From positions 620,001-684,000 of the forward strand of contig JABTUS010000001.1 of the NCBI GenBank assembly GCA_015075305.1: DNA of 64,000 nt. Reading direction: 5' to 3'. Shown in pieces: positions 1-64,000 of this stretch (positions are counted from its first letter, which is position 1; each line of letters begins with the position of its first letter). This stretch comes from Opitutaceae bacterium (GTDB taxonomy: Bacteria; Verrucomicrobiota; Verrucomicrobiia; Opitutales; Opitutaceae). The position numbers and the translations under genes were made by a program. The notes under the pieces are model-generated. The model made no database searches, was not told where the DNA came from, and saw only the letters and a list, made by a program, of their open reading frames with translations.

Positions 1-598
1 TCTGCGCCTTCTGCTGCGTATAGCGCGACTTCGCCGCCTCCTGCTCCTGCACCATCTTCGCTTCAATCGCCTGCTCAAGCTCCTTGGACAACGTGATGTT
101 TTCAATCACCAGGTCCTCGATGAACAGCAGGCTTCCAACCTTCTCACGTGCCGCCGCCAGCGACTTCGTCTTCACATCCTCGCGCTGCCGCACAATCTGC
201 TCGGCGCTCTGAAGCGCGGTGACTTCCTTCAGGGCCTCCTGAACACGCGGCGCCACCAGGCTTTCAAACGGGTCGCCCGCATAGTCCTTGTAAATCTTGA
301 CCACCATCGCCTCCGGAATGCGGTAAAGCACCCGCAGCGTCACGTTCACCTGCTGCAGATCCGAGGAATAGCACTCGGACTCCAGCGACTGCGTCTGCTG
401 CTTGACCATCACCCGCACCAGACGCGAAACCATCGGCACCTTTGTCCCAAAGCCCTCGGGGCGCGGTTGTTCATCGACCTTGCCCAGCGTGACAAGCACA
501 CCGCGTTCGCCGGGTTCGACGACATAGGTGCACTGCGACAATGCGATGACGGCCACTACAATGAGTATGCCAACGCCAACCAGTTTTCCGGGGTTCAT
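1..598 (-). CDS. Prohibitin/SPFH (band 7) family membrane protein, C-terminus beyond window edge
   Basis: Reading leftward from the ATG at 598 the frame is open to the window edge, giving about 199 residues. Residues 5-20 form one hydrophobic anchor (VGVGILIVVAVIAL), followed by the typical SPFH opening YVVEPGERGVLVTLGKV. Further on lie a beta-rich core (VNVTLRVLYRIPEAM) and the helical stretch ENITLSKELEQAIEAKMVQE, the usual prohibitin/HflC-like linker into the coiled coil. SPFH proteins form large ring or cage assemblies on the membrane that scaffold proteases or organise lipid domains; which role applies here is unknown. The C-terminus is missing only because the window ends. It is divergent from the DUF2851 gene, with about 185 bases between the two starts. 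Confidence 0.85.
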   Translation of the reverse strand, partial: MNPGKLVGVGILIVVAVIALSQCTYVVEPGERGVLVTLGKVDEQPRPEGFGTKVPMVSRLVRVMVKQQTQSLESECYSSDLQQVNVTLRVLYRIPEAMVVKIYKDYAGDPFESLVAPRVQEALKEVTALQSAEQIVRQREDVKTKSLAAAREKVGSLLFIEDLVIENITLSKELEQAIEAKMVQEQEAAKSRYTQQKAQ

Positions 599-783
599 AT
601 CGCCCGAAAAAACGACCGGACAGCCACGGGATCAAGCTTCTCCGATGGAGAATTGCCGTGGATTTTTCCATGGAGCCGTGATTCGAATCCGACCCAGCCC
701 CGGACAAGCTGCAAAACACAGCCCTGAATACGGCACTCCGCGGACTTGCCGCGACCATCGAAAGTCGGTGAGGAACTGGATGC

Positions 784-2028
784 ATGGGAGCACCTGTCAC
801 AGTCTCATCGGATGAACTTGCCGAAGTGCAGGGGCTCTACGGTCCGTTTCAGTTTCCGGAGAGTCTGCTTCAGAAAATCTGGCTGCGCCGGGAAATCGAC
901 ATCGCAAGCGCGCACACCCAGTGCGGCCGGCGCGTGGAGGTGATCCACCCCGGGCGATGGAACCGCCTCGGCGGACCCGATTTCAAGCACGCGCGTCTTC
1001 GCCTCAACGGCGTGGAAACAACGGGCGACATCGAGCTTCATCTTCGCGCCGAGGACTGGAGGCATCATGGCCACCATCGGGACCCCGCCTATGACCAGGT
1101 TGTGCTTCATGTTGTGCTCTGGAGCGGACCGGACCCGCGCACCGAACAATCCGCGGGGCGGTCAATTCCCACCCTGGCCCTGCTGCCGCTGCTTCTGTAT
1201 CCATTGGAAGAATACGCAGCCGACGCGGTGGTCGAGCGCCTTGCCGACCGGGCCTGCACGCGGGCCACCGAGGAGCTGCTCACCCTGCCAGATCAAGAGC
1301 GCCGCAAGACACTCCGCCTTCACGCGGCGGCCCGCTGGAAACAAAAGGTCAGCTACCTCAAGCGGCGGATTGACCGGCTCGGATGGACAGACGCCTGCCA
1401 CCACACCGCGCTGGAGATTCTCGGCTATCGGCACAATCGCGCGCCCATGTTCCGGATCGCACAGCGATGGCCGCTCAATGCATGGCAAGCCGATCCCTCT
1501 CCCGTCGCCGAGGCATGCGCAGGCGAGACGGGCCGCTGGAGCATGCAGGGCGTGCGCCCGGCCAATCACCCGGCAACGCGGCTGCGGCAATACGCTCAAT
1601 GGACACGCGCAGTGCCCGACTGGCCCGCGCTTTTTCTGGATGCCGCCGCCGTGCGCGCTCTGTCGGGCATTTTTCCCGCTGATGCACCTGTCAATCCGGA
1701 GACCGGCTCACGGGCATTCCGCTCATCCACAGGAATCACGCGTACCCGTGCGCACATTTTCCAGCATTGGTGCGGCGCGGCATTCGGCGGTCCGCGCCTC
1801 GACACCCTGATCTGCAATCTACTTCTGCCAGCACTCTCGTTTCAATCCAACGCAGACGGCGCACAGGCGCTCTGGCTTCATTGGTACGCAGGGGATCTTC
1901 CTCCACACATTGCGCAATCGCTTCGTGACCTCGACCTCCTCTCGTACGAGCAGCCGATCTGCCATGGGCTCGTGCAGGGGCTTCTCGGCTGGTGGATCGA
2001 TCATGAAAGCTCGTCGATGAAACGGTAG
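784..2028 (+). CDS. DUF2851 family protein
   Basis: A 414-residue protein. The N-terminal third carries the recognisable DUF2851 block: FPESLLQKIWLRREI, then GGPDFKHARLRLNG and GDIELHLRAEDW followed by H-x-H-x-x-DPAYDQVVLHVV (about residues 55-125). This family is common in Bacteroidetes and Verrucomicrobia and has no assigned function. The conserved acidic, His and Lys-rich early block is reminiscent of endonuclease-like folds, but that is only an impression. No signal peptide or membrane segment is visible. A purine-rich GAGGAAC lies about a dozen bases upstream of the ATG. It appears to be a single-gene unit, with about 180 unremarkable bases before the next gene. Confidence 0.8.
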   Translation: MGAPVTVSSDELAEVQGLYGPFQFPESLLQKIWLRREIDIASAHTQCGRRVEVIHPGRWNRLGGPDFKHARLRLNGVETTGDIELHLRAEDWRHHGHHRDPAYDQVVLHVVLWSGPDPRTEQSAGRSIPTLALLPLLLYPLEEYAADAVVERLADRACTRATEELLTLPDQERRKTLRLHAAARWKQKVSYLKRRIDRLGWTDACHHTALEILGYRHNRAPMFRIAQRWPLNAWQADPSPVAEACAGETGRWSMQGVRPANHPATRLRQYAQWTRAVPDWPALFLDAAAVRALSGIFPADAPVNPETGSRAFRSSTGITRTRAHIFQHWCGAAFGGPRLDTLICNLLLPALSFQSNADGAQALWLHWYAGDLPPHIAQSLRDLDLLSYEQPICHGLVQGLLGWWIDHESSSMKR

Positions 2029-2210
2029 TCGCTGTCGCTTTCACGCAGTGTGCGGCAGACGCCGGCATGCGCCCATCGCGCGCACCAATCCGGAGGGAAT
2101 GACGCAACGTCCCGCCTTCGAGAGCCGACGCTTGCACTCCTCGCCTCATCAACTATTCCTGACTGTTCCTCCCGTCGACGCGCGGGATCAACCCTCCAGC
2201 TTGTCAAACC

Positions 2211-3092
2211 ATGGCCAGGATTCCACTCGAAGACAGTTTTGCCGACGTCATCAACAAGGCCCAGCGCGGGCTCAAGATTTCCGACGACGATCTCGCCGCG
2301 CGCGCTGATGTCTCGAAGGCCGATCTGGCCGCGGTCAAGGCCGGCAAGCCCATCATCCCGGTCATTCGCCGCGTCGCCCGACATCTCCGCCTCGCCCCCA
2401 ACCCGCTGGAATCCCTGGCCCGCAAGGAATGGTACCCCGAACAGCCCGTTTTTCCGCGGGGCTTCGCCATGTTCAACACGACCTACGAGGACATGACGGT
2501 CAACAGCTACCTCGTGTGGGATCCAAAATCCAAGGTGGCCTCGGTTTTCGACACCGGTGCCTCCGCGCATGACCTCCTCGACCTGGTCGAAACGAGCAAA
2601 CTCAAGGTCCACTACATCTTCATCACTCACGCGCACGAGGATCACATCGCGGACCTCGACACCCTTGTGGCAAGGACCGGCGCGGAAATCTGGTCGCACG
2701 AGCTCGAGCCCCTCTCGCGCCCGGATGCGCGAACCTTCAAGGAGGGCGCCTATTTTCACGTCGGTGACATCGCGATCAAGACGCTGCTCACCAGCGGTCA
2801 CTCCCCGGGCATGACCACCTTCTACATCACGGGCCTGAGCTGGCCGCTGGCCATCGTGGGCGACGCCGTTTTCTCAAGCTCCATGGGCGGCAGCCAGACC
2901 GCGTTCGAGGAGCAGTACCGCATGAACGTGGAGAAGATCTTCACCCTGCCCCGCGACACCGTGATCGCGCCCGGGCACGGACCGTTGACGACCGTAGCCC
3001 AGGAAAAGCACCACAATCCCTTTTATGCGTCGCGAACGGAGAAATCCAACCTCGCGGACATCAAACAAAAAACCGATTCCACTCATGTCTGA
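2211..3092 (+). CDS. MBL-fold metallo-hydrolase with N-terminal helix-turn-helix-like domain
   Basis: A 293-residue protein. Residues 1-75 resemble an XRE-type helix-turn-helix (ISDDDLAARADVSKADLAAVKAGK). From about residue 85 there is a glyoxalase-II-like metallo-beta-lactamase domain. The metal ligands are visible: HAHEDH (HxHxDH, about residue 141), the His of TSGHSPG, the Asp of VGDAVF and the His of APGHGP. The enzyme is therefore predicted to be a dinuclear-metal hydrolase of thioesters or similar substrates. Its last 8 bases overlap the start of the next gene, so the two are probably translationally coupled; the partner is a 3-hydroxyacid dehydrogenase-like enzyme. The DNA-binding-type N-terminus on a hydrolase is unusual and may serve as a protein-interaction module. 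Confidence 0.85.
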   Translation: MARIPLEDSFADVINKAQRGLKISDDDLAARADVSKADLAAVKAGKPIIPVIRRVARHLRLAPNPLESLARKEWYPEQPVFPRGFAMFNTTYEDMTVNSYLVWDPKSKVASVFDTGASAHDLLDLVETSKLKVHYIFITHAHEDHIADLDTLVARTGAEIWSHELEPLSRPDARTFKEGAYFHVGDIAIKTLLTSGHSPGMTTFYITGLSWPLAIVGDAVFSSSMGGSQTAFEEQYRMNVEKIFTLPRDTVIAPGHGPLTTVAQEKHHNPFYASRTEKSNLADIKQKTDSTHV

Positions 3093-3969
3093 TAAAATCG
3101 CATTCGTCGGTGTGGGCCGCATGGGCGCCAACATGGCGCGCCGCCTGCACGAAACAGGATTCGCCGTCACCGCCGTGCACGACGCGCATGCGCCCGCCGC
3201 TGCGGCGCTCGCCAGCGAGCTCAAGACACTGCACGCGCCAAACCTCGCCGCGGTGACCGCCGCCGCGGATGTCATCATCACGGTTGTCACGGACGATGCC
3301 GCCCAACTGGGCATCTATGCCGAAAAGGGGGACTCCCTGCTCGTCGGCGCGAAGGGAAAAACCTTCATCAACTGCGCCACGCTTTCTCCGAAAACTCATC
3401 TGGAAACGGAGCGTCGCGCGAAGTCCGCAGGCGCCTCGACCCTCGAGGGCTGCATGGCTTCCTCGATACCGCAGGCGCGCGCCGGTACGCTCTACCTGAT
3501 GTGCGGGGGCGACCGCGCCGTGTTCGACCGGGTGAAACCGATCCTTGAAAAGCTCAGCCAGTCGCCACGCTACATCGGCCGGACCGGTCAGGCCGCCCAG
3601 GTGAAGGCCCTGGTCAACATGGTCATGAACATCAACACGGCCGGCCTGGCCGAGGGACTCGGACTCGGCGCCGCGCTCGGTCTCGACCTCGACATGCTGC
3701 GCGAGGTTTTTGCTCAGACCGGCGCCAATTCACAGGTGCTCAAGACCGACGGCGAAGACATGCAGAACCGTTCCCACGACTGCTACTTCTCCGCAGCACA
3801 CGCGGCAAAGGATTCCACCATTGCCTGGAAAATGGGTGTGGAGGCGGGCATCAACATGCCGCTGGCCGCCGCAACCAAGCTCCAGTTCGATCGCATGGTG
3901 ACTCTTGGAATCGGTGACCTCGACAAGAGCGGAATCGCCGAACTGACGTTCAAGGGCCGCAATGCCTGA
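3085..3969 (+). CDS. NAD(P)-dependent oxidoreductase, 3-hydroxyisobutyrate dehydrogenase-like
   Basis: A 294-residue protein starting at the ATG at 3085 (MSDKIAFVGVGRMGANMA), inside the end of the upstream gene. An in-frame ATG also exists at 3025 but would run 68 bases into the neighbour. The Rossmann motif GVGRMGANMARRL occupies residues 8-20. The beta-hydroxyacid dehydrogenase catalytic-lysine segment GQAAQVKALVNMVMNINTAG is near residue 172. The family oxidises beta-hydroxyacids (3-hydroxyisobutyrate, tartronate semialdehyde, 4-hydroxybutyrate) with NAD(P)+. The usual DxST substrate loop is replaced by NCATLSP, so the substrate cannot be assigned. Coupling to the MBL hydrolase suggests hydrolysis followed by oxidation or reduction of a small hydroxyacid. 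Confidence 0.85.
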   Translation: MSDKIAFVGVGRMGANMARRLHETGFAVTAVHDAHAPAAAALASELKTLHAPNLAAVTAAADVIITVVTDDAAQLGIYAEKGDSLLVGAKGKTFINCATLSPKTHLETERRAKSAGASTLEGCMASSIPQARAGTLYLMCGGDRAVFDRVKPILEKLSQSPRYIGRTGQAAQVKALVNMVMNINTAGLAEGLGLGAALGLDLDMLREVFAQTGANSQVLKTDGEDMQNRSHDCYFSAAHAAKDSTIAWKMGVEAGINMPLAAATKLQFDRMVTLGIGDLDKSGIAELTFKGRNA

Positions 3970-3999
3970 ACGCCTCGTCATCCTATCTCACGACCTTCG

Positions 4000-4031
4000 C
4001 GGACCGTCGCCCTTTGCGTCGGTCCGTTTTC
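4000..4031 (+). terminator. Rho-independent terminator between convergent genes
   Basis: A perfect 7-bp stem, CGGACCG at 4000-4006 and CGGTCCG at 4020-4026, is followed at once by TTTT and a T-rich run. It lies 30 bases past the oxidoreductase stop and just before the end of the minus-strand pseudouridine synthase gene, where a terminator is expected. Confidence 0.7.
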
Positions 4032-4035
4032 ATTT

Positions 4036-4815
4036 TCAGCGTCCCTTTCCAACCCCACGCAACGCTTCATCGAACGCCTCCGGCAGTTCCGCGCGCGCCG
4101 TAAACCGCCAGGTTTTTCCCGACCACTCGTAGTCGAAGGCCGTCTCGGAGGAGTGAAGGAAAAGCCGCTTGAGCCCGGTCCTCCGGATGAAGTCCCGGTT
4201 CAACCGAAAATCGCCATAGGTCGCGTCGCCCACAATCGGCAGGTGACGGTGTGCGCATTGCACGCGCAACTGGTGGCTGCGTCCGGTTCTGGGCTCCAAC
4301 TGAAGCAGCGCAAGCGGAGGATTCCCGGGATTGGCGCGGATGACGCGAACCTTCGCCTCGGATGGAATGTTTCCCGACGCCTCGGTTCGGATGACACCCC
4401 CCTGTTTCCTCACCGACAACCGATCGCGCCAGACCTGCACCGCCGGCGCTGTCGAACCGAAAACCAACGCGTGATACTGCTTGTGTATTCGCCGGCGCTT
4501 GAACTGTTCGCGTATGTCGCGTGCCAGCGCCTCGCCCGAGGCCGCCAGAATCACGCCCGAAGTCCCTGAATCCAGCCGGTTGAGGAGGTACAGTTTGTGC
4601 CCGCCCTGACCATCCGCCATGCCCGAGTAATACTCGCCGTCCAGCGAATAGCCCGCTGTCAGCAGCGAGCGCGACCGATCGGCCGCCGCGTTTGGATGCG
4701 ACAGCACGCCCTCGGGCTTGGAAAGCGCGACGATGCCGTTCGGATCATGACCTATGAGCTCCACCCCTGGACCGAGCGGAAGATTTGACAACCAGGCTGG
4801 GGTCCGCCCGCTCAC
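4036..4815 (-). CDS. RluA-family RNA pseudouridine synthase
   Basis: A 259-residue protein from the GTG at 4815, two bases after the stop of the upstream tonB-like gene. An in-frame ATG at 4926 would put 37 extra residues inside tonB, so the GTG is preferred. Family motifs are clear: VALSKPEGVLSHP near the start, the catalytic-aspartate motif NRLDSGTSGVIL, KQYHALVFG, and the late LEPRTGRSHQLRVQCAHRHLPIVGDATYG. Such enzymes isomerise uridine to pseudouridine in rRNA or tRNA. The target (RluA, RluC, RluD or TruC type) cannot be told from the sequence alone. There is no S4 domain at the N-terminus. It is the last gene of the exbB-exbD-SDR-maf-tonB operon. Confidence 0.88.
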   Translation of the reverse strand: MSGRTPAWLSNLPLGPGVELIGHDPNGIVALSKPEGVLSHPNAAADRSRSLLTAGYSLDGEYYSGMADGQGGHKLYLLNRLDSGTSGVILAASGEALARDIREQFKRRRIHKQYHALVFGSTAPAVQVWRDRLSVRKQGGVIRTEASGNIPSEAKVRVIRANPGNPPLALLQLEPRTGRSHQLRVQCAHRHLPIVGDATYGDFRLNRDFIRRTGLKRLFLHSSETAFDYEWSGKTWRFTARAELPEAFDEALRGVGKGR

Positions 4816-4817
4816 GG

Positions 4818-5972
4818 TCAGTTGTAGTAGAACGTAAAGGTGAGCTCCTGCTCGTGGCCCAGCACAGCGACCATCTCGTCGCTCCATTTGCCATAGGGCG
4901 ACCGCGCCGTGATCGCGCTCACGCAAAGGCGCTTGGGATGCTGCGGACCGGGACTGTCGTCGGCGGTGATGTCGGTCACCGCGCCTTCATCATTCAGGCG
5001 AAAAGTCACGACCACGACGGTGCCGGGTGAGGGCATGGAGCCCGTCTCGCTCAGCAGGCGTTCCCACTGGATCTGCACCGTTTCAATGAGGCGCTGAAGA
5101 TAGGCGCCATATTCGCTCCACTTCGCGTTGTAGGCGACCGGACCAATGTTCTTCGTGCCGATGGGATTGTTGGCGAGAAACGCCGGACGCACCTGTTTCT
5201 CGGGAATGCGCTCCCGCTGCATCGGACGCCTCGGATCAATGCGCACCACCTGGCCGCTGGCTGTCACAACCTCGCGCACCTCCGGTGAATCTCCTTCCGA
5301 GGAATCATCCGCACGCTTTGCGTTGGGCGGGGGAAGTTTTGCGATGTTGCTGCCGATGCTGTCAGGCGCCTCGCCATCCACCTTCTCAAAACCCGGCAGC
5401 GGCGCGCGCGCCTGTTTCGCCGCCTCCTGGGCGACGGCCTCGGCGGCGGCCTGCTCGGCGCGCTCCTGATCCGGACTCGGCGGGGTTGGCGGCGAAGGCA
5501 GCTCGATCGGCTCCGGCTGCGCAAGGCGCCCGGTCACGATCGCCGTTGAATCCGTCACCTTCTTGTCCTCGCTCTTCGGCGCCTCGCTCTTGTCGTCATT
5601 CTCCGACGGCTTTTCCTGCGCAACCTGCTGGTTCTGCGCCCCAAAGTTTGCGGTTTGATCCGGGGGGTTGTCGGGCGCGTCAGGATTGGTCTCAACAAAC
5701 TTGAACGGCTTGGGCGGCGGCTTGGGAGCCTCCTCCTCGGGAGCCAGATCGATGTTGAAGTTCTTCTCCTGTGGCACCCTTTCCAGAAGCCGCGCATTGG
5801 GATCCGGCTTGAATACCCGCGGAACCGCAACAAAGAGGAGCAGGTGCACAATCAGCGTCGCCAGCACGCTGATTTGAACCGTCTTCCGCGAACTGTCCGT
5901 CTTCCAGATCGCAGGCTGGCCGACGCGCCGCCTCGGACGTTTGACGGGAGCGGGTTCGGCAAGGAAGTTCAT
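4818..5972 (-). CDS. tonB: TonB-like energy transducer
   Basis: A 384-residue protein with one N-terminal transmembrane helix (ISVLATLIVHLLLFVAV, about residues 34-50). A long Pro/Glu/Lys-rich periplasmic spacer follows, with PEEEAPKPPPKPF and PSPPTPPSPDQ. The C-terminal domain of about 100 residues matches the TonB C-terminal fold (VVVVTFRLNDEGAVTDI and a final ELTFTFYYN strand). TonB spans the periplasm and passes proton-motive energy from ExbB/ExbD to outer-membrane receptors. Its presence in the same operon as exbB and exbD supports the call, although maf and an SDR gene lie between them. The N-terminal leader of about 33 residues before the membrane helix is longer than in enteric TonB. 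Confidence 0.78.
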   Translation of the reverse strand: MNFLAEPAPVKRPRRRVGQPAIWKTDSSRKTVQISVLATLIVHLLLFVAVPRVFKPDPNARLLERVPQEKNFNIDLAPEEEAPKPPPKPFKFVETNPDAPDNPPDQTANFGAQNQQVAQEKPSENDDKSEAPKSEDKKVTDSTAIVTGRLAQPEPIELPSPPTPPSPDQERAEQAAAEAVAQEAAKQARAPLPGFEKVDGEAPDSIGSNIAKLPPPNAKRADDSSEGDSPEVREVVTASGQVVRIDPRRPMQRERIPEKQVRPAFLANNPIGTKNIGPVAYNAKWSEYGAYLQRLIETVQIQWERLLSETGSMPSPGTVVVVTFRLNDEGAVTDITADDSPGPQHPKRLCVSAITARSPYGKWSDEMVAVLGHEQELTFTFYYN

Positions 5973-5987
5973 GGCGACGTCGGGACG

Positions 5988-6569
5988 CTACCCCAGAAGA
6001 CCGGCACGGGTCAAAAATTGTTTCGTGAGTGACATCGGCAGGCCCACAATCGTGCTCAGTTCCCCGGTGTGGCGCGCCACCAGCATGTCCCCATACTCCT
6101 GAATCCCATAGGCTCCCGCCTTGTCGAGCACATGCACGCGACCCAGGTAGGCCTCGATGTCCGCGTCGGAAAGCGGCCTGAAGGTCACCTCGGCCACCGC
6201 CACGTCATCGAGCCGCAATCCCCGTTCGCGGTGGCGCAGGGCGACGCCGGTGAACACGCGATGAGTCCTGCCGGAAAGGCGCCGCAACATGTGCGCGGCA
6301 GCCGCATGATCGGCGGGCTTGTTGAGCGCCTCGTCATCAAGCGCAACGGTGGTGTCGGCGCCCAGCACCACCGCCGCGGGATGGCGCTCCGCCACCCAGT
6401 CAGCCTTGAGCGCGGCGTTGCCGCTCACCATCTCGCGTGGAAGGGTCCCGGGAGCCTCGTCCTCCTTCACCGCGGCGGTCACAACTTCAAATGCCAGCCC
6501 CAGCGTGCGCAGGAGCTCGCGGCGGCGCGGGGACGCGGATGCGAGCAGCAATGACGGTCGGGCTGCCAC
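5988..6569 (-). CDS. maf: Maf-family nucleotide pyrophosphatase
   Basis: A 193-residue protein from the GTG at 6569, eight bases past the preceding SDR stop; the frame stays open further upstream inside that gene. The Maf signature LLLASASPRRRELLRTLGL opens the domain. VVLGADTTVALDDEALNKP supplies the catalytic acidic residues, and AGAYGIQEYG and STIVGLPM follow near the end. Maf proteins hydrolyse non-canonical or modified nucleoside triphosphates to monophosphates, and in some bacteria influence septum formation. Length is typical of the family (about 190-200). Confidence 0.9.
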   Translation of the reverse strand: MAARPSLLLASASPRRRELLRTLGLAFEVVTAAVKEDEAPGTLPREMVSGNAALKADWVAERHPAAVVLGADTTVALDDEALNKPADHAAAAHMLRRLSGRTHRVFTGVALRHRERGLRLDDVAVAEVTFRPLSDADIEAYLGRVHVLDKAGAYGIQEYGDMLVARHTGELSTIVGLPMSLTKQFLTRAGLLG

Positions 6570-6577
6570 GGTATCCG

Positions 6578-7270
6578 CTATTCCGATACGCCACCGATCG
6601 ACAGGGAGCGCCCGCTGTCCTTCGGACCGAGCGCCAGCAGGAACGGCACCGCCTTCTTCGCCCACGCATCGGGCTTGGGATGCGCGGCCGCGCCGCCGCC
6701 CCACGCCACGCGAAGCATGTCGGTGTCGATCACGCCCGGGCTCAGGGGAACCGCAGCCATGCCCGCAGGCAGGTCCTCGGCGAGCGCCTTGGTCAGCCCC
6801 TCAACGCCCCATTTGCTCATGCAGTAGGGGGCGACGCCCGCCGACACGCTCCGCCCCCAGCCTGATGAGAAATTCACGATGACACCCCTGCCCGCCTTCA
6901 CCATCGCGGGCACAAAATGCCTGATCACATTCGCAACGCCCCGCAGATTCACATCGACGAGCTGCGTGAAGGTCCGGTCCTCCTCCTCCCAGAGGGGCTT
7001 CGGCTGGTTCATCAGCGCCGCATTGTTGATCAGCAGATCGGGCGCGCCATGCCCGCCAAGAACGTCCGCGGCCCAGATGCCCACCTTGACGTCGTTCGCG
7101 ACGTCGACCACCTGGAAACTGTGCGGCGCCGCGTGCGCAAGGCGAAGATCGAAGATGCCCTCGCCTCCCCTGCCGCATCCAAAGACGGTGTGGCCGCGTG
7201 CAATGAACTCCTCGGCGAGCGCGCGTCCAAGCCCGCGGGTGACTCCGGTGATGACAATTTTTCTTCCCAT
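6578..7270 (-). CDS. SDR-family oxidoreductase
   Basis: A 230-residue classical short-chain dehydrogenase. The cofactor motif is TGVTRGLG at residues 7-14, the NNAA motif is present (LLINNAALM), and the active site has Ser-Gly and YCMSK (Tyr-x-x-x-Lys). It is predicted to be a cytosolic NAD(P)-dependent oxidoreductase of unknown substrate. It begins 4 bases after the exbD stop and ends 8 bases before the maf start, so it is embedded in the TonB-system operon even though no functional link is evident. Confidence 0.87.
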   Translation of the reverse strand: MGRKIVITGVTRGLGRALAEEFIARGHTVFGCGRGGEGIFDLRLAHAAPHSFQVVDVANDVKVGIWAADVLGGHGAPDLLINNAALMNQPKPLWEEEDRTFTQLVDVNLRGVANVIRHFVPAMVKAGRGVIVNFSSGWGRSVSAGVAPYCMSKWGVEGLTKALAEDLPAGMAAVPLSPGVIDTDMLRVAWGGGAAAHPKPDAWAKKAVPFLLALGPKDSGRSLSIGGVSE

Positions 7271-7274
7271 GGCG

Positions 7275-7676
7275 CTATTGCCTCACCTGCATCACGACCT
7301 TGTTCAAGCCGAGCTTGCGGCACGCATCCCAGACCTCGGTCACCTTCTTGAACTGCGTCACCTCGTCCGCCCGGACCAGGACCGACGTGTCCTTGTTGAT
7401 CCGCTTCACCTCCTCAAGGAGCCCGTGCAGATCCTGGAACGAAACAAGCTTTCCGTTGAAGCTGATGCGTCCGTCCTTGTCGACGCCGATGGTGACCTTG
7501 CCGGCAAACTCGTTTTTTCCCGCAGTGTCGACCTTGGGCACGTTGATGTTCAACTGCGCGCCGGACCGAGCCTGCATGGTGACGTAGGCAAAAAGCACGA
7601 GCATCACGAGCACGTCGATCAGCGGCACGAGCGGCAGTTCGGGGCGCCGTCGCGGGCGTCGGCTGACTATGCTCAT
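7275..7676 (-). CDS. exbD: ExbD/TolR biopolymer transport protein
   Basis: A 133-residue protein with a basic N-terminus (SRRPRRRPELP). A single membrane helix, PLIDVLVMLVLFAYVTMQ (about residues 17-34), carries the conserved proton-path aspartate of ExbD/TolR/MotB-like proteins. A periplasmic domain of about 95 residues follows, ending in the DACRKLGLNKVVMQV strand. ExbD combines with ExbB to form the proton-driven motor that energises TonB. The start overlaps the exbB stop as ATGA. Length and architecture are those of the family. Confidence 0.92.
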   Translation of the reverse strand: MSIVSRRPRRRPELPLVPLIDVLVMLVLFAYVTMQARSGAQLNINVPKVDTAGKNEFAGKVTIGVDKDGRISFNGKLVSFQDLHGLLEEVKRINKDTSVLVRADEVTQFKKVTEVWDACRKLGLNKVVMQVRQ

Positions 7677-8335
7677 CGCGTGGACGCTTCCGCCCTGACC
7701 TCGCCGTCCTGAGCCTGCTGCGCAAGGAGGCGCTCGAGCAGCACGTCCAACTGCGCGCCGCGCTTGTCCACGATGCGCTGGAGAAACGTGCTTCCGAGGA
7801 GAGCTGGAAGCGCGATGGTGAGGCCAAGGATTGTGGCGGAAAGGGCATAGCCGACGCTCTCGGTGAATTTCACCGGGTCCGGCATCTTTGTGTCGGGATC
7901 CACCACGGAAAACGCGCCAAGCAGGCCGGTCACCGTTCCAATGAGGCCGATGAGCGGCGCGGCCGCATAAATGGTATCCAGATAGCTGATGCCCCTCTCC
8001 AACTTGATCACCTCAAGCCTGGCGTAGGCTTTTGTGGCCTCAACATCACCCGTGTGACGACCGGCAAACGTGAGGATGCGTCCAAGAGTCGATCGCTTCT
8101 CCACCGGGGGAACCTGCCCCTCAATGACAGCCTCCGCCAGCTCGTCGGGGATGACCACCGCGCGCCGGAGGGAGATCATGCGCTCAATGATGATGTAGAC
8201 CGCGGCGGCGGAACAGAGCCCGAGCGGATAGATGAGCAGACCCGCCTCGCGAAGGACGCGTCCCAAGTCAATGGTTGTGGCAAGAAACATGATTGGCAGT
8301 TCCTGAATGACGCCGCCCGGCATGAAAAGGTTCAT
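7673..8335 (-). CDS. exbB: ExbB/TolQ/MotA proton-channel family protein
   Basis: A 220-residue integral membrane protein from the ATG at 8335. A TTG at 8386 and an ATG at 8323 are alternatives, and none has a good Shine-Dalgarno. An N-terminal helix (LREAGLLIYPLGLCSAAAVYIII) and two closely spaced C-terminal helices (TIYAAAPLIGLIGTVTGLLG, then VGYALSATILGLTIALPALL) follow the three-helix ExbB plan. The diagnostic AAPLIGLIGTVTGLLGAF segment is present. With ExbD it forms the inner-membrane motor that couples proton flow to TonB. It heads the six-gene minus-strand operon. Confidence 0.92.
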   Translation of the reverse strand: MNLFMPGGVIQELPIMFLATTIDLGRVLREAGLLIYPLGLCSAAAVYIIIERMISLRRAVVIPDELAEAVIEGQVPPVEKRSTLGRILTFAGRHTGDVEATKAYARLEVIKLERGISYLDTIYAAAPLIGLIGTVTGLLGAFSVVDPDTKMPDPVKFTESVGYALSATILGLTIALPALLGSTFLQRIVDKRGAQLDVLLERLLAQQAQDGEVRAEASTR

Positions 8336-8514
8336 CAAATTTTGGAAAGACGTGGCGATTCTCGCAGTTCCCTGCACCAAGGCCAACTGCTTCCATTATC
8401 ACCAGAATCCAGCCGGCTGCAAACACTTCCAACGGCGAACCAGCCCGGCACGGGCGATGAAACGTCTTCATCAGGCGTTTTCAAACCATCCGGAGCCGCG
8501 GGCGATCCGCCAAT

Positions 8515-9117
8515 TCAGGCGGCCAGGTAGGGCAGCGATTTCGCCTTTTCAGCCACTGCAGCTCGGCCCTCCAGTAGTTCGCCAATGGCATCCCATCGCC
8601 CGTTCACAAGTGCATCATGCGCGCTTTCACGCATCGTCGCCTTGATCGTGCGGCCGCCGAACCGAATCTCCTGTTTGACCAGATCGAGCGTGACTTCGAC
8701 AGCCGGATTTGACTCCACGGCCGCCGAAAGGACGGCGATGTCGTCGCGTGACGCCGACAGGCATGGAATCCCGAGCGTTGTGCAGTTGCCAAAGAAGATC
8801 TCGGCGAAATTTTCGGCCACGATCGCCTTGAAGCCGTACTTCTGAATGGCCTGGGGAGCGTGTTCCCGGGAGGAGCCGCAGCCGAAATTGGCGCCGGAAA
8901 TCAGAATGGTCGCTCCTTTGAAGCGCGGGTCGTTCAGCGGATGGCTGCGATCCGAACCGTCGGCGTTTTTGCGCACGTCGTAAAAGAGGAACTCGCCGAG
9001 TCCGTCAAAGGTGACGCACTTCATGAAGCGCGCGGGAATGATGCGATCCGTATCGATGTCGTTTCCATGAACGGTGACAGCGCGACCGGCGACGAGGGAT
9101 ATTTTTGCAAGTGACAT
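8515..9117 (-). CDS. leuD: 3-isopropylmalate dehydratase small subunit
   Basis: A 200-residue protein from the ATG at 9117, 10 bases after the leuC stop. The swivel-domain features of LeuD are plain: GNDIDTDRIIPARFMK near the N-terminus, then GATILISGANFGCGSSREHAPQAI (the GCGSSREHA substrate-binding signature) and FAEIFFGNCTTLGIP. With LeuC it forms the aconitase-type enzyme that isomerises 2-isopropylmalate to 3-isopropylmalate in leucine synthesis. About 180 bases with no evident gene separate it from exbB downstream. Confidence 0.95.
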   Translation of the reverse strand: MSLAKISLVAGRAVTVHGNDIDTDRIIPARFMKCVTFDGLGEFLFYDVRKNADGSDRSHPLNDPRFKGATILISGANFGCGSSREHAPQAIQKYGFKAIVAENFAEIFFGNCTTLGIPCLSASRDDIAVLSAAVESNPAVEVTLDLVKQEIRFGGRTIKATMRESAHDALVNGRWDAIGELLEGRAAVAEKAKSLPYLAA

Positions 9118-9127
9118 GGCGGAGAGC

Positions 9128-10543
9128 TCAGTTGTTGAGGGCGAAGACTTCACGGGCATCGGCCACGTGACCGGTCACGGCGGCTGCCGCAACCATGAGC
9201 GGGCTCATCAGGATCGTGCGCCCCGTGACGGAGCCCTGCCGGCCCTTGAAGTTGCGGTTCGAGGAACTCGCGCAGACCTGGTCGCCGATCAGCTTGTCGG
9301 GATTCATCGCCAGGCACATGGAGCAGCCCGCAGCACGCCATTCGAAGCCCGCATCGGACAGCACTTTGTCGATGCCCTCCTTTTCGCACTGGATCGCGAC
9401 GATCTGGGAGCCCGGCACCGCGATGGCCTTCACGCCCGCGGCGACCTTTTTCCCCTTCACAAATCGGGCGACCTCGCGAAAGTCGGAAAGCCGTCCATTC
9501 GTACACGAGCCGAGAAACGCGACATCGATGTGCGTCCCCTTGATCGGCGCGCCCGGGCGAAGCTTCATGTAGGCGAGCGCCTCCTCGATCGAGGCCTTCT
9601 CATCCGCCCCGGCGGCGAGCTTTGGATCCGGAATCGATTCATTGATGGATATGCCCTGGCCCGGATTGATGCCCCAGGTGACGGTCGGGGCTATCTCAGC
9701 CGCGTCGATCCTGAAAACATCGTCGTACCTGCACCCGGGATCCGAGGCGTAGGATTTCCACAGCGCCACCGCCGCGTCCCACGCCGCACCCTTGGGGGAG
9801 TACGGCCGCCCCTTCAGATAGGCAAAGGTGGTTTCATCGGGATTCACATATCCCGCGCGCGCGCCGCCCTCGATCGACATGTTGCACACGGTCATGCGCT
9901 CCTCCATCGTGAAACCGTCGAACACGTTGCCCGCGTACTCATACGCGTAGCCGGTGCCGCCATTCACTCCGAGCACGCGGATGATGTGAAGAATGACATC
10001 CTTGGCATAAACGCCCGGTCGCAGTTTGCCGTTCACCTCGATCCTCCGGACCTTCAGCGGCGCCAGGGCCATCGTCTGCGTGGCGAGCACGTCGCGCACC
10101 TGGCTGGTGCCGATGCCGAACGCTATTGCGCCGAAAGCCCCGTGGGTCGAAGTGTGGGAGTCGCCGCAGGCGATCGTCGTTCCCGGCTGGGTGATCCCCT
10201 GCTCGGGACCCACGATGTGCACGATGCCCTGCTTGCCGGTGGATCGGTCGAAAAACGTGATGCCGAACTGCGCGCAGTTGCGGCGAAGCTCATCCATCAT
10301 CGCCTGCGCGAGCGGATCGCGATACGGCTCGGCAAACTGGTCCGTGGGAACGATGTGGTCCACCGTCGCAAACGTGCGGTGCGGCATCATGACCTTCAGC
10401 CCGAGGTCGCGCAGCATGCCGAACGCCTGCGGGCTGGTCACCTCATGAATGAGATGCGTGCCGATCAACAACTGGGTCTGGCCGTTTGCCAGCGTTCGCA
10501 CCGCGTGTGCGTTCCAGACTTTTTGAAAAAGCGATTGAGCCAT
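9128..10543 (-). CDS. leuC: 3-isopropylmalate dehydratase large subunit
   Basis: A 471-residue protein from the ATG at 10543 ([13 protein letters not shown]). A TTG twelve bases earlier is unlikely to be the start. Aconitase-superfamily motifs are intact: [20 protein letters not shown], and the [4Fe-4S]-binding cysteines in FLGSCTNGR and [13 protein letters not shown]. Length equals bacterial LeuC (about 466-475). It forms the catalytic iron-sulfur half of isopropylmalate isomerase with the adjacent LeuD. The 103-base intergenic region shared with the divergent LysR gene carries a dyad at 10606-10631, so control by that regulator is likely. Confidence 0.97.
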
Positions 10544-10605
10544 GGTAAGGGACAAGAATTGGAAGTGAAACGCGGAGCGTCAACCCCGCGCAGGCGACAA
10601 TACCA

Positions 10606-10631
10606 GAGCATTGCGTTGCCAGGAAATGCTC
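10606..10631. promoter_or_regulatory. Candidate LysR-type operator between leuC and lysR
   Basis: Perfect 7-base arms, GAGCATT at 10606-10612 and AATGCTC at 10625-10631, are separated by 12 bases. The inner ATT...AAT arrangement resembles the interrupted dyads bound by LysR-type regulators, which usually activate a divergent gene and repress themselves. It ends 15 bases before the regulator's ATG. Confidence 0.5.
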
Positions 10632-10646
10632 ATTTAGTCACCTGTG

Positions 10647-11642
10647 ATGCCGGACAAGTATCAGTTTGATTTTGAGCTTCGACACCTGGTCTGCTTCCGC
10701 GAGGTCGCAAGGCGGCTTCATTTTCGCCGGGCCGCCGAGGCGCTGGCCGTGGCCCAGCCCGCGCTCAGCCGGTCCGTGATGCACCTGGAACAGGTCCTCG
10801 GGGCAAGGCTGTTCGAGCGCACGCGCCGCGGAGTCAGCCTGACCCCGGCCGGCCAGGCCCTGCTCGATCGCGTCGAGCCGATCCTGCGCTCGGCATCCCA
10901 GCTGCCCGAACAGATGCAGGCCGTGACCCTCGGGCAGACGGGCTGTGTTCAGGTCGCCTTCAATGGACTCGCGATGGCGACGGTCCTCCCCGGGATCCTG
11001 CGCGAGTTCCATCGCCGCCATCCGGGCGTCCGGCTCGAGCTGAATGAGTCACCGACCTCCTCCCAGCTCACCGCCCTCGCCGCCGGCGAGCTGGGCTGCG
11101 GGTTCTTCCATCCCGATTCGGCGACGCCCGGCCTGGCGACCCACCTGCTGCTGCGTGAACGCAACGGCGTGCTGCTGCCCGCCGATCATCCACTTGCAGG
11201 GACGCCCATCCTGCGCCTGCGCGACCTCCGAGACACGCCTTTCGTGCTCTTCCCCCGCATGCACAATCCAGGTTTCTATGACCGCATGCTCGTTGCCTTC
11301 TCCCGGGCCGGCATCACCCCGCGCATTCTCGAGGAAGTCTGGCCCCGGGCCAACGGCATTGGATTCGTGCGCGCGGGCATGGGTGCGACGTTCATGTGTC
11401 CATCCGAGGTCCGCCAACTGCCGCCGGACGGTGTGCGCTTTCGAACGCTTGAGGGTCCCGCCCCCGAAAGCAGGCTCGTCGTGGGATGGAATGCCGCCAC
11501 CCCGGTTGCCCCCGCCCTTCAAGCCCTGATTGGCATCGCAAAGTCCTTCGCCACGGGCGCACCGGTGTCCGCATCAGAAAGGACGACGCCCCAGCCGCCG
11601 GGTGGTGAGTCGCCTAGTGCTCGGCGCCGCCGGAAACCCTGA
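10647..11642 (+). CDS. LysR-family transcriptional regulator
   Basis: A 331-residue protein from the ATG at 10647, with a GTG directly before it as an alternative start. The winged HTH occupies residues 9-70 (FREVARRLHFRRAAEALAVAQ, then PALSRSVMHLEQVLGARLF and RRGVSLTPAGQALL). The type-2 periplasmic-binding-like effector domain follows (GCVQVAFNGLAMATVLPGIL). It is divergent from leuCD and so is the obvious candidate regulator, perhaps responding to a leucine-pathway intermediate. It could equally act elsewhere. The last 30 residues are a low-complexity Pro/Ser/Arg tail, and the final 29 bases overlap the 3' end of the convergent pcp gene. Confidence 0.92.
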   Translation: MPDKYQFDFELRHLVCFREVARRLHFRRAAEALAVAQPALSRSVMHLEQVLGARLFERTRRGVSLTPAGQALLDRVEPILRSASQLPEQMQAVTLGQTGCVQVAFNGLAMATVLPGILREFHRRHPGVRLELNESPTSSQLTALAAGELGCGFFHPDSATPGLATHLLLRERNGVLLPADHPLAGTPILRLRDLRDTPFVLFPRMHNPGFYDRMLVAFSRAGITPRILEEVWPRANGIGFVRAGMGATFMCPSEVRQLPPDGVRFRTLEGPAPESRLVVGWNAATPVAPALQALIGIAKSFATGAPVSASERTTPQPPGGESPSARRRRKP

Positions 11643-12276
11643 GCTCCGGCTGGGTGAGGGTCGTGGCAATGATGCTGCGCACCGCGGCGATCTGCGCCGC
11701 AAGCGCCATGCTGGGCTGCCCATCCTGGGCGGCCGGCTGCTCGGGCGTCCAGGGCACGTGCACAAATCCCGCGCGCACCCCGCGCCGGGCCGGTCCTGTT
11801 GCCAGGGTGTGCATGAGCAGGTAGAAGACGTGGTTGCAGACAAACGTCCCGGCGGTCTGCGACACCGCGGCGGTCACGCCGGCCTGACGCAGCGCCGCCA
11901 CGATCGCCTTCAGCGGCAGCGTGCTCCAGTACGCCACCGGCCCGCCTGCAACCACCGGTGTATCTATCGGCTGGATACCGGCATTGTCGGGGATGCGCGC
12001 ATCGTCGACATTGATCGCGACCCGCTCGACATGAATGCCCGCACGCCCCCCTGCCAGCCCAAGGCACACGACCGCGGCCGGACGATGGCGCTTGAGCAGA
12101 GCGGGCAGCAGCCGATCGCACTTGTGAAACTCACAGGGCAGCACACGGCCCACAACCCGCGCCGACCCGATGCTTTTTCCATCGAAAGCAAGGGCGATCT
12201 CCCCGGAGGGATTGATGGCGTTTCCGCCAAAGGGCTCGAACCCCGTCACGAGAACCTTTTGAGGCACCACAGGCAT
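11614..12276 (-). CDS. pcp: Pyroglutamyl-peptidase I (pyrrolidone-carboxylate peptidase)
   Basis: A 220-residue peptidase of family C15. VLVTGFEPFGGNAINPS opens the protein. The catalytic glutamate is in HVERVAINVDDARIPDN, the nucleophile cysteine in QTAGTFVCNHVFYLLMH, and the His in GFVHVPWTPEQ. It removes N-terminal 5-oxoproline (pyroglutamate) from peptides in the cytoplasm. It lies 67 bases downstream of pxpA on the same strand, so the product of this enzyme is the substrate of its neighbours. Confidence 0.94.
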   Translation of the reverse strand: MPVVPQKVLVTGFEPFGGNAINPSGEIALAFDGKSIGSARVVGRVLPCEFHKCDRLLPALLKRHRPAAVVCLGLAGGRAGIHVERVAINVDDARIPDNAGIQPIDTPVVAGGPVAYWSTLPLKAIVAALRQAGVTAAVSQTAGTFVCNHVFYLLMHTLATGPARRGVRAGFVHVPWTPEQPAAQDGQPSMALAAQIAAVRSIIATTLTQPELRVSGGAEH

Positions 12277-12343
12277 GACAGGATCCGCTAGCCCGAAAAC
12301 GCCCGCTCAGCGAGGCGGAACACGTTTGCTCCGGGATCGACTT

Positions 12344-13114
12344 TCATCGCGTCTCCCGGGTGTCCTGCAACGAATCGCCCGCGCTGGAAAACACAGGTGC
12401 CGGACGGACGCCCGCCGCGGCAAGCGCCTGTCGGATTCTTCGCGCAAAGGCCGGCGCATTGCGGCCGTCACCGTGCAGGCAGAGGGTGTCGGCGCGCACG
12501 CTCACAATCTTTCCTTCGACCGAACGTACGGTGCCCGTCCTTGCGAAAGCCAGAGCCTGCGCGACTGCCTCGTTCTCGCCTTCAATCACTGCTCCGGGTT
12601 TGGACCGCTGAGTCAGCGAGCCGTCGGCCTGGTACGTGCGATCGGCAAACACCTCCTGCGCAACCCTGAGGCCGACGGCCTCGCCCTCCTCCACCTGAAC
12701 GCTTCCCGACAGCGCAAACAGGATCAGATGCGAACCGCAGTCCCTGACGACCCCGGCCACCGCCCGCGCAACTTCACGATCGCGCGCCGCACGGGAGTAC
12801 AGGCTTCCATGCAGCTTCACGTGGCGGACCGCCGCGATCCGCTGAAGATCCTTGATCTGAGTTCTCACCAAAGCCGCCACCTCATCGACACCGAGCCCCA
12901 GTTCTCGACGCCCGAACCCCTCGCGGTCCGGATACCCGGGATGCGCGCCCACGGCCACGCTATGGCTTTCAGCCAGGGCGGCAATTCGCCGCATCGTGGC
13001 GGCGTCCCCCGCATGGGCGCCGCAGGCGATGTTCGCCGACGTTATGAACGGCATGATCTCCTCATCATGCCCCGCCCCTTCACCGAGGTCGCAGTTCAGA
13101 TCAAGGCTCGCCAT
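12344..13114 (-). CDS. pxpA: 5-oxoprolinase subunit A (LamB/YcsF family)
   Basis: A 256-residue protein from the ATG at 13114, which overlaps the end of pxpC by 14 bases. LDLNCDLGEG at the N-terminus, ANIACGAHAGD, VGAHPGYPDREGFGRRELGL and CLHGDGRNA near the end are the family hallmarks. The usual KPHG motif reads KLHG here, a conservative departure. PxpA with PxpB and PxpC performs ATP-dependent hydrolysis of 5-oxoproline to L-glutamate. Downstream comes pcp. Confidence 0.93.
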   Translation of the reverse strand: MASLDLNCDLGEGAGHDEEIMPFITSANIACGAHAGDAATMRRIAALAESHSVAVGAHPGYPDREGFGRRELGLGVDEVAALVRTQIKDLQRIAAVRHVKLHGSLYSRAARDREVARAVAGVVRDCGSHLILFALSGSVQVEEGEAVGLRVAQEVFADRTYQADGSLTQRSKPGAVIEGENEAVAQALAFARTGTVRSVEGKIVSVRADTLCLHGDGRNAPAFARRIRQALAAAGVRPAPVFSSAGDSLQDTRETR

Positions 13115-14060
13115 GGTGCATCGTCTTCTCAGCCAGCCCCGCCCGAAGCGCCGCATAGGCGGTGTCCATCGCTCTGCGATGATACTGCGCCTCCACAAGG
13201 GAGACCTGCTCAAACCGCACCCACTGGCCCGGACGCAGTCGCGCGAGTCGCGGGATGTCCGCTGAAATCACCACGGCAATCTGCGCGTACCCGCCCAGTG
13301 TCTGGCAGTCCGCGAGCAGCACGATCGGCTGGCCGTCGGGCGGCACCTGCACCGAACCCAGTGCGATCGGAGCCGAAATCATCTCCCGCGATTCGCTGCG
13401 GGGAACCGCCTGGCCGCTGAGACGCAATCCCATGCGATCCGACATCGCCGTCACCGCAAACGGCCCCTCCCAGAAGGTCCGCCTTGCGGCATCATCGAAC
13501 CAGTCATGCTGCGGCCCCGCGAGCACGCGAAAGACCTGCGTGTCATCGTTCACGTCGGGCACCATTTCGGGAGACACCGACCATCGCTCATGCGTGCGCG
13601 ATGCCGGGCTTCCACCGCGTCCGATCGCAAGCCTGTCGCCCGCCCTCAACGCACGGCCCTCATGCCCGCCGAATCCACCTGCCAGGTGGGTGGACCGGCT
13701 TCCCATCACAAGCGGCACGTCGATGCCTCCGGCAACCGCCAGGCAAACGCGTCCGCCACGCACGATGCCTTCCAACGACACCTCCGCTCCTGCCTCAATG
13801 TCCAGGACACGGCGTCCCGCCACCCCCTCGACCCCGGCACCGGCCACGGCGATGCGCGCCGGTGACAGGAATCGCAGAACCGGACCCCGCACCGTGCACT
13901 CGAGTCCCGCGGCGGAATCCTCGTTGCCGACGACCGCATTCGCCACACGCAGCGCCATTGAATCCAGCGCCCCGCCAAGAGGGACGCCCGATGCGCGCCA
14001 GCCCGGCCTTCCCAGGTCCTGGACGGTTGTCAGGATGCCAGCTCGCACGACCTCGATCAT
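13101..14060 (-). CDS. pxpC: 5-oxoprolinase subunit C (biotin-dependent carboxyltransferase-like family)
   Basis: A 319-residue protein from the ATG at 14060, which overlaps the pxpB stop as ATGA. The family opening IEVVRAGILTTVQDLGRPGW is present, followed by GVPLGGALDSMALRVANAVVGN, then SDRMGLRLSG and GSVQVPPDGQPIVLLADCQTLGGYAQIA. These are the motifs of the KipA/AHS2 domain. It forms the oxoprolinase complex with PxpA and PxpB. The order pxpB-pxpC-pxpA with overlapping ends indicates one transcript and coupled translation. Confidence 0.93.
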   Translation of the reverse strand: MIEVVRAGILTTVQDLGRPGWRASGVPLGGALDSMALRVANAVVGNEDSAAGLECTVRGPVLRFLSPARIAVAGAGVEGVAGRRVLDIEAGAEVSLEGIVRGGRVCLAVAGGIDVPLVMGSRSTHLAGGFGGHEGRALRAGDRLAIGRGGSPASRTHERWSVSPEMVPDVNDDTQVFRVLAGPQHDWFDDAARRTFWEGPFAVTAMSDRMGLRLSGQAVPRSESREMISAPIALGSVQVPPDGQPIVLLADCQTLGGYAQIAVVISADIPRLARLRPGQWVRFEQVSLVEAQYHRRAMDTAYAALRAGLAEKTMHHGEP

Positions 14061-14740
14061 GCCGGCACCGCCGTTTCCTCCAGCGTTGCAGCCGGGACAA
14101 ACCGCACATGATCGCCTGCCCGCAGGAGGCACGGCTCCGCGCGGCGGGGATCGAACAGCACGCAGGCGGTGCGCCCGATCAGGTTCCATCCACCGGGTGT
14201 ATCCGAAGGATAGATACCCGAAAAAATTCCGCCAAGGGCGACGCTCCCCGCCGGAACACGCGTGCGCGGAGTCTCCCGGCGCGGCACCTGCATGTCCGAA
14301 GGCAGGCCAAGCAGATAGGGAAACCCCGGCGAAAATCCGATCGCTCCCACCCGGAAGTCGATTTCGCCGTGGCGCGCGATCAGGGTGTCCGGCCGCATCC
14401 CGAGTCTTTGCGCAACCTCCCTCAGGTCGGGAGCGCAGGCTTCATCGTAACACACCGGGATCGCAAACATGCGTCCACGCTGGACATCGGGCGGCACGCT
14501 GACGGCCGCCGCGGTCGCAATCCACTCAGTCACCCGCACGAAGGGATCAGCCCCGCCCACGCCGTTTGGATCAAAATGCACGGCAAGCGTTGAAAACGCC
14601 GGCACGATGTCCAGCACTCCCGGCAGATAGAGCGTTTTCAGCGCCGCCACCAGCCGCAGGACCTTCAACGCCGCGGCATCGTCAGCGACTTCATCCATCG
14701 CCACCAGGACACAGCAATCACCAAGCTGCCGGCACTCCAT
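14057..14740 (-). CDS. pxpB: 5-oxoprolinase subunit B (KipI/AHS1 family)
   Basis: A 227-residue protein. Typical features are the N-terminal LGDCCVLVAM (usually GDxAxxV), VPAFSTLAVHFDP, IPVCYDEACAPDLREVAQ, and the signature FSPGFPYLLGLP followed by PRRETPRTRVPAGSVALGG and GWNLIGRT. It is part of the ATP-dependent 5-oxoprolinase with PxpC and PxpA. In Bacillus the homologue KipI also inhibits a sporulation kinase, but the complete pxpBCA set plus pcp argues for the metabolic role here. It heads the four-gene operon and is divergent from the lipoprotein-resB-ccsA operon. Confidence 0.92.
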   Translation of the reverse strand: MECRQLGDCCVLVAMDEVADDAAALKVLRLVAALKTLYLPGVLDIVPAFSTLAVHFDPNGVGGADPFVRVTEWIATAAAVSVPPDVQRGRMFAIPVCYDEACAPDLREVAQRLGMRPDTLIARHGEIDFRVGAIGFSPGFPYLLGLPSDMQVPRRETPRTRVPAGSVALGGIFSGIYPSDTPGGWNLIGRTACVLFDPRRAEPCLLRAGDHVRFVPAATLEETAVPA

Positions 14741-14871
14741 CCCGAGACATTGACTGAAACATCAGCACTTCTCAAGAGCGTCACGGTTCCATCCCCCGTG
14801 GACGCAATCATCCGGCGAACTTCAAAACGCGACCTGTTGTCGATTGCGTTCGATCAAATGGAGGGCAAGCG

Positions 14872-14902
14872 TTCAACTGATAGTTGGGCGGTTAGAGTTG
14901 AA
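14872..14902. promoter_or_regulatory. Inverted repeat in the leader of the cytochrome c maturation operon
   Basis: TTCAACT at 14872-14878 and AGTTGAA at 14896-14902 form perfect 7-base arms around a 17-base spacer, 33 bases before the lipoprotein start. It could be an operator or a leader hairpin; no regulator is adjacent. Confidence 0.3.
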
Positions 14903-14935
14903 CTTTCCCCAAGGAATCATGACGTGTGTGAGGTC

Positions 14936-15577
14936 ATGTTCCGTTTTTCAGCCGCCTCAGTCGCCATGGCGTCAATGCTTGTTGCCGCCCTTCCGGGGTG
15001 CAAGGATCGCGAAATCGCCTCCTATCGCGTCAGGAAGGAGGCTCCCGGCGCACCCGTCACATCAACACCGTCCGGGCCGGTCGGCGCCGCAGCGTCCTCA
15101 ACCGGCACCGCGTCCTCGATGGCGTCGACTCCCGTTCCAACCGCTGAAGGCCTGGGACTCGAATGGTCCGCGCCCTCGCAATGGACGGCAAAGCCCGCCT
15201 CCGCCATGCGTCGCGCAACCTACATGATCTCCGGACGAGGCTCGGCCATCGGTGAACTCGCGGTCACGGCTTTTCCTGGAAACGTTGGGGGGAACCTCGC
15301 AAACGTGAATCGCTGGCGCGGCCAGATCCAGCTCGAGCCGGTCACCGAGGCCGATCTCGGAGGAATCCTCGAGCATCACGATGCCGGCGACCTTCACATC
15401 GATGTTGTCGACATCAAGGCCGACACCGGTTCCGACCCGCAGCGGATCATCGGCGCCATCGTGCCGCTCGCGGACAGCACATGGTTCTTCAAGTTCAGCG
15501 GTCCCGACTCCCTCCTGACCGCTGAAAGACCGGTGATCATCGAATTTCTAAAGACGATCCGGGCCAAAAAATCATGA
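14936..15577 (+). CDS. Putative lipoprotein of unknown function, first gene of resB-ccsA operon
   Basis: A 213-residue protein from the ATG at 14936 (an in-frame start 186 bases earlier would precede the signal peptide). MFRFSAASVAMASMLVAALPGC is a lipoprotein-type signal with lipobox LPGC at about residues 19-22. A Ser/Thr/Pro/Ala-rich linker (VTSTPSGPVGAAASS) follows. The globular part from about residue 75 contains LEWSAPSQWTAKPASAMRRATY and ends WFFKFSGPDSLLTAERPVIIEFLKTI, resembling lipid-anchored proteins that accompany cytochrome maturation genes in this phylum. The stop overlaps the resB start as ATGA, so its role is probably tied to cytochrome c assembly. I do not recognise a characterised family. 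Confidence 0.75.
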   Translation: MFRFSAASVAMASMLVAALPGCKDREIASYRVRKEAPGAPVTSTPSGPVGAAASSTGTASSMASTPVPTAEGLGLEWSAPSQWTAKPASAMRRATYMISGRGSAIGELAVTAFPGNVGGNLANVNRWRGQIQLEPVTEADLGGILEHHDAGDLHIDVVDIKADTGSDPQRIIGAIVPLADSTWFFKFSGPDSLLTAERPVIIEFLKTIRAKKS

Positions 15578-16788
15578 GCGAAACACGCCGCGCGTTTGTC
15601 ACGTTCTTAACTTCGCTCAAGCTGACGGTGGTCCTGCTCGCGCTCTCGATCATCCTGGTTTTCTGGGCCACGCTCGCGCAGGTGAAGCTGGGCATCTGGG
15701 GAGTGCAGCAGGAGTTTTTCCGGACATTCTTTGTCCTCGGGAAAATCCCCGGGACCGAAATCCCGATTCCTCTTTTTCCCGGCGGCTACACCCTCGGCGG
15801 ATTCCTGCTTGTGAATCTGATCGCCGCCCACGTCCACCGGTTCAAGTTCACCTGGAGAAAGTCCGGTATCATTCTCACCCATCTCGGTCTGATCCTTCTC
15901 CTCATCGGCGAACTGGCCACGAGCCTCTGGCAGAAGGAGTTCATGCTGCGTCTCGACGAGGGACAGACCCGCAGCTACGCGGAGTCCATTCGCGAGACCG
16001 AACTGGCGATCGTCGATGCAACGGACCCCCAGTGGGACGATGTCGTCGCCATTCCCACGGATCGCCTGCAGTCACCCGGTGGGATCCAGCACCCGAAACT
16101 GCCGTTCAAGGTGGTGACCCGCGCCTACTATCCGAACGCCTTCGTCGACATCCCCTCCGGGGCTGGCGCCCCAGCCCGGCCATCCACCGTGCCCAATCAG
16201 GCCACACGCGACATCGGCACCCGCTCGATTGTCCGCCCGCAGCCCGTCACCTATCGTGAGGACCAGCGGAACTGGCCCACCGCCTACGTCGAGCTGATCG
16301 GATCCGAGGGATCGCTCGGGACATGGCTGCTCTCGGCCATCCTGATCAATGCCCAGACCTTCGACTACGCCGGACGCACCTGGACAATGCAGATCCGCCC
16401 CGAGCGGAAGTACTTTCCGTTTTCGCTCAAGCTGCTCGATTTCAGCCACGACCGCTACGCCGGCACCGAAATCGCCAGAAATTTCTCCAGCCGCGTGCAC
16501 CTGCACACCGACGACGGCCGCGAGGACCGCGATGTGCTGATCTACATGAACAATCCGCTGCGCTTCGCGGGCATGACATTCTATCAGGCCAGCTTCGAAA
16601 ACGACGACAAGACCACGATCCTCCAGGTCGTGCGCAATCCCGGCTGGCTCGTTCCGTACATTGCCTGCGTCGCCATGGCCCTCGGCATGGTGATTCAGTT
16701 CACCTTCCATCTCGTCGCCTTCGCGCGCAAACGCTCCACCGCACCCTCTCCCTCCGGCACCCGCGCGGCGCCCTCGGCCATCCGCTGA
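15574..16788 (+). CDS. resB: Cytochrome c biogenesis protein ResB/Ccs1-like
   Basis: A 404-residue membrane protein. Helices are visible at about residues 12-33 (LTSLKLTVVLLALSIILVFWA), 70-88 (GGYTLGGFLLVNLIAAHV), 97-116 (GIILTHLGLILLLIGELAT) and near the C-terminus (WLVPYIACVAMALGMVIQFTF). A large periplasmic domain lies between, with the RFAGMTFYQASFENDD segment just before the last helix, as in ResB/Ccs1. ResB partners CcsA/ResC in system II cytochrome c maturation, moving heme outward and attaching it to apocytochromes. ccsA starts one base after the stop. The abundance of c-type cytochrome motifs at 32-35 kb provides a client. Confidence 0.9.
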   Translation: MSETRRAFVTFLTSLKLTVVLLALSIILVFWATLAQVKLGIWGVQQEFFRTFFVLGKIPGTEIPIPLFPGGYTLGGFLLVNLIAAHVHRFKFTWRKSGIILTHLGLILLLIGELATSLWQKEFMLRLDEGQTRSYAESIRETELAIVDATDPQWDDVVAIPTDRLQSPGGIQHPKLPFKVVTRAYYPNAFVDIPSGAGAPARPSTVPNQATRDIGTRSIVRPQPVTYREDQRNWPTAYVELIGSEGSLGTWLLSAILINAQTFDYAGRTWTMQIRPERKYFPFSLKLLDFSHDRYAGTEIARNFSSRVHLHTDDGREDRDVLIYMNNPLRFAGMTFYQASFENDDKTTILQVVRNPGWLVPYIACVAMALGMVIQFTFHLVAFARKRSTAPSPSGTRAAPSAIR

Positions 16789-16789
16789 C

Positions 16790-18796
16790 ATGAGCAGTCC
16801 ATCCACCATCGCATCCACGACAGCACGCGATTCCAAGGCACCCAGCCCGGCGCCGCCCGCCCCGCCGAACCCATCGAAACGAGGGCGATGGGCCGCTGGT
16901 GTCGCGCTCGTCCTTGGACTGGCCTATCTGGTCGGCCCGCTGTTCAAGGTCGAAACACCCAGGGGCTTCGACTTTGACGGATTCGGTCGTCTGCCGATTC
17001 TCGTGAACGGTCGCCTGAAGCCCATGGACACCGTCGCACGGACTTCCCTGCTGATGCTCCAGGACCGCCAGCGCGTCAGCTCGCCGACAACCGGCAATCT
17101 TGTCGAATCACCCACCGAGTGGCTGCTCGACGTGCTTTTCCGCCCCGAGATCGCGGACACCTATCCGGTGTTTGCCATCGACAACCCCGATCTGCTGTCG
17201 CTGCTCGGATTCACCGAGGAGTCGCTGAAGATCAACTACACGAAAACGTCCCAGCGCGTGCTCGCGGCGGTCGGCTTCATGCCGGGAACGTATCGACGTT
17301 TCTCCTACAGGCAGCTCGATCCCAAACTCGCCGAGATCGACAAGCAGTCGCAGCTCGCGCAGCCAACGGAGGAGGCGCTGCGCACGCCGTTTCAGAAGGC
17401 CGTCATCGAGCTCCGCGACCGGCTCGTGCTGTACAACCGCCTCAAGCATTCGCTCATCCCGCCGGGCAGCACCAATCCGCTGGCCGAGTTCGACGCCTTC
17501 ATCAAGGGCATTCCCGCTGGGACGGCCGCGATCCGCGCCCGACAGCAGGGCCAGCCCCATGACGAGGCTGCAGCCAAGGCTACACTCGAATCCGCGCAGC
17601 GCTACGAGTTCATGGGTCGCATGGGATACCTCCTGGCCATTCCACCCCTGGACGGTTCCACTGATCCGAATGGCTGGAAGACTGCGGGCAACGCCCTGCT
17701 TGAATCCTTTCAAACCGGCGACCTGAATCCGACCGTTCTCGCCTACGCCGGCATGGCGACGGCCTGGCGGGCGCGTCAGGTCGAGCAGTTCAACACCATC
17801 GTGAAGCTGTTCCGGGACATCCTGGTGAAGCGGTTTCCCGACCGCCTCTCGAAAACCAACGCCGAGGTTCGCTTCAACGCCGCGGAGCCGTTTCTCCGCT
17901 CCTTGACGCTCTATGTCGTTGTGTTCTTTCTCGGCATCTTTTCGTGGATGCGCGCACCGGAGATGCTCGGGCGCTCCGCCAGCGCCCTGCTGATCCTCGC
18001 GTGGATCGCCACAACAGTCGGAATCGGAACCCGCATGTGGCTGGAGGGTCGCCCCCCGGTGACCAACCTCTATTCTTCAGCCCTCTTTGTCGGCTGGGCG
18101 GCGGTCGGCCTGTGCGTGCTGCTCGAGCGACTGTACCGCAATGGCATCGGCCTGGTCGCCGGCGGGATGATCGGATTCGCCACGCTGCTGATCGCGCACC
18201 ACCTTTCACTCTCGGGCGACACGCTTGAGATGATGCGCGCCGTGCTGGACTCGAATTTCTGGCTGGCGACCCATGTGGTCACCATCACCGTCGGATACTC
18301 CGCGACCTATCTGGCCGGGTTCCTCGCCTTCATCTACGTCATCCGCGGTGTGTTCACGAGCGGGCTCGACGCGCGCACCGCCGCCTCCATCAAGAGCATG
18401 GTGTACGGCATCATCTGCTTCGCGGCGCTTTTCAGCCTGGTCGGCACGATCCTCGGCGGGATCTGGGCTGACCAATCCTGGGGCCGCTTCTGGGGCTGGG
18501 ATCCCAAGGAGAACGGCGCGCTCATCATCGTCATCTGGAACGCCCTGATCCTGCACGCCCGCTGGGGCGGATGGATCCGGACGCGCGGACTCATGGCTCT
18601 CGCCATCTTTGGAAACATTGTCACAAGCTGGAGCTGGTTCGGCACCAACATGCTGGGTGTGGGACTGCACAGCTACGGATTCATGGAGGCCGCGTTCTAC
18701 TGGCTGCTCGCCTTCTGCATCGGACAGGTCGCACTGATCGCCATCGCGAACATCCCCCTCAGGCACTGGCGCAGCGGCAGGCACCTGAACTCCTGA
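16790..18796 (+). CDS. ccsA: Cytochrome c biogenesis protein CcsA/ResC
   Basis: A 668-residue protein, about twice the length of a minimal CcsA. The N-terminal half has one helix (AAGVALVLGLAYLVGPLF, about 25-42) and a soluble periplasmic region of about 320 residues. The C-terminal half from about residue 365 is a multi-helix membrane domain. It contains the tryptophan-rich heme-handling WWD motif WGRFWGWDPKENGALI (about residue 565) and histidines in HHLSLSGDT, ATHVVTITVGY and LHSYGFMEA. It conveys heme to ResB for thioether attachment. The enlarged N-terminal domain is seen in Bacteroidetes/Verrucomicrobia-type CcsA proteins. Confidence 0.92.
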   Translation: MSSPSTIASTTARDSKAPSPAPPAPPNPSKRGRWAAGVALVLGLAYLVGPLFKVETPRGFDFDGFGRLPILVNGRLKPMDTVARTSLLMLQDRQRVSSPTTGNLVESPTEWLLDVLFRPEIADTYPVFAIDNPDLLSLLGFTEESLKINYTKTSQRVLAAVGFMPGTYRRFSYRQLDPKLAEIDKQSQLAQPTEEALRTPFQKAVIELRDRLVLYNRLKHSLIPPGSTNPLAEFDAFIKGIPAGTAAIRARQQGQPHDEAAAKATLESAQRYEFMGRMGYLLAIPPLDGSTDPNGWKTAGNALLESFQTGDLNPTVLAYAGMATAWRARQVEQFNTIVKLFRDILVKRFPDRLSKTNAEVRFNAAEPFLRSLTLYVVVFFLGIFSWMRAPEMLGRSASALLILAWIATTVGIGTRMWLEGRPPVTNLYSSALFVGWAAVGLCVLLERLYRNGIGLVAGGMIGFATLLIAHHLSLSGDTLEMMRAVLDSNFWLATHVVTITVGYSATYLAGFLAFIYVIRGVFTSGLDARTAASIKSMVYGIICFAALFSLVGTILGGIWADQSWGRFWGWDPKENGALIIVIWNALILHARWGGWIRTRGLMALAIFGNIVTSWSWFGTNMLGVGLHSYGFMEAAFYWLLAFCIGQVALIAIANIPLRHWRSGRHLNS

Positions 18797-18835
18797 AGAA
18801 CGAGGTGCCCGCCGGCCGGTTCGATCGACCTCAAC

Positions 18836-18922
18836 TGGAGGGGCATGCATTGTCATCCAATCCGGTCACGACGAAGCGTGCCCCTGCTTTTATTTCGTTG
18901 GAAGGGCATGCTTTGTCATGCC
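18836..18922. repeat. Dispersed palindromic repeat cluster upstream of vapBC
   Basis: Three related units: 18836-18856 (GGAGGGGCATGC then TTGTCAT), its inverted relative 18864-18886 (GGTCACGAC then AAGCGTGCCCCTG), and 18899-18920 (GGAAGGGCATGC then TTTGTCATG). The first two pair into a long imperfect hairpin. The same family recurs at 19643-19730 and 63158-63280. The architecture resembles REP/BIME elements. The segment 18923-19037 before vapB holds no other clear feature. Confidence 0.65.
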
Positions 18923-19037
18923 CAGGGGACGCACGCTGCAAAACGGTGCCTGGAATTATGCCTCACACCGAGGCTTGCCCATCGCGGCCAGCCTGGGCAG
19001 GCTTGACGATGCAGATCAATCATGCACATTCATCTGC

Positions 19038-19238
19038 ATGCGGACGACGCTCAATCTGGATGACTCCCTCATGGAGGAGGCCGGCAGGTACGCAGGCCTG
19101 AAGGAGAAGACCGCGCTCCTGCACGAAGGCCTGCGGGCGCTCATCCAGCGGGAGGCGGCGGCACGATTGTCGGCTCTCGGAGGCAAGGACACCAGTGCCA
19201 GGGCGGCTCCGCGCCGGAAGCCCGCCGGACGCACGTGA
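19038..19238 (+). CDS. vapB: Type II antitoxin, VapB-like
   Basis: A 66-residue protein from the ATG at 19038 (MRTTLNLDDSLMEEAGRYAG). The beta strand RTTLNLDDSLM followed by two helices is the ribbon-helix-helix/MetJ-Arc fold of VapB-type antitoxins. LKEKTALLHEGLRALIQREAAARL matches the antitoxin family that ends in a toxin-binding tail, and the C-terminus is basic and probably unstructured. It overlaps the vapC start as GTGA. The antitoxin should neutralise VapC and repress its own promoter as a complex. Confidence 0.85.
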   Translation: MRTTLNLDDSLMEEAGRYAGLKEKTALLHEGLRALIQREAAARLSALGGKDTSARAAPRRKPAGRT

Positions 19239-19630
19239 GGGCGTTGGTGGACACTTCGGTCTGGATCGATCATTTCCACAGGGCCGATGTCAATCTTCAG
19301 GTGTGTTTGCGGGCGGGAGCGGTCTGGACCCACACCGTGGTCATCGGTGAGCTGGCGGCCGGGCGCCTCAAGCAACGCGCCGAGGTGCTGAATCACCTGC
19401 GCAAGCTTCCACAAGCCGCAGAAATCAGCCTGGCCGAAGGGCTGCATCTCCTCGAGGAGCATGCTCTCATGGGCCGTGGTTTGTCCTGGTCGGATGTGCA
19501 GTTGCTGGCCGCGGCGCGCATTGACGGGCTGAAACTCTGGACACGGGACAAAGCGCTGGCCCGGGCAGCTCGGGACCTTGGGCTGGCGCTTGCCGTCGCC
19601 GGGCCGCGACCGCACCTTCCAGCGCAATGA
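19235..19630 (+). CDS. vapC: PIN-domain ribonuclease toxin VapC
   Basis: A 131-residue PIN-domain protein from the GTG at 19235. The acidic active-site residues are visible: Asp in ALVDTSVWIDHF, Glu in HTVVIGELAAGR, Asp in GRGLSWSDVQLLAAA and Asp in LWTRDKALARAA. VapC toxins are magnesium-dependent endonucleases, often cutting tRNA or rRNA. The pair lies between two clusters of a dispersed palindromic repeat, which suggests it sits in a hypervariable, acquisition-prone spot. Confidence 0.88.
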   Translation: MRALVDTSVWIDHFHRADVNLQVCLRAGAVWTHTVVIGELAAGRLKQRAEVLNHLRKLPQAAEISLAEGLHLLEEHALMGRGLSWSDVQLLAAARIDGLKLWTRDKALARAARDLGLALAVAGPRPHLPAQ

Positions 19631-19642
19631 CCGGGCGAAGCC

Positions 19643-19730
19643 AGGGCATGACGGAGCATGCCCCTCCAGTGGGACTCAAACATTTCCAATCGAGCGCGCG
19701 CCGCCAGGTCACGACGGAGCGTTCCCCTCG
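19643..19730. repeat. Dispersed palindromic repeat cluster downstream of vapBC
   Basis: Two units in the same orientation: 19643-19668 (GGGCATGACGGAGCATGCCC and CTCCA) and 19707-19729 (GGTCACGACGGAGCGTTCCC and CTC). Both match the units at 18864-18886 and 63158-63182. The second contains the last eight codons and the stop of the minus-strand addA-like gene. Confidence 0.65.
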
Positions 19731-22700
19731 ACAAATTCCCTGATTCGGGTGAACACCAGCGCCGCCGTGACCGCGCTGAGCTCCAGTCCCGTCAGCCTCG
19801 CCGCGGCCTTCCGGTAGATTTCAATCTGCCCCGCATACCGACGCGCGGCCTCCAGCGCTTCATCACGGCTTGAAACGCGGTCGGTCTTGAAATCCCAAAC
19901 TCTCACCCGCAACGGCGCGCCTTGTTCGTCGCGCTCAATCACCACGCGGTCAAACACCCCGGTCACCCACACGCCGTCCAGAATCACCTCGAACGCCCGC
20001 TCGCGCCAGAGGTCCGCGCGAGCAGCGCCGGGCGGCCGGCGAAAGACTTTGCCCAGTTCACCGGCCTCCATGCAGGCAATCATTTCCGCGCAGGCCATTG
20101 TTCCGATTTCTCCGGGAGGCGTCTTCGCCATGACCCTTTCCCTCCAGGCATCGCCGCTCCACTCCACTACCGCGAACAAGGCATGCACCGCGGTGCCAAA
20201 TTCCGCGGCAACCCGCGGCTCCAGATCGAAGAGCGCCGGCACGGCCACAAGCGCGCGCTCCGTTCCCGAGGGCGTGAGCGTGGCAAGGCGCGTGCGACGC
20301 AGTGCAGGCCGGCCATCGGCATCCGCCGGCAGCCAGGATTCAATGACACCGGGTCGCGCCTGCACCGGCTCCACCCGCTGGATGGACTCATACCAAAGCG
20401 GGTTTCCGTCCACATGGCTTTCCCCAACGGCTTCGCGAAGCAGCCTGGGAAACGACAGCGCCTTGGAGTTTCCAACGGGTTCAACAATGACGTACATCGC
20501 GCGTTTCGCCCGCGTCATGGCGACATAGAGGACGCAGAGCGATTCATACGCCGCATCCTCCTCCGCCGAGTCCTTGTACGCGCCAAGCACAGCGTCGTGC
20601 TCGACAAACGCATTGGGTGGAAGGTCAAGCACCCACTCCACCGATCGATCGGCCGCCTTCCTGACTGCCAGGCCGCGGCGCCGCTGCCCGAGGCCGCCGC
20701 CCTCAAGGTCGGGAAGGACAACCAGATCGAATCCGAGCCCCTTCGCCTTGTGAACCGTCATCACCCTGACAACCACAGGCGAATCACCATCGCGCTTCAC
20801 ATGCCTCTCCGCAAATTCCAGGAACTCCGCAAAATCGCGACTCCCCGTCTCATCAAATGCATGCGCGGCCTCAAACCAGTCCCGCGCACGACTCCGGCTG
20901 AACTCATCCGCAGGATCGAGCCGCCCCTCCAGATCGCCAATCCAGAATTCAAGCCCTCCGGCAAAGCCGGCCTCGTGCACCGCCGCAATCAGCGCGAGCG
21001 TCAGCTCCTCCTGCGTGCGAATCCCGCGGGCCGCCATCACCGCCGCCAATGGCGTCATCTGAACATGCTCCCATGCCAGCGAGTCTCCCGGGAACGCGGC
21101 CGCGCGCACGAGCGCAAGCAGCGCCGCTCCCAACGGATTGTCGGTGCACACGGGAATGTCGCTCTCGGCCACGGCCCGCAGGCCGCCCTGCGTGCGGAGG
21201 TAGTTGGCCAGTTCAGCCGCCGTGTCGTTCTTCTGCACCAGCAGCGCCACCGTCAATCCCCGGGCGAGCGGATCGATTTCCCGAAGCAGGCGCAGCGTCT
21301 CCGAAAACCGCGCATCCTTGTCCGCCGCACAAAGCACCTCCACATGGCCGCCCCTGCCCGGATGCGCGGACGTGTGTTCGCGCCATTCCCTGCTCCACGC
21401 CGCCGCTGTTCCCGCGGGCACGACTGTCGCCAGCGCCTGCCTGTCGCCAAAGACGCGGTTAACCAGGCGGATCACCTCGGGACCCGAGCGCCAGGATTGG
21501 TTGAGCTGCAGCTCCTCGATCGCGCCCGTCTTCGCGGCGTTGTAGTGATTGAATATCTCGCGGAACAGGCGGGGATCCCCCTCGCGCCAGGAGTAGATCG
21601 CCTGTTTCACGTCACCGACATAGAAGAACGAGCGCCGCCCCTCCGGATCCTGCACCGCCTCGTCGATCAGATTCCTGAGGATGCTCCACTGCCCGAAACT
21701 CGTGTCCTGAAACTCGTCAAGCAGCCAGTGGTCGTACTCCGCATCGAGGCGCCAGTCGATCGCCAGGCGCAGCTCCTCCCGCGACTCGCCGGGACCTGAC
21801 AAATGCAGCGTCGGGCCGCCCGCGCCTGGCAGGAGCAGACGCTGGACATCGGCAAAGGTCAGCCTTCCGCCCCGGCGCACGCTGTCGTGATAGACCTGCT
21901 CGTATCCGCGCAGCACCGCATGGAGTCCGCGGGTCATCTCAATGCGCCGCTCGATCTCCTCGCGGCCGATCGACAGGATGATGTCACGCAGGACCCTGCC
22001 CGCGTCCGGCGAAAGCGAAACTTTCCTTCGTTCAACCGTGAGACTTGCGCGTCCGGACGACAGGTCCCCCCAGACCTTGAAGGCATTGTCCACGATGTAC
22101 GAGAGCGGCTTGCTCATCGGCGCACCCGCGCGCCATGTTTTCCACTCGGAGAAGAAATCCACGAACCGCTGCCGCTGCTCCACCGACATGCCATCCCACG
22201 GGAGCGCGGCTCGCAGTTCATCCCAGGCGTCTTCGCGCACCAGGGGTTGCGCACTCAGCCAGGCGCAACCGTCGGGCCAGATCCTCCCGGGCCGCCCCCA
22301 GGCTTCGGGATCCGGAGCCGCCAGGTAGGTCTCCGCATGCTCGTCGAGAAAGCTGTCGAGTCGGCGGCTCAGCTGCTTTTCCTCCGCTCCAAAGGTCGCC
22401 CGTTTGAAGGCCTCAATGAAGACCGACTGACGCTTGTCGCTTTCGTCCGATGCCGCGAAGAGCGATCGCAGCACGCGGCGCCGGGCCCGCATGGCCGCGT
22501 GCTCCTGCAGAATGTCGAACTCCCCGCTCAGTCCGAGTTCGAGCGGAAAGCTGCGCACAATCCGCGCAAAGAACCCGTCGAGCGTGCCAAGCCTCAGCAC
22601 CGGCATCGCATCCACGACTGTGCGCAGCATCGCGAGGAAGTCCGCGCATGAGTGTCCCTCCCAGCCAATGGCGCGCGCCAGGCGCCGCGCCTCGTCCTCG

Positions 22701-22894
22701 CCGGCCGCCGCCCTGGCCAGCTTGTTCAGGATCTCATCGAAGAACTCGCCCGCCGCCTTCCGCGTGAATGTCAGCGCGACGATCCGCTCCGGAGAGACGC
22801 CGCGCGCCAGCAGCGCAACGTACCGGTTGGTCAGTGCATGGGTCTTGCCCGAACCCGCCGAGGCGAGGATCATCGTGTGGCGCAGCGGAGTCAT
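19709..22894 (-). CDS. addA: UvrD/RecB-type helicase-nuclease, AddA-like
   Basis: A 1061-residue superfamily 1 helicase. Walker A is ILASAGSGKTHAL (residues 9-21), motif II is LLDEFQDTSFGQW (about 395), GDVKQAIYSWREGDP is present (about 430), and VRVMTVHKAKGLGFDLVVLPDL is motif V-like. The C-terminal PD-(D/E)XK nuclease motif is VRVWDFKTDR (about 997). AddAB processes double-strand breaks for RecA-dependent repair. It starts inside the addB stop (ATGA overlap), which supports a two-subunit complex. The final residues VEGNAPS and the TGA lie inside a copy of the dispersed repeat, so the natural C-terminus may have been replaced or extended. Confidence 0.87.
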   Translation of the reverse strand: MTPLRHTMILASAGSGKTHALTNRYVALLARGVSPERIVALTFTRKAAGEFFDEILNKLARAAAGEDEARRLARAIGWEGHSCADFLAMLRTVVDAMPVLRLGTLDGFFARIVRSFPLELGLSGEFDILQEHAAMRARRRVLRSLFAASDESDKRQSVFIEAFKRATFGAEEKQLSRRLDSFLDEHAETYLAAPDPEAWGRPGRIWPDGCAWLSAQPLVREDAWDELRAALPWDGMSVEQRQRFVDFFSEWKTWRAGAPMSKPLSYIVDNAFKVWGDLSSGRASLTVERRKVSLSPDAGRVLRDIILSIGREEIERRIEMTRGLHAVLRGYEQVYHDSVRRGGRLTFADVQRLLLPGAGGPTLHLSGPGESREELRLAIDWRLDAEYDHWLLDEFQDTSFGQWSILRNLIDEAVQDPEGRRSFFYVGDVKQAIYSWREGDPRLFREIFNHYNAAKTGAIEELQLNQSWRSGPEVIRLVNRVFGDRQALATVVPAGTAAAWSREWREHTSAHPGRGGHVEVLCAADKDARFSETLRLLREIDPLARGLTVALLVQKNDTAAELANYLRTQGGLRAVAESDIPVCTDNPLGAALLALVRAAAFPGDSLAWEHVQMTPLAAVMAARGIRTQEELTLALIAAVHEAGFAGGLEFWIGDLEGRLDPADEFSRSRARDWFEAAHAFDETGSRDFAEFLEFAERHVKRDGDSPVVVRVMTVHKAKGLGFDLVVLPDLEGGGLGQRRRGLAVRKAADRSVEWVLDLPPNAFVEHDAVLGAYKDSAEEDAAYESLCVLYVAMTRAKRAMYVIVEPVGNSKALSFPRLLREAVGESHVDGNPLWYESIQRVEPVQARPGVIESWLPADADGRPALRRTRLATLTPSGTERALVAVPALFDLEPRVAAEFGTAVHALFAVVEWSGDAWRERVMAKTPPGEIGTMACAEMIACMEAGELGKVFRRPPGAARADLWRERAFEVILDGVWVTGVFDRVVIERDEQGAPLRVRVWDFKTDRVSSRDEALEAARRYAGQIEIYRKAAARLTGLELSAVTAALVFTRIREFVEGNAPS

Positions 22895-25815
22895 GAACCG
22901 CCTCCCTTCGGAGCGTCCGTTCCCTTGAGTTTCCCGGCAACTTCAGGATCGATGCTCTCAACCGCCCCACGGTGAAACAGTTCGGCCCAGTCGTCATCCT
23001 CCGGTCGCGGAATCTCCACCGGCGGCCAGAACCTGCCTGCGGCGATCGCCGCCGAAACTCCCTCAAGGCAGGCGTTCGCCGATCGCTGAAGACCGGCATC
23101 AAGATCCTCCCACAGCGCCACCTTCGAGTCGGCGATCGCCTTCGGAAGATTGAAATAGCCGCATTCGACTCCGCTTCCGAACTCCTTCTCAAGCACGAGG
23201 CGGTAAACGGGCAGTTGAAGGTCAGTCCACACATGCTCCTTCCCTCCGACCAGCACACGCTGCCAGGCGTCCCGCGCATCATCACCCCTCCGGCTGGTCC
23301 TGAGATGCGCAACCTGCGGCGGCACCGCCCTGTCCGATGTCTTGTAGTCGACGACGCGAACCCGCCCGGGAGTCTTTTCATTGAGGTCGACCCGGTCGAT
23401 GACGCCGCGAATCCGGATGCCCCGGACATCGATGTCAAACTTCCATTCAACGCGCTCGGTGCGCCAGCCGAGGTCGCGTTCGTCCGCCTCGATCGCCGCC
23501 GCCTTGAGGATGCGCTGGCGGGCCGACTGGAACTGCGCAAGAAGCGGCAGGGTCCGCAGATCACCGTAGCGCCGGCTGGCCTCCCGCTCAAAATGGTCCA
23601 GGAGAAAGCCGGGCAGATCCTTCCTGGGATCAAGCCTCCGCGCCTCAGGATCGGCCAGATGTTGAAGGGTCGCGTGAATCAGATTGCCGAAATCGCGCGC
23701 GTCCAGCTCCGCCTTGTCCAGCTCCACTCTCCTCAGCCCAAGTGCATGCCTGAGATGGAATCGAAACGGACACGCCAGCCAGTCGCGTAGTGCGGTGACG
23801 GATACGCGTTCAGGCGGGGCGGCGGGTTTCGGCCGGAGCCGCCACGCCCGCGTCCAGGGAACCGAAGCCTGCCCCGCCTCGACATTGCGGAAGAGCCAGC
23901 CCACCCGGTCCGGGAGCTCCCCATCCCTGCATTGCAGGAGCAGGCGCGAGGGTTTCAGCGGATCACCCGTCGCCGCGGTCTTGCCGACGAGCAGATCAAG
24001 CCTCCCCGCACCGCCCGCGCGGCTCGCCGCGACCGACTGCAGCATGTACGCGTCGCGCGCAAAGCGCATGGCGTTGTTCGTCAGTCCAATCCTCCGCCTC
24101 GCGGCCTCGGGCAGAAACGCGTCGCCCACCACGGACTCCGGCACGCATCCGTCATTCATGCCGGCGATCACAAGATGGGGCGCATCCTCCCAGAGAAGCT
24201 CGAGCCAGCCGCTGAGTTCCAGCGCGTCGGCATTCCGCTCCGGGAACCGCACGCGTTCACCGTGCAGAGAGAGGCAGAGCTCCCAGGCCTCATTCAAGCC
24301 GATGCGTCCCGACGGCATCGACTCCAGCGCCGCGGCCGCCTCCCGCAGCGTTTCCGTCCAGGCTTCAATCGACTCAAACAGCAGCGATCCCGCCTCGATC
24401 CGGCGGCCGGCGAAAATCTGCTGCAGAGCGGTCACGGCATTCCCGGGAAATGAACCGGCGACAAGGACGCTCCGGAGTCCGGCAAGCCGCGCCAGCGCGT
24501 CTCGAGCGGTGGAGAATCGTCCGGCGGCGTCCGCTTCCCCCTCGCCGGGGGAGGCATGACGAATCGCCTCCGACAGCGTGGGCGGCAGGTGCGCCTCGCC
24601 GATCGCGTCGGTCTCGCTGAGCAGACGCGCGGCGGATCCGCGGGGACCCGCCGCGGTGCGAAGCCACTCCAGCACATCCGGGCATCGAACCAGGCCCCTG
24701 ACCGCATCCCACGAATCCGAGCGTGCGAAATCCGCCAGCACGGACAGCAGGGCATGAAAGCCCTCGTTGCGCCAGGGATGTCCGGAAGGATTGTACGCAA
24801 CGAATCCCGCGCGCTTGAGCGACTGCTCGAGCGCGGGCAGCACACTTGTATCCGCAACGCCAATACCGAGGAGCTCCCTCGCATCCGGCGCGCGGCCGGC
24901 CAGCCCCGCCACCTGCTCCGCCTGCTCCCTGGGGTCGGCGCACAGATGAACCCGCTCCTTGAAATCCGGCCAGTCGAGCCGTCGGCGGCACCAGGCCTCC
25001 GGCAGCGGCCGCCCCCAGGCATCGAAGAGCGCGTCCACCGGTTCGTCCAGGGGCCCGTGAATCAGCACCGACACCGGAATCCGTTCCGCATGACGGGCCA
25101 GCACGCTCGCCGCCAGAGGAATCGGATCGGGCGTGGCGATCACTGCAATCCTCTCAATTCCCTCCGGCAACCCGGAGACCTTCGACTGTTCGAGTGTGGC
25201 GAGGATGGGGTCCTCCAGCCCGCTCCGTCGAAGAATCCGTTCGACCTCACGCGTGAGCCCGGCGAGTTGCGTCCACCGCTCATCCTCGGAAAATGCGGCG
25301 CCTCCCGCGCGCATGGCGGGTGACACCGAGGCAATCGTGAGCCCGCCCTCGAGCAGGAGGCGCTGCAGCTTCATCAACTGCGCACCGAGTTCGCGCGCCC
25401 AGGTGAAGGAGCGGGATGCCGGGTCGACCGGGAAAACCGCGCGCACATCCTCCAACTTCACCTTTCGCAGCGCTTCGATCCACGCCAGCAGATGCTGCGC
25501 GCGGGATGCCACGCGCTCCCGCCCCTCACCGGTCGACAGGAAGAACTCCGGCAGGACAACCTTGGGAGGAAACGCGGCCTGTCCGGCCTCCGCCGCCAGC
25601 ATGGCCAGCGCTTCGCGCAGCCGCCGTCCGGACTGCCTCGTGGGGACCACCACAAGCCAGTCGCCCAGGTCGAGCGGGCCCCGCCCTGTCCAGTCGCGTG
25701 CAAACCATTCCGCGGCGGATCGAGGCAGCGGCCGCTCCCAGGGCAGGACATGACGCCGCACCCCGGATTCCCCGCCGCCAGGATCGGCCCGCCGCATTTC
25801 AGGAGACTTCGCCAC
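22891..25815 (-). CDS. addB: PD-(D/E)XK nuclease-family protein, AddB-like
   Basis: A 974-residue protein. The N-terminal two thirds have the degenerate helicase fold of AddB/RecC-type subunits (GDWLVVVPTRQSGRRLREAL, and HLVIAGMNDGCVPES at about 550). There is no functional Walker A, which differs from Bacillus AddB. The C-terminal quarter carries LRDWLACPFRFHLRHALGL, typical of the RecB-like nuclease fold, and the catalytic RVRVVDYKTSDR (about 820). The four-cysteine iron-sulfur cluster of some AddB proteins is not obvious. It is coupled to addA by ATGA overlap and presumably forms the second nuclease of the end-resection complex. Confidence 0.83.
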   Translation of the reverse strand: MAKSPEMRRADPGGGESGVRRHVLPWERPLPRSAAEWFARDWTGRGPLDLGDWLVVVPTRQSGRRLREALAMLAAEAGQAAFPPKVVLPEFFLSTGEGRERVASRAQHLLAWIEALRKVKLEDVRAVFPVDPASRSFTWARELGAQLMKLQRLLLEGGLTIASVSPAMRAGGAAFSEDERWTQLAGLTREVERILRRSGLEDPILATLEQSKVSGLPEGIERIAVIATPDPIPLAASVLARHAERIPVSVLIHGPLDEPVDALFDAWGRPLPEAWCRRRLDWPDFKERVHLCADPREQAEQVAGLAGRAPDARELLGIGVADTSVLPALEQSLKRAGFVAYNPSGHPWRNEGFHALLSVLADFARSDSWDAVRGLVRCPDVLEWLRTAAGPRGSAARLLSETDAIGEAHLPPTLSEAIRHASPGEGEADAAGRFSTARDALARLAGLRSVLVAGSFPGNAVTALQQIFAGRRIEAGSLLFESIEAWTETLREAAAALESMPSGRIGLNEAWELCLSLHGERVRFPERNADALELSGWLELLWEDAPHLVIAGMNDGCVPESVVGDAFLPEAARRRIGLTNNAMRFARDAYMLQSVAASRAGGAGRLDLLVGKTAATGDPLKPSRLLLQCRDGELPDRVGWLFRNVEAGQASVPWTRAWRLRPKPAAPPERVSVTALRDWLACPFRFHLRHALGLRRVELDKAELDARDFGNLIHATLQHLADPEARRLDPRKDLPGFLLDHFEREASRRYGDLRTLPLLAQFQSARQRILKAAAIEADERDLGWRTERVEWKFDIDVRGIRIRGVIDRVDLNEKTPGRVRVVDYKTSDRAVPPQVAHLRTSRRGDDARDAWQRVLVGGKEHVWTDLQLPVYRLVLEKEFGSGVECGYFNLPKAIADSKVALWEDLDAGLQRSANACLEGVSAAIAAGRFWPPVEIPRPEDDDWAELFHRGAVESIDPEVAGKLKGTDAPKGGGS

Positions 25816-25882
25816 GGCCTCCTACGCTTTCGACGCGCTGCCAGGATGCCAGCGAAATTCGTGCCAGCGCCTCATTCCACCT

Positions 25883-26695
25883 TCACCACCATTTGGAATC
25901 CCGCGCGCACTGGAGCACTTCCTCGAGCGGAGCAAGGTTGGGGTGCCACATCCTTTCCCATTCGAGGCTCACAACTCCCCGAAAATGCCGATCCAGCTCC
26001 GTTATCAGCGGACGCATGGGGAACTCCCCTCGCCCGGGCAGCGTGTAGGTGTACGGGTGGCGCGCACTTGGTATCGAAATACTGTCCTTCACATGCACGT
26101 GCACAACACTTTCGCTTATCCGCGCCCAGGTCTGCAACGGATCCTCTCCCCCTTTCTTCCAGGTGTGATGCGCGTCCCAAAGGACCGCCGCACCCGGAGC
26201 AGCATCAACGAAACGGCGCACGGCTGCCGCGTTTACGAGTGCATCGTGCGTTTCGACCATGATCTCCGGAGTGGCCTTGCGCCAGGCGCGTTCGGACTGC
26301 CACCACCTCACCGTCGCCGCGGCTTCCGCGATCTCCGCCGCATCCGCGAGTTTCCCACCGTCGAAGACGCGCAGCCATCGCACGTCGAGCGCCTCCGCCC
26401 AGGGCAGGAAATCCAGGAACGCCGCCCTTTCCTCCGCAGTCGAGCCGATCAATTTGAGCGAGGTTCCAAACGCAACAATTGGCACCCCCTTGCGAAGCTC
26501 CGTACCGATTCCGAGCTTTTCGGCGAGTGCCTCGGGCGAGCCGTGGGTCTTCGCCAGGTAGGCTGGCAGATCGATCATGCCTTCAAGGACCCTGACCTCG
26601 ATGCCATCGAGGTCGAAGTTCTGCGCGACCTCCATGCACTGCTCAAGCGAGGCCTGTGGCATGCCAAGTGTCGAAAATGCGCGGAGGCAGGACAT
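25883..26695 (-). CDS. Sugar phosphate isomerase/epimerase-like TIM-barrel protein
   Basis: A 270-residue protein from the ATG at 26695 (MSCLRAFSTLGMPQAS). The frame extends to 26860 but the added residues do not resemble the family. An AP-endonuclease-2/xylose-isomerase-like TIM barrel is indicated by FDLDGIEVRVLEG, MVETHDALV, VLWDAHHTW, VVHVHVKDS and GVVSLEWERMWHP, which supply the metal-binding Glu, Asp and His residues. It is cytosolic with no signal peptide. It is divergent from a second family member 158 bases away and probably acts on an oxidised or phosphorylated sugar; the substrate is not inferable. Confidence 0.82.
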   Translation of the reverse strand: MSCLRAFSTLGMPQASLEQCMEVAQNFDLDGIEVRVLEGMIDLPAYLAKTHGSPEALAEKLGIGTELRKGVPIVAFGTSLKLIGSTAEERAAFLDFLPWAEALDVRWLRVFDGGKLADAAEIAEAAATVRWWQSERAWRKATPEIMVETHDALVNAAAVRRFVDAAPGAAVLWDAHHTWKKGGEDPLQTWARISESVVHVHVKDSISIPSARHPYTYTLPGRGEFPMRPLITELDRHFRGVVSLEWERMWHPNLAPLEEVLQCARDSKWW

Positions 26696-26853
26696 GAGGC
26701 CGAAGCTTGGACAGTTTTCCCTGCCGTGCGAATCCTTTCCTCTTGCTGCTCCCCGATTGAATGCAAGACGATCAACTTGTCTCGTCAGCTCCGATTGCGT
26801 CGACAGCAACCCCGGGCACTCCAACACCCTAACTCGAAACCCATCCATCCAAC

Positions 26854-27897
26854 ATGCCAAGACCCGTCACTCTGTTCACCGGCCAGTGGGCCGATCTTCC
26901 CCTCGAAAAGCTCGCGCCGCTCGCCAAAAGCATGGGCTACGACGGACTCGAGCTCGCCTGCTGGGGCGACCACTTCGACGTCGATGCCGCCGTGTCATCG
27001 AAGAAGTACGTCCAGGAGAAATGGCAGCTCCTTCAGGACAACGGCCTCACCGCCTTCGCCATTTCAAACCACCTGGTCGGGCAGGCCGTGTGCGACCTGA
27101 TCGACGAGCGTCACAAGGCAATCCTGTCCCCCGCCATCTGGGGCGATGGCGATCCCGAGGGTGTGCGCAAGCGGGCCGCGCGGCAGATGATACTGACTGC
27201 CAGGGCGGCACGCGCATTTCTCGACGCCAAACCGGGCCGGAGGAATGGCGACGACTCCCCGGCGGTCGTCAATGGATTCACCGGCTCGTCGATCTGGCAT
27301 TCGATCTACGCCTTCCCGCCGACCTCCCAGGCCTACTGGGACAAGGGCTTCGCCGATTTCGGCAAACGCTGGACTCCGATTCTCGACGCCTTCGAAAAGG
27401 CCAATGTCAATTTCGGACTCGAGGTCCATCCGACTGAAATCGCCTTCGACATCGCCTCCGCCCGGCGCGCCATCGACGCGGTCAGGGGGCACAAGCGCTT
27501 CGGTTTCAACTATGATCCCTCGCACCTCGGCTACCAAGGCGTCGACTACGTGAAGTTCATCCGCAGCTTTGGCAGCCGGATCTTCCATGTGCACATGAAG
27601 GACGTCTGGTGGGGGCATGGTGACGGCAGCATCGGCGTGTTCGGCGGTCATTCCAATTTCGGCGATCCTGGACGCTTCTGGGATTTCCGCTCGCTCGGAC
27701 ACGGAGACATCCGCTTCGAGGACGTGATCGTCGCACTGAACGACGTTGGTTACCGCGGTCCGCTCTCCGTTGAGTGGGAGGACATCCGCATGGACCGCGT
27801 GCACGGAGCGACCGAGGCAGCGGCCTTCGTTCGCAAGACGGACTTTCCATCCAGCACGCTCGCCTTCGACGCGGCATTCGACAAGAAGAACCAGTAA
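26854..27897 (+). CDS. Sugar phosphate isomerase/epimerase
   Basis: A 347-residue xylose-isomerase-like TIM barrel. Recognisable segments are [58 protein letters not shown] and [14 protein letters not shown], which hold the predicted Glu/Asp/His metal ligands. It is the first of three closely packed genes, with 10 and 26 bases before the two Gfo/Idh/MocA dehydrogenases. That arrangement is typical of cytosolic sugar or polyol catabolic routes in which an NAD-linked oxidation is followed by isomerisation or epimerisation. Confidence 0.9.
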
Positions 27898-27907
27898 TTT
27901 TCATCCC

Positions 27908-28993
27908 ATGAGCATCAAAGTAGGAATCATCGGCGCGGGCGGCATGCTTCGCTATCACGCAGCGGGCTTTCGCGCCGCTGGAGCGGAAGTCGTCGCCGTG
28001 GCCGACACAAACGTCGAGGCCGCCAAACGGGTTGCCGAACGCGAGAAGATCGCCGCGCATTTCGCCGATCCGGCGGAAATGTTGAAGGTGCGCGAGATCG
28101 ACGCCGTCTCGATCATCGTGCCCAACAAGTTTCACGCGCCGCTCTCCATCCAGGCGCTGAAGGCGGGCAAGCATGTGTTCTGCGAGAAGCCTCCGGCAAT
28201 GAATGCACGGGAGGCGCAAGCCATGGCAGCGGCCGCCAGGGCCGCCAAACGCACCCTGATGTTCAACTTCAACAATCGTGCGCGCCCGGAATCCTACGCC
28301 ATGCAGGATTACATCGCCCAGGGAGCGGTCGGCCGGATCAATTCCGCGCAGGCAAAATGGATCCGTCGCACCGGAATCCCGGGCTTCGGCGGCTGGTTCA
28401 CCAACAAGGCGATGTCCGGCGGGGGGCCGTTGATCGATCTGCTTCACATGCTCGATCTGTCGCTCCACTTCATGGGCTACCCGGAGCCGGAATGGGTGCT
28501 CGCCCAGACGTTCAACGACTTCATCCAGGACAAGAGCTTCAAAGGCCCATGGGGAATCCCGGATGTCGCCAAGGGCGTGACCGATGTGGAAAACGCCTGC
28601 CATGGCATGATTCGCTTCAAGTCCGGCCAGGTCGTGACCCTGCAGATTTCCTGGGCGGAAATGGTCAGGAATGAGGAGGTTTCGGTGACCTTCCAGGGCA
28701 CCAAGGGCGGCGGTCTGGTGCGGCGTCTCTTCGGTGTCGATGGACTCGACAACACCTCGATCGATGCGTGCGAACTCTACACGCAGGAGAACGGACGCTC
28801 GGTCAACCGCTCCATCATCGTTCCGGCGGACGAGACCATGGGACGCAATCGATCCGCGGCCAACTTCATCGCCGCCATCGAGGGCGTCGAGCGCCCGCTC
28901 AATACTCCAGAGCAGGCGGTCGCCCTCATGAAGATAATCGACGCAACCTACAAATCCGCCTCCTCCGGCAAACCGGTCAGAATTCCGGTATAA
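27908..28993 (+). CDS. Gfo/Idh/MocA-family oxidoreductase
   Basis: A 361-residue protein from the ATG at 27908. The N-terminal Rossmann motif is VGIIGAGGMLRYHAAGF. The family Lys is in the EKP-type motif CEKPPAMNAREAQAMAAA, where the lysine participates in catalysis. SGGGPLIDLLHMLDLSLHFMG then supplies the conserved D-x-x-x-H of the C-terminal domain. It should oxidise a sugar, inositol or derivative with NAD(P)+ or reduce the keto form. There is no signal sequence, so it acts in the cytoplasm. It is the middle gene of the operon. Confidence 0.9.
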   Translation: MSIKVGIIGAGGMLRYHAAGFRAAGAEVVAVADTNVEAAKRVAEREKIAAHFADPAEMLKVREIDAVSIIVPNKFHAPLSIQALKAGKHVFCEKPPAMNAREAQAMAAAARAAKRTLMFNFNNRARPESYAMQDYIAQGAVGRINSAQAKWIRRTGIPGFGGWFTNKAMSGGGPLIDLLHMLDLSLHFMGYPEPEWVLAQTFNDFIQDKSFKGPWGIPDVAKGVTDVENACHGMIRFKSGQVVTLQISWAEMVRNEEVSVTFQGTKGGGLVRRLFGVDGLDNTSIDACELYTQENGRSVNRSIIVPADETMGRNRSAANFIAAIEGVERPLNTPEQAVALMKIIDATYKSASSGKPVRIPV

Positions 28994-29019
28994 CCCAAAT
29001 CCAAAGGCAATTTTGCATC

Positions 29020-30186
29020 ATGGCTCTCAAACGAAAATTACGCATGGGCATGGTCGGCGGCGGTCGCGGCGCATTCATCGGCGCCGTGCACCGGATGGCC
29101 GCCGCGCTCGACGGTCGGATTGAACTCGTCGGCGGCTGCTTCTCCGCCGACCCGGAGAAATCCCGGCTCTCCGGCGCGGACCTCAATCTGAACCCGGCGC
29201 GCGTCCACGGCACCTACCAGGAGATGATCAGCGCCGAAGCCGCGCTGCCCCCGACCGAGCGCATCGACTTCGTCTCGATCGTCACGCGCAACAACACGCA
29301 CGTGCCCATCGCCAGGGCCTTTCTGGAAGCGGGCATCCACGTCATCTGCGACAAACCCGTCGCCTTCTCCCTCGCGGAGGCGCGCAAGCTGCGCGATGTC
29401 GTCAGGAAGACCGGACGGGTCTTCGCGCTGACGCACAACTACACAGGTTACCCCATGGTGAAGGAGGCGCGGCACCGCGTGCAGGCCGGCCAGCTCGGCA
29501 CGATCCTCAAGGTGGTCGTCGAATACCCCCAGGGCTATGCGATCACCGCCATGCAGAACAAGGCCGACGGAAAAATCTCCAACTGGCGCATGGATCCGAA
29601 CATCTCGGGCGTATCCAACTGCATGGGCGACATCGGGACCCACGCGGAGAACCTCGCGCGTTTCATCACCGGCCTGCAGATCGATGAGATCTGCGCGGAC
29701 CTTTCGACGTTCATTCCTGGCCGCAAACTCGACGATGACGGCAACTGCCTCGTTCGATTCAAGGGCGGAGCCAAGGGCATCCTCTACGCGTCGCAGATTT
29801 CCAACGGTGACGAGAACAACCTCAACATCCGGATCTACGGCACCAAATCCTCGCTCGAGTGGCATCAGGAGCACCCGAATGAGCTGATCGTGAAGGAGGT
29901 CAACCAGCCGCGCATCGTCCTTCGCCGCGGCAACAGCTACCTCTCCCCGATCGCACAGAAATACTCACGCACGCCATTCGGCCACCCCGAAGCCTTCATC
30001 GAGGCCTTCGCCAATGTCTATCTTGCGGCCGCCGAGGCGATCGAGGACCAGGTCAGCGGACGAAAGCCCAGGAAAAGCTACGACTTCCCGACAATCGACG
30101 ACGGCGTCGAAGGCATGGCCTTCATCGAGACGGCGGTCAAAAGCGCAAAAAAGGGCGCGCGCTGGGTGAAGTTTCCGAAACTTTGA
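29020..30186 (+). CDS. Gfo/Idh/MocA-family oxidoreductase (larger, second copy)
   Basis: A 388-residue protein from the ATG at 29020. MGMVGGGRGAFIGAVHRMAA is the nucleotide-binding motif. ICDKPVAFSLAEARKL carries the catalytic lysine, and SNCMGDIGTHAENLARFITG the D-x-G-x-H active-site block. It belongs to the subgroup with GGRGAFIG and is clearly not a recent duplicate of the preceding gene. Two different dehydrogenases plus an isomerase in one operon suggest sequential oxidation and reduction at different carbons of one sugar. A hairpin 45 bases after the stop is a plausible operon end. Confidence 0.9.
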   Translation: MALKRKLRMGMVGGGRGAFIGAVHRMAAALDGRIELVGGCFSADPEKSRLSGADLNLNPARVHGTYQEMISAEAALPPTERIDFVSIVTRNNTHVPIARAFLEAGIHVICDKPVAFSLAEARKLRDVVRKTGRVFALTHNYTGYPMVKEARHRVQAGQLGTILKVVVEYPQGYAITAMQNKADGKISNWRMDPNISGVSNCMGDIGTHAENLARFITGLQIDEICADLSTFIPGRKLDDDGNCLVRFKGGAKGILYASQISNGDENNLNIRIYGTKSSLEWHQEHPNELIVKEVNQPRIVLRRGNSYLSPIAQKYSRTPFGHPEAFIEAFANVYLAAAEAIEDQVSGRKPRKSYDFPTIDDGVEGMAFIETAVKSAKKGARWVKFPKL

Positions 30187-30230
30187 GGGCGCATTGTTCC
30201 CGGTTGGCCCGACTGGAGGGATCAAGGCCG

Positions 30231-30252
30231 GCACAGGCAGCAATGCCTGTGT
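30231..30252. terminator. Hairpin between convergent dehydrogenase and msrB genes
   Basis: A perfect 8-bp stem, CACAGGCA (30232-30239) and TGCCTGTG (30244-30251), closes on a GCAA tetraloop, with a further G-U pair outside. There is no T-run on either side. It lies between the ends of two convergent genes, so a bidirectional terminator or mRNA end-protecting hairpin is likely. Confidence 0.55.
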
Positions 30253-30280
30253 CATCCCCCAGCTTCCATCACGGGGGCGG

Positions 30281-30895
30281 TCAGGGTTTCCTGTCGTTAC
30301 GCGCGACCCACGCGTCGTACTCGGCGCGCGGCATGAATCGGAGTGACGCGCTGTTGATGCAGTAGCGCAGCCCCGTCGGACGTGGACCGTCGTCGAAGAC
30401 ATGGCCGAGGTGGGCTCCGTCAACCGTGCAGTGCACCTCGATGCGTTCCATGCCAAGAGTGGAGTCGCGGGTTTCACCGACAAAGGAGCGCTCGATGGCC
30501 TTCGTGAAGCTGGGCCATCCCGTGCCGCTGTCGAACTTGTCGCGACTGTCAAAAAGCGGCGTGTCGCTGCAGACGGAAAAATAAACACCGTCCGTTTTCT
30601 TGTCGAAATAGGCATTCCGGAACGGAGGCTCCGTGCCCTGTTTCCGAGCCACGCGATATTGCTCGGGAGTGAGGAGCTTTCGCCATTCCTCGTCAGTCCG
30701 CTGCACCTTCACCTTGCTCATGTCGATCACGACATTTGAAGGAAGCCCGCAGGCGGAAACTTCACCAACTTTGCATTCAAGTGCGTCTTTGGCCATGGGT
30801 TTCTGTTTTAGACTCTTGTCGCCGGCAGCCCAAAGAGCACCAGCGCCCGCAATCGCGATTGCGAAGATCGGAGGGGTAACAAGGCGGAAATTCAT
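30281..30895 (-). CDS. msrB: Exported peptide-methionine (R)-S-oxide reductase
   Basis: A 204-residue protein from the ATG at 30895. [25 protein letters not shown] is a probable signal peptide or anchor. The MsrB domain begins near residue 60 with [27 protein letters not shown] and includes SGTGWPSF and [10 protein letters not shown]. The catalytic cysteine is in [11 protein letters not shown]. The paired CxxC zinc sites of many MsrB proteins are missing: the first site reads SVCSD and the second HCTVDG, so this looks like a zinc-free form. It should repair methionine-R-sulfoxide in periplasmic or secreted proteins. Confidence 0.92.
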
Positions 30896-31076
30896 GATGC
30901 GAGCAGTATAACCATGCGTCCGCAAATTTCCAGTGCGGGAAACTTGCAGCCTGCGGGGCCACATCCTTGCCTTGCGTCGCAGAACACTCAGAGTGCTGTT
31001 TCCTCCTCCATGAGGGATACACCGCCCGCGCACCGGTCGGCGTCCCACGATTTCCTCCTCCTCCATATCCCTGCTC

Positions 31077-32057
31077 ATGCAAACCTATACCCGCCGTGAC
31101 TTTGCCAAACTCGCCTTGTCGGCTGTTCCCGCCGCCGGGCTGCTTTCTTCGGCAAACCCCCTGCTGGGGGTCGCGCCTCCGCGCAAGGCCAGGGTTCATC
31201 CAAACTCCCTGGTGAAAGGCGTGCAGATCGGGATAAATGTGCCCTACAGCTTCGGCAATCCGGCAATGTCCGGAGCCGATGTTCTTTCGAACTGCGCGTC
31301 CCTGGACTTGAGCGCGGTCGAACTCCGCGCACAACCCGTCGAAACCTACATGGGTGCCGCGCCTGAGCTGATCTACCAGCCGGCCAAGGGAATCAAGGTC
31401 TCGCATGCCGAACTCGAAGCCAGAAAAGCGACGCTGAAGTCATGGCGGAGTTCGGCCCCGCTCGCCCGGGCGAAGGAATTTCGAAAGATGTACGAAGACG
31501 GCGGCGTGAAGATCGAGATCGTGAAGGTCGACAACATCTTCAAGCTTTCGGATGACGAACTGGACTATCATTTTGCTCTGGCAAAAACCCTCGGCGCCCG
31601 CGCCATTTCGAGCGAAATCTCCTTTGTCGACGATGAACTGAAGCGCGTCGGCCGGTTTGCCGACAAGCACGAGTTCTGGGTCGCCTACCACGGGCACACG
31701 TCGACAACGGCCAGCATCTGGGAGCATGCGTTCACCCTGGCAAGATACCACGCGGCCAATGTCGACCTCGGGCACTTCGTCGCCGGCAGCAACATGTCGC
31801 CGGTTCCGTTCATCAAGCGCCACCACGAACGCATCACCCACGTGCATCTCAAGGACCGGAAATATCGCGAGGGGCCGAACACGCCTTTCGGCCAGGGGGA
31901 CACCCCGATAGGCGAAGTCCTCCGCCTGATTCGCGACAACCGCTGGCTGATGCAGGGAACAATCGAGTTCGAATACAAGGTTCCCGAAGGTTCGGACCGC
32001 ATGCGGGAAATCGCCCGCGCCATCCAGTATTGTCGCGATCAGTTGAACATGGCCTGA
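31077..32057 (+). CDS. Tat-exported sugar phosphate isomerase/epimerase-like protein
   Basis: A 326-residue protein. The N-terminus [19 protein letters not shown] is a twin-arginine signal (RRDFAK followed by a hydrophobic stretch), and cleavage is likely near residue 30. The body is a xylose-isomerase-like TIM barrel with [49 protein letters not shown] and [12 protein letters not shown], which supply the metal ligands. Export of a pre-folded, metal-containing epimerase fits Tat transport. It is convergent with the large cytochrome-dehydrogenase gene, and both proteins are predicted to be periplasmic. Confidence 0.88.
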
Positions 32058-32061
32058 GTCT

Positions 32062-32095
32062 GCCTCCGGAGAACTTGCAGGCGCCGCTCCGAGGC
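32062..32095. terminator. Possible bidirectional terminator hairpin
   Basis: GCCTC then CGGAG (32062-32071) pairs with CTCCGAGGC (32087-32095), with one bulged base and a 15-base loop. It fills the 43-base gap between two convergent genes. There is no T-run, so the call rests on stem and position. Confidence 0.4.
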
Positions 32096-32100
32096 TGCAG

Positions 32101-35001
32101 TTATTTCAGGCTGGATAGGTAGGCAAGGAGATCGGCAGCCTCACCGGCGGTCAGACCCGCGATCTGCCCTTCGGGCATGAGCGAAATGGGCAGCGGCTTT
32201 TCCGCGGCCACCTCCGACAACTGGAGTGTGAGCGTTTCCCCGCTCACGACGCGAAAAACAAGCGAGGTCGGGCTCCGCCTGAGCGCGAAGCCCACCTGCG
32301 TGGTTCCATCCTTCATCTGCACCTGAAGCGGACGGAACTCCTGCGCCATCTGTTTCGAGGGATTCAGAATGCTGTCCAGAATCTGCGCGGACGTCTGCGT
32401 CGAACCGATCCTCGACAAATCCGGCCCGATATGCCGGCCCTCGCCCTTGATGAAATGACAGGCGCGGCAGCCGCTCAACTTTCCGAGATCCGAAAGCAGC
32501 TTTTGCCCGCGCGCGGCGTCTCCCTTCATGGCCAGCAGGGCCGCGACATCCACCTGGGTGCCAAGGGTCCGCTCACGCAGCGCGTCCGGCTTGAAGCGCT
32601 CGTAGATGTCGCGCACCGTCGGATCCGGTGACGCCCAGGCGGTTGTGAAGGCATGCTGACGCAGCGATTCCGACAGCCTGCCATCGTCAATGGCGCGGCG
32701 GAGCCGCATGGCACCGCCCACGGTCTTCAGCGACTCGGCGATCAGCTCCGTGGACCACGCAGTCTCCGTCCAGGGTTTCGCGTCTCCGGCTCCACCGCCG
32801 CTCATGCGGGCGATCCAGTCCTCCACCGCGCGCAGTCCGTCGACATCCGTGTTCCTTGCCCCGACCACCGGCATGTGACCCGCACCCGCTTTCGCCATGC
32901 GCACACAGATGACCGAGTTCCAGGGATCGCCCGGATTGATCAGTTTGGCGTCCTTTAGACCCAGGCCTCCCTGGGTCGGGGCGACGCCGACGGCGTTCAT
33001 CTGCACCGTCAGGAGCTCGGTGTTCATGAACACAAACGCGGCGCCTCCGGCGTCATTGCGATGGCAGTGCGCACAGTTTGTGTGGAGCACCGACCGCGCC
33101 GCACTACTGATCGCCGAATTCCGCGGCTCAAGCTTCGCCCGCGTCGATTCAAGATAGTCGGAGTCGATCAATCCGAGGGAAACTAGTTCGCCCGACTGCG
33201 GTCCTGGCACGCCTTCAAGCTGGGGCGGCGTGAAGGCCAGCGCGCCGTTGTTCCATGTATTGTGGCAGCGCAGGCAGTCGGAACGGCTGAAATATCGCCA
33301 GCGGTATTCGCGCGGCTCGCGGGAGACAGCCTGTTTGTCCGGCCTTGTCTTGAAGACCCGTTCTGCACCTTCCGCCGGGACCAGATCGGCATCCGTTCCC
33401 GCCTCGTTCCATCGATAGGAATAGCCGTTCCATGCCTCTCCGTCGAAATGCAGGACCTGCGTTTCAACGGGACGCGTGCGCTCCTCGTCCGTCAACGCCA
33501 TGTCGCCCAGCGCGATCGTGCGCGCGAGCACCGATCCCGCAGGCCACTTTGTCTGGTAGTCCATGGTCTTTCCACCCGTGCGGAAATCAAATTTCAGGTA
33601 CGTCGTTGTCGTCAGCTTCGTGCGGTCGCGCAGGCCGATCAGACGGCTCAGCACCTCCGCGCCATCCTCCCACATCGGTTGCGCAATGGAAAAAGGATAC
33701 ACGCCGGGCGATGGCTTCAGCGTCCTCAGATCGGCAAAGATGCCGGTCTCACTGAGCTTTCTGGGAAAGGCCGAGGGCGACGCGCTGCGCGGATTGCGGC
33801 GAAGGCGGTGGATCGTCGTCTGCGAGGACCAGTCGAGATAGTACAGCTCCCCGTCATCCGCCTGGCCAAACGTGATGATCATCTGCGGCGTGTCGGCGAT
33901 CTCCTCGTGCCGCGTGATCTTCGTTCCATCATACCACAGGGCCCATATCTTGCCCGTCGCCCAGTCTCCGTAGATGTAGGCTCCCTGCAGCTCCGGAAAC
34001 TCACTTCCGTGATAGACATACCCGCCTGTTATCGAAGCCGCCTCCGAATGCGGATGCGCCACGATCGGCGGCGTTATGGGCGCCAGAGGGCTCGCGCGCT
34101 CCACAGCAATGGGCTGGCTCGCCTCGTACGCGCTCCACCCATAGTTGCCGCCCTTCTTGATGAGATGAATCATCTCCCAGATCTCCCATCCGACGTCGCC
34201 GCACCAGAGGTTGCCGGTCGCCGGGTCGAAGCTCATCTTGAAGGGATTGCGAAGGCCGAACGCCCAGATTTCCGGCCGCGTGCCAGGAGCCGCCGCAGGA
34301 GGCACGACCCAGGGGTTGTCCGGCGGAATGCGGTAGGCCAGCGGAGGATCCCGATGGTCGACATCGATGCGCAGAATGGAGGACAGGAAGTCGCGGGTGT
34401 CCTGACCGGTGAGCAGGATGTCCGGCGGCGCTGGAGGGCCGCCATCCCCGGCCGACACATAGAGATAGCCGTCAGGGCCAAACTGTATGTTCGCGCCATT
34501 GTGTTCGCCTGACAGCCACGTGAGCACCACCTCTTCGCTCGTTGGATCCGCCTTCAGGGGATCCAGCGAACTAAGCTTGAAACGCGACAGCTTGGTGCCG
34601 TCCTTCCGCCCAGGCTTCAACGCATAGCAGACAAAAATTTCCCGGTTCTCGCGGTACTTCGGATGCAGCGCGATTCCAAAGGCATTGTCGAAGTCCGGCT
34701 TTCCCTTTCGGAGATCGAGAACCTCATTCGCTGGCTCGGTATCCGACCTCGGATTGAACGAATAGATGTGCCCGGTGCGTTCGAGAAGCAGCAGATGGCC
34801 GGTGCCGTGAACCGTCGACAGTTCCAGCGCCTCCGAAAACTTGAGATGCCGGAGAATCTGCTCCTGCACAAAAGGCTTCGGCCTCTCCGGCGTGCCATCG
34901 ACCTTGGACGTCGTCCAGGGAACCCGCGTTTGTCCCGATGCCATGCTCGCCGCACAAAACGCAGCGATCGCTAGTGTTCTGTCGCGGAAATGACTATACA
35001 T
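32101..35001 (-). CDS. Periplasmic soluble sugar-dehydrogenase (glucose/sorbosone type) fused to multi-heme cytochrome c
   Basis: A 966-residue secreted protein. A glucose/sorbosone-dehydrogenase-type beta-propeller covers about residues 40-400 (IALHPKYRENREIFV, IQFGPDGYLYVSAGDGG, IWAFGLRNPFKMSFDP, GNYGWSAYE). A middle domain follows, with heme motifs CLRCH (about 576) and CAHCH (about 642). The C-terminal cytochrome domain has CRACH (about 844) and GPDLSRIG. It should oxidise a sugar in the periplasm, probably with PQQ or another cofactor, and pass electrons to its hemes. The first ten residues (MYSHFRDRT and the following L) come from the terminal repeat of an adjacent IS element. Without the IS, the gene would start at 36184 and begin MRYFHLAIAAFCAAS. 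Confidence 0.88.
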   Translation of the reverse strand: MYSHFRDRTLAIAAFCAASMASGQTRVPWTTSKVDGTPERPKPFVQEQILRHLKFSEALELSTVHGTGHLLLLERTGHIYSFNPRSDTEPANEVLDLRKGKPDFDNAFGIALHPKYRENREIFVCYALKPGRKDGTKLSRFKLSSLDPLKADPTSEEVVLTWLSGEHNGANIQFGPDGYLYVSAGDGGPPAPPDILLTGQDTRDFLSSILRIDVDHRDPPLAYRIPPDNPWVVPPAAAPGTRPEIWAFGLRNPFKMSFDPATGNLWCGDVGWEIWEMIHLIKKGGNYGWSAYEASQPIAVERASPLAPITPPIVAHPHSEAASITGGYVYHGSEFPELQGAYIYGDWATGKIWALWYDGTKITRHEEIADTPQMIITFGQADDGELYYLDWSSQTTIHRLRRNPRSASPSAFPRKLSETGIFADLRTLKPSPGVYPFSIAQPMWEDGAEVLSRLIGLRDRTKLTTTTYLKFDFRTGGKTMDYQTKWPAGSVLARTIALGDMALTDEERTRPVETQVLHFDGEAWNGYSYRWNEAGTDADLVPAEGAERVFKTRPDKQAVSREPREYRWRYFSRSDCLRCHNTWNNGALAFTPPQLEGVPGPQSGELVSLGLIDSDYLESTRAKLEPRNSAISSAARSVLHTNCAHCHRNDAGGAAFVFMNTELLTVQMNAVGVAPTQGGLGLKDAKLINPGDPWNSVICVRMAKAGAGHMPVVGARNTDVDGLRAVEDWIARMSGGGAGDAKPWTETAWSTELIAESLKTVGGAMRLRRAIDDGRLSESLRQHAFTTAWASPDPTVRDIYERFKPDALRERTLGTQVDVAALLAMKGDAARGQKLLSDLGKLSGCRACHFIKGEGRHIGPDLSRIGSTQTSAQILDSILNPSKQMAQEFRPLQVQMKDGTTQVGFALRRSPTSLVFRVVSGETLTLQLSEVAAEKPLPISLMPEGQIAGLTAGEAADLLAYLSSLK

Positions 35002-36168
35002 ATATCATGCGGCCTTCTTGCGCGGCTTTCGCCGGGTGCAACCGGGCTGGATGGCCTCGAGCCGGCGACGACAGCGTTCGATCCTGGCAAGGATGTCCTC
35101 CGCCTTGGCGGTCCAAACAAATGGCGTGGGCTCCTGGTTCCATTGCTCGATGAAGCGGGTGATCGAGTTGATCAGATCGGGAACACTGGAGAAGCTGCCG
35201 CGACGCACCGCCTTGCCGGTGAGTTCGGCAAACCAGCGCTCCACCAGATTGAGCCAGCTCGAACTGGTGGGAATGAAGTGCAGTTTGAAGCGTGGACGCC
35301 GGGCGAGCCAGCGCTGCACCCGCTCGTGGTTCGTAGGTGCCGTAATTGTCGACGATAAGATGGAGCTCGTCCGTCTCGGCATATTCCCGCGTCGATTTGT
35401 CGCGAACCGAGAACTCGATGTGCCGGTGGCGCGGGAAGCAGTGGCCGCTGGATTCTTGCTGGCGGCCACGTTCTAATGAAGCAACAGCGTGGTCGTGCCA
35501 TGGCGCACGTAGTCGTGCGTCCGGTGCCGCAGCGACCGCGCTTCAGCGGCAGGCCTGGTTGTGTGCGATCCAGCGCCTGAATCTGGCTTTCTTCGTCCAC
35601 GCAGAGCACCACCGCGTTTTGCGGTGGGTTGAGGTAAACGCCCACTCACATCGAGCAGTTTGGGCACAAACTGTGGATCGCGGAGTTTGAACGTCTCCTG
35701 TCGGTGCGGCTTCACAACCGTGCTCCGCCAGATACGCGCGACTGTGCTCGCATGCACGCCCTGCGCCTTCGCCGAGGGTTCGCGCGCTCAGTGCGTCCGC
35801 CCCGGCGCGCTTTCATTGAGCAGCGTCGCTTCGACGATCGCGACCGCCAGCGCCTCGGCGCGGCTTGCGCCCGCGGCCATCTCCGCCACGTCCCACAATC
35901 CTTGCGGACCTGCGGACAAAGCGCTGGCGCCACGGCAGGTGCTGGTTCACCTCCAGCCCTCCACCAATCGGTGGCATCGTCCAGCCCTTCGGCCTTGCGC
36001 AAATGATCCGCAGCGCCACCACCTGCTGGGGCGTACCGTGCGCGCCCACCCAGCGCTCAAAACGCTACGTTGGTCTGCCGTGACCGTCAGAATCGTCGGT
36101 TTCCGCTCATGCTTGCAGGTTGAACGATAACGACTTTAAGTCTAGTCATTTCCAGCAACAGAACACTA
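34972..36168 (-). mobile_element. IS630-type insertion sequence, decayed
   Basis: An element of about 1.2 kb with TA at both ends (34972-34973 and 36167-36168), the target duplication typical of IS630/Tc1-mariner elements. Terminal inverted repeats are 34974-34996 and 36143-36166. Outside-in they read GTGTTCTGTCGC then GGAAATGACTA, and GTGTTCTGTTGCT then GGAAATGACTA, so they match except for two changes and one inserted base. The internal transposase is broken by several frameshifts. It is inserted in the 5' end of the dehydrogenase/cytochrome gene, in codon 6. Confidence 0.9.
35005..36118 (-). pseudogene. IS630-family transposase, multiple frameshifts
   Basis: Recognisable pieces are spread over all three minus frames. 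They include an N-terminal ERKPTILTVTADQRSVL near 36110, then WVGAHGTPQQVVALRII and GGLEVNQHLPWRQRFV (to about 35880), then KLRDPQFVPKLLDV (about 35680). [20 protein letters not shown] (about 35600, first DDE aspartate) and [21 protein letters not shown] (about 35250, final glutamate) follow. The last frame runs to the TGA at 35005 and ends in RKPRKKAA. At least four frame changes make it non-functional unless they are sequencing errors. Its stop lies three bases before the rescued start of the downstream gene. Confidence 0.85.
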
Positions 36169-36184
36169 GATGAAAATATCTCAT
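36167..36184 (-). pseudogene. Orphaned original 5' end of the dehydrogenase/cytochrome gene
   Basis: On the minus strand 36184-36167 reads ATG AGA TAT TTT CAT CTA. Joined at the TA to 34971, where the next codons are GCG ATC GCT, it gives a continuous frame, MRYFHLAIAAFCAAS, a convincing Sec signal peptide. The fragment is now separated from the rest of its gene by the IS630-type element. Confidence 0.75.
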
Positions 36185-36495
36185 GAAAGGTGCCCGCACG
36201 GGTGCACCCGCTGGAGGCAGTCGGTCGAAAGAGCGCGACACGACGCCGCGAGTCAAGTGAGCGTCACACCCATGCAATATTTCCCGTCATTGGCGCTGGA
36301 TGCGCACAGCCCCCATCGCTCGCACCGAAAATGTAGCACACCGACAATTTCAGAAACCAAAACCACGGCCATGCGTTGTACCGGATGAACACTCCACGCG
36401 CCATGCACCATCACAGACACCCTCATCCTCAGAATCGCCAAAGCCTTGATTCAGGTGCTGCCATTTCCTGAAAACGTGCGCACGTTCGTCTCCAC
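36185..36495. other. Non-coding upstream region of the sigma-factor operon
   Basis: I see no convincing gene in this stretch. It should contain the original promoter of the interrupted dehydrogenase gene (minus) and the promoter of the ECF operon (plus). A perfect palindrome at 36473-36486 is listed separately. Confidence 0.5.
36473..36486. promoter_or_regulatory. 14-bp perfect palindrome just upstream of the ECF sigma gene
   Basis: AACGTGCGCACGTT is self-complementary over 14 bases and ends 9 bases before the proposed TTG start. It overlaps the region where a ribosome-binding site should be, so it could be an operator or an mRNA hairpin that limits translation. Confidence 0.45.
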
Positions 36496-37128
36496 TTGAG
36501 CGCGGGACACAAGGACGCGGACCATGAACTCGAAGGTGCTTCAAACCGGGAAGCCGAGGAATCGGACGTCTCCATCGCCAGGCGCGCCCGGTCTGGAGAT
36601 CGCTCCGCAATGGACCTTCTCGTTCGTCGACACTCTCCCGCCGTCACCCGTCTCCTGTGGAAGTTCGTGCGCACGCCTTCGGATCTCGAGGACCTGGTTC
36701 AGGACACCTTCCTCCGCATGGTCAGGGGACTCCCCCGCTGGCGCTCGGAACAGCCAATCTCGCACTGGATCCTGCGCATCGCGGCAAATACCGGACGCGA
36801 CTACTGCCGGCGCCATGCCGTCCGGCGTCGCTGGATGGTTGAACCGAACCATGACACCGCCGCCGATGGCGGTGGCCGCCCTCCAGCCCCCGAGGCGCCG
36901 GATCCCGGCTCCGATCCCGCTGCAAGAGCGGCGGCGAATGAAGTCAAGCAACTCCTTGAACGCCTGCCAGCGGACGACCGCGCCGTCCTCATCCTGCATC
37001 ATCTCCAGGGATGGGATCTCAACGAAATCGCGCGCCAGTTCGGCTGGACACATACTGCAACAAAGCTCCGCGCGTGGCGGGCGCGCCGCCGGCTTCGCGA
37101 TCTCCTCCTCTTCAACAACAAATCATGA
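36496..37128 (+). CDS. ECF-type RNA polymerase sigma factor
   Basis: A 210-residue protein. The only in-frame start that gives a complete region 2 is the TTG at 36496, since a TGA closes the frame at 36469-36471. Region 2 spans about residues 30-95 (AMDLLVRRHSPAVTRLLWKFV, DLEDLVQDTFLRMVRGLPRW, ISHWILRIAANTGRDYCRRH). A Pro/Gly-rich linker follows, then region 4 (LPADDRAVLILHHLQGWDLN and EIARQFGWTHTATKLRAWRARRRLR). It recruits RNA polymerase to a stress- or envelope-responsive regulon. Its stop overlaps the next gene as ATGA, and that gene encodes a small membrane protein that may be the anti-sigma factor. Confidence 0.9.
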   Translation: MSAGHKDADHELEGASNREAEESDVSIARRARSGDRSAMDLLVRRHSPAVTRLLWKFVRTPSDLEDLVQDTFLRMVRGLPRWRSEQPISHWILRIAANTGRDYCRRHAVRRRWMVEPNHDTAADGGGRPPAPEAPDPGSDPAARAAANEVKQLLERLPADDRAVLILHHLQGWDLNEIARQFGWTHTATKLRAWRARRRLRDLLLFNNKS

Positions 37129-37436
37129 AATCCGAACCCAATTCATCCCACGGACAGCACTGGGATGATCTCATCGCCAACGCGCGCAATGATCAGCCTC
37201 CGTCTCTGAACCTGGATCCCGTGCTGCGGGCGGTCCGTTCCGCCCTCATCAAAAGCCCGGCGTCAACTTCCTGGGCCGGCGACTTCGCCGCCCTCTTTGG
37301 CGCACGGAGCACCGTCGCGTTCTGCCTCTGCACGGCGATCGGGCTGACGCTCTTCACAACCTGGCAGTTGGCCGACGCTCTGCCAACTCTCTCATGGGCG
37401 GAATTGCTCACCGTCGATGTGGAGGCCGCATCATGA
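37125..37436 (+). CDS. Small single-pass membrane protein, candidate anti-sigma factor
   Basis: A 103-residue protein from the ATG at 37125. A cytoplasmic N-terminus of about 60 residues (SHGQHWDDLIANARNDQPPSLNL) precedes one transmembrane helix (TVAFCLCTAIGLTLFTTWQL, about residues 63-82) and a short outer tail. I do not recognise a named family. The layout (short cytoplasmic domain, single helix) and the overlaps on both sides with an ECF sigma gene and a periplasmic-sensor-like gene make an anti-sigma or accessory role the leading idea. The zinc-binding HxxxCxxC motif of ZAS anti-sigma factors is absent. Confidence 0.75.
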   Translation: MKSEPNSSHGQHWDDLIANARNDQPPSLNLDPVLRAVRSALIKSPASTSWAGDFAALFGARSTVAFCLCTAIGLTLFTTWQLADALPTLSWAELLTVDVEAAS

Positions 37437-37855
37437 ATGCGAGCCGCGGACGGGCCTGGGTTGTTGCCATCGCCATCTTTATTCTCGGCGTCGCAGTCGG
37501 CGGCCTGCTGACAACCTGGCTCGGACTTCAACGCATCAGGCACAACCTGCGGAATCCGGGTTCAGCGGCCGGTCTTTTCGAGCGGGCCGGCAATCGCATT
37601 GGCGATGATCTTGTGCATGCGCTCAACCTGACTCCTGAAGAGGATGCGGAGGTTCGCCATGAGCTCGAGAGAATGGGGGTGCAACTCAAGGACATTCGTC
37701 GGCGCTCGGGCATCGACGCCGCCGCCGAAGTGCGCTCAACGGTTCGAAGAATCGGTGCGAGCCTGCCCGCCGAGAAGAGGGAGAAGCTGCGTGAAATCCT
37801 TCGGCACCGCTTCCGAAGGCTCGGTTTGACTCCACCTGACACCGGGGAAAAGTGA
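37433..37855 (+). CDS. Membrane-anchored Spy/CpxP-like periplasmic protein
   Basis: A 140-residue protein from the ATG at 37433, overlapping the upstream stop. It has an N-terminal anchor (AWVVAIAIFILGVAVGGLLT, about 8-27) and an all-helical periplasmic domain rich in Glu/Arg. LNLTPEEDAEVRHELERMGVQL and LPAEKREKLREILRHRFRRLGL resemble the LTxxQ-type repeats of CpxP/Spy/ZraP-like proteins. Such proteins bind misfolded proteins or metals in the envelope. As third gene of the sigma-factor operon it is a plausible signal sensor. The assignment is structural, by pattern, not by strong motif. Confidence 0.7.
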   Translation: MNASRGRAWVVAIAIFILGVAVGGLLTTWLGLQRIRHNLRNPGSAAGLFERAGNRIGDDLVHALNLTPEEDAEVRHELERMGVQLKDIRRRSGIDAAAEVRSTVRRIGASLPAEKREKLREILRHRFRRLGLTPPDTGEK

Positions 37856-37858
37856 AGG

Positions 37859-37886
37859 GCAAAGGGGGCGATGTGCGCCCCTTTGC
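37859..37886 (+). terminator. Strong hairpin between the sigma operon and the next SDR gene
   Basis: GCAAAGGGG (37859-37867) pairs with CCCCTTTGC (37878-37886), and the inner CG/CG pairs beside one bulged G extend the stem. It has a short ATGTG-type loop. It begins 3 bases after the upstream stop and ends 3 bases before the ATG of the SDR gene. There is no T-run. It may terminate the sigma operon or control translation of the SDR. Confidence 0.5.
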
Positions 37887-37889
37887 TCC

Positions 37890-38663
37890 ATGAACAAACT
37901 GCACAAGAAACGGGCCCTGGTCACCGCAGGTGCGCAGGGCATCGGCCTGGCCATCAGTCAGCATCTCTCGCGCGCGGGCTGTGACGTATTCGTCCACTAT
38001 CACCGCAGCGCCTGCGAGGCTGAACATTTCGTCAATGAAGCGCGCACGCTCGGCCGGAGTGCGGGAGCGGCTGCCGCAGACCTGACAACTGCGACCGGCT
38101 GCGAGGCGATTGTCGCTGCGGCGGTCTCCTTTCTCGGCGGGCTCGACATCCTCATCAACAACGCGGGATCCCTCATCGCGCGGCGGTCGCTCGCCGATGG
38201 CACGGACGAGTTCTGGGATGAAGTCATGGAACTCAATCTCGGCAGCCTGCGACGCGTCACGCGCGCAGCAGCGCCGCATCTCATCGCCGCCGCAAAAACG
38301 AACCCTGGCGCCGCCATCGTCAACCTCGCCTCGCTCGCCGGCCGCAAGGGCGGACATTCCGGTTCGCTCGCCTACTCGACCTCAAAGGGAGCGATCCTCA
38401 CCTTCACCCGCGCCCTCGCGAACGAACTCGGACCCGACGGCGTCAGGGTGAATGCCCTCGCGCCGGGACTCATCCTTGGAACCACCTTTCACGCGACACA
38501 CACCTCGCAGGATTCCGCCAACGCAACCATCGCCTCGATCCCGCTCGCGAGAGCCGGAAATCCCGACGACGTCGCCCGCGCCGCGCTCTTTCTCGCGGGC
38601 GAGTACGACGGCTTCATCACCGGCGCAACCATCGACATCAACGGCGGCGTGTACTCCGCCTGA
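37890..38663 (+). CDS. SDR-family oxidoreductase
   Basis: A 257-residue classical SDR. The cofactor loop is ALVTAGAQGIGLAISQHL (TAGAQGIG, with Ala where Gly is commonest), NNAG is present (DILINNAGSL), the catalytic Ser is in IVNLASLAGRKGG, and YSTSKGAILTFTRALANEL has Tyr-x-x-x-Lys. The end, GEYDGFITGATIDINGGVYSA, is typical of FabG-like 3-oxoacyl reductases and sugar dehydrogenases. Substrate is unknown. No Shine-Dalgarno is visible because the preceding hairpin abuts the start codon. Confidence 0.88.
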   Translation: MNKLHKKRALVTAGAQGIGLAISQHLSRAGCDVFVHYHRSACEAEHFVNEARTLGRSAGAAAADLTTATGCEAIVAAAVSFLGGLDILINNAGSLIARRSLADGTDEFWDEVMELNLGSLRRVTRAAAPHLIAAAKTNPGAAIVNLASLAGRKGGHSGSLAYSTSKGAILTFTRALANELGPDGVRVNALAPGLILGTTFHATHTSQDSANATIASIPLARAGNPDDVARAALFLAGEYDGFITGATIDINGGVYSA

Positions 38664-38703
38664 GCACGCGGTGACTGCGGTGCGCCATTGACGACGGTCC
38701 CGT

Positions 38704-39882
38704 CTATGCCGGAGCGGGTGTCTTTCGTGAGGCACCAATCGCCTCACGCACGACAGGAGCTACCTTGGTGCCGAACAGCTCAATCGCCCGCATCACGTCA
38801 CGATGGGGAATTGGTCCGCCGCTCAGCAGGAGGGTGAAACGATTGATGCCGCCCAGCACCTCGTTTTCGCGGATTATTTTTTCGGCCACCCATCCGGGGT
38901 CACCGACGACCAGCGCTCCGTCGCGCGAACGCAGCGCATCGTACTGCGCGCGCGTCACGGGTCCCCAGCCCCGCTCGATGCCGATGGCGGAGAATGCATC
39001 GGAATACGCCGGATAAAGTGTCTCCGCGGCGCCTGCCGTGGTGTCGCCGATGAACCCCGGGGAGTGTATGCCAATCGAAATCTTGTCAGGCGAATGTCCC
39101 GCGCGAATCCAGTGCTCACGATAAAGGTCGAGCAACGGTCGGAAGCGATGAGGTTCGCCGCCTATGATGGCCAGAACCAGCGGCAGACCCAGCTTCGCCG
39201 CGCGCACAACCGACTGCGGTGTGCCGCCGACCGCGATTCGAACAGGGATCGGATTCTGCATTGGCCGCGGGTACACACCCTGCCCGTTCAAACTTGCCCG
39301 ATGCCTTCCTTTCCACGTGATTTCGGTCTCCGCGCGGAGCCTGAGGAGCAGATCCAGTTTCTCGCTGAACAATGTGTCATAGTTCTCGAGGTCGTAACCG
39401 AACAGGGGAAACGACTCGATGAATGACCCGCGCCCGACAATCATTTCCGCCCGCCCATGCGAGATCAGGTCGAGGGTGGCAAAGTCCTGAAACACCCGCA
39501 CGGGATCGTCGGAACTCAGAACCGTGACCGCGCTGGCGAGCCGGATCATCCGGGTTCGCGCCGCCGCCGCCGCAAGAATCACCGCAGGAGCCGACGACAA
39601 GTATTCCTTCCGGTGATGCTCCCCCAGCCCGAAAATATCGAGCCCCACCTGATCGGCCAGCGCTATCTCCTCGAGCAGATCGCTCAGGCGCTCAGCCTCG
39701 CTCATGCGCGCACGTTTGGCCGGGTCAAAACTCGTTTCGACAAAACTGTCGAAGCCCAGTTCAAAGCCCTCCCTTCGAGGGACGGGCCTGAGTGCAGTGG
39801 TATCCCCGTTCGTCGTCGGCAGGGACGTCAATTCAGACTTGGATGGCATGGAAGTCATTCGCGAAACGCAGCCATATTTCAT
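38704..39882 (-). CDS. LLM-class flavin-dependent oxidoreductase (luciferase-like)
   Basis: Up to 392 residues. The family-like core begins near residue 34 with FELGFDSFVETSFDP, and ATGs at 39858 and 39849 are alternative starts, none with a clear ribosome-binding site. Luciferase-like TIM-barrel features include LADQVGLDIFGLGEHHRKEYLSSAP, TRMIRLASAVTVLSSDDPVRVFQDFATLDLIS, GRAEMIVGRGSF and PVRIAVGGTPQSVVRAA. Such enzymes use reduced FMN (or F420) for monooxygenation. Substrate is not inferable. It is convergent with the SDR gene 40 bases away. Confidence 0.87.
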   Translation of the reverse strand: MKYGCVSRMTSMPSKSELTSLPTTNGDTTALRPVPRREGFELGFDSFVETSFDPAKRARMSEAERLSDLLEEIALADQVGLDIFGLGEHHRKEYLSSAPAVILAAAAARTRMIRLASAVTVLSSDDPVRVFQDFATLDLISHGRAEMIVGRGSFIESFPLFGYDLENYDTLFSEKLDLLLRLRAETEITWKGRHRASLNGQGVYPRPMQNPIPVRIAVGGTPQSVVRAAKLGLPLVLAIIGGEPHRFRPLLDLYREHWIRAGHSPDKISIGIHSPGFIGDTTAGAAETLYPAYSDAFSAIGIERGWGPVTRAQYDALRSRDGALVVGDPGWVAEKIIRENEVLGGINRFTLLLSGGPIPHRDVMRAIELFGTKVAPVVREAIGASRKTPAPA

Positions 39883-39986
39883 TAAATGTCAAAATCAGCC
39901 TGCACCCCTCCGCATTGCTCGAATCGTGATTGCATTCGCCAATTCTTTGATCGCAACCGCCTCGGCCTCGGCCCAGTCTGGCGACG

Positions 39987-40157
39987 ATGAATATCAGCTA
40001 CCTCATCAGTGTTCTCTGCCTCATCCTCTGGATCGTTGCGCTCGTCGACTGCATCCGAAGCAGCAACCCAAACAAGATCATCTGGATCATCGTGATCATC
40101 CTGGTCCCGTTCCTTGGCTCCATCCTCTACTTCCTGTTGGGGCGAAAAAAGGCATAG
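39987..40157 (+). CDS. Small PLDc_N-type membrane protein
   Basis: A 56-residue protein with two membrane helices (YLISVLCLILWIVALVDCI and IIWIIVIILVPFLGSILYFL) separated by RSSNPNKI, ending in GRKKA. The pattern, including the late GSILYFLLGR, is that of the phospholipase D N-terminal domain occurring alone (PLDc_N family). Function is unknown; free-standing members are widespread small membrane proteins. The start is preceded by a TGGCGACG context with no strong Shine-Dalgarno. Confidence 0.75.
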   Translation: MNISYLISVLCLILWIVALVDCIRSSNPNKIIWIIVIILVPFLGSILYFLLGRKKA

Positions 40158-40205
40158 AGGCTCGGCACTTCCGCCTTCGCGGGGTGTGGCCCGGCCTGTT
40201 TGGCA

Positions 40206-41669
40206 TCAAATCTCACGCGAATCGCCGTATCCCCCCCCCAGCACCTGAAAAAGCACGACCGTGTCAGCAAGACGCTGTGCCCGCGCGGCGGTCACCAGGC
40301 CTTCCTGCTGCAGGGCGTGCTCCTTCGCCGCAAGCACACGCGGATGGCTGGCTGTCCCTATCGCATGCTGCCGTTCAACCAGTTCAAGGGCCCTGGATGC
40401 GGCACCACTCGCTTCTTCAAACGATGTCAGAATCTCCGCATCATGATGTGCGGCGCGCATGGCATCTGCCACCTCGCGAAGTGCGTCGAGAACAACCGCC
40501 TGGTAGTTCATTGAAGCCGCCTCAAGCGCCGCCAGCGATGCACGCCTCTCTGCCGGAAGGCCGGGATTGAGCAATGGCTGAGTCAGTTGTCCTATCACGC
40601 TCCAGATCGCAGCGCCTCCCCCAAAAAGGGAGTCCATATTCATCCCCTGTGAACCGAGCGTCGCACTGAGGTTGACCTGCGGATAGAGCTTCGAGATGGC
40701 CACCCCATACTCGGCATTGGCTGCATGAAGAAGCGCTTCCGCCGCCTGTATGTCAGGCCGATGGCGGGCCAGCGCGGAAGGCAACACCACGGGCAGATCG
40801 CCCGGCAGCAAAAACTCGCCCAGATTGAAAGCCGGAACCGCCGCGCTCCCCGGCGCTCGTCCCGCCAGCATCGCAAGGGTGTGATCCTCCTGTTCGATCT
40901 GACGTTGAAGCTGGTGCAGTGTGGCCCGCGTCTGCTCCGTCCGCACCCGGAGGGCCAGCATCTCCTCCTCCGATGCCAGTCCAATGAGGACTTGCCCTCC
41001 GACAAGTTTCTCCTGCTCGATCTGCACGTCCAGTATCGCCAGGGTCGCCCTGCTCTGATCCGCCAAACTCGCCCGCCTGATCGCAGTCAGTGTGATGCCG
41101 GCCGCCAGCCGCAGACGCGCGTTTTCCATTTCATGGTATCGATGGTCCACACGAGCGGTCAACGCCTCAAGTGTTCTCCGGGTTCCGCCGGAAAGATCCA
41201 GGCGATGGCGTATTTCCAAGCCCGCCGTATACAGACTGAATTCACGCGGGTTTCCTGCAATTCCCAGCATGCCCGGATTCATGCGCTGCCGCTGCGCCGA
41301 CACACCCGCATGGATGCCCGGATAGGTCCTCACCGCTGCTTGCGCCATCCGGATTTCTTCCGCCTGCCGTAGGGTCGCTGCGGCTGCCGCAAGCGTCGGA
41401 CTGGCAAGAAACGCACCCTCAATATAGGCATCAAGTCTCGAAGATCCCAGCCTCCGCCACCAACGTGCGTCGACCACCTCTCCAAGATGGAATTGCTGGA
41501 CTCCTCCCTTCCCGATCGCATCCGTCCCAACCTGCCCGGACATCGGCACCGCCGTGTAGGTCACCTCGCTGATCGGAGCCGGTCTTACAAAGTCCGGTCC
41601 GCTCGCACAACCTGCGAGGAGCGAGACGCTCGCGCTCAGAATCACCAATGAAACCACGCCCGCATTCAT
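40206..41669 (-). CDS. Outer-membrane efflux lipoprotein, TolC/NodT family
   Basis: A 487-residue protein with a lipoprotein signal (VILSASVSLLAGC, lipobox LAGC at about residue 21). Two outer-membrane-factor repeats follow: AYIEGAFLASPTLAAAAATLRQAEE in the first, and LARHRPDIQAAEALLHAANAEYGVAISKLYPQVNLSA in the second. LVERQHAIGTASHPRVLAAKEHAL is near the end. It forms the outer-membrane duct of a tripartite exporter. The adaptor, permease and ATPase lie upstream on the same strand, separated by the cytochrome b561 gene. Confidence 0.92.
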   Translation of the reverse strand: MNAGVVSLVILSASVSLLAGCASGPDFVRPAPISEVTYTAVPMSGQVGTDAIGKGGVQQFHLGEVVDARWWRRLGSSRLDAYIEGAFLASPTLAAAAATLRQAEEIRMAQAAVRTYPGIHAGVSAQRQRMNPGMLGIAGNPREFSLYTAGLEIRHRLDLSGGTRRTLEALTARVDHRYHEMENARLRLAAGITLTAIRRASLADQSRATLAILDVQIEQEKLVGGQVLIGLASEEEMLALRVRTEQTRATLHQLQRQIEQEDHTLAMLAGRAPGSAAVPAFNLGEFLLPGDLPVVLPSALARHRPDIQAAEALLHAANAEYGVAISKLYPQVNLSATLGSQGMNMDSLFGGGAAIWSVIGQLTQPLLNPGLPAERRASLAALEAASMNYQAVVLDALREVADAMRAAHHDAEILTSFEEASGAASRALELVERQHAIGTASHPRVLAAKEHALQQEGLVTAARAQRLADTVVLFQVLGGGYGDSREI

Positions 41670-41753
41670 GGCGCGTGTCTCGCTGCAAGGTGACGGCGCG
41701 CACCCATCCGCACGATCGAGGACTTCACCAAACTCATGATCGATCCCCGGACA

Positions 41754-42329
41754 TTAGCACGACGATTCACGGCGCCTCCATGGCAGCATGCGACGAAGCG
41801 CGTTGTCGCGCAGCAGGTAGTGATGAAAAAGCGCCGCTGCGGCGTGCAGCCCAATGAGATAGTAGCCGACAATGCCGATGATTTCGTGAATATCCTCATA
41901 CCGATCGGCAAGCGCCTTGTTGGGCCCGATGAGAGTCGGCAAATGGATGCCGAAGAACGGAACACTCCTGCCTTTGGCATTCAGTGCGAGCCATCCGAGC
42001 ACAGGCATGGCGACAAGAAACGCGTACAGAGCAAGATGCATCGCCCTGGCAAGGAACCCCTGCCAAGCCGGCGGTGCCGGATCAATGGGAGGCGCGCGAA
42101 AAATCCAGTGAAGGAGCAGTCGCGCAAAAACGAGCGCAAACACCAACATCCCCAGCATGAAATGCCAGTCCTTCATGGCCTCCCGCGCGCTGCTGCCCTT
42201 CGGATAGATTCCACGCATCTCAATCAGCGCATATACGGCGACCATGAGGATCAGCATCCCCCAGTGCATCCAGATCGACAAGGGGTGGAAACGGTCATGT
42301 GACCTTTCGGTGGTATTCTTTGTATGCAT
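41754..42329 (-). CDS. Cytochrome b561-type membrane protein
   Basis: A 191-residue protein from the ATG at 42329, which has an excellent Shine-Dalgarno (AAGGAG, 9 bases upstream). The four-helix cytochrome b561 layout and its heme histidines are visible: SIWMHWGMLILM, KDWHFMLGMLVF, ARAMHLALYAFLVAMPVLGWL and DIHEIIGIVGYYLIGLHAAAALFHHY. It transfers electrons within the inner membrane, often between quinol and periplasmic acceptors. Its place between the exporter ATPase and the outer-membrane factor is unusual and may be incidental or mean the exported or modified substrate is redox-active. Confidence 0.9.
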   Translation of the reverse strand: MHTKNTTERSHDRFHPLSIWMHWGMLILMVAVYALIEMRGIYPKGSSAREAMKDWHFMLGMLVFALVFARLLLHWIFRAPPIDPAPPAWQGFLARAMHLALYAFLVAMPVLGWLALNAKGRSVPFFGIHLPTLIGPNKALADRYEDIHEIIGIVGYYLIGLHAAAALFHHYLLRDNALRRMLPWRRRESSC

Positions 42330-42380
42330 GAGCTTGCTCCTTCTTGATTTTGGGATTCTCCAACGGTTTCCTTTCATGAC

Positions 42381-42401
42381 GACTGACCACCGTGGTCAGT
42401 C
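42381..42401. promoter_or_regulatory. 21-bp perfect palindrome overlapping the ATPase stop codon
   Basis: GACTGACCAC (42381-42390) and GTGGTCAGTC (42392-42401) are perfect 10-base arms around one central base. The site covers the TGA of the ABC ATPase gene and lies 51 bases before the cytochrome b561 start. No T-run follows, so an operator for an internal promoter is at least as likely as a terminator. Confidence 0.55.
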
Positions 42402-43106
42402 AAAGCTGCGACCCTCCCCCGCCTCCTCGTGCGTCACGCCATCACGGATATGGTAGATCCGCTTGAATGTAGGGATGATCTTTTCGTCGTGTGTGACGAC
42501 AATCACGGCGGTCTCAAAGCGCCTGGCCAGGTCATTGAGGATTCGAATGACCGCCAATGCCCGAACGGAATCAAGCGGCGCCGTCGGCTCGTCCGCCAGA
42601 ATCACAGGAGGGCGATTGACGAGCCCCCGGGCAATCGCAACCCTTTGCTGTTCGCCTCCCGATAGCTGTGATGGCATGGCCCGACCACGATGCCCGATAT
42701 CCAGCGCTGAGAACAATGCATGGGCCCTCCCCCGCGCCTCCCCATTGGACACGCCTGCGAGCATCGGCAGCAACGCCACATTGTCCGTGGCATCAAGAAA
42801 CGGAATGAGATAGGGAGCCTGGAAAACAAACCCGATGTGATCACGCCTCAGCGCGCGGAGATCACGCACTTTCCATCCATTGTTGTAGATTTCCCTCCCG
42901 CCCAACATCATTTGTCCGCCGGTCGGATCAATCACCGCTCCCAGGCATTTCAGCAGGGTGCTCTTCCCAGAGCCTGATGGCCCGATGAGACCCACAACCT
43001 CCCCGGGACGGACCTGCATGTTGGCATCCTTCAGCGCCAGCACGGCTGTCCCGCCTTTGCCGTAGCGCTTGCTCAAACCACTGATTCTCACTCCTCGGTC
43101 ACTCAT
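42396..43106 (-). CDS. ABC transporter ATP-binding protein, DevA/LolD/MacB type
   Basis: A 236-residue ATPase from the ATG at 43106, with a strong AGGAGG seven bases upstream; a TTG at 43112 is not preferred. Walker A is GLIGPSGSGKSTLLK, the Q-loop is FVFQAPYLIPFLDA, the signature is LSGGEQQRVAIARGL and Walker B is VILADEPTAPLDS. It is closest in pattern to ATPases that drive FtsX-type permeases (LolD, MacB, DevA). It follows the permease gene with its start just past that stop. Confidence 0.93.
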   Translation of the reverse strand: MSDRGVRISGLSKRYGKGGTAVLALKDANMQVRPGEVVGLIGPSGSGKSTLLKCLGAVIDPTGGQMMLGGREIYNNGWKVRDLRALRRDHIGFVFQAPYLIPFLDATDNVALLPMLAGVSNGEARGRAHALFSALDIGHRGRAMPSQLSGGEQQRVAIARGLVNRPPVILADEPTAPLDSVRALAVIRILNDLARRFETAVIVVTHDEKIIPTFKRIYHIRDGVTHEEAGEGRSFD

Positions 43107-43108
43107 TC

Positions 43109-44311
43109 TCAACCTCCTATCGCCACGGCGGGATCGACCTCGAGCGCCTTGCGAATCGCGACCAGCGATGCCACCGTGCAGATGGCCAGCACCGCAAGGA
43201 ATCCAACAATCGCATCGGCTGGAACCAGCAGAATGTATTTTGGAAAATAGGGCGCGGAGAACGTGGCGGTGATCTTTCCAACCACGAATCCAATCACTCC
43301 CAGCACCAGGGACTGCTGCATGATCATGCCCGCGATTGTGCGATTGCGCGTGCCTATGAGCTTCAGCACCGCAATCTCGCGGATCTTGTCCATGGTCAGC
43401 GAATGAATGATGAAGGCGACAATGGCCGCGCTCACCATCGCAAGTATCACCAGAAACATGCCGATCTGTTTGGCGGACGTGGCGATGAGCTTTCCAACAA
43501 GAATGCCCTCCATCTGCGTACGATCATAAACAGTGAGCCGCTTCCAGCGCCGGATGTTTTCAGCAACCTCTCCGGGGGTGAACCCGGCCTGAATGCGCAC
43601 CAAAACCGCATTTACCGAGCCGCTGCCGGTTTGTGATGCTAGAACAGCCTCCAGCAAACCCGGAGCACCCTCTCGATTGAAGGCAGGATTCGCCGCAGTC
43701 CGCCGCCGTTGCATCAGGATCGCATCGTTGTCCTTGAGGAACTGCGCTGTCTGCGCGTCCTTGAGCGGAATGAAGATCATCGGATCGCCATTGGACGATA
43801 CAACCCGCCGGGTTAGACCAACGACAACGTAATGATCGCGCCGGATTTTCAGGGTGTCGCCGATTTTGAATCCGGCTGCGAGGTCGGCAACGGCCTCGAA
43901 ATGTCCCCGGGTCAGGTGGCGGCCTGCAACGAGATAAGGAGGCCATCCAGGAAGCCCGGGCTCTCCTGCGGCGATACCCGCCACCATCGCCCGGACATCC
44001 CGATCACCTTTGCCAACCTGCATCGTCTGAAAGGTGACGTTGGCAGCCTGGGCAACCCCAGGCAGCACCCGAATGCTCCGCCAACTGTCATCAGGAATGC
44101 TGGACGCCTCCGCATAGGGTCCAAGGGTTTCCTTCTGCACAACCCATAGATCAGCACCACTGTTCTCCAAGAGTCCCTTGGCATCATCGACCATCCCCCG
44201 ATACACGCCCGCCATGATCAGAGTCACGCCAATCAAGAGCCCAAGGCCAATCCCTGTGAAGATGAACTTCTCCCACGAGTGAAGAATATCGCGTCCCGCG
44301 AGACTGATCAT
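43109..44311 (-). CDS. FtsX/DevC-type ABC exporter permease
   Basis: A 400-residue protein. It has an N-terminal helix (FIFTGIGLGLLIGVTLIMAGVY, about 15-36), a large periplasmic domain of about 200 residues, and three C-terminal helices (IGMFLVILAMVSAAIVAFIIHSL, GMIMQQSLVLGVIGFVVGKI and VGFLAVLAICTVASLVAIRKAL). DKIREIAVLKLIGTRNRTIAGMI is the conserved cytoplasmic loop of MacB/FtsX/DevC permeases. These mechanotransmitter-type exporters work with an adaptor and an outer-membrane factor. The ATG overlaps the adaptor stop as ATGA. Confidence 0.9.
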   Translation of the reverse strand: MISLAGRDILHSWEKFIFTGIGLGLLIGVTLIMAGVYRGMVDDAKGLLENSGADLWVVQKETLGPYAEASSIPDDSWRSIRVLPGVAQAANVTFQTMQVGKGDRDVRAMVAGIAAGEPGLPGWPPYLVAGRHLTRGHFEAVADLAAGFKIGDTLKIRRDHYVVVGLTRRVVSSNGDPMIFIPLKDAQTAQFLKDNDAILMQRRRTAANPAFNREGAPGLLEAVLASQTGSGSVNAVLVRIQAGFTPGEVAENIRRWKRLTVYDRTQMEGILVGKLIATSAKQIGMFLVILAMVSAAIVAFIIHSLTMDKIREIAVLKLIGTRNRTIAGMIMQQSLVLGVIGFVVGKITATFSAPYFPKYILLVPADAIVGFLAVLAICTVASLVAIRKALEVDPAVAIGG

Positions 44312-45462
44312 GGCGTCATCTCCACCAGCCGTTTGACAACGCGACTCCTGCTTCGGGGTGTCAACACCTTCTCTCCGTACACAACAACCTGATCCCCTAT
44401 GGTCAGTCCTTGCATCACCTGTACGCGGCCATCCAAGTCCGCACGGCCGGTAATTACCGGTCTGAATTCGATGCCTTTCTCGGTAAGAACCCAGACACCG
44501 CGTCTCCCATGGAATGTCCGGATTGCAGCATTCGGAATTACCGGGGACTCCGGCAACGCCGGAAGCATCAGTGTTGCCTCCACCAATTCACCCACGGGAG
44601 GTATTGGCGAAACTTCTGATTCAAACACGATCTTCGCCAGCGTTTCTTCCGTCACAACATCAGCCTGGGGCTCAACCCAAAGCACGCGTCCACGAATGCG
44701 GGCATCCCTTCTCGAGCGCAGGACAATGGTGGCGGGCAGCCCGGCCGCCAGACCTTCCGCACTGATCTGGTCAAAACGGGCATCCACCCAAAGGCTCCGT
44801 GGGTCGATCAATTCGATGACCACCTGTCCTCCAACCACCGTGGATCCCGGTTCGGCGTGACGGGCAACGACCAGCCCGCCATCACCGGGGGCCACCAATC
44901 TTAGATTGTTGCGCTGCGCATGCAGTGCCTTGAGTTCCGCTCGCAGGCGATCGATCGCGTCATGGGCCGCCTGCAAGGCGGCGCCGGCCACATCCTCTTC
45001 CTGCTGTTTCGACGAAACGGACTCCTCGCTCGTGCCGCGAATCACCAACGACTGCTCGTATCGCCTCGCCTGAGCATGCGCAAAGGCCAGTCGAGCCTCC
45101 GCCTGCCGGAGAACCGCCTCGCCACCTCGAATTGCAGCCTCCTGCCCCAGAATTCGAGCATCCAAATCCACAGGGTCCATCTCACCCAGCACCTGCCCTC
45201 CACTTACGCTGTCACCAACATTGACAGTGACCCTTAGGATCCGTCCCGCCTGCACCGGCCCGATCTTGTATCGATGCCGGGCCTGCACGGTGCCCATGCC
45301 ATAAATGGCGGGAACGACTGCCCTGGACTCCACCTTGGAAACCGTCACAGCCACTCGCGCCAACGGTCCGGAACGAATGACCACAAAGGCAAAGAGCACG
45401 GCAAGCGATGCAAGGACAACAAGCAGCACGACCGTGCGACGTTGCAAGCGGGGCCATTTCAT
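44308..45462 (-). CDS. HlyD/DevB-type periplasmic adaptor (membrane fusion protein)
   Basis: A 384-residue protein with an N-terminal anchor (TVVLLVVLASLAVLFAFVVI). The lipoyl halves are YKIGPVQAGRILRVTVNVGDSVSGGQVLGEMD and LRLVAPGDGGLVVARHAEPGSTVVGG, and a helical hairpin lies between (AAIRGGEAVLRQAEARLAFAHAQARRY). A beta-barrel and membrane-proximal domain close the protein. It bridges the inner-membrane permease and the outer-membrane factor. ATG overlaps the tetR-like stop by ATGA, so regulator and exporter are co-transcribed. Confidence 0.92.
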   Translation of the reverse strand: MKWPRLQRRTVVLLVVLASLAVLFAFVVIRSGPLARVAVTVSKVESRAVVPAIYGMGTVQARHRYKIGPVQAGRILRVTVNVGDSVSGGQVLGEMDPVDLDARILGQEAAIRGGEAVLRQAEARLAFAHAQARRYEQSLVIRGTSEESVSSKQQEEDVAGAALQAAHDAIDRLRAELKALHAQRNNLRLVAPGDGGLVVARHAEPGSTVVGGQVVIELIDPRSLWVDARFDQISAEGLAAGLPATIVLRSRRDARIRGRVLWVEPQADVVTEETLAKIVFESEVSPIPPVGELVEATLMLPALPESPVIPNAAIRTFHGRRGVWVLTEKGIEFRPVITGRADLDGRVQVMQGLTIGDQVVVYGEKVLTPRSRSRVVKRLVEMTP

Positions 45463-46082
45463 GACGCGCTTTCTATGCCACGACGATAAATCGCAAATGC
45501 CTTTGCTGACTCGCGCCGGATTTGCGCAACGTCTCCTGCCAACAGTGACTGCATCACTAAACCCTGGATCATGCCGATGAACTGACCCGCGGCAGCATTC
45601 ACATCCAGACCAGCATCCAATTCACCCATTGCCTTGCCAGCCTCAAGAAGGCGCTGCAGGCGCTTGAAGTAATTTCCGACGAGCTGCCTCACCGCGCGCT
45701 TGGGCAAGGTGTCCTCCGGGCGCTGAAGTTCTCCGAAGAGCATCCTGGGAACCCCGGGATGTCTGGACACGAAATCAATGTGTGCCTTGAAGATGGCTTC
45801 AAGTGAAGCGACCGGGGAGGCTTCATCCTTTGTCGCCCGATCGACCCATGCCAGCATGCGCTCGCCCACCCAGATCATCACGGACTTCAGGATGTCATCC
45901 TTGGTGGGGAAATGACGGAAAAGCGCACCCTGCGTGAGCCCCATGCGCTCCGCAATCGCGGCTGTCGTGATGTCGCTCGGGTTCTGCCGCGCCGCCAGAT
46001 CCACCACGGCCGCCACCGTAACTGCGCGCCGCTCCTCCGCGGAAAGGCGCGGACGGGATTTAATTGCCTCTCCTTTCTCCAT
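45459..46082 (-). CDS. TetR/AcrR-family transcriptional repressor
   Basis: A 207-residue protein from the ATG at 46082; a TTG two codons earlier is less likely. The HTH is DITTAAIAERMGLTQGALFRHFPTKDDILKSVM (about residues 38-70). The C-terminal ligand domain contains HIDFVSRHPGVPRMLFGELQRPEDTLPK and ends in GQFIGMIQGLVMQSLL. It heads the exporter operon and a nearly perfect 22-bp operator lies 7 bases before its start. It therefore should repress itself and the exporter until an inducer, probably the exported compound, binds. Confidence 0.93.
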   Translation of the reverse strand: MEKGEAIKSRPRLSAEERRAVTVAAVVDLAARQNPSDITTAAIAERMGLTQGALFRHFPTKDDILKSVMIWVGERMLAWVDRATKDEASPVASLEAIFKAHIDFVSRHPGVPRMLFGELQRPEDTLPKRAVRQLVGNYFKRLQRLLEAGKAMGELDAGLDVNAAAGQFIGMIQGLVMQSLLAGDVAQIRRESAKAFAIYRRGIESAS

Positions 46083-46088
46083 TTTCAA

Positions 46089-46110
46089 ATAGTAAGTAAG
46101 TACTTACTAT
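46089..46110. promoter_or_regulatory. TetR-type operator upstream of the exporter operon
   Basis: Ten-base perfect arms, ATAGTAAGTA (46089-46098) and TACTTACTAT (46101-46110), flank AG. An internal 14-base perfect palindrome, AGTAAGTACTTACT, lies at 46095-46108. The site is 7 bases upstream of the TetR-family ATG, where a self-repressing operator would block the promoter or translation start. Confidence 0.75.
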
Positions 46111-46256
46111 CTTTCGTCAATGGTAATCCTCTGCATGCCTATCATCAAAACCCATTCAAACGGCCGTCGTACCACCCCGGGCTTGCAGTGCTTTCAGTCC
46201 GTCCGGCACTTCGACTGCCTCAGGCACCGCATCAACGGCATGCTGAGTGTGCCTCA

Positions 46257-46312
46257 GACACCAACGAGGCGGAAGTGAATGCGACTTCGCCTCCGCCGCC
46301 CAGGCTGGTGTC
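46257..46312 (-). terminator. Nested hairpin downstream of the VPDSG-CTERM gene
   Basis: Outer arms GACACCA (46257-46263) and TGGTGTC (46306-46312) enclose an inner stem, GAGGCG (46266-46271) with CGCCTC (46288-46293), extended by AAGT/ACTT pairs. It lies about 50 bases past the stop of the minus-strand sorted protein and before the exporter operon, fitting a terminator or mRNA end. No strong T-run. Confidence 0.45.
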
Positions 46313-46363
46313 AAGCGCTGGGCAACGCGATGCCATTGGACGAATCAAACTCAGACAATCTTG

Positions 46364-46487
46364 TCAGACTCTGCGGCGAAGGATTGCCATGCCAAGCAGG
46401 CCGACTCCAAGCAGCACAATTGTCGCTCCCGCATCCGGCACCGATGTCGTCGGGTTGCCCACGACGACATTCATGCTCACATAATTG
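46364..46487 (-). pseudogene. 3' part of IS-interrupted VPDSG-CTERM protein
   Basis: Encodes the C-terminus VSMNVVVGNPTTSVPDAG, then ATIVLLGVGLLGMAI and LRRRV with a TGA at 46364-46366. The V-P-D-x-G motif, a hydrophobic helix and a terminal Arg cluster are the VPDSG-CTERM sorting signal known in Verrucomicrobia, recognised by an exosortase-like transpeptidase. It is the continuation of the 47952-48579 part, now separated by the IS4-type element. No exosortase gene is present in this window. Confidence 0.85.
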
Positions 46488-47951
46488 CAAGGGCGTCCAA
46501 ACCACTTTATAAAACGATTGCGGAATAACGAAACTTCGGAGCGACAATGCGCGATTGGAAAGGGCTTCAGAGTGGCCTGTATCGGGGATTGAGTAGTGGT
46601 GGGTAATCTTGTTGTAGGGTCAGGAAGACGCCCGGAAAATTGTTTAAACTTATGCTTGAAGATGCATTGAGGGTCAGGTTGGGGCCCCATATGGAGCACA
46701 TTTCTGATCCTGTATTGAGGAAGACGTTTTTCGCGCCCTTGAGCAATGCCCTGGCTGCGTCGCTGCATCAGCGGGACTGCCGGGCGTTCACGGACGCCGA
46801 GTTTCTTGAACTCGGCGCGACCCGGGTGATTTGCGATCCACGCAGTGGTCGAGGATTCCTTCAGCAGATTGGCGTGCACATTGAATCGTGCCCGCAGCGG
46901 AGCAGCTTTTTCGAGCAACTCAAGAGCATGCGGCGCCTGCAGATGCTCTCCGACGTGACCGAGCGGGTTGCGGCAACGATGGCGCCACGGGCGGAGATGC
47001 CGGAAGAGCTCGCCAATCACGAACTGTACGCCGGCGATGGTCATTGGCACGGTGCCGCCACGCATGATGCGAAGATCGATGATCGGCGCTGGGCGGTCGG
47101 CCATGTTTACGCTCTGAACCTGCGCACCCGCGCCCTGCATCACCTTGATCTGACTCAGGGCAAAAAGGAGCACGACATGTCTGTGCTCAAACGGCTCGGC
47201 GCGGACATGCTTCGAATGGGTGCGAAGAAGCGTCAGCGCGTCATCTGGGTGTGGGACCGTGCTGGCATAGACTTCGAGCTCTGGCAAAACTGGAAAGCCA
47301 CCCGCGGCATCTACTTCATCTCGAGAACCAAGGACAACATGACTTTCACCACGGTGTCTCAAGTAGCTCCTGATCCGGACCGCCCGATCGACCCGAATAT
47401 CCTCTCGGACGAGCGCTGCTTGAGCGGCCAAGGCACCGAGGTCCGCCTGATTCGATATCGCGATCCGGTGGGCGCAACGGTGTACGAGTTCGTCACCACC
47501 GCATTCCACCTGCCCGCCGACATCATTGCCTGGCTGTATAAAGCGCGATGGAACATCGAGAAGGTCTTCGATCAGCTCAAAAACAAGTTCGACGAGTCCA
47601 AGGCTTGGGCAACCAGCGATACGGCGAAATCCATCCAAGCGAAGTTCCTTTGCCTGGCTCACAACTTGCTCGAGCTGTTTGAGGTGCACTTGGAAAACGA
47701 CTATCGGATTCGCAACGAAGCCGGCCTGCAACGTCGTGAAAAAAGGCTCGCCGAACACACTGCCGTTGCCCGGAAAAAAGGGTACGCCGTCTCAGCCCTG
47801 CTAACCAAGCTATTCCAGCCTCTACAATGCAGTATAAAACTCATCCGATGGCTTCGCTCCTACTGGTTCTCCAGCGCCCCTCTATCGCAGATCCTGCCTG
47901 TCCTGGCCCGCTCCTACGCACATTCCTAGCCTCCCACATTGGACACCCTTG
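46488..47951 (+). mobile_element. IS4-family insertion sequence, apparently intact
   Basis: A 1464-bp element. Terminal inverted repeats read CAAGGGCGTCCAA at the left end (46488-46500) and CAAGGGTGTCCAA inward from the right end (47951-47939), 12 of 13 matching. It is flanked by an 8-bp direct duplication CATAATTG (46480-46487 and 47952-47959). It holds one full-length transposase gene on the plus strand. It disrupts a VPDSG-CTERM protein gene on the minus strand. Confidence 0.93.
46652..47929 (+). CDS. IS4-family transposase
   Basis: A 425-residue transposase from the ATG at 46652; a TTG at 46640 could add four residues. DDE-fold elements are visible: the first Asp in ELYAGDGHWHGAATHD, the second in VIWVWDRAGIDFELW, and the YREK block YKARWNIEKVFDQLK (Y-x2-R-x3-E-x6-K) which carries the catalytic Glu. 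It ends 22 bases before the right terminal repeat tip. The intact frame and near-perfect flanks indicate a recent insertion. Confidence 0.92.
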   Translation: MLEDALRVRLGPHMEHISDPVLRKTFFAPLSNALAASLHQRDCRAFTDAEFLELGATRVICDPRSGRGFLQQIGVHIESCPQRSSFFEQLKSMRRLQMLSDVTERVAATMAPRAEMPEELANHELYAGDGHWHGAATHDAKIDDRRWAVGHVYALNLRTRALHHLDLTQGKKEHDMSVLKRLGADMLRMGAKKRQRVIWVWDRAGIDFELWQNWKATRGIYFISRTKDNMTFTTVSQVAPDPDRPIDPNILSDERCLSGQGTEVRLIRYRDPVGATVYEFVTTAFHLPADIIAWLYKARWNIEKVFDQLKNKFDESKAWATSDTAKSIQAKFLCLAHNLLELFEVHLENDYRIRNEAGLQRREKRLAEHTAVARKKGYAVSALLTKLFQPLQCSIKLIRWLRSYWFSSAPLSQILPVLARSYAHS

Positions 47952-48579
47952 CATAATTGTTTAGCTGGGAATTTGGCGAAAGTGCGGAGGGTGAAACCCG
48001 GAGACGGAAACTATACTCACCCAACGCATTGGGATTAAACACATCCGCGGGAGCGGAAACAAGGGAGGGGATATTCATGCCGAGATATCCAAATGTCGGA
48101 TTTTCCGAGCCTTGGACAATAGTGCCAAGTCCGCCGATTGTATTCAGGTTCAGCGTTCCAAAGCCACTTGCCGAACCGGACGCTGGATTGAATTCGTAAT
48201 CAAGTCTGAAGTCATAGCTGGCCAAAGTCACAATGCTGCCCACAGGTCCGGAAACGCTGACATAGTACGCAAAGTTCCATGTGGCGGTCGTGCCAATCTG
48301 ATTTGGCGTTCCATTGTTGGTGCCAGGCGTGGCAAAAAAGGTGCCCGCCCCGTCGTTCGTCAGCGCCGGGTTGCTGTAACGCTGGTGGGCGGTCAAGCCA
48401 ATAGTCACTGTTCTCCCTTGGTCACTGAACACGCTGAAAGCCGTCGGATCAGTCGGAATGCCCGAACCGCCGAAGGTGGCACCAGAAAGATCGCCAAACG
48501 TCTGGTAGTTGGGCGTCAGCGCAAACGCCGCGGAAGCGGAAAAGAGAGAGCATGCAAGCAAATGCGGAATGAATTTCAT
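47952..48579 (-). pseudogene. 5' part of IS-interrupted VPDSG-CTERM secreted protein
   Basis: From the ATG at 48579 it encodes a signal peptide (MKFIPHLLACSLFSASAAFA) and a Gly/Asn/Thr-rich beta domain. The segments TNDGAGTFFATPG, WNFAYYVSVSGPVGSIVTLASYD and DYEFNPASGS are typical of PEP/VPDSG-CTERM cell-surface proteins. It now runs into the IS and stops at a TAG-type end after ARVSNVGG. Removing the IS and one 8-bp duplication joins LNNY directly to VSMNVVVG of the 3' part and gives a 247-residue protein. Function of the intact protein is unknown. Confidence 0.87.
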
Positions 48580-49038
48580 GATGACTGAATTGAAGGGTTG
48601 AAGTGGATGCTCGGAGCCTAGCAATACGCATACCGTTCTCACAGAAGTCGACGCCCTAGCCTATTAATATAGTTTAAAACTGTCATGATCAATTGTTTAG
48701 CCGATTTATGATTTGCTGGCTCTTTGGGAAATAATCTCTCGCGGTATCGAAAATACGTAAGTTTCCCAACAGTATTTGAGCAGGTTTAAGTACAAACTCA
48801 TCCTAAAATACTATTAATAAATAACTTAGGACATTATTACTTCTTGTAATTTATTCCGACGCTACTGTCCAACAACGACTTGCATCCATAATTATATTCT
48901 ATTGAAAAACTATTTGTCGATCTGAGTAGCATCCCTTCACTCAGGATCCACAACATTCCTCGTACGGAACTCCCGATCAATTGGCCGCATCAATTGCCCC
49001 GTCAGCCAATGGACTTGGGGCCCTTGATTGGGGGAAGC
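48580..49038. other. AT-rich intergenic region
   Basis: No gene is apparent. The part from about 48650 to 48960 is strikingly AT-rich against the GC-rich surroundings, with runs such as ATTAATAAATAACTTAGG and TAATTTATTCC. It must contain the promoter of the VPDSG-CTERM gene. I see no transfer RNA or clear terminator in it. Confidence 0.6.
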
Positions 49039-51231
49039 TCAACGCAATGCGCCGCTCCCTGAAGTGATGGCCTCCATCCTTACTTCGTGTGTCTTCATCC
49101 AATCAACAGCGGGCACCGGCTCGTACCCCGGGGCCTCGATCGTGAAGGGAAACCAGTTCGTACCCGACAGGCGCTTGAGGATGATTTCATTTCGATCGAT
49201 CGAAAGTGACAGGATCAAACCCTTGATGTGGATCCGATCGATGGTGAGCGACGGAAACGCAGCCGGAAGTTTCGGCTCGATGCGGCATCCTTCCGCTGTC
49301 GGCGAGAAACCCGCGAACCCCGTGAGCATCATCTGCGGAACCAGCATCGACTCGAAAAACTCCCGGTCCATCCCGAGCCCCCCGGCGGTTCCATCACCCT
49401 GAAGCCCCACTCCCTGCCTGCGATAGTACTCGCGGTATCCACCGGCAGCCTGCACCTCCTCGAACCAGCGCAGGATGTCCTGCAGGCGTGACCAGGCGTT
49501 GTCCGGACCGCGAACGCGGATGCGTGATGTCAGGTCCATCAGCGACCACCCCAGCACCGCGCCGCCATCCTGAACCTGTCCGCCAAACGGAATCGTGTCC
49601 GCCTTGTTCCAGCGCCAGAAGTAATAGTCGATGTTGCGACGGGTCGTGCTCCGCGGTCCAAATCGGAAATGATAGATGCCGGTCCCGACCGACGTATCTC
49701 CCGGGACAATCCTTTTTCCTTCGATCCAGTCCATGATCTCCGCCGCATGGGCGTCGGTCGCGAAACCATAGTGGATCGCATCCGTGTTGAGAAACGTGAA
49801 GCCGTAGTCCGCGCGCACGCCATGAATGTCCGGCCCGGCGACAAACCGGCCGGTTTCCCTGTTCCAGAAAACGCGATTGCCCTCCGCCTTCACGTCCGCC
49901 GCGTGGCGTTCAAGCTGCACGGGATCAAATCGTCCGCCACCCGCTGCGAGCCCCCACTCGGGATGGCGATCCAGCGCCCTCTCCAGCATGGCGAATTTCC
50001 GCAGTGTATCATAATATCGGATACTGGCGTACGCGTCCTTGTGGCCGAAAGGCAGTAGATCCCAGTAGTTGTTCCCTATTCCCCTGCCCGGGATCATTCG
50101 CGCCGAGCCATCGGCATTGCGCTCGATCCCGGATCGTCCGTCGTGCCCCACCCAGGGGGTGAGCACGCAGTTGTTCTCATGCGTCCTGAACTCGCTCTGT
50201 GCAAATCGGAGCGCCTGACGAAGCCGCGAAAGGCTTCCACCGAGAAAGTCCACATCGCCCGTCCAGAGAAAGTAGTCGATCGCACCGCGGATAAAATCGA
50301 AGTTGTTGATGTTGTGACGCGTGTCGTACTGGGAAAAGACCGCCTGGAGCAGCAACTGGCCGTGCGGCGATTCATTTGCCAGGCGCAGGCGAAGACGGGC
50401 GATCTTTCCGGTCCACTCCGGATGCCGGTAAACCGGCACCATCGCACAATCCGCCTCGCCCTCCTTCACATCGGCTGGCGGCACCAGCATGCGACGCGAT
50501 GTCGAGAACCCGTCATCGCCTTCGCGCTGCCATTCCAGAAAGGCCTGCGCGGCGCCAAGCCCCTCCGCATGCCACCGCAACTGGACAAAAGGCGACTGGA
50601 ACGCATCGAAGTTCATCGCTGGCGTAGCGAGGCTTGCGTCCGCAGCCGTGACCTTCAGTCGGCAGCCCTCGGAATCGAACTTCACGAACTCGACGCCGCG
50701 CAGCTCCCATCCCTTCAGGTCCTTGCTCACTGGAGCGCCCTTCTGCAGCACGGCGGATTTCGTTCCCCGGTCGGAAAAATGGATGCCAGCCGCGCCTGCA
50801 TTGTTCACCCAGTAGGGAAACGGCCACCCCAGCACATGTCCGATGCCCGGGTGTTGGTGCGTGGCAACATAGCCTTCACGATCAATGATCTTGTTGAGAA
50901 ACGAGCTTCGCAGCCGCTCGGAGATCGTCACCTGGTTGTTGCACACACGCAGCTCCTCGGTATCCGCCCACAGGCAGGGCCCGGTCAGCCATTCATCCCA
51001 CAACGTGCAGAGCGGAACCTGTGGATCGCCATTCGGGTAGTCCAGCCACACCGGGGGATAGTGCAGCCGGTGCATGGCGTTTAAAGCCTTCATCTCTCGC
51101 TCAAGACCCGGCACGAAAAACTGCGGAAACTTTCCCTCCACCGCATCCGCATGCAACGCCCGTCCCGCCCCGCCAGAGAGCACCAGAATACTCGCGATCC
51201 GAAGAACGAAAGGTAGCGAACTGCGTTTCAT
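49039..51231 (-). CDS. Secreted six-hairpin glycosidase-like protein
   Basis: A 730-residue protein from the ATG at 51231 (MKRSSLPFVLRIASILVLSG), preceded by GGGGAG. The frame is open for 70 more codons upstream but lacks a signal there. After the signal peptide, a beta-sandwich-like N-terminal region (about 100-330) precedes an alpha/alpha-barrel region. The latter shows FDFIRGAIDYFLWTGDVDFL, RQALRFAQSEFRTHENNCVLTPWVGHDGRSG, GHKDAYASIRYYDTLRKFAMLE and QDGGAVLGWSLMDLTSR, typical of six-hairpin glycosidases. It is expected to cleave oligosaccharides in the periplasm or outside. No GH family is assigned. It is divergent from the next secreted protein. Confidence 0.72.
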   Translation of the reverse strand: MKRSSLPFVLRIASILVLSGGAGRALHADAVEGKFPQFFVPGLEREMKALNAMHRLHYPPVWLDYPNGDPQVPLCTLWDEWLTGPCLWADTEELRVCNNQVTISERLRSSFLNKIIDREGYVATHQHPGIGHVLGWPFPYWVNNAGAAGIHFSDRGTKSAVLQKGAPVSKDLKGWELRGVEFVKFDSEGCRLKVTAADASLATPAMNFDAFQSPFVQLRWHAEGLGAAQAFLEWQREGDDGFSTSRRMLVPPADVKEGEADCAMVPVYRHPEWTGKIARLRLRLANESPHGQLLLQAVFSQYDTRHNINNFDFIRGAIDYFLWTGDVDFLGGSLSRLRQALRFAQSEFRTHENNCVLTPWVGHDGRSGIERNADGSARMIPGRGIGNNYWDLLPFGHKDAYASIRYYDTLRKFAMLERALDRHPEWGLAAGGGRFDPVQLERHAADVKAEGNRVFWNRETGRFVAGPDIHGVRADYGFTFLNTDAIHYGFATDAHAAEIMDWIEGKRIVPGDTSVGTGIYHFRFGPRSTTRRNIDYYFWRWNKADTIPFGGQVQDGGAVLGWSLMDLTSRIRVRGPDNAWSRLQDILRWFEEVQAAGGYREYYRRQGVGLQGDGTAGGLGMDREFFESMLVPQMMLTGFAGFSPTAEGCRIEPKLPAAFPSLTIDRIHIKGLILSLSIDRNEIILKRLSGTNWFPFTIEAPGYEPVPAVDWMKTHEVRMEAITSGSGALR

Positions 51232-51376
51232 CTCCCCAGCATCTCCAAAGCGGAGGGAAAACCTCAAGCCAGCGTTCCGCAATTCGCACGGCAGTGCGTT
51301 CAACCTGGTCAGCAGCGGGATTCTCACCGCCAATAGCCTCATCCTCAAGCCGCCTCGTACCCCGCGTTTGCGTGGA

Positions 51377-51405
51377 TTGTGACACCCCGTTTTTCGGGAT
51401 ACTCT
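51377..51405 (+). promoter_or_regulatory. Possible sigma-70-type promoter for the 51480 gene
   Basis: TTGTGA (51377-51382) and TACTCT (51400-51405) are spaced by 17 bases, about 75 bases upstream of the ATG at 51480. Both hexamers deviate from consensus, and the spacer contains a small CCCG/CGGG dyad. Confidence 0.3.
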
Positions 51406-51479
51406 AATTCGCGACAACTTCAAACGCCCCCGGTCAGCCACGCATTCACCGCTTCACCACGCTCATCTTCGATTCGCCC

Positions 51480-52568
51480 ATGAATATCCGCACGCTGCTC
51501 TCCACGCTTCTCCTTGTTCCCGCATCCTACGCCGCAAGTCCTGCGGGCGTGAAATGGCATCCCGGCCACTATGTCTTTGTGGGCGGTGACAAGCTGTCTG
51601 AGAAAGTGCTGACGCTGCCACACTTCCGCGGCGTTCAGAAGATTTACTCCTGGCGCGAGTTCGAGCCTGAAAAGGGACGCTACGACTTCTCCGAACTCCG
51701 GGCGGACCTCGCGCTCGCCAGGAAGTATAACCGGCAAATCGTGATGCAGTTCACGCACAAATCGTTTTCACGGGGGCAGCGCAGCGTGCCCGATTACATC
51801 ACGGGACCTGAATATGGCGGCGGTGTCTACGCCACTGTGCAGGGTGCTCTGAATCCTGTCCTTTGGAACCGAAACGTCGCTGATCGTCTCGACGCCGTGA
51901 TCATCGCGCTGGGACGCGAATTCGACCGCAATTCGAACCTCGAGGCGGTCAACCTTCCCGAGAGCGCTCCCAATGCCTACCTCGACAAGTCCCCTCAGGC
52001 CGGCGTCGAGACCTACACCGATCAGGTCTATCTCGAAGCACTCAAGCGGACCATGACCACCCTGCGGCACGCGTTTCCCGACACAGTCGTGATTCAATAC
52101 ACCAATTTTCCCCCATCGCTGCTGGATGAGCTGACCGACTACGAAAAGGAGATAGGCGTGGGCATGGGTGGACCGGATGTTTATCCCGGCGTATCGCCCT
52201 CCCTCAAGGATCCCAAGAAAGGAGTCTACCGCCTGTATGCAAAGTTGGGAGGCACCGTGCCCATGGGGGCCGCCGTTCAGTCGACCAACTACCGCGAAGC
52301 GGACAAGAAGCGCTGGCACCTGCAGCGCGGCGACAAGACGCTCAACGGCAGTCCGATTGTGATAACTCCGGAGGACGAAAAGCTTTTTCCGATCAGCGCA
52401 CATCTCAAACTCGCGCGCGACACACTCAAACTCAACTACCTGTTCTGGGCGACCAGTCCCTCCGACGGCTTCGAGGCCGTGAAGAAATTCCTAGCCCGGC
52501 CGGAACTGGCCAACGACCCCGCTGGCGGACTCAATGCCACGCTCCCACCGAAAGCCTTTCTCCGCTGA
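51480..52568 (+). CDS. Secreted TIM-barrel glycosidase-like protein
   Basis: A 362-residue protein with signal MNIRTLLSTLLLVPASYA. The sequence KIYSWREFEPEKGRYDFSELRADLALARKYNRQIVMQF is the beta-2/beta-3 pattern of GH5/GH42/GH2-like TIM barrels that start from the W-x-x-x-E-P-x-x-G-x-Y-D-F motif. The catalytic acid/base candidate is Glu in AVNLPESAPNA. Other segments are VIQYTNFPPSLLDEL and KLNYLFWATSPSDGFEAVKKF. Substrate and family are not assignable. Divergent from the six-hairpin protein and followed by a sulfatase, it belongs to a carbohydrate-degradation neighbourhood. Confidence 0.68.
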   Translation: MNIRTLLSTLLLVPASYAASPAGVKWHPGHYVFVGGDKLSEKVLTLPHFRGVQKIYSWREFEPEKGRYDFSELRADLALARKYNRQIVMQFTHKSFSRGQRSVPDYITGPEYGGGVYATVQGALNPVLWNRNVADRLDAVIIALGREFDRNSNLEAVNLPESAPNAYLDKSPQAGVETYTDQVYLEALKRTMTTLRHAFPDTVVIQYTNFPPSLLDELTDYEKEIGVGMGGPDVYPGVSPSLKDPKKGVYRLYAKLGGTVPMGAAVQSTNYREADKKRWHLQRGDKTLNGSPIVITPEDEKLFPISAHLKLARDTLKLNYLFWATSPSDGFEAVKKFLARPELANDPAGGLNATLPPKAFLR

Positions 52569-52728
52569 TTCGGCGGCAAATCCGCGGTTTCATTGAAAAC
52601 ATCCGTCGATTTGCGCGCACCCGCCACCGTTCCGAGTTTGTCCAGAACGCCGTGAGACTTGTGCCCTCCGCTCCAAGAATACGAGAGATGATTCGCAACA
52701 ACGCCGGCATGCGCGTATTCGTCCTGAC

Positions 52729-54240
52729 ATGACAATCTCCTCAAACGAGGTCTGCCGCAGCCTTCGCCGCGCGGGATCAATCCTCTCATCGCTGATCGTA
52801 TCGGGCTTGCTCCTGGCGGCACCGTTGCGCGGTGCGGAATCTGATGCTGCATCTGCGCGCCCCAACGTCGTGCTGATCGTCGCGGACGATCACGGGACCG
52901 AAGCGCTTGGCTGCTATGGCAATCCGGTGATCAAAACGCCCGCTCTCGACGCGCTGGCAAGCGAGGGCATCCGTTTCACCGAGGCTTTCTGCACAACGTC
53001 AAGCTGCAGCCCATCGCGCGCCGTCATCCTGAGCGGGCTTCAGGACCATCACAACGGCATGTACGGGCTCCAGCATCAGGTTCATCATTTCCAGTCCTTC
53101 GATTCAGTGAAGAGCCTGCCCGTGCTTCTCTCACACGCGGGATATCGCACCGCCCGCATAGGCAAATACCACCTGGCGCCGGAGGCCGTGTACAAATTCG
53201 ACACCGTGCTGTCGGGCGGCGCAGCCAATGATCCTGAATCAATCGGCCGAAGCCCCGTTGAAATGGCGGATGCTGCCAACAATTTCCTGAACGCGGACGA
53301 CAGGCGTCCTTTCTTCCTCTATTACGCGACGGATGATCCGCATCGGGCGAATGCGGTCCTTCCCAACGGACGCCCCACCTTCGAGACGTACCCGCTTCCC
53401 AACAGCTTTGGCAACCGTCCTCAAGGCTATCCGGGAATTACGCCTGTAGTCTACTCTCCGGACAAGGTCATCGTGCCACATTTTCTTCCAGACACGCCGG
53501 AATGCCGGAGCGAACTTGCGCAATATTACCAGGCCGTCTCGCGCCTCGACCAGGGAGTCGGCCATCTGATCAATCTCCTCAAGGCTGCCGGAAAATACGA
53601 CAACACGCTCATCATCTACATCTCTGACAACGGGGTGGCCTTCCCCGGTGCAAAAACCACGCTCTACGATCCGGGCATCAGGCTTCCCTGCATCATACGC
53701 AGCCCCCGCCAGCCCAGGCGCGGCATTGTGGAGGACGCCATGATTTCATGGGTCGATCTCGCTCCGACGATTCTCGATTTTGTCGGAGCACCCGCCTCGC
53801 CGGACGGTTTTGACGGCCGTTCATTCCGCGCCGCACTCGATGGAGGCAGGCTGACAGGCTGGGACGAGATTTATGGGTCCCACAGTTTTCACGAAATCAC
53901 CATGTACTACCCGATGCGCATGCTGCGCACCCGGCGCTACAAGCTGATCTGGAACATCGCAAGCGGCCTCACGTACCCCTCGGCGCTCGACCTGATCGAA
54001 TCACCGACATGGATAAGCGCCGAGAAATCCGGCACCGGCACCTTTGGCCGCCGTCGCATTTACGACTACCTGCATCGTCCGCGTTTCGAACTCTACGATT
54101 TGCAGCGGGATCCGGATGAGGTGGTCAACCTGGCAGATGATCCCGCGAGCGATTCCCTGAAGAACGAGCTCATTTCAAAACTCAAGGCGTTCCAGTCCAA
54201 AACCCGGGACCCTTGGTTCCACAAGTGGACGTATGAATAA
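52729..54240 (+). CDS. Secreted sulfatase (Cys-type)
   Basis: A 503-residue alkaline-phosphatase-superfamily sulfatase with a signal peptide (LIVSGLLLAAPLRGAES). NVVLIVADDHGTEALGCYGN supplies the first metal aspartates. SCSPSR (about residue 94) is the CxPSR motif whose cysteine must be converted to formylglycine. GKYHLAP and LIIYISDNGVAFPGAKTTLYDPG carry the later metal and substrate residues. It removes sulfate from sugars or polysaccharides in the periplasm or outside. The activating enzyme (FGE or anaerobic maturase) is not in this window. Confidence 0.92.
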   Translation: MTISSNEVCRSLRRAGSILSSLIVSGLLLAAPLRGAESDAASARPNVVLIVADDHGTEALGCYGNPVIKTPALDALASEGIRFTEAFCTTSSCSPSRAVILSGLQDHHNGMYGLQHQVHHFQSFDSVKSLPVLLSHAGYRTARIGKYHLAPEAVYKFDTVLSGGAANDPESIGRSPVEMADAANNFLNADDRRPFFLYYATDDPHRANAVLPNGRPTFETYPLPNSFGNRPQGYPGITPVVYSPDKVIVPHFLPDTPECRSELAQYYQAVSRLDQGVGHLINLLKAAGKYDNTLIIYISDNGVAFPGAKTTLYDPGIRLPCIIRSPRQPRRGIVEDAMISWVDLAPTILDFVGAPASPDGFDGRSFRAALDGGRLTGWDEIYGSHSFHEITMYYPMRMLRTRRYKLIWNIASGLTYPSALDLIESPTWISAEKSGTGTFGRRRIYDYLHRPRFELYDLQRDPDEVVNLADDPASDSLKNELISKLKAFQSKTRDPWFHKWTYE

Positions 54241-54280
54241 AGTCGCTCTGATCCCGGACTTTCCCGCCAGGTGCGTCGAC

Positions 54281-55678
54281 TCACACTTGCGCCGGACGCA
54301 GATACGCGCCACTCGCGAGCAACTCGGCCTGAAGTTTCCTCACGTCGATTTGATCGGGTGAAACGCCCGAGCGGATAGCCTGCCTGGCCGCGCGCCCCGC
54401 TGCCTCGCCCATCGCCATGCAGGTCGCCATCACACGAATGGCGCCCATCGCCTCGTGCGTGGTCGAAATGCAACGTCCCGCAACAAGCAGATTCCTCACC
54501 TTCTGCGGCACCAGGGAGCGGTAGGGAATGTCATAGCAGTCACCGCACCAGATGAGCGTGCAGCCTTCGTCGCCCGGTCGATGGATGTCGATGGGATAAC
54601 TGGCGACCGCGATGCTGTCGTCAAAATGCCTGCACCCCAGCACATCCTCCTGCGTCATCGTGTATTGTCCGACGATTCTCCGCGTCTCCCTGATTCCCAG
54701 AAACGGCGCGGTCTTTGCGAAATAGCAGTCTTCAAAACCCGGAACATAATTCTTCAGATAGACGTGGATGTCATCGATCTGGCGCCGCGCCTCGATCTCC
54801 CCCGCTGTCAGGCTGCGTGCGTCGGTTCCGTCCGTGCCGGCAACCCGCGTCATGTTGATCCAAACCTCACCCTCGCGAAGTCCGGTGATGATGATGGTGC
54901 GTTCGTTCGGGATGTTGAGTTTCCGTTCGGAGCGCGCACGGGCAATCAGCTCGCGCAGGCCCACAACGATGAACTGGTTGTTCTGGCCGAAATACTCGGC
55001 GGGAATGAAGTCGGTCAGATACGTCCGCGTGTGGTGCGCGATGCTCATGCGAAGCTTCTCGGTGTCGACGCCCGCAAGGCAGAACATCAGCGTCGGCGGC
55101 TGCATGCCGCCCGTTTCCCTGCTGCCTTTCTCGCAGGGCACACCCGCCCGGTACGCCACATCGGCGTCGCCCGTGCAGTCCACCACGATCCGGGCGAGCA
55201 CGGCCTCGCGCCCGCTCTTGCTCTCGGTGATGATGCCGCGGATCACATCGCCGTCCATGATGACGCCGGCGCAGAAGGTGTAGAAGTTCACGTCGACCTT
55301 CGCCTCGGTCAGCATCTGCAGCGCGACCGTCTTCACAGCCTCGGGCTCGACCAGCGTGATGCCCATGTGAAGAGGACACCAGCGGTGCTCGCTCGCCCCT
55401 TTGACGAGGCGCAGGCGGTCAATGAATTTCTGGGGCAGCCCCTGGATGATCTGGTTCTTCTTCTGCCCCAGAAAGCCCAGCACTGGCAGACCGATCGTCA
55501 TGTTGCCGCCGACAAAACTGCGGCTTTCGATCAACCCCACCTTCAGCCCATCCTCGGCCGCGGCAAGCGCCGTCGTGAGGCCTGACGGGCCACCCCCAAC
55601 GACGAGAACGTCGTACTCTTCTCGAACCGGAACCGAGCGTGCGGGTTCACGAATGGATGATTGCAATGCTGGCTTCAT
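54281..55678 (-). CDS. FAD-dependent oxidoreductase
   Basis: A 465-residue protein with the FAD Rossmann motif VLVVGGGPSGLTTALAAAEDGL (about residues 23-44) and an acidic end LIESRSFVGG. The segment ARIVVDCTGDADVAYRAGVP is the FAD-containing dehydrogenase motif of the FAD_oxidored family. GCRHFDDSIAVASYPIDIHRP and LVAGRCISTTHEAMGAIRVM follow near the end. No signal peptide is seen, so it is cytosolic, although it lies next to secreted enzymes. It may oxidise a sugar derivative or related small molecule released by them. Convergent with the sulfatase, 40 bases away. Confidence 0.86.
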   Translation of the reverse strand: MKPALQSSIREPARSVPVREEYDVLVVGGGPSGLTTALAAAEDGLKVGLIESRSFVGGNMTIGLPVLGFLGQKKNQIIQGLPQKFIDRLRLVKGASEHRWCPLHMGITLVEPEAVKTVALQMLTEAKVDVNFYTFCAGVIMDGDVIRGIITESKSGREAVLARIVVDCTGDADVAYRAGVPCEKGSRETGGMQPPTLMFCLAGVDTEKLRMSIAHHTRTYLTDFIPAEYFGQNNQFIVVGLRELIARARSERKLNIPNERTIIITGLREGEVWINMTRVAGTDGTDARSLTAGEIEARRQIDDIHVYLKNYVPGFEDCYFAKTAPFLGIRETRRIVGQYTMTQEDVLGCRHFDDSIAVASYPIDIHRPGDEGCTLIWCGDCYDIPYRSLVPQKVRNLLVAGRCISTTHEAMGAIRVMATCMAMGEAAGRAARQAIRSGVSPDQIDVRKLQAELLASGAYLRPAQV

Positions 55679-55702
55679 GCGGAAAACTTCGGCCTTGGTT
55701 GA

Positions 55703-57067
55703 TCAATGGGAGGCTGCCGAAAACAGGTCCAGGGGCGGCAATGCCGCCGATGGGAAAGCCGCCCGCAGCCAGGCGGCCAGCGTCGGTGCAATGCTGCGCA
55801 TGTCGATGACGCCAATGTCTCCGGTCCGGATGCCTGGGCCGGCCAGCAGAAAGGTTGAATTCATCTCCGGGTGCGTGGGCACGTGCCCGTGGGTGCCCGC
55901 GTCGCGCAGCTCAACCAGGCCCGATCCAACAAGACGTGAGCTCGATGTGAAGCTGGGCTTCAAATCCAGCCAGAACTCGGCCTGCGCCGTGCCGCCGAGG
56001 CGGGCGATGGCGTCCCGGTCAAGGATCGCATGAATGCCATTGGCCGGATCGGCGGCCAGGCGATCGAGAAACACCTTCACGCGCTTCCTGGCTTCGGCAT
56101 CCCTGGGATCCTTCATCACAATCGCCACCGAGCCACTCGAAAGCCAGGGCATCGCGACCCAGTCCTTTACGCCGGCGGCTTCGATCGTGGCGCCGCCGCC
56201 CTTGAGTTTGACGAGCCCTTCCCGGACAAAGGCCGCATCGATGGCAAGGGCATGATCAACGGCGGAGAAGCCGTGGTCCGACACCACGCAGACCGCGGCA
56301 TCCGGGTGCGCACCACGCATGGCATCAACCGCCTCACCAACCATCGCGTCGATCTCCTCCAGCGCGTGCTTCGCCTCACGGGAGAAGGGCCGATGAGCGT
56401 GCTGCTCGTGATCCAGCGCAACCAGATGCACAAGCAGCACCCGTGGACCATGCTGGCGGATGATTTCAAGAAGGTACCGGGTGCGCGACCAATCCCGGCG
56501 CGTGCCATCCTTGGCATCATTGATGTACACACCCGCCTTTTTCGCCAGCGCGTCCATGAATGCCCCTCCGGCAAATCCGCGGATGATCTTGACGTCCTCG
56601 CCGGTTTTTGTGCCGGCAAACTCAGGAATGTTGTACTTGATGCCGGGTGCCCCCACCGTTACCGGCCAGCTCACGCTTCCCACTTCATAACCGGCGGCGG
56701 TCGCCGCGTCCCAGATCGCCGGCACCTTTATCTCGTCGTTGTACCAGTACCACCGGTTGACCGCCTTGTCGTTCGGATTGAAGGGCCTGTTGGCCGCAAC
56801 GCCATGCACCGCCGGCCAGTTGCCGGTGACAACACTGGTGTGGCTCGCATATGTGACCGATGGCAGCACGCCGCGCACGCCCGAGGCATGCGCGCCTTCC
56901 TTCCAAAGTTCGCGCAAACGGGGGATCTTCATCCCGTTCTTGTCGGCCTCACTGATGTAGTCGGGACGCAAACCATCGATCGATATCAGAAGCAGGCTTC
57001 GATCCGGAGCCGCGGTTAACGCGGATGCCATTCCTGCGACGCAGACCAGTATGTGAATCATCTTCAT
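55703..57067 (-). CDS. Alkaline-phosphatase-family phosphodiesterase/pyrophosphatase-like protein
   Basis: A 454-residue protein from the ATG at 57067, overlapping the MFS stop as ATGA. Signal peptide MKMIHILVCVAGMASALTAA. LLLISIDGLRPDYIS gives the first metal aspartate and LPSVTYASHTSVVTGNWPAVHG the catalytic Thr of nucleotide pyrophosphatase/phosphodiesterase-type enzymes. LVHLVALDHEQHAHRPFS and CVVSDHGFSAVDHAL supply further metal ligands. It is probably a secreted phosphoesterase acting on nucleotides, phospholipids or sugar phosphates. Co-transcribed with the transporter upstream. Confidence 0.87.
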   Translation of the reverse strand: MKMIHILVCVAGMASALTAAPDRSLLLISIDGLRPDYISEADKNGMKIPRLRELWKEGAHASGVRGVLPSVTYASHTSVVTGNWPAVHGVAANRPFNPNDKAVNRWYWYNDEIKVPAIWDAATAAGYEVGSVSWPVTVGAPGIKYNIPEFAGTKTGEDVKIIRGFAGGAFMDALAKKAGVYINDAKDGTRRDWSRTRYLLEIIRQHGPRVLLVHLVALDHEQHAHRPFSREAKHALEEIDAMVGEAVDAMRGAHPDAAVCVVSDHGFSAVDHALAIDAAFVREGLVKLKGGGATIEAAGVKDWVAMPWLSSGSVAIVMKDPRDAEARKRVKVFLDRLAADPANGIHAILDRDAIARLGGTAQAEFWLDLKPSFTSSSRLVGSGLVELRDAGTHGHVPTHPEMNSTFLLAGPGIRTGDIGVIDMRSIAPTLAAWLRAAFPSAALPPLDLFSAASH

Positions 57068-58311
57068 GGGAGTGCTGCGCGAGGCCGCTCGGGACGCACC
57101 AGGGTCCAAAGGATAACCGTCGCAATCGGGTGAAGCAAGGCCATGACCGCAAATACGCGGGCCGGTCCAAGCGTTGCCATCATTTCACCCACAAAACTGT
57201 TGAAGACAACGGCTCCCGCCGCGCCGCATCCTCCGGCGATGCCGAGCACGCTCGCGACGTTTGCCGTGGGAAACGATTCCGCGATGACAACACTGAGGCT
57301 GAACAACCAGCTCAGGCACGCGGCGGCCACCAGGCTGAAGATCAGGAGTGTCGCAGCGGGATGCGGAAAATGGGGCGTCAGGGCACACAGCGGCGCCAGG
57401 CAGGCCATCGCCGTGAGCATGCGTTTGCGGGCATCAAGGGGCGCACGGCCCCTTCTAACCATCCAGTCCGACCAAGCGGCGCTGCCAATCCCTCCGAGAT
57501 CCGCCGCAAGAAAGGGAATCCATCCAATCATGCCCACCTGCGCCAGCGACAATCCCGACTGTTCCTGAAGGTAACCCGGCAGCCAGAAGAGACAAAAATA
57601 CCAGACCGGATCACTGATGAAACGAATCAACAGGATACCCCACAGTGTCCGCGTCCGCCACAGATCGAGCCACCGGAATCCGACCGCCGCGCCGCCGCCC
57701 ACTCCCCCAGTCGTCGATTGCTCCAGAATCGCGGTCGGAGGATCTCGATAGATGACAAACCAGAGCAAAGCGATCAGAAGGCCCAGCGCGCCCGGCACAA
57801 GAAAGGCGCTGTGCCAGTTGAACGAAAGCGCGAGCCACGCGACCAGCGGCGGCGCAATAATCGCCCCAAAGGTCCCCCCGGCCACACACACGCTGTTCGC
57901 CGTCGCACGGAGTGAACCGGGAAACCAGAGGGTCACCGCCCTCAATTGCGACGGAAACGCCGTGGGTTCGCTCAGCCCGAGTAGTCCGCGAAAGACGGCG
58001 AAGGAACCGAAACCACGGGTCAACCCTGCTCCCAGGCAGGCCATCGACCAGGTGACAATGCCCGTGAGCATCACGATGCGCGCGCCAAATCGGTCCACCA
58101 GCCATCCGGCGACAGGGTACATCAGCGCGTAGCAGACCGTGAACACATTCACCAGCACCGCATATCCGCGATCGTCGAATCCAAACTCCGTCTTCAACGT
58201 CGGCTTGAGAATCGAGAGGATCTGCCGGTCGACATAATTGAGCACGATGGCCCCAAAAATGACCGCCAGAATGAACCAGCGCCGCCGGAGGGGCGATTCA
58301 AGAGCCTTCAT
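57064..58311 (-). CDS. MFS transporter, hexuronate/anion:cation symporter type
   Basis: A 415-residue protein with 12 predicted helices. FILAVIFGAIVLNYVDRQILSILKP and the motif WLVDRFGARIVMLTGIVTWSM are characteristic of the anion:cation symporter group that takes up hexuronates, glucarate or related acids. FRGLLGLSEPTAFPSQLRAVTLWFP is the typical helix 4-5 region of ExuT/GudP-like proteins. It should import an acidic sugar or similar product. Coupled by ATGA overlap to the phosphodiesterase gene. Confidence 0.87.
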   Translation of the reverse strand: MKALESPLRRRWFILAVIFGAIVLNYVDRQILSILKPTLKTEFGFDDRGYAVLVNVFTVCYALMYPVAGWLVDRFGARIVMLTGIVTWSMACLGAGLTRGFGSFAVFRGLLGLSEPTAFPSQLRAVTLWFPGSLRATANSVCVAGGTFGAIIAPPLVAWLALSFNWHSAFLVPGALGLLIALLWFVIYRDPPTAILEQSTTGGVGGGAAVGFRWLDLWRTRTLWGILLIRFISDPVWYFCLFWLPGYLQEQSGLSLAQVGMIGWIPFLAADLGGIGSAAWSDWMVRRGRAPLDARKRMLTAMACLAPLCALTPHFPHPAATLLIFSLVAAACLSWLFSLSVVIAESFPTANVASVLGIAGGCGAAGAVVFNSFVGEMMATLGPARVFAVMALLHPIATVILWTLVRPERPRAALP

Positions 58312-58510
58312 GGCTCGACGGGTGGCCTCGCTGGGCCGTGTGGCGGGATGGATGCCATCCTGGAATCTGGGGCTAGAACAACAAATCCGTATAATTATTC
58401 AGCATTGTCATGCCAATTTCACGCCAGCTGCGCGGACTGAGTCAAGGACCTTTCCGAAATTGGCGGATCTGCGCTCCGGGCGCCTTCGTTGCGATGAGGA
58501 CGCAGGCCCC

Positions 58511-59926
58511 CTACCAGGACCCGTGGTGCTCCGGTATCCTTGAAATGAGCGGAAGCGCGGCAACGAGGACGAGGGCCATCGTGGCATAGACCCAGGCCTG
58601 CGCCATGCCGGGAGCGTTCGCACCTGTGAGGATCGCCGTCGTCGTCGACACCGTGATGATCGAACCGATCTGAAGGCCCAGCGAACGGAGAGCCGCCAGC
58701 GTCGACGACCGGCGGGGCGCCAGTTGCAGCCCCGCATTGCGGCTCGCCGGATTTATGGCTCCGATGCCGACGCCGATGACGCCCGCCGCCGCGGCCAGCC
58801 AGGCGTGCGGCGACAGGCCCGCCGGTGGTGGCACTGCCAGCAGCGCCATTCCCGACGCAAGGATGACACTGCCGGCATAGAGTGGCAGCCGGTGACCCGT
58901 CCGGCGAAGCGCCATCGCAGCCACAAAAGAGACCACCACCGATGCGATGCCCTGGGCAAGCAGGAGCGTTCCCGAATCAAAGGCATTCAAGTGATACCGG
59001 TTGGTTCCGTAGAGCGGAATCAGCGCAACCGCACCCAGCATCATGCCATTGTGAATGACATTGATCAGATTCACCGCCCCAAAATTCGGCCCGCGAATCA
59101 GCTCCGGCGCAATCAGCGGATCCACCGCGCGATTGATGTGGCGAAAAAACAGCCTCAGGGAGGCGACAGCGGCAGCCGCGGGAACGAGGAAGGAAAGCGA
59201 TAGCACATGAATTTCGGCACCACCCAGGTGACTCACCGCCAGCATCCCCGTGATCAGTCCGACGCCGAGCAGCGCAATGCCCGGGAAGTCCAGGGTGAAG
59301 TCCCTGGCCCGACGCCTGCGCGGGTCGCGAGGGATGTAGTGCAGCGCCGCGACCACTACAGCGATGCCGATCGGCACATTGACGTAGAACACCGCGCGCC
59401 AGCTCCAGTAGGTCACGAACAAGCCGCCGAATATCGGTCCAATCATAGAGCCGATCGGAAGGATGCTTCCAAAAAGACTCACAGCCCGATCGCGGGAATC
59501 CCCGAAATAGTCGACGATGATCGCCGTTGCCGACGGCATGAACCCCGCCCCTCCACCCGCCTGAATCGCACGCAGAGCAACGAGCACCGCGATGTTGTCC
59601 GCAAGTCCGCAGAGAAGCGACGCGGCGGTGAACGTGATCACCGATGCCAGAAACACGCGCCGGCGCCCAAAGCGCTCGCTGAGCGCCCCGCTGATCGGCA
59701 GCATCAACGCATAACCGAAGGAATAGGACGTGAGCGTCCACCCCGCCCAGTTCACCGTCGTGTCCATCGCCTGCTGCAGGGCATGCAGCGCCGTCGCCAC
59801 GATCGTCGCATCGATCGAAACCATCAGCAGCGTCAGGGCGACGATCGTGAAAATCATGCCCCGTCGGACGGGGCGAGCGCCGACGTCTGTAATCTCGCTC
59901 ACTCCGTCACAGCCCGCGTCATCCAT
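58511..59926 (-). CDS. MFS transporter, DHA2 (EmrB/QacA) type
   Basis: A 471-residue protein with about 14 helices. MIFTIVALTLLMVSIDATIVATALHALQ is the DHA2 helix-1 motif D-x-T-I-V. LPISGALSERFGRRRVFLASVITF is the helix 2-3 loop, and GSMIGPIFGGLFVTYWSWRAVFYVNVPIG the family-specific helix 5 and following motif. Such transporters export drugs or small molecules with protons. The gene has its own start, about 200 bases before the downstream MFS gene. There is no adaptor gene of the EmrA type beside it. Confidence 0.9.
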   Translation of the reverse strand: MDDAGCDGVSEITDVGARPVRRGMIFTIVALTLLMVSIDATIVATALHALQQAMDTTVNWAGWTLTSYSFGYALMLPISGALSERFGRRRVFLASVITFTAASLLCGLADNIAVLVALRAIQAGGGAGFMPSATAIIVDYFGDSRDRAVSLFGSILPIGSMIGPIFGGLFVTYWSWRAVFYVNVPIGIAVVVAALHYIPRDPRRRRARDFTLDFPGIALLGVGLITGMLAVSHLGGAEIHVLSLSFLVPAAAAVASLRLFFRHINRAVDPLIAPELIRGPNFGAVNLINVIHNGMMLGAVALIPLYGTNRYHLNAFDSGTLLLAQGIASVVVSFVAAMALRRTGHRLPLYAGSVILASGMALLAVPPPAGLSPHAWLAAAAGVIGVGIGAINPASRNAGLQLAPRRSSTLAALRSLGLQIGSIITVSTTTAILTGANAPGMAQAWVYATMALVLVAALPLISRIPEHHGSW

Positions 59927-60009
59927 GGGATTCGTTCCTTAAGTGTCAGTCGCCCCCACGCGATGCGTTTCATCGCGCTGGCCTGAGACGTCGCAGCGCA
60001 GATCCAGGC

Positions 60010-61485
60010 TCACTGGCTCGCCTGAACCGAAGCCCGCGCGCCCTGCCAGCCTTCACGCCACTGGCTCATCAATCTCGCCAGCACGCCGGCCTGCGCCGGA
60101 TCATGGGCGATGTTGATGTTCTCCTGAGGGTCGGCGTCGGAATCGTACAGCTCCACCGCATCAATGATCGAATGATCGTCCCGATGGGTCCACACCGTCA
60201 GGCGATGATGATCCGTGCGCATGGAGTAGCCCATGAGCCGCAGGTTCCTTCCGGATCCGTCGCGTTTGACGCTGCGCGGATACTGGCTGAATGCCGCAGG
60301 TGCGAACGAATGGCTGGGATGCTCGAGAACGGGCTTCAAGCTGTTTCCCTCAAGATGCGAAGGCTCCGGCAGGCCTGCCAGATCGCACAGCGTCGGGTAG
60401 ATGTCGACAAGCTCCGCAAGCGCGCGGGTGCGAGATCCCGCCGACGGGAGCCCCGGAGCGGAAATGACCAACGGCACCCGCGTGTCGTTCTCGACATTCG
60501 AGTGTTTTCCCCAGGCATCGTGCTCGCCGAGTTTCCAGCCATGATCGCCCCAGAAAACCACGATTGTATTCTCCCGGAGCCCCGTGCGCTCCAGTTCATC
60601 CAGAACGAGTCCCACCTGTGCATCGACATAACTGGTCGCCGCATAATACGCATGCTTCAGGCGGCGTGCGAGGTCGGGCGGAATGTCGCCCGCTGGAACG
60701 CCGCGGTAGGTGCGAATCTCACCACCACGCTGGATCGCATAGTCGGGCGCGCCTTTGGGATAGAAGGGATTGGGCGCAAGCTGGATCTTCGCGGGATCGT
60801 AGAGGTCCCAATACCGCTTCGGGGAAACGAATGACAGATGAGGTTTCAGGAACCCAACGGCGAGGAAGAACGGCTTCTTCCTGTCGGCCAGTTCCCTGAG
60901 TGTGTCCACCGCAAGCCGGGCAGTTTTCCCATCGGTGAAATAGTCGTCCGGCACATCCGCCCCTTCATAGACCGCGCCGCGCACCTTCCTGCCGCCGCTT
61001 TGCTCCCCCGGTTGAACCATGTCCGCGGGATTGGCGTACCATGGCGCCTTCGGCATGATGGAGGGCACGCTCCAGGTCGGCGGATCATCATAACCGCCAT
61101 GATAGATCTTGCCGATGCTTTGAGTGAAATAGCCGTTGTTCTTGAAATGCTGGCCGAGCGTGACCACGTCGGGCATCGCCGTGCGGAAATGAGTCTCGAG
61201 ATCCCAGACCTTCGTGGTGTCCGGACGCGCACCGGTCATGACACTGGAGCGCGACGGCGAACACACGGCCTGCTGCGCATACGCCCGCTCGAAGAGCACG
61301 CCCTGCGACGCCAGGCGGTCGAGATTCGGACTCACAACCTGCCCCCCATAGCAGGCCAGGTCGGGACGCATGTCGTCGGATACCAGGAACAGGACATTGG
61401 GACGTGATTTCGTGCCCGCCGCCGAAAGCGAAACATCAAGCGCGAACAGTCCCAAAACAAGCCAGACCGGTGTCAGGAATTTCAT
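60010..61485 (-). CDS. Secreted sulfatase, iduronate-2-sulfatase-like (Cys-type)
   Basis: A 491-residue protein with a signal peptide (MKFLTPVWLVLGLFALDVSL). NVLFLVSDDMRPDLACYGG supplies the metal aspartates, AVCSPSRSSVMTGARPDTT the formylglycine motif (CSPSR, about residue 75), and FWGDHGWKLGEHDAWGKHSN the later metal site. The RPDTTKVWDLETHFR context and FFLAVGFLKPHLSF closely follow human and bacterial iduronate-2-sulfatases. It probably desulfates a uronic-acid or related glycan outside the cytoplasm. Confidence 0.93.
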   Translation of the reverse strand: MKFLTPVWLVLGLFALDVSLSAAGTKSRPNVLFLVSDDMRPDLACYGGQVVSPNLDRLASQGVLFERAYAQQAVCSPSRSSVMTGARPDTTKVWDLETHFRTAMPDVVTLGQHFKNNGYFTQSIGKIYHGGYDDPPTWSVPSIMPKAPWYANPADMVQPGEQSGGRKVRGAVYEGADVPDDYFTDGKTARLAVDTLRELADRKKPFFLAVGFLKPHLSFVSPKRYWDLYDPAKIQLAPNPFYPKGAPDYAIQRGGEIRTYRGVPAGDIPPDLARRLKHAYYAATSYVDAQVGLVLDELERTGLRENTIVVFWGDHGWKLGEHDAWGKHSNVENDTRVPLVISAPGLPSAGSRTRALAELVDIYPTLCDLAGLPEPSHLEGNSLKPVLEHPSHSFAPAAFSQYPRSVKRDGSGRNLRLMGYSMRTDHHRLTVWTHRDDHSIIDAVELYDSDADPQENINIAHDPAQAGVLARLMSQWREGWQGARASVQASQ

Positions 61486-61585
61486 GGTGGTTATTTCTCA
61501 GCCTCGGATCCCGCCGACTGGGTTCAAGCCAACCGGTCGACAATCCTGACCGTACCCTATTCCACTGCCCGAATCCCGCAAGGAA

Positions 61586-61830
61586 TCATTCCATCAGCCG
61601 CCTGCACGCCTTGCGCACGGATTCAATCGCCTGAAGCGCCCGGCGCTCCTCGAACCGAAACTCGGGCCCGAGGCCGCCACGCAACCCCACGCCACCGTGC
61701 GTGCCAGCCTCTCGAAGCGACTTTACAAACACGCGCCATCGACGCACCTGGCGCCGCGAGCGCCAAATGCACGACCTCCGCAAGCCAGGCGGTATGATCC
61801 GGAGTGATAGGTGACAGATTGTCCATGGTG
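61586..61830 (-). pseudogene. Degenerate gene fragment, unrecognised
   Basis: Two overlapping minus frames look like one protein broken by a frameshift near 61735. The first gives MDNLSPITPDHTAWLAEVV then HLALAAPGASMARV, the second VKSLREAGTHGGVGLRGGL then RRALQAIESVRKACRRLME with a stop near 61586. Its first codons lie inside the left arm of a long inverted repeat, so the 5' end may have been supplied or cut by that element. I do not recognise the parent family. Confidence 0.4.
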
Positions 61831-62087
61831 ATGGGTTACATTCTTGCCATCAAGAATGCATGTTTTCGGACATGCTCTAGACGGACAGCATGGCGAGACT
61901 GACAATCGGAGGCTTTCAAAAAGGGCGTATCGGGTTTTCATGGGTAAAACGTCCACAGCCGACCTTTCTTCGCATCGCCTCCGATGCTGGCCGGCTGTGG
62001 TGTTGCGCGCTACACAAAGGTCCAATTTTAGGCATCATAAAAGTGTAACCCATCACCCTGGACTGTTTGTCACCTATCACCGGATCA
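61795..62087. repeat. Hairpin-rich element bounded by about 45-bp inverted repeats
   Basis: The left arm 61795-61840 and right arm 62044-62087 are inverted copies with about 40 of 46 positions matching. Shared cores are TGATCCGG, TGATAGGTGACA and GGTGATGGGTTACA. Between them are three perfect hairpins. TTCTTG-CAAGAA spans 61841-61856 and GCATGT-ACATGC spans 61858-61875. The third is nested: outer CCACAGCCG (61953-61961) with CGGCTGTGG (61992-62000), and inner GCATCG-CGATGC at 61972-61987. No transposase lies inside. It looks like a MITE, paired IS ends, or a structured RNA element. No gene is evident from 62088 to 62400. Confidence 0.65.
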
Positions 62088-62400
62088 AACCCATTAAAAT
62101 CCAATCCCCAAGCCAAAGGGGTCAAACCTCACTTTTCGCACTCCTCATCGTCCGGCGACTGCCGGCGATCTCATCGGCATGGAGATATTTCGAGGATCGA
62201 TTCGCCGGCGTAATAGCACCTGCAGAGGGGCGCATCGGGGAAGTGGATTCGAGGCAAGCAGAACCCGCCCGGGGCATGACTGGCCGTGGTCGTTGACACC
62301 TCAACCGATTCCCACGATTCAATTCAATCGTCGGTCAGACCCTGACCGGAGCCATGCTGAACACCCCTTCAAGCCATCTGGCGGAGTGCCAGGACGGTCG

Positions 62401-63048
62401 GTGGCGCAGCGACAGGCCGAGCGGGAGGGACGGCTCTATGCCTTCTTTTGGCTGCTGCTTCCCGCGCTCCTGGCGGCTGAAGCGAAAGTCGGGCTGCCGC
62501 TGTCCCAGTATTCGGTCGCGACCGAATGCAGCATCGCAGCCCCGCCGGATGTGGTGTGGCGGCACGTGATTGAATTCGGAGAGCTGCCTCCGCCACGCGA
62601 ACTGATCTTTGCATCAGGCATCGCGTATCCGCTCCGCGCGCGCCTCGAGGGCCGCGGTGAGGGCGCACTGCGCCACTGCGAATTCTCCACCGGGGCGTTT
62701 GTCGAGCCCATCACTGCATGAGAGGAGAACGAGCGACTGGCATTCGACGTGATCAGCCAGCCCGCGCCGATGGAGGAACTGTCGTTCTATTCCCGCGTGC
62801 ATCCCCCCCATATCGACGGTTTCTTCCGATCGCAGCGGGGTGAATTCAGACTGATCGCCCAGGAAAACGGCCATACGCTTCTGCGTGGCACGACCTGGTA
62901 CGAGCAGGATTTCTGGCCTCAGCCCTACTGGCGCCTTTGGTCGGATTATTTGGTTCACGTGATCCATGGACGTGTGCTCGCCCCGATAAAGTCAGAGGCC
63001 GAAGCGGCCTGGAGCACAGTTTCCCCGCAATCGCAGGCCTCCCGGTAG
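62401..63048 (+). pseudogene. SRPBCC-family membrane protein, 5'-truncated and with premature TGA
   Basis: The frame runs from a membrane helix (YAFFWLLLPALLAAEAK) into a polyketide-cyclase-like SRPBCC domain (PPDVVWRHVIEFGELPPPRE, GEGALRHCEFSTGAFVEPITA). A TGA stands at 62719-62721 and the same frame continues with EENERLAFDVISQPAPMEELS and HTLLRGTTWYEQDFWPQPYW to 63048. The position of the TGA normally carries Trp (TGG) in this family, so a single base change is likely. The expected multi-helix N-terminus is missing. It is probably a dead remnant. Confidence 0.7.
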
Positions 63049-63157
63049 TCCGCTGTCTTTGCAGCTATCCCTTCACCGGATCGCATCTTCTCCGCGAATC
63101 CTGTTTCCTCGGCGTGAGTGAGAACCATCCGGCGCTGTTTTGCCATGCGCGTCCCCA

Positions 63158-63280
63158 GGTCACGACGGAGCGTGCCCCTCCATTGGGAATCGGTCACTTG
63201 CATTCGATGGTTCAGTCCCATTGGGCAATGGAGATTCTGTGTCGCTATTCGAGCCGGGCACGAGGGAGCTTGCCCATTGG
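63158..63280. repeat. Dispersed palindromic repeat, third locus
   Basis: 63158-63182 (GGTCACGACGGAGCGTGCCC and CTCCA) matches the units near vapBC at 18864 and 19707 almost exactly. A second, more diverged copy lies at 63256-63279 (GGGCACGAGGGAGCTTGCCC and ATTG). It occupies the gap between the SRPBCC pseudogene and the AraC-family regulator. Confidence 0.65.
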
Positions 63281-63334
63281 GTGCTGAAAATCCACTTCGC
63301 GGGCCACCGGTGTTTGCGCGGATCGCAATTTCCC

Positions 63335-64000
63335 TCACTCGCGCATGCGGCGGCGAAAGGCCTGGGGCGACTCGCGGACGCAGCGGCCGAACACTTCATA
63401 AAACGCGCTGAGTGACCCGAATCCGCACGCCAGCGCCACGTCCACAACCTTGTCGTCATTGAGCAGCAGCAGGCGCTGCGCATTCGTCACGCGGCACTGG
63501 CGCAGATAGTCGCCTATCGTGATGCCGGACAGGCGCTGGAACAACGGCATCGCATAGTTGGGATGGAGTCCCGCCGACGCCGCGATCTCCGCAACCGTCA
63601 GTTTCTCGTGATAACGCTCAGCCATGCATCGAGCCATCGCCTCGACGTGCCTGAGGTTGTTGGGCACGGATTTCACCCGGGCATTCCCAAGCGTGTTCCT
63701 CTCAACATCCGCCCGCTCGGCCATCCAGAGCAGGCAGGCCTGAAATTCGTACAACAACCGCCGCTGCTGCTGGTGATCCGCATTGGCAAGTTCCTTCACC
63801 CAGTCGAGCACTGCGAAACGTCCGGCATTGTCCGCAGGCGCAACCCACCAGTTGCCTTCCATCAGCCCCCTGACAAAACGCTGCGGCAGATTCCAACTCC
63901 ACACCCACGCCAGCGGCACCGTTATCCACGCCATCCGGCTGCGGCGGTCGGCCGCGACTAGCGTGTGCGGCGTCGACCCCCAGAACATTGTCAACCGCCC
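63335..64000 (-). CDS. AraC-family transcriptional regulator, N-terminus beyond window edge
   Basis: The frame stays open to the right window edge, giving about 221 residues of the C-terminal part; the ATG at 63994 may be internal. The C-terminal tandem HTH domain is complete: YHEKLTVAEIAASAGLHPNYAMPLFQRLSG, GDYLRQCRVTNAQRLLLLND and VVDVALACGFGSLSAFYEVFGRCVRESPQAFRRR. The N-terminal cupin-type effector region is only partly present. It probably controls sugar-utilisation genes just outside the window. Confidence 0.9.
   Translation of the reverse strand, partial: GRLTMFWGSTPHTLVAADRRSRMAWITVPLAWVWSWNLPQRFVRGLMEGNWWVAPADNAGRFAVLDWVKELANADHQQQRRLLYEFQACLLWMAERADVERNTLGNARVKSVPNNLRHVEAMARCMAERYHEKLTVAEIAASAGLHPNYAMPLFQRLSGITIGDYLRQCRVTNAQRLLLLNDDKVVDVALACGFGSLSAFYEVFGRCVRESPQAFRRRMRE

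Follow-up and report, generated by a model that had tools for sequence, protein, structure and literature searches.

Short palindromic repeats bracket a predicted vapBC toxin–antitoxin pair in the 64,000-nt stretch of Opitutaceae DNA analyzed here (hereafter the window), which raises the question of whether they mark or promote the insertion of small cassettes, as a first-pass annotation had suggested. That annotation had also named the pair, and profile searches agree with it. The vapB antitoxin gene (66 aa; 19038–19238, + strand) is followed by vapC, which encodes a PIN-domain toxin of 131 aa (19235–19630, +; PF01850, 8e-9) and whose GTG start overlaps the vapB stop; a match of vapC to NF047959 (3.2e-5, 24 bits) stays under the cut-off of 80. 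PF09957 matches residues 41–82 of a longer vapB frame (2.2e-15) that starts at 18918, within the third repeat unit. We consider 19038 the better start; the 66-aa vapB aligns from its residue 1 at seven of eight homologous loci, the eighth having no vapB match. A VapB gene that overlaps a PIN toxin gene, the arrangement that defines type II vapBC loci, makes this a predicted toxin–antitoxin pair. Upstream of the repeats lies a cytochrome c assembly gene (CcsA-like, ccs; 16790–18796, +; PF01578, 3.3e-20) and downstream a gene for a UvrD/AddA-like helicase-nuclease (19709–22894, −; PF00580, 2.8e-33; PF12705, 1e-9).

The repeat unit spans 24 nt, a GGAG head followed by a hairpin with a 7-bp stem and 6-nt loop (consensus GGAGGGGCAYGCTYYGTCRTGMCC; hairpin GGAGGGGCACGC). 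We take the GGAG head to be equivalent to the published GTAG head of repetitive extragenic palindromes (REPs), and a plus sign denotes a unit with its GGAG head on the left. The reported layout of three units upstream of vapBC and two downstream was recovered. Unit 1 (18837–18860, +) is decayed, with four mismatches to the consensus, and ends 3 nt before unit 2 (18864–18887, −; two mismatches), heads outside; unit 3 (18900–18923, +; two mismatches) has a perfect 7-bp stem and holds the ATG of the over-long vapB frame. Beyond the pair, unit 4 (19644–19667, −) matches the consensus exactly and lies 13 nt 3′ of vapC, and unit 5 (19707–19730, −) has two mismatches. The more distant site that had been described is also present, with an exact copy at 63158–63181 (unit 6, −) and a degenerate REP-like hairpin at 63256–63275, given no strand, which has one mismatch to a relaxed 20-nt pattern only, a pattern that yields 1.14 chance matches per shuffle. 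With up to three mismatches, the window contains five matches (four by vapBC and one at 63158, the decayed unit 1 not being counted), against none in 100 dinucleotide shuffles. An Rfam search of the window gave no match.

Adjacent inverted units had been proposed to fold into long hairpins. This holds for units 1 and 2, inverted and 3 nt apart, which form one long single-stranded DNA hairpin (18834–18892; −12.6 kcal/mol, z −2.9), and fails for units 4 and 5, which are in tandem and fold no better than shuffles (19640–19735; z −0.74). Unit 5 is not purely intergenic, as the minus-strand helicase frame ends in ...EGNAPS* within it. The helicase of the three closest relatives aligns only up to residue 1055 of 1061; in two more distant relatives (L109 and L110) it aligns through residue 1061, and the REP-encoded EGNAPS is not matched. 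The helicase gene thus takes its stop and final codons from the repeat (19709–19730).

The units belong to a dispersed family, as anticipated from their likeness to REP/BIME elements. The genome (4.87 Mb) contains 248 copies, 134 forward and 114 reverse, and a reversed-pattern control found none; since the genome gives 248 against 0 and the window 5 against 0 in 100 shuffles, chance is excluded. Among 105 copies on contig C1, the loop is CTTTGT in 50, CTCCGT in 32 and CTTCGT in 12. Standard pairing is seen at the inner stem pairs 8-21, 9-20, 10-19 and 11-18 in, respectively, 101, 102, 100 and 105 of these copies, which were picked by a pattern allowing either A/G or C/T at positions 9, 10, 19 and 20. 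Pair 10-19 changes from C-G to T-A in eight of the 105 copies, with both sides of the stem altered, and at pair 7-22 a mismatch of G with A occurs in 81. Conservation drops sharply beyond the 24 nt. At up to four mismatches, 101 of 112 copies on C1 lie between genes as called by a rough script. These are short imperfect palindromes with a 4-nt unpaired head, present in high copy number and mostly intergenic, as REPs are.

Among C1 gaps of 30 bp or more, REPs occupy 14 of 115 between convergent genes, 21 of 302 between tandem genes and 3 of 116 between divergent genes, numbers that are approximate because the simple gene caller misplaces reading frames: it put a wrong-strand frame over vapBC, and at the 11 PIN matches on C1 it held a frame at eight, some on the wrong strand. 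The copies are far from evenly spread. A single 63-kb exosortase/polysaccharide cluster (C1:299699–361802; loci L036–L040), with genes for an exosortase, a PEP-CTERM TPR protein, a nucleotide-sugar dehydrogenase, a glycosyltransferase and an ABC-2 permease, holds 66 of the 105, and REPs occur in 17 of its 36 gaps versus 21 of 497 elsewhere on C1. Ten of the 14 heads-outside neighbors in this cluster have starts 121–123 bp apart, and these pairs share a conserved spacer. Across C1, 43 REP clusters comprise 20 singlets and 7 doublets, three of them heads-outside, so that inverted doublets of fixed spacing, the majority form in a REPIN population, are a minority here.

A search for a REP-associated tyrosine transposase (RAYT), which the first-pass annotation had recommended, was successful. 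The gene was reached through the REP pattern itself. An exact-pattern scan of named genomes returned 103 matching stretches; among the 80 listed, labels include Verrucomicrobiota, Opitutaceae, Chthoniobacterales, Lentisphaerae, Latescibacterota and a 'Chthonomonas' MAG, among others. One retrieved contig (L224) has a 155-aa frame adjoining an array of these REPs (NF047646, 93 bits), and the homologue of this frame in our genome is at C11:179836–180300 (44% identity). The resulting RAYT on contig C11 has 165 aa, matches NF047646 with 90.2 bits (cut-off 80) and has no Pfam match at 0.001. It sits between inverted copies of the same REP, 70 bp before its start and 46 bp after its stop (locus L320: REP(+) 1389–1412, gene 1483–1980, REP(−) 2027–2050). 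The protein has the HUH motif and the tyrosine expected of a RAYT; H71, H73 and Y139, which we take to be the catalytic residues, are identical in all 26 rows of an alignment comprising this RAYT and 25 of 33 other loci, from which we removed any row that had a stop or an X or did not exceed 130 aa.

The association between RAYT and hairpin extends well beyond this genome. RAYT homologues (E ≤ 1e-8) occur in 105 of 372 genomes of the order, our own included. We examined 34 RAYT loci, namely 29 of the best matches from the 372-genome search together with L224, L320, L321, L322 and L325 (split by N, and with a weak hairpin on one of its two sides), while a second entry for our own gene (L337) was excluded as the same as L320. 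GGAG- or GTAG-headed hairpins were found within 350 bp on both sides at 26 of the 34 loci, compared to 0 of 34 for control stretches 750–1100 bp away, three of 68 of which were shorter than full length (Fisher p 8e-12). Counted by side, hairpins were present at 26 and 30 loci versus 3 and 3 controls. The nearest two hairpins are inverted at 22 of the 26 both-sided loci. Where such hairpins were found, their stems vary widely among the 34 loci and the GGAG or GTAG head is constant, which makes them a useful data set for the specificity of the transposase for its hairpin. REPs also lie on both sides of the RAYT in G008, and the arrangement is partial in G002.

Searching 57 genomes with the REP pattern at three mismatches, we found copies in seven. 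Beside the 248 of our genome, four genomes of the same genus have 164, 134, 124 and 16, and the same search found none in five others of that genus. Outside the genus, one genome of another family (G038) has 28 copies and another genome a single copy. Three REP-bearing genomes gave no close RAYT match: G005, with 164 copies (best E 1.1e-7, 28%, in a longer frame), G007, with 134 (best E 0.024), and G038, which has no match at E ≤ 1. These assemblies consist of about 60, 210 and 140 contigs, respectively, and incomplete assembly, gene loss or a different transposase could account for the missing gene.

We conclude that this is a REP/RAYT system of known type, already reported in Verrucomicrobia. 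The GTAG-tagged REP super-family (Di Nocera et al. 2013, PMC3733652) is described there with a 4-nt head, an imperfect hairpin, dimers and clusters, as here, and likewise lies mostly between tandem or convergent genes, with some copies in UvrD-type genes. That account places REPs in Verrucomicrobia, with O. terrae 'highly enriched', and records REPs at gene ends and within UvrD-type genes as well as arrays of REPs next to the exopolysaccharide genes of Thauera sp. MZ1T (PMC3733652). The head differs, GGAG here against GTAG there; the main text of that paper has no GGAG-initial word. Inverted flanking REPs are described as a hallmark of RAYTs by Nunvar et al. (2010, PMC2817692), who, however, report a GT(A/G)G head and hold that RAYTs arose after gammaproteobacteria had branched off. 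The 121–123-bp pairs of the polysaccharide cluster resemble REPINs (Bertels and Rainey 2011, PMC3116915), in which two inverted REPs stand a fixed distance apart, but doublets are not dominant here (7 of 43 clusters on C1, against 20 singlets). A formerly unassigned repeat is in this way given its transposase, in a Verrucomicrobia-like lineage. Frame comparisons also point to a relationship with Opitutaceae: a MAG labelled Opitutaceae has 11 matched frames on C1, with a median identity of 65% and a best of 94%.

If the REPs were the ends of a vapBC cassette, one would expect them round the same cargo elsewhere. A single vapC match was found in our genome, none in the nine other same-genus genomes searched, and eight loci in seven other genomes; the pair therefore looks acquired. 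The closest vapC homologue (G025, 72% aa identity) resembles our locus at the DNA level only over window positions 19000–19563, so that homology ends inside the REPs, and the G025 locus lacks these repeats. The first-pass annotation had named vapBC without flanking repeats in all relatives as a refuting result; none of the eight homologous loci is bracketed by this REP, and one, in G038 (L149), has two degenerate units on the downstream side only. Six of these seven genomes have no copy of this REP at three mismatches, and they therefore show vapBC without it rather than its behavior among such repeats. Of the 36 PIN matches in our genome, 29 lie more than 600 bp from any REP; the other seven have one nearer than that, three of them on both sides. 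Among 802 non-PIN genes called on C1, 61 have one at this distance and 12 on both sides, which leaves a nominal excess near PIN genes (p about 0.02 in each of two uncorrected tests), with controls from one contig and distances measured from the matched domain in PINs and from the gene in controls. The nearest bracketing REPs at the three both-sided PIN genes are oriented + − (vapBC), − + and − +, and are therefore a poor fit to fixed cassette ends. Consistent REP ends round a cargo were thus not seen in several places or relatives, and the cassette proposal of the first-pass annotation finds no support. A search of one paper collection, in a single wording, found none joining repetitive extragenic palindromes, toxin–antitoxin and vapBC.

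The vapBC pair sits at a junction in gene order that is specific to this lineage. In G005, G007 and G008 (ccs 86–87% and helicase 69% identical to ours), ccs is followed by a gene that we take to be MenB-like, as found by search in G005 and by eye in G007 and G008, and the helicase gene by a gene for a 33-aa basic protein. In our genome these ancestral neighbors of ccs and the helicase gene are on other contigs, the MenB-like gene at C9:174790–175629 and the 33-aa gene at C3:384255–384353; the REP-vapBC-REP stretch therefore sits where gene order changed. The 33-aa protein, rich in lysine and arginine (MGNLKKKRRLKMNKHKRRK...), follows the helicase in seven of eight relatives' loci (L106–L111 and L113).

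This junction could be a recombination scar, left when homology between REP copies allowed a rearrangement to bring ccs and the helicase gene together and vapBC was trapped there. The location on C9 and C3 of genes that adjoin ccs and the helicase gene in the three relatives is consistent with such an event. Yet, allowing five mismatches, we detected no REP in the 3.8 kb of the MenB locus (L155) and none up to 3 kb from the 33-aa gene on C3; those ccs and helicase loci of the relatives that we inspected had none either, and we regard this origin as unlikely. A REP-mediated inversion at the junction was likewise set aside once the ancestral neighbors had been located, with no REPs near them. 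Given how distant these relatives are (helicase 69% identity), the junction may also have seen other events in between. The repeats might instead serve as insulation, ending or stabilizing the vapBC, ccs and helicase transcripts. Each of the three genes, ccs, vapC and the helicase gene, does have REPs at its 3′ end, REP-bearing gaps on C1 are rarer between divergent than between convergent genes (3/116 vs 14/115, p 0.005, with a rough gene caller), and mRNA stabilization is among the published proposals for REPs (PMC3733652). However, the purging of insertions from promoters would yield the same gap distribution, and no terminator-like site between 18700 and 19900 overlaps any REP; insulation seems to us an unlikely explanation of the locus.

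A composite element would retain the cassette idea in another form: the inverted REPs at 18900 (+) and 19644 (−) would be its ends, and a RAYT would move vapBC as the cargo of a REPIN with a 720-bp insert. These two inner REPs share one stem and form an inverted pair with outward-pointing heads, like the 121–123-bp pairs of the polysaccharide cluster, and the lack of vapC matches in nine other same-genus genomes would agree with a mobile origin. But the inner REPs are unlike in head and loop, the single vapC match in the genome means that no second copy of such a unit was found, the other two both-sided PIN genes show the opposite orientation of nearest REPs, and none of the eight homologous loci is bracketed by this REP, although six of the seven genomes involved lack it. 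We consider a composite element highly improbable here. The general form of this idea, that RAYTs mobilize inverted REP pairs with gene-sized cargo and that vapBC is a 'REPIN with cargo', we hold to be more improbable still; if true, it would make REPs vehicles of toxin–antitoxin spread.

We consider it quite probable that the repeats are of REP/RAYT origin, that vapBC was acquired independently and that the bracketing is incidental. One GGAG-headed REP family would have been spread in trans by RAYT transposition, most likely by the RAYT on C11, the REPs moving singly and as inverted pairs and persisting chiefly in intergenic space. The vapBC pair, separately acquired, would sit in a gap that also gathered REPs, at a lineage-specific junction, and its bracketing would be incidental for that reason. 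We infer both that the RAYT moves the REPs and the order of these events. Several observations count against this reading: the REP-rich relatives with no close RAYT match, the nominal nearness of PIN genes to REPs, the eight of 34 RAYT loci missing both-sided hairpins, and the mismatch at stem pair 7-22. The locus nevertheless serves as a caution that repeats bracketing a toxin–antitoxin pair need not be cassette ends.

The five Pfam Y1_Tnp proteins of our genome had been candidates for the RAYT; none is bounded by this REP on both sides, and this route missed the actual gene. Two of them (L032 and L034, Y1 proteins of about 330 aa) each have inverted flanks of their own, (G)GGGTCA, which resemble the GGGGWSAS motif described for TIRYT/TIRtron elements (PMC3733652) with an inexact fit and are unlinked to the vapBC REP. 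Another, L033, has no REP within 1.5 kb, and L031 is a 78-aa IS200-like piece (NF033573, 77.9 bits). The remaining candidate, L035 (C2:41025–41255), is a Y1 domain in frame within a gene that is presumably methylase-like. A Y1-transposase domain within such a gene also occurs in G005 (L173), and the short flanks of both resemble another repeat.
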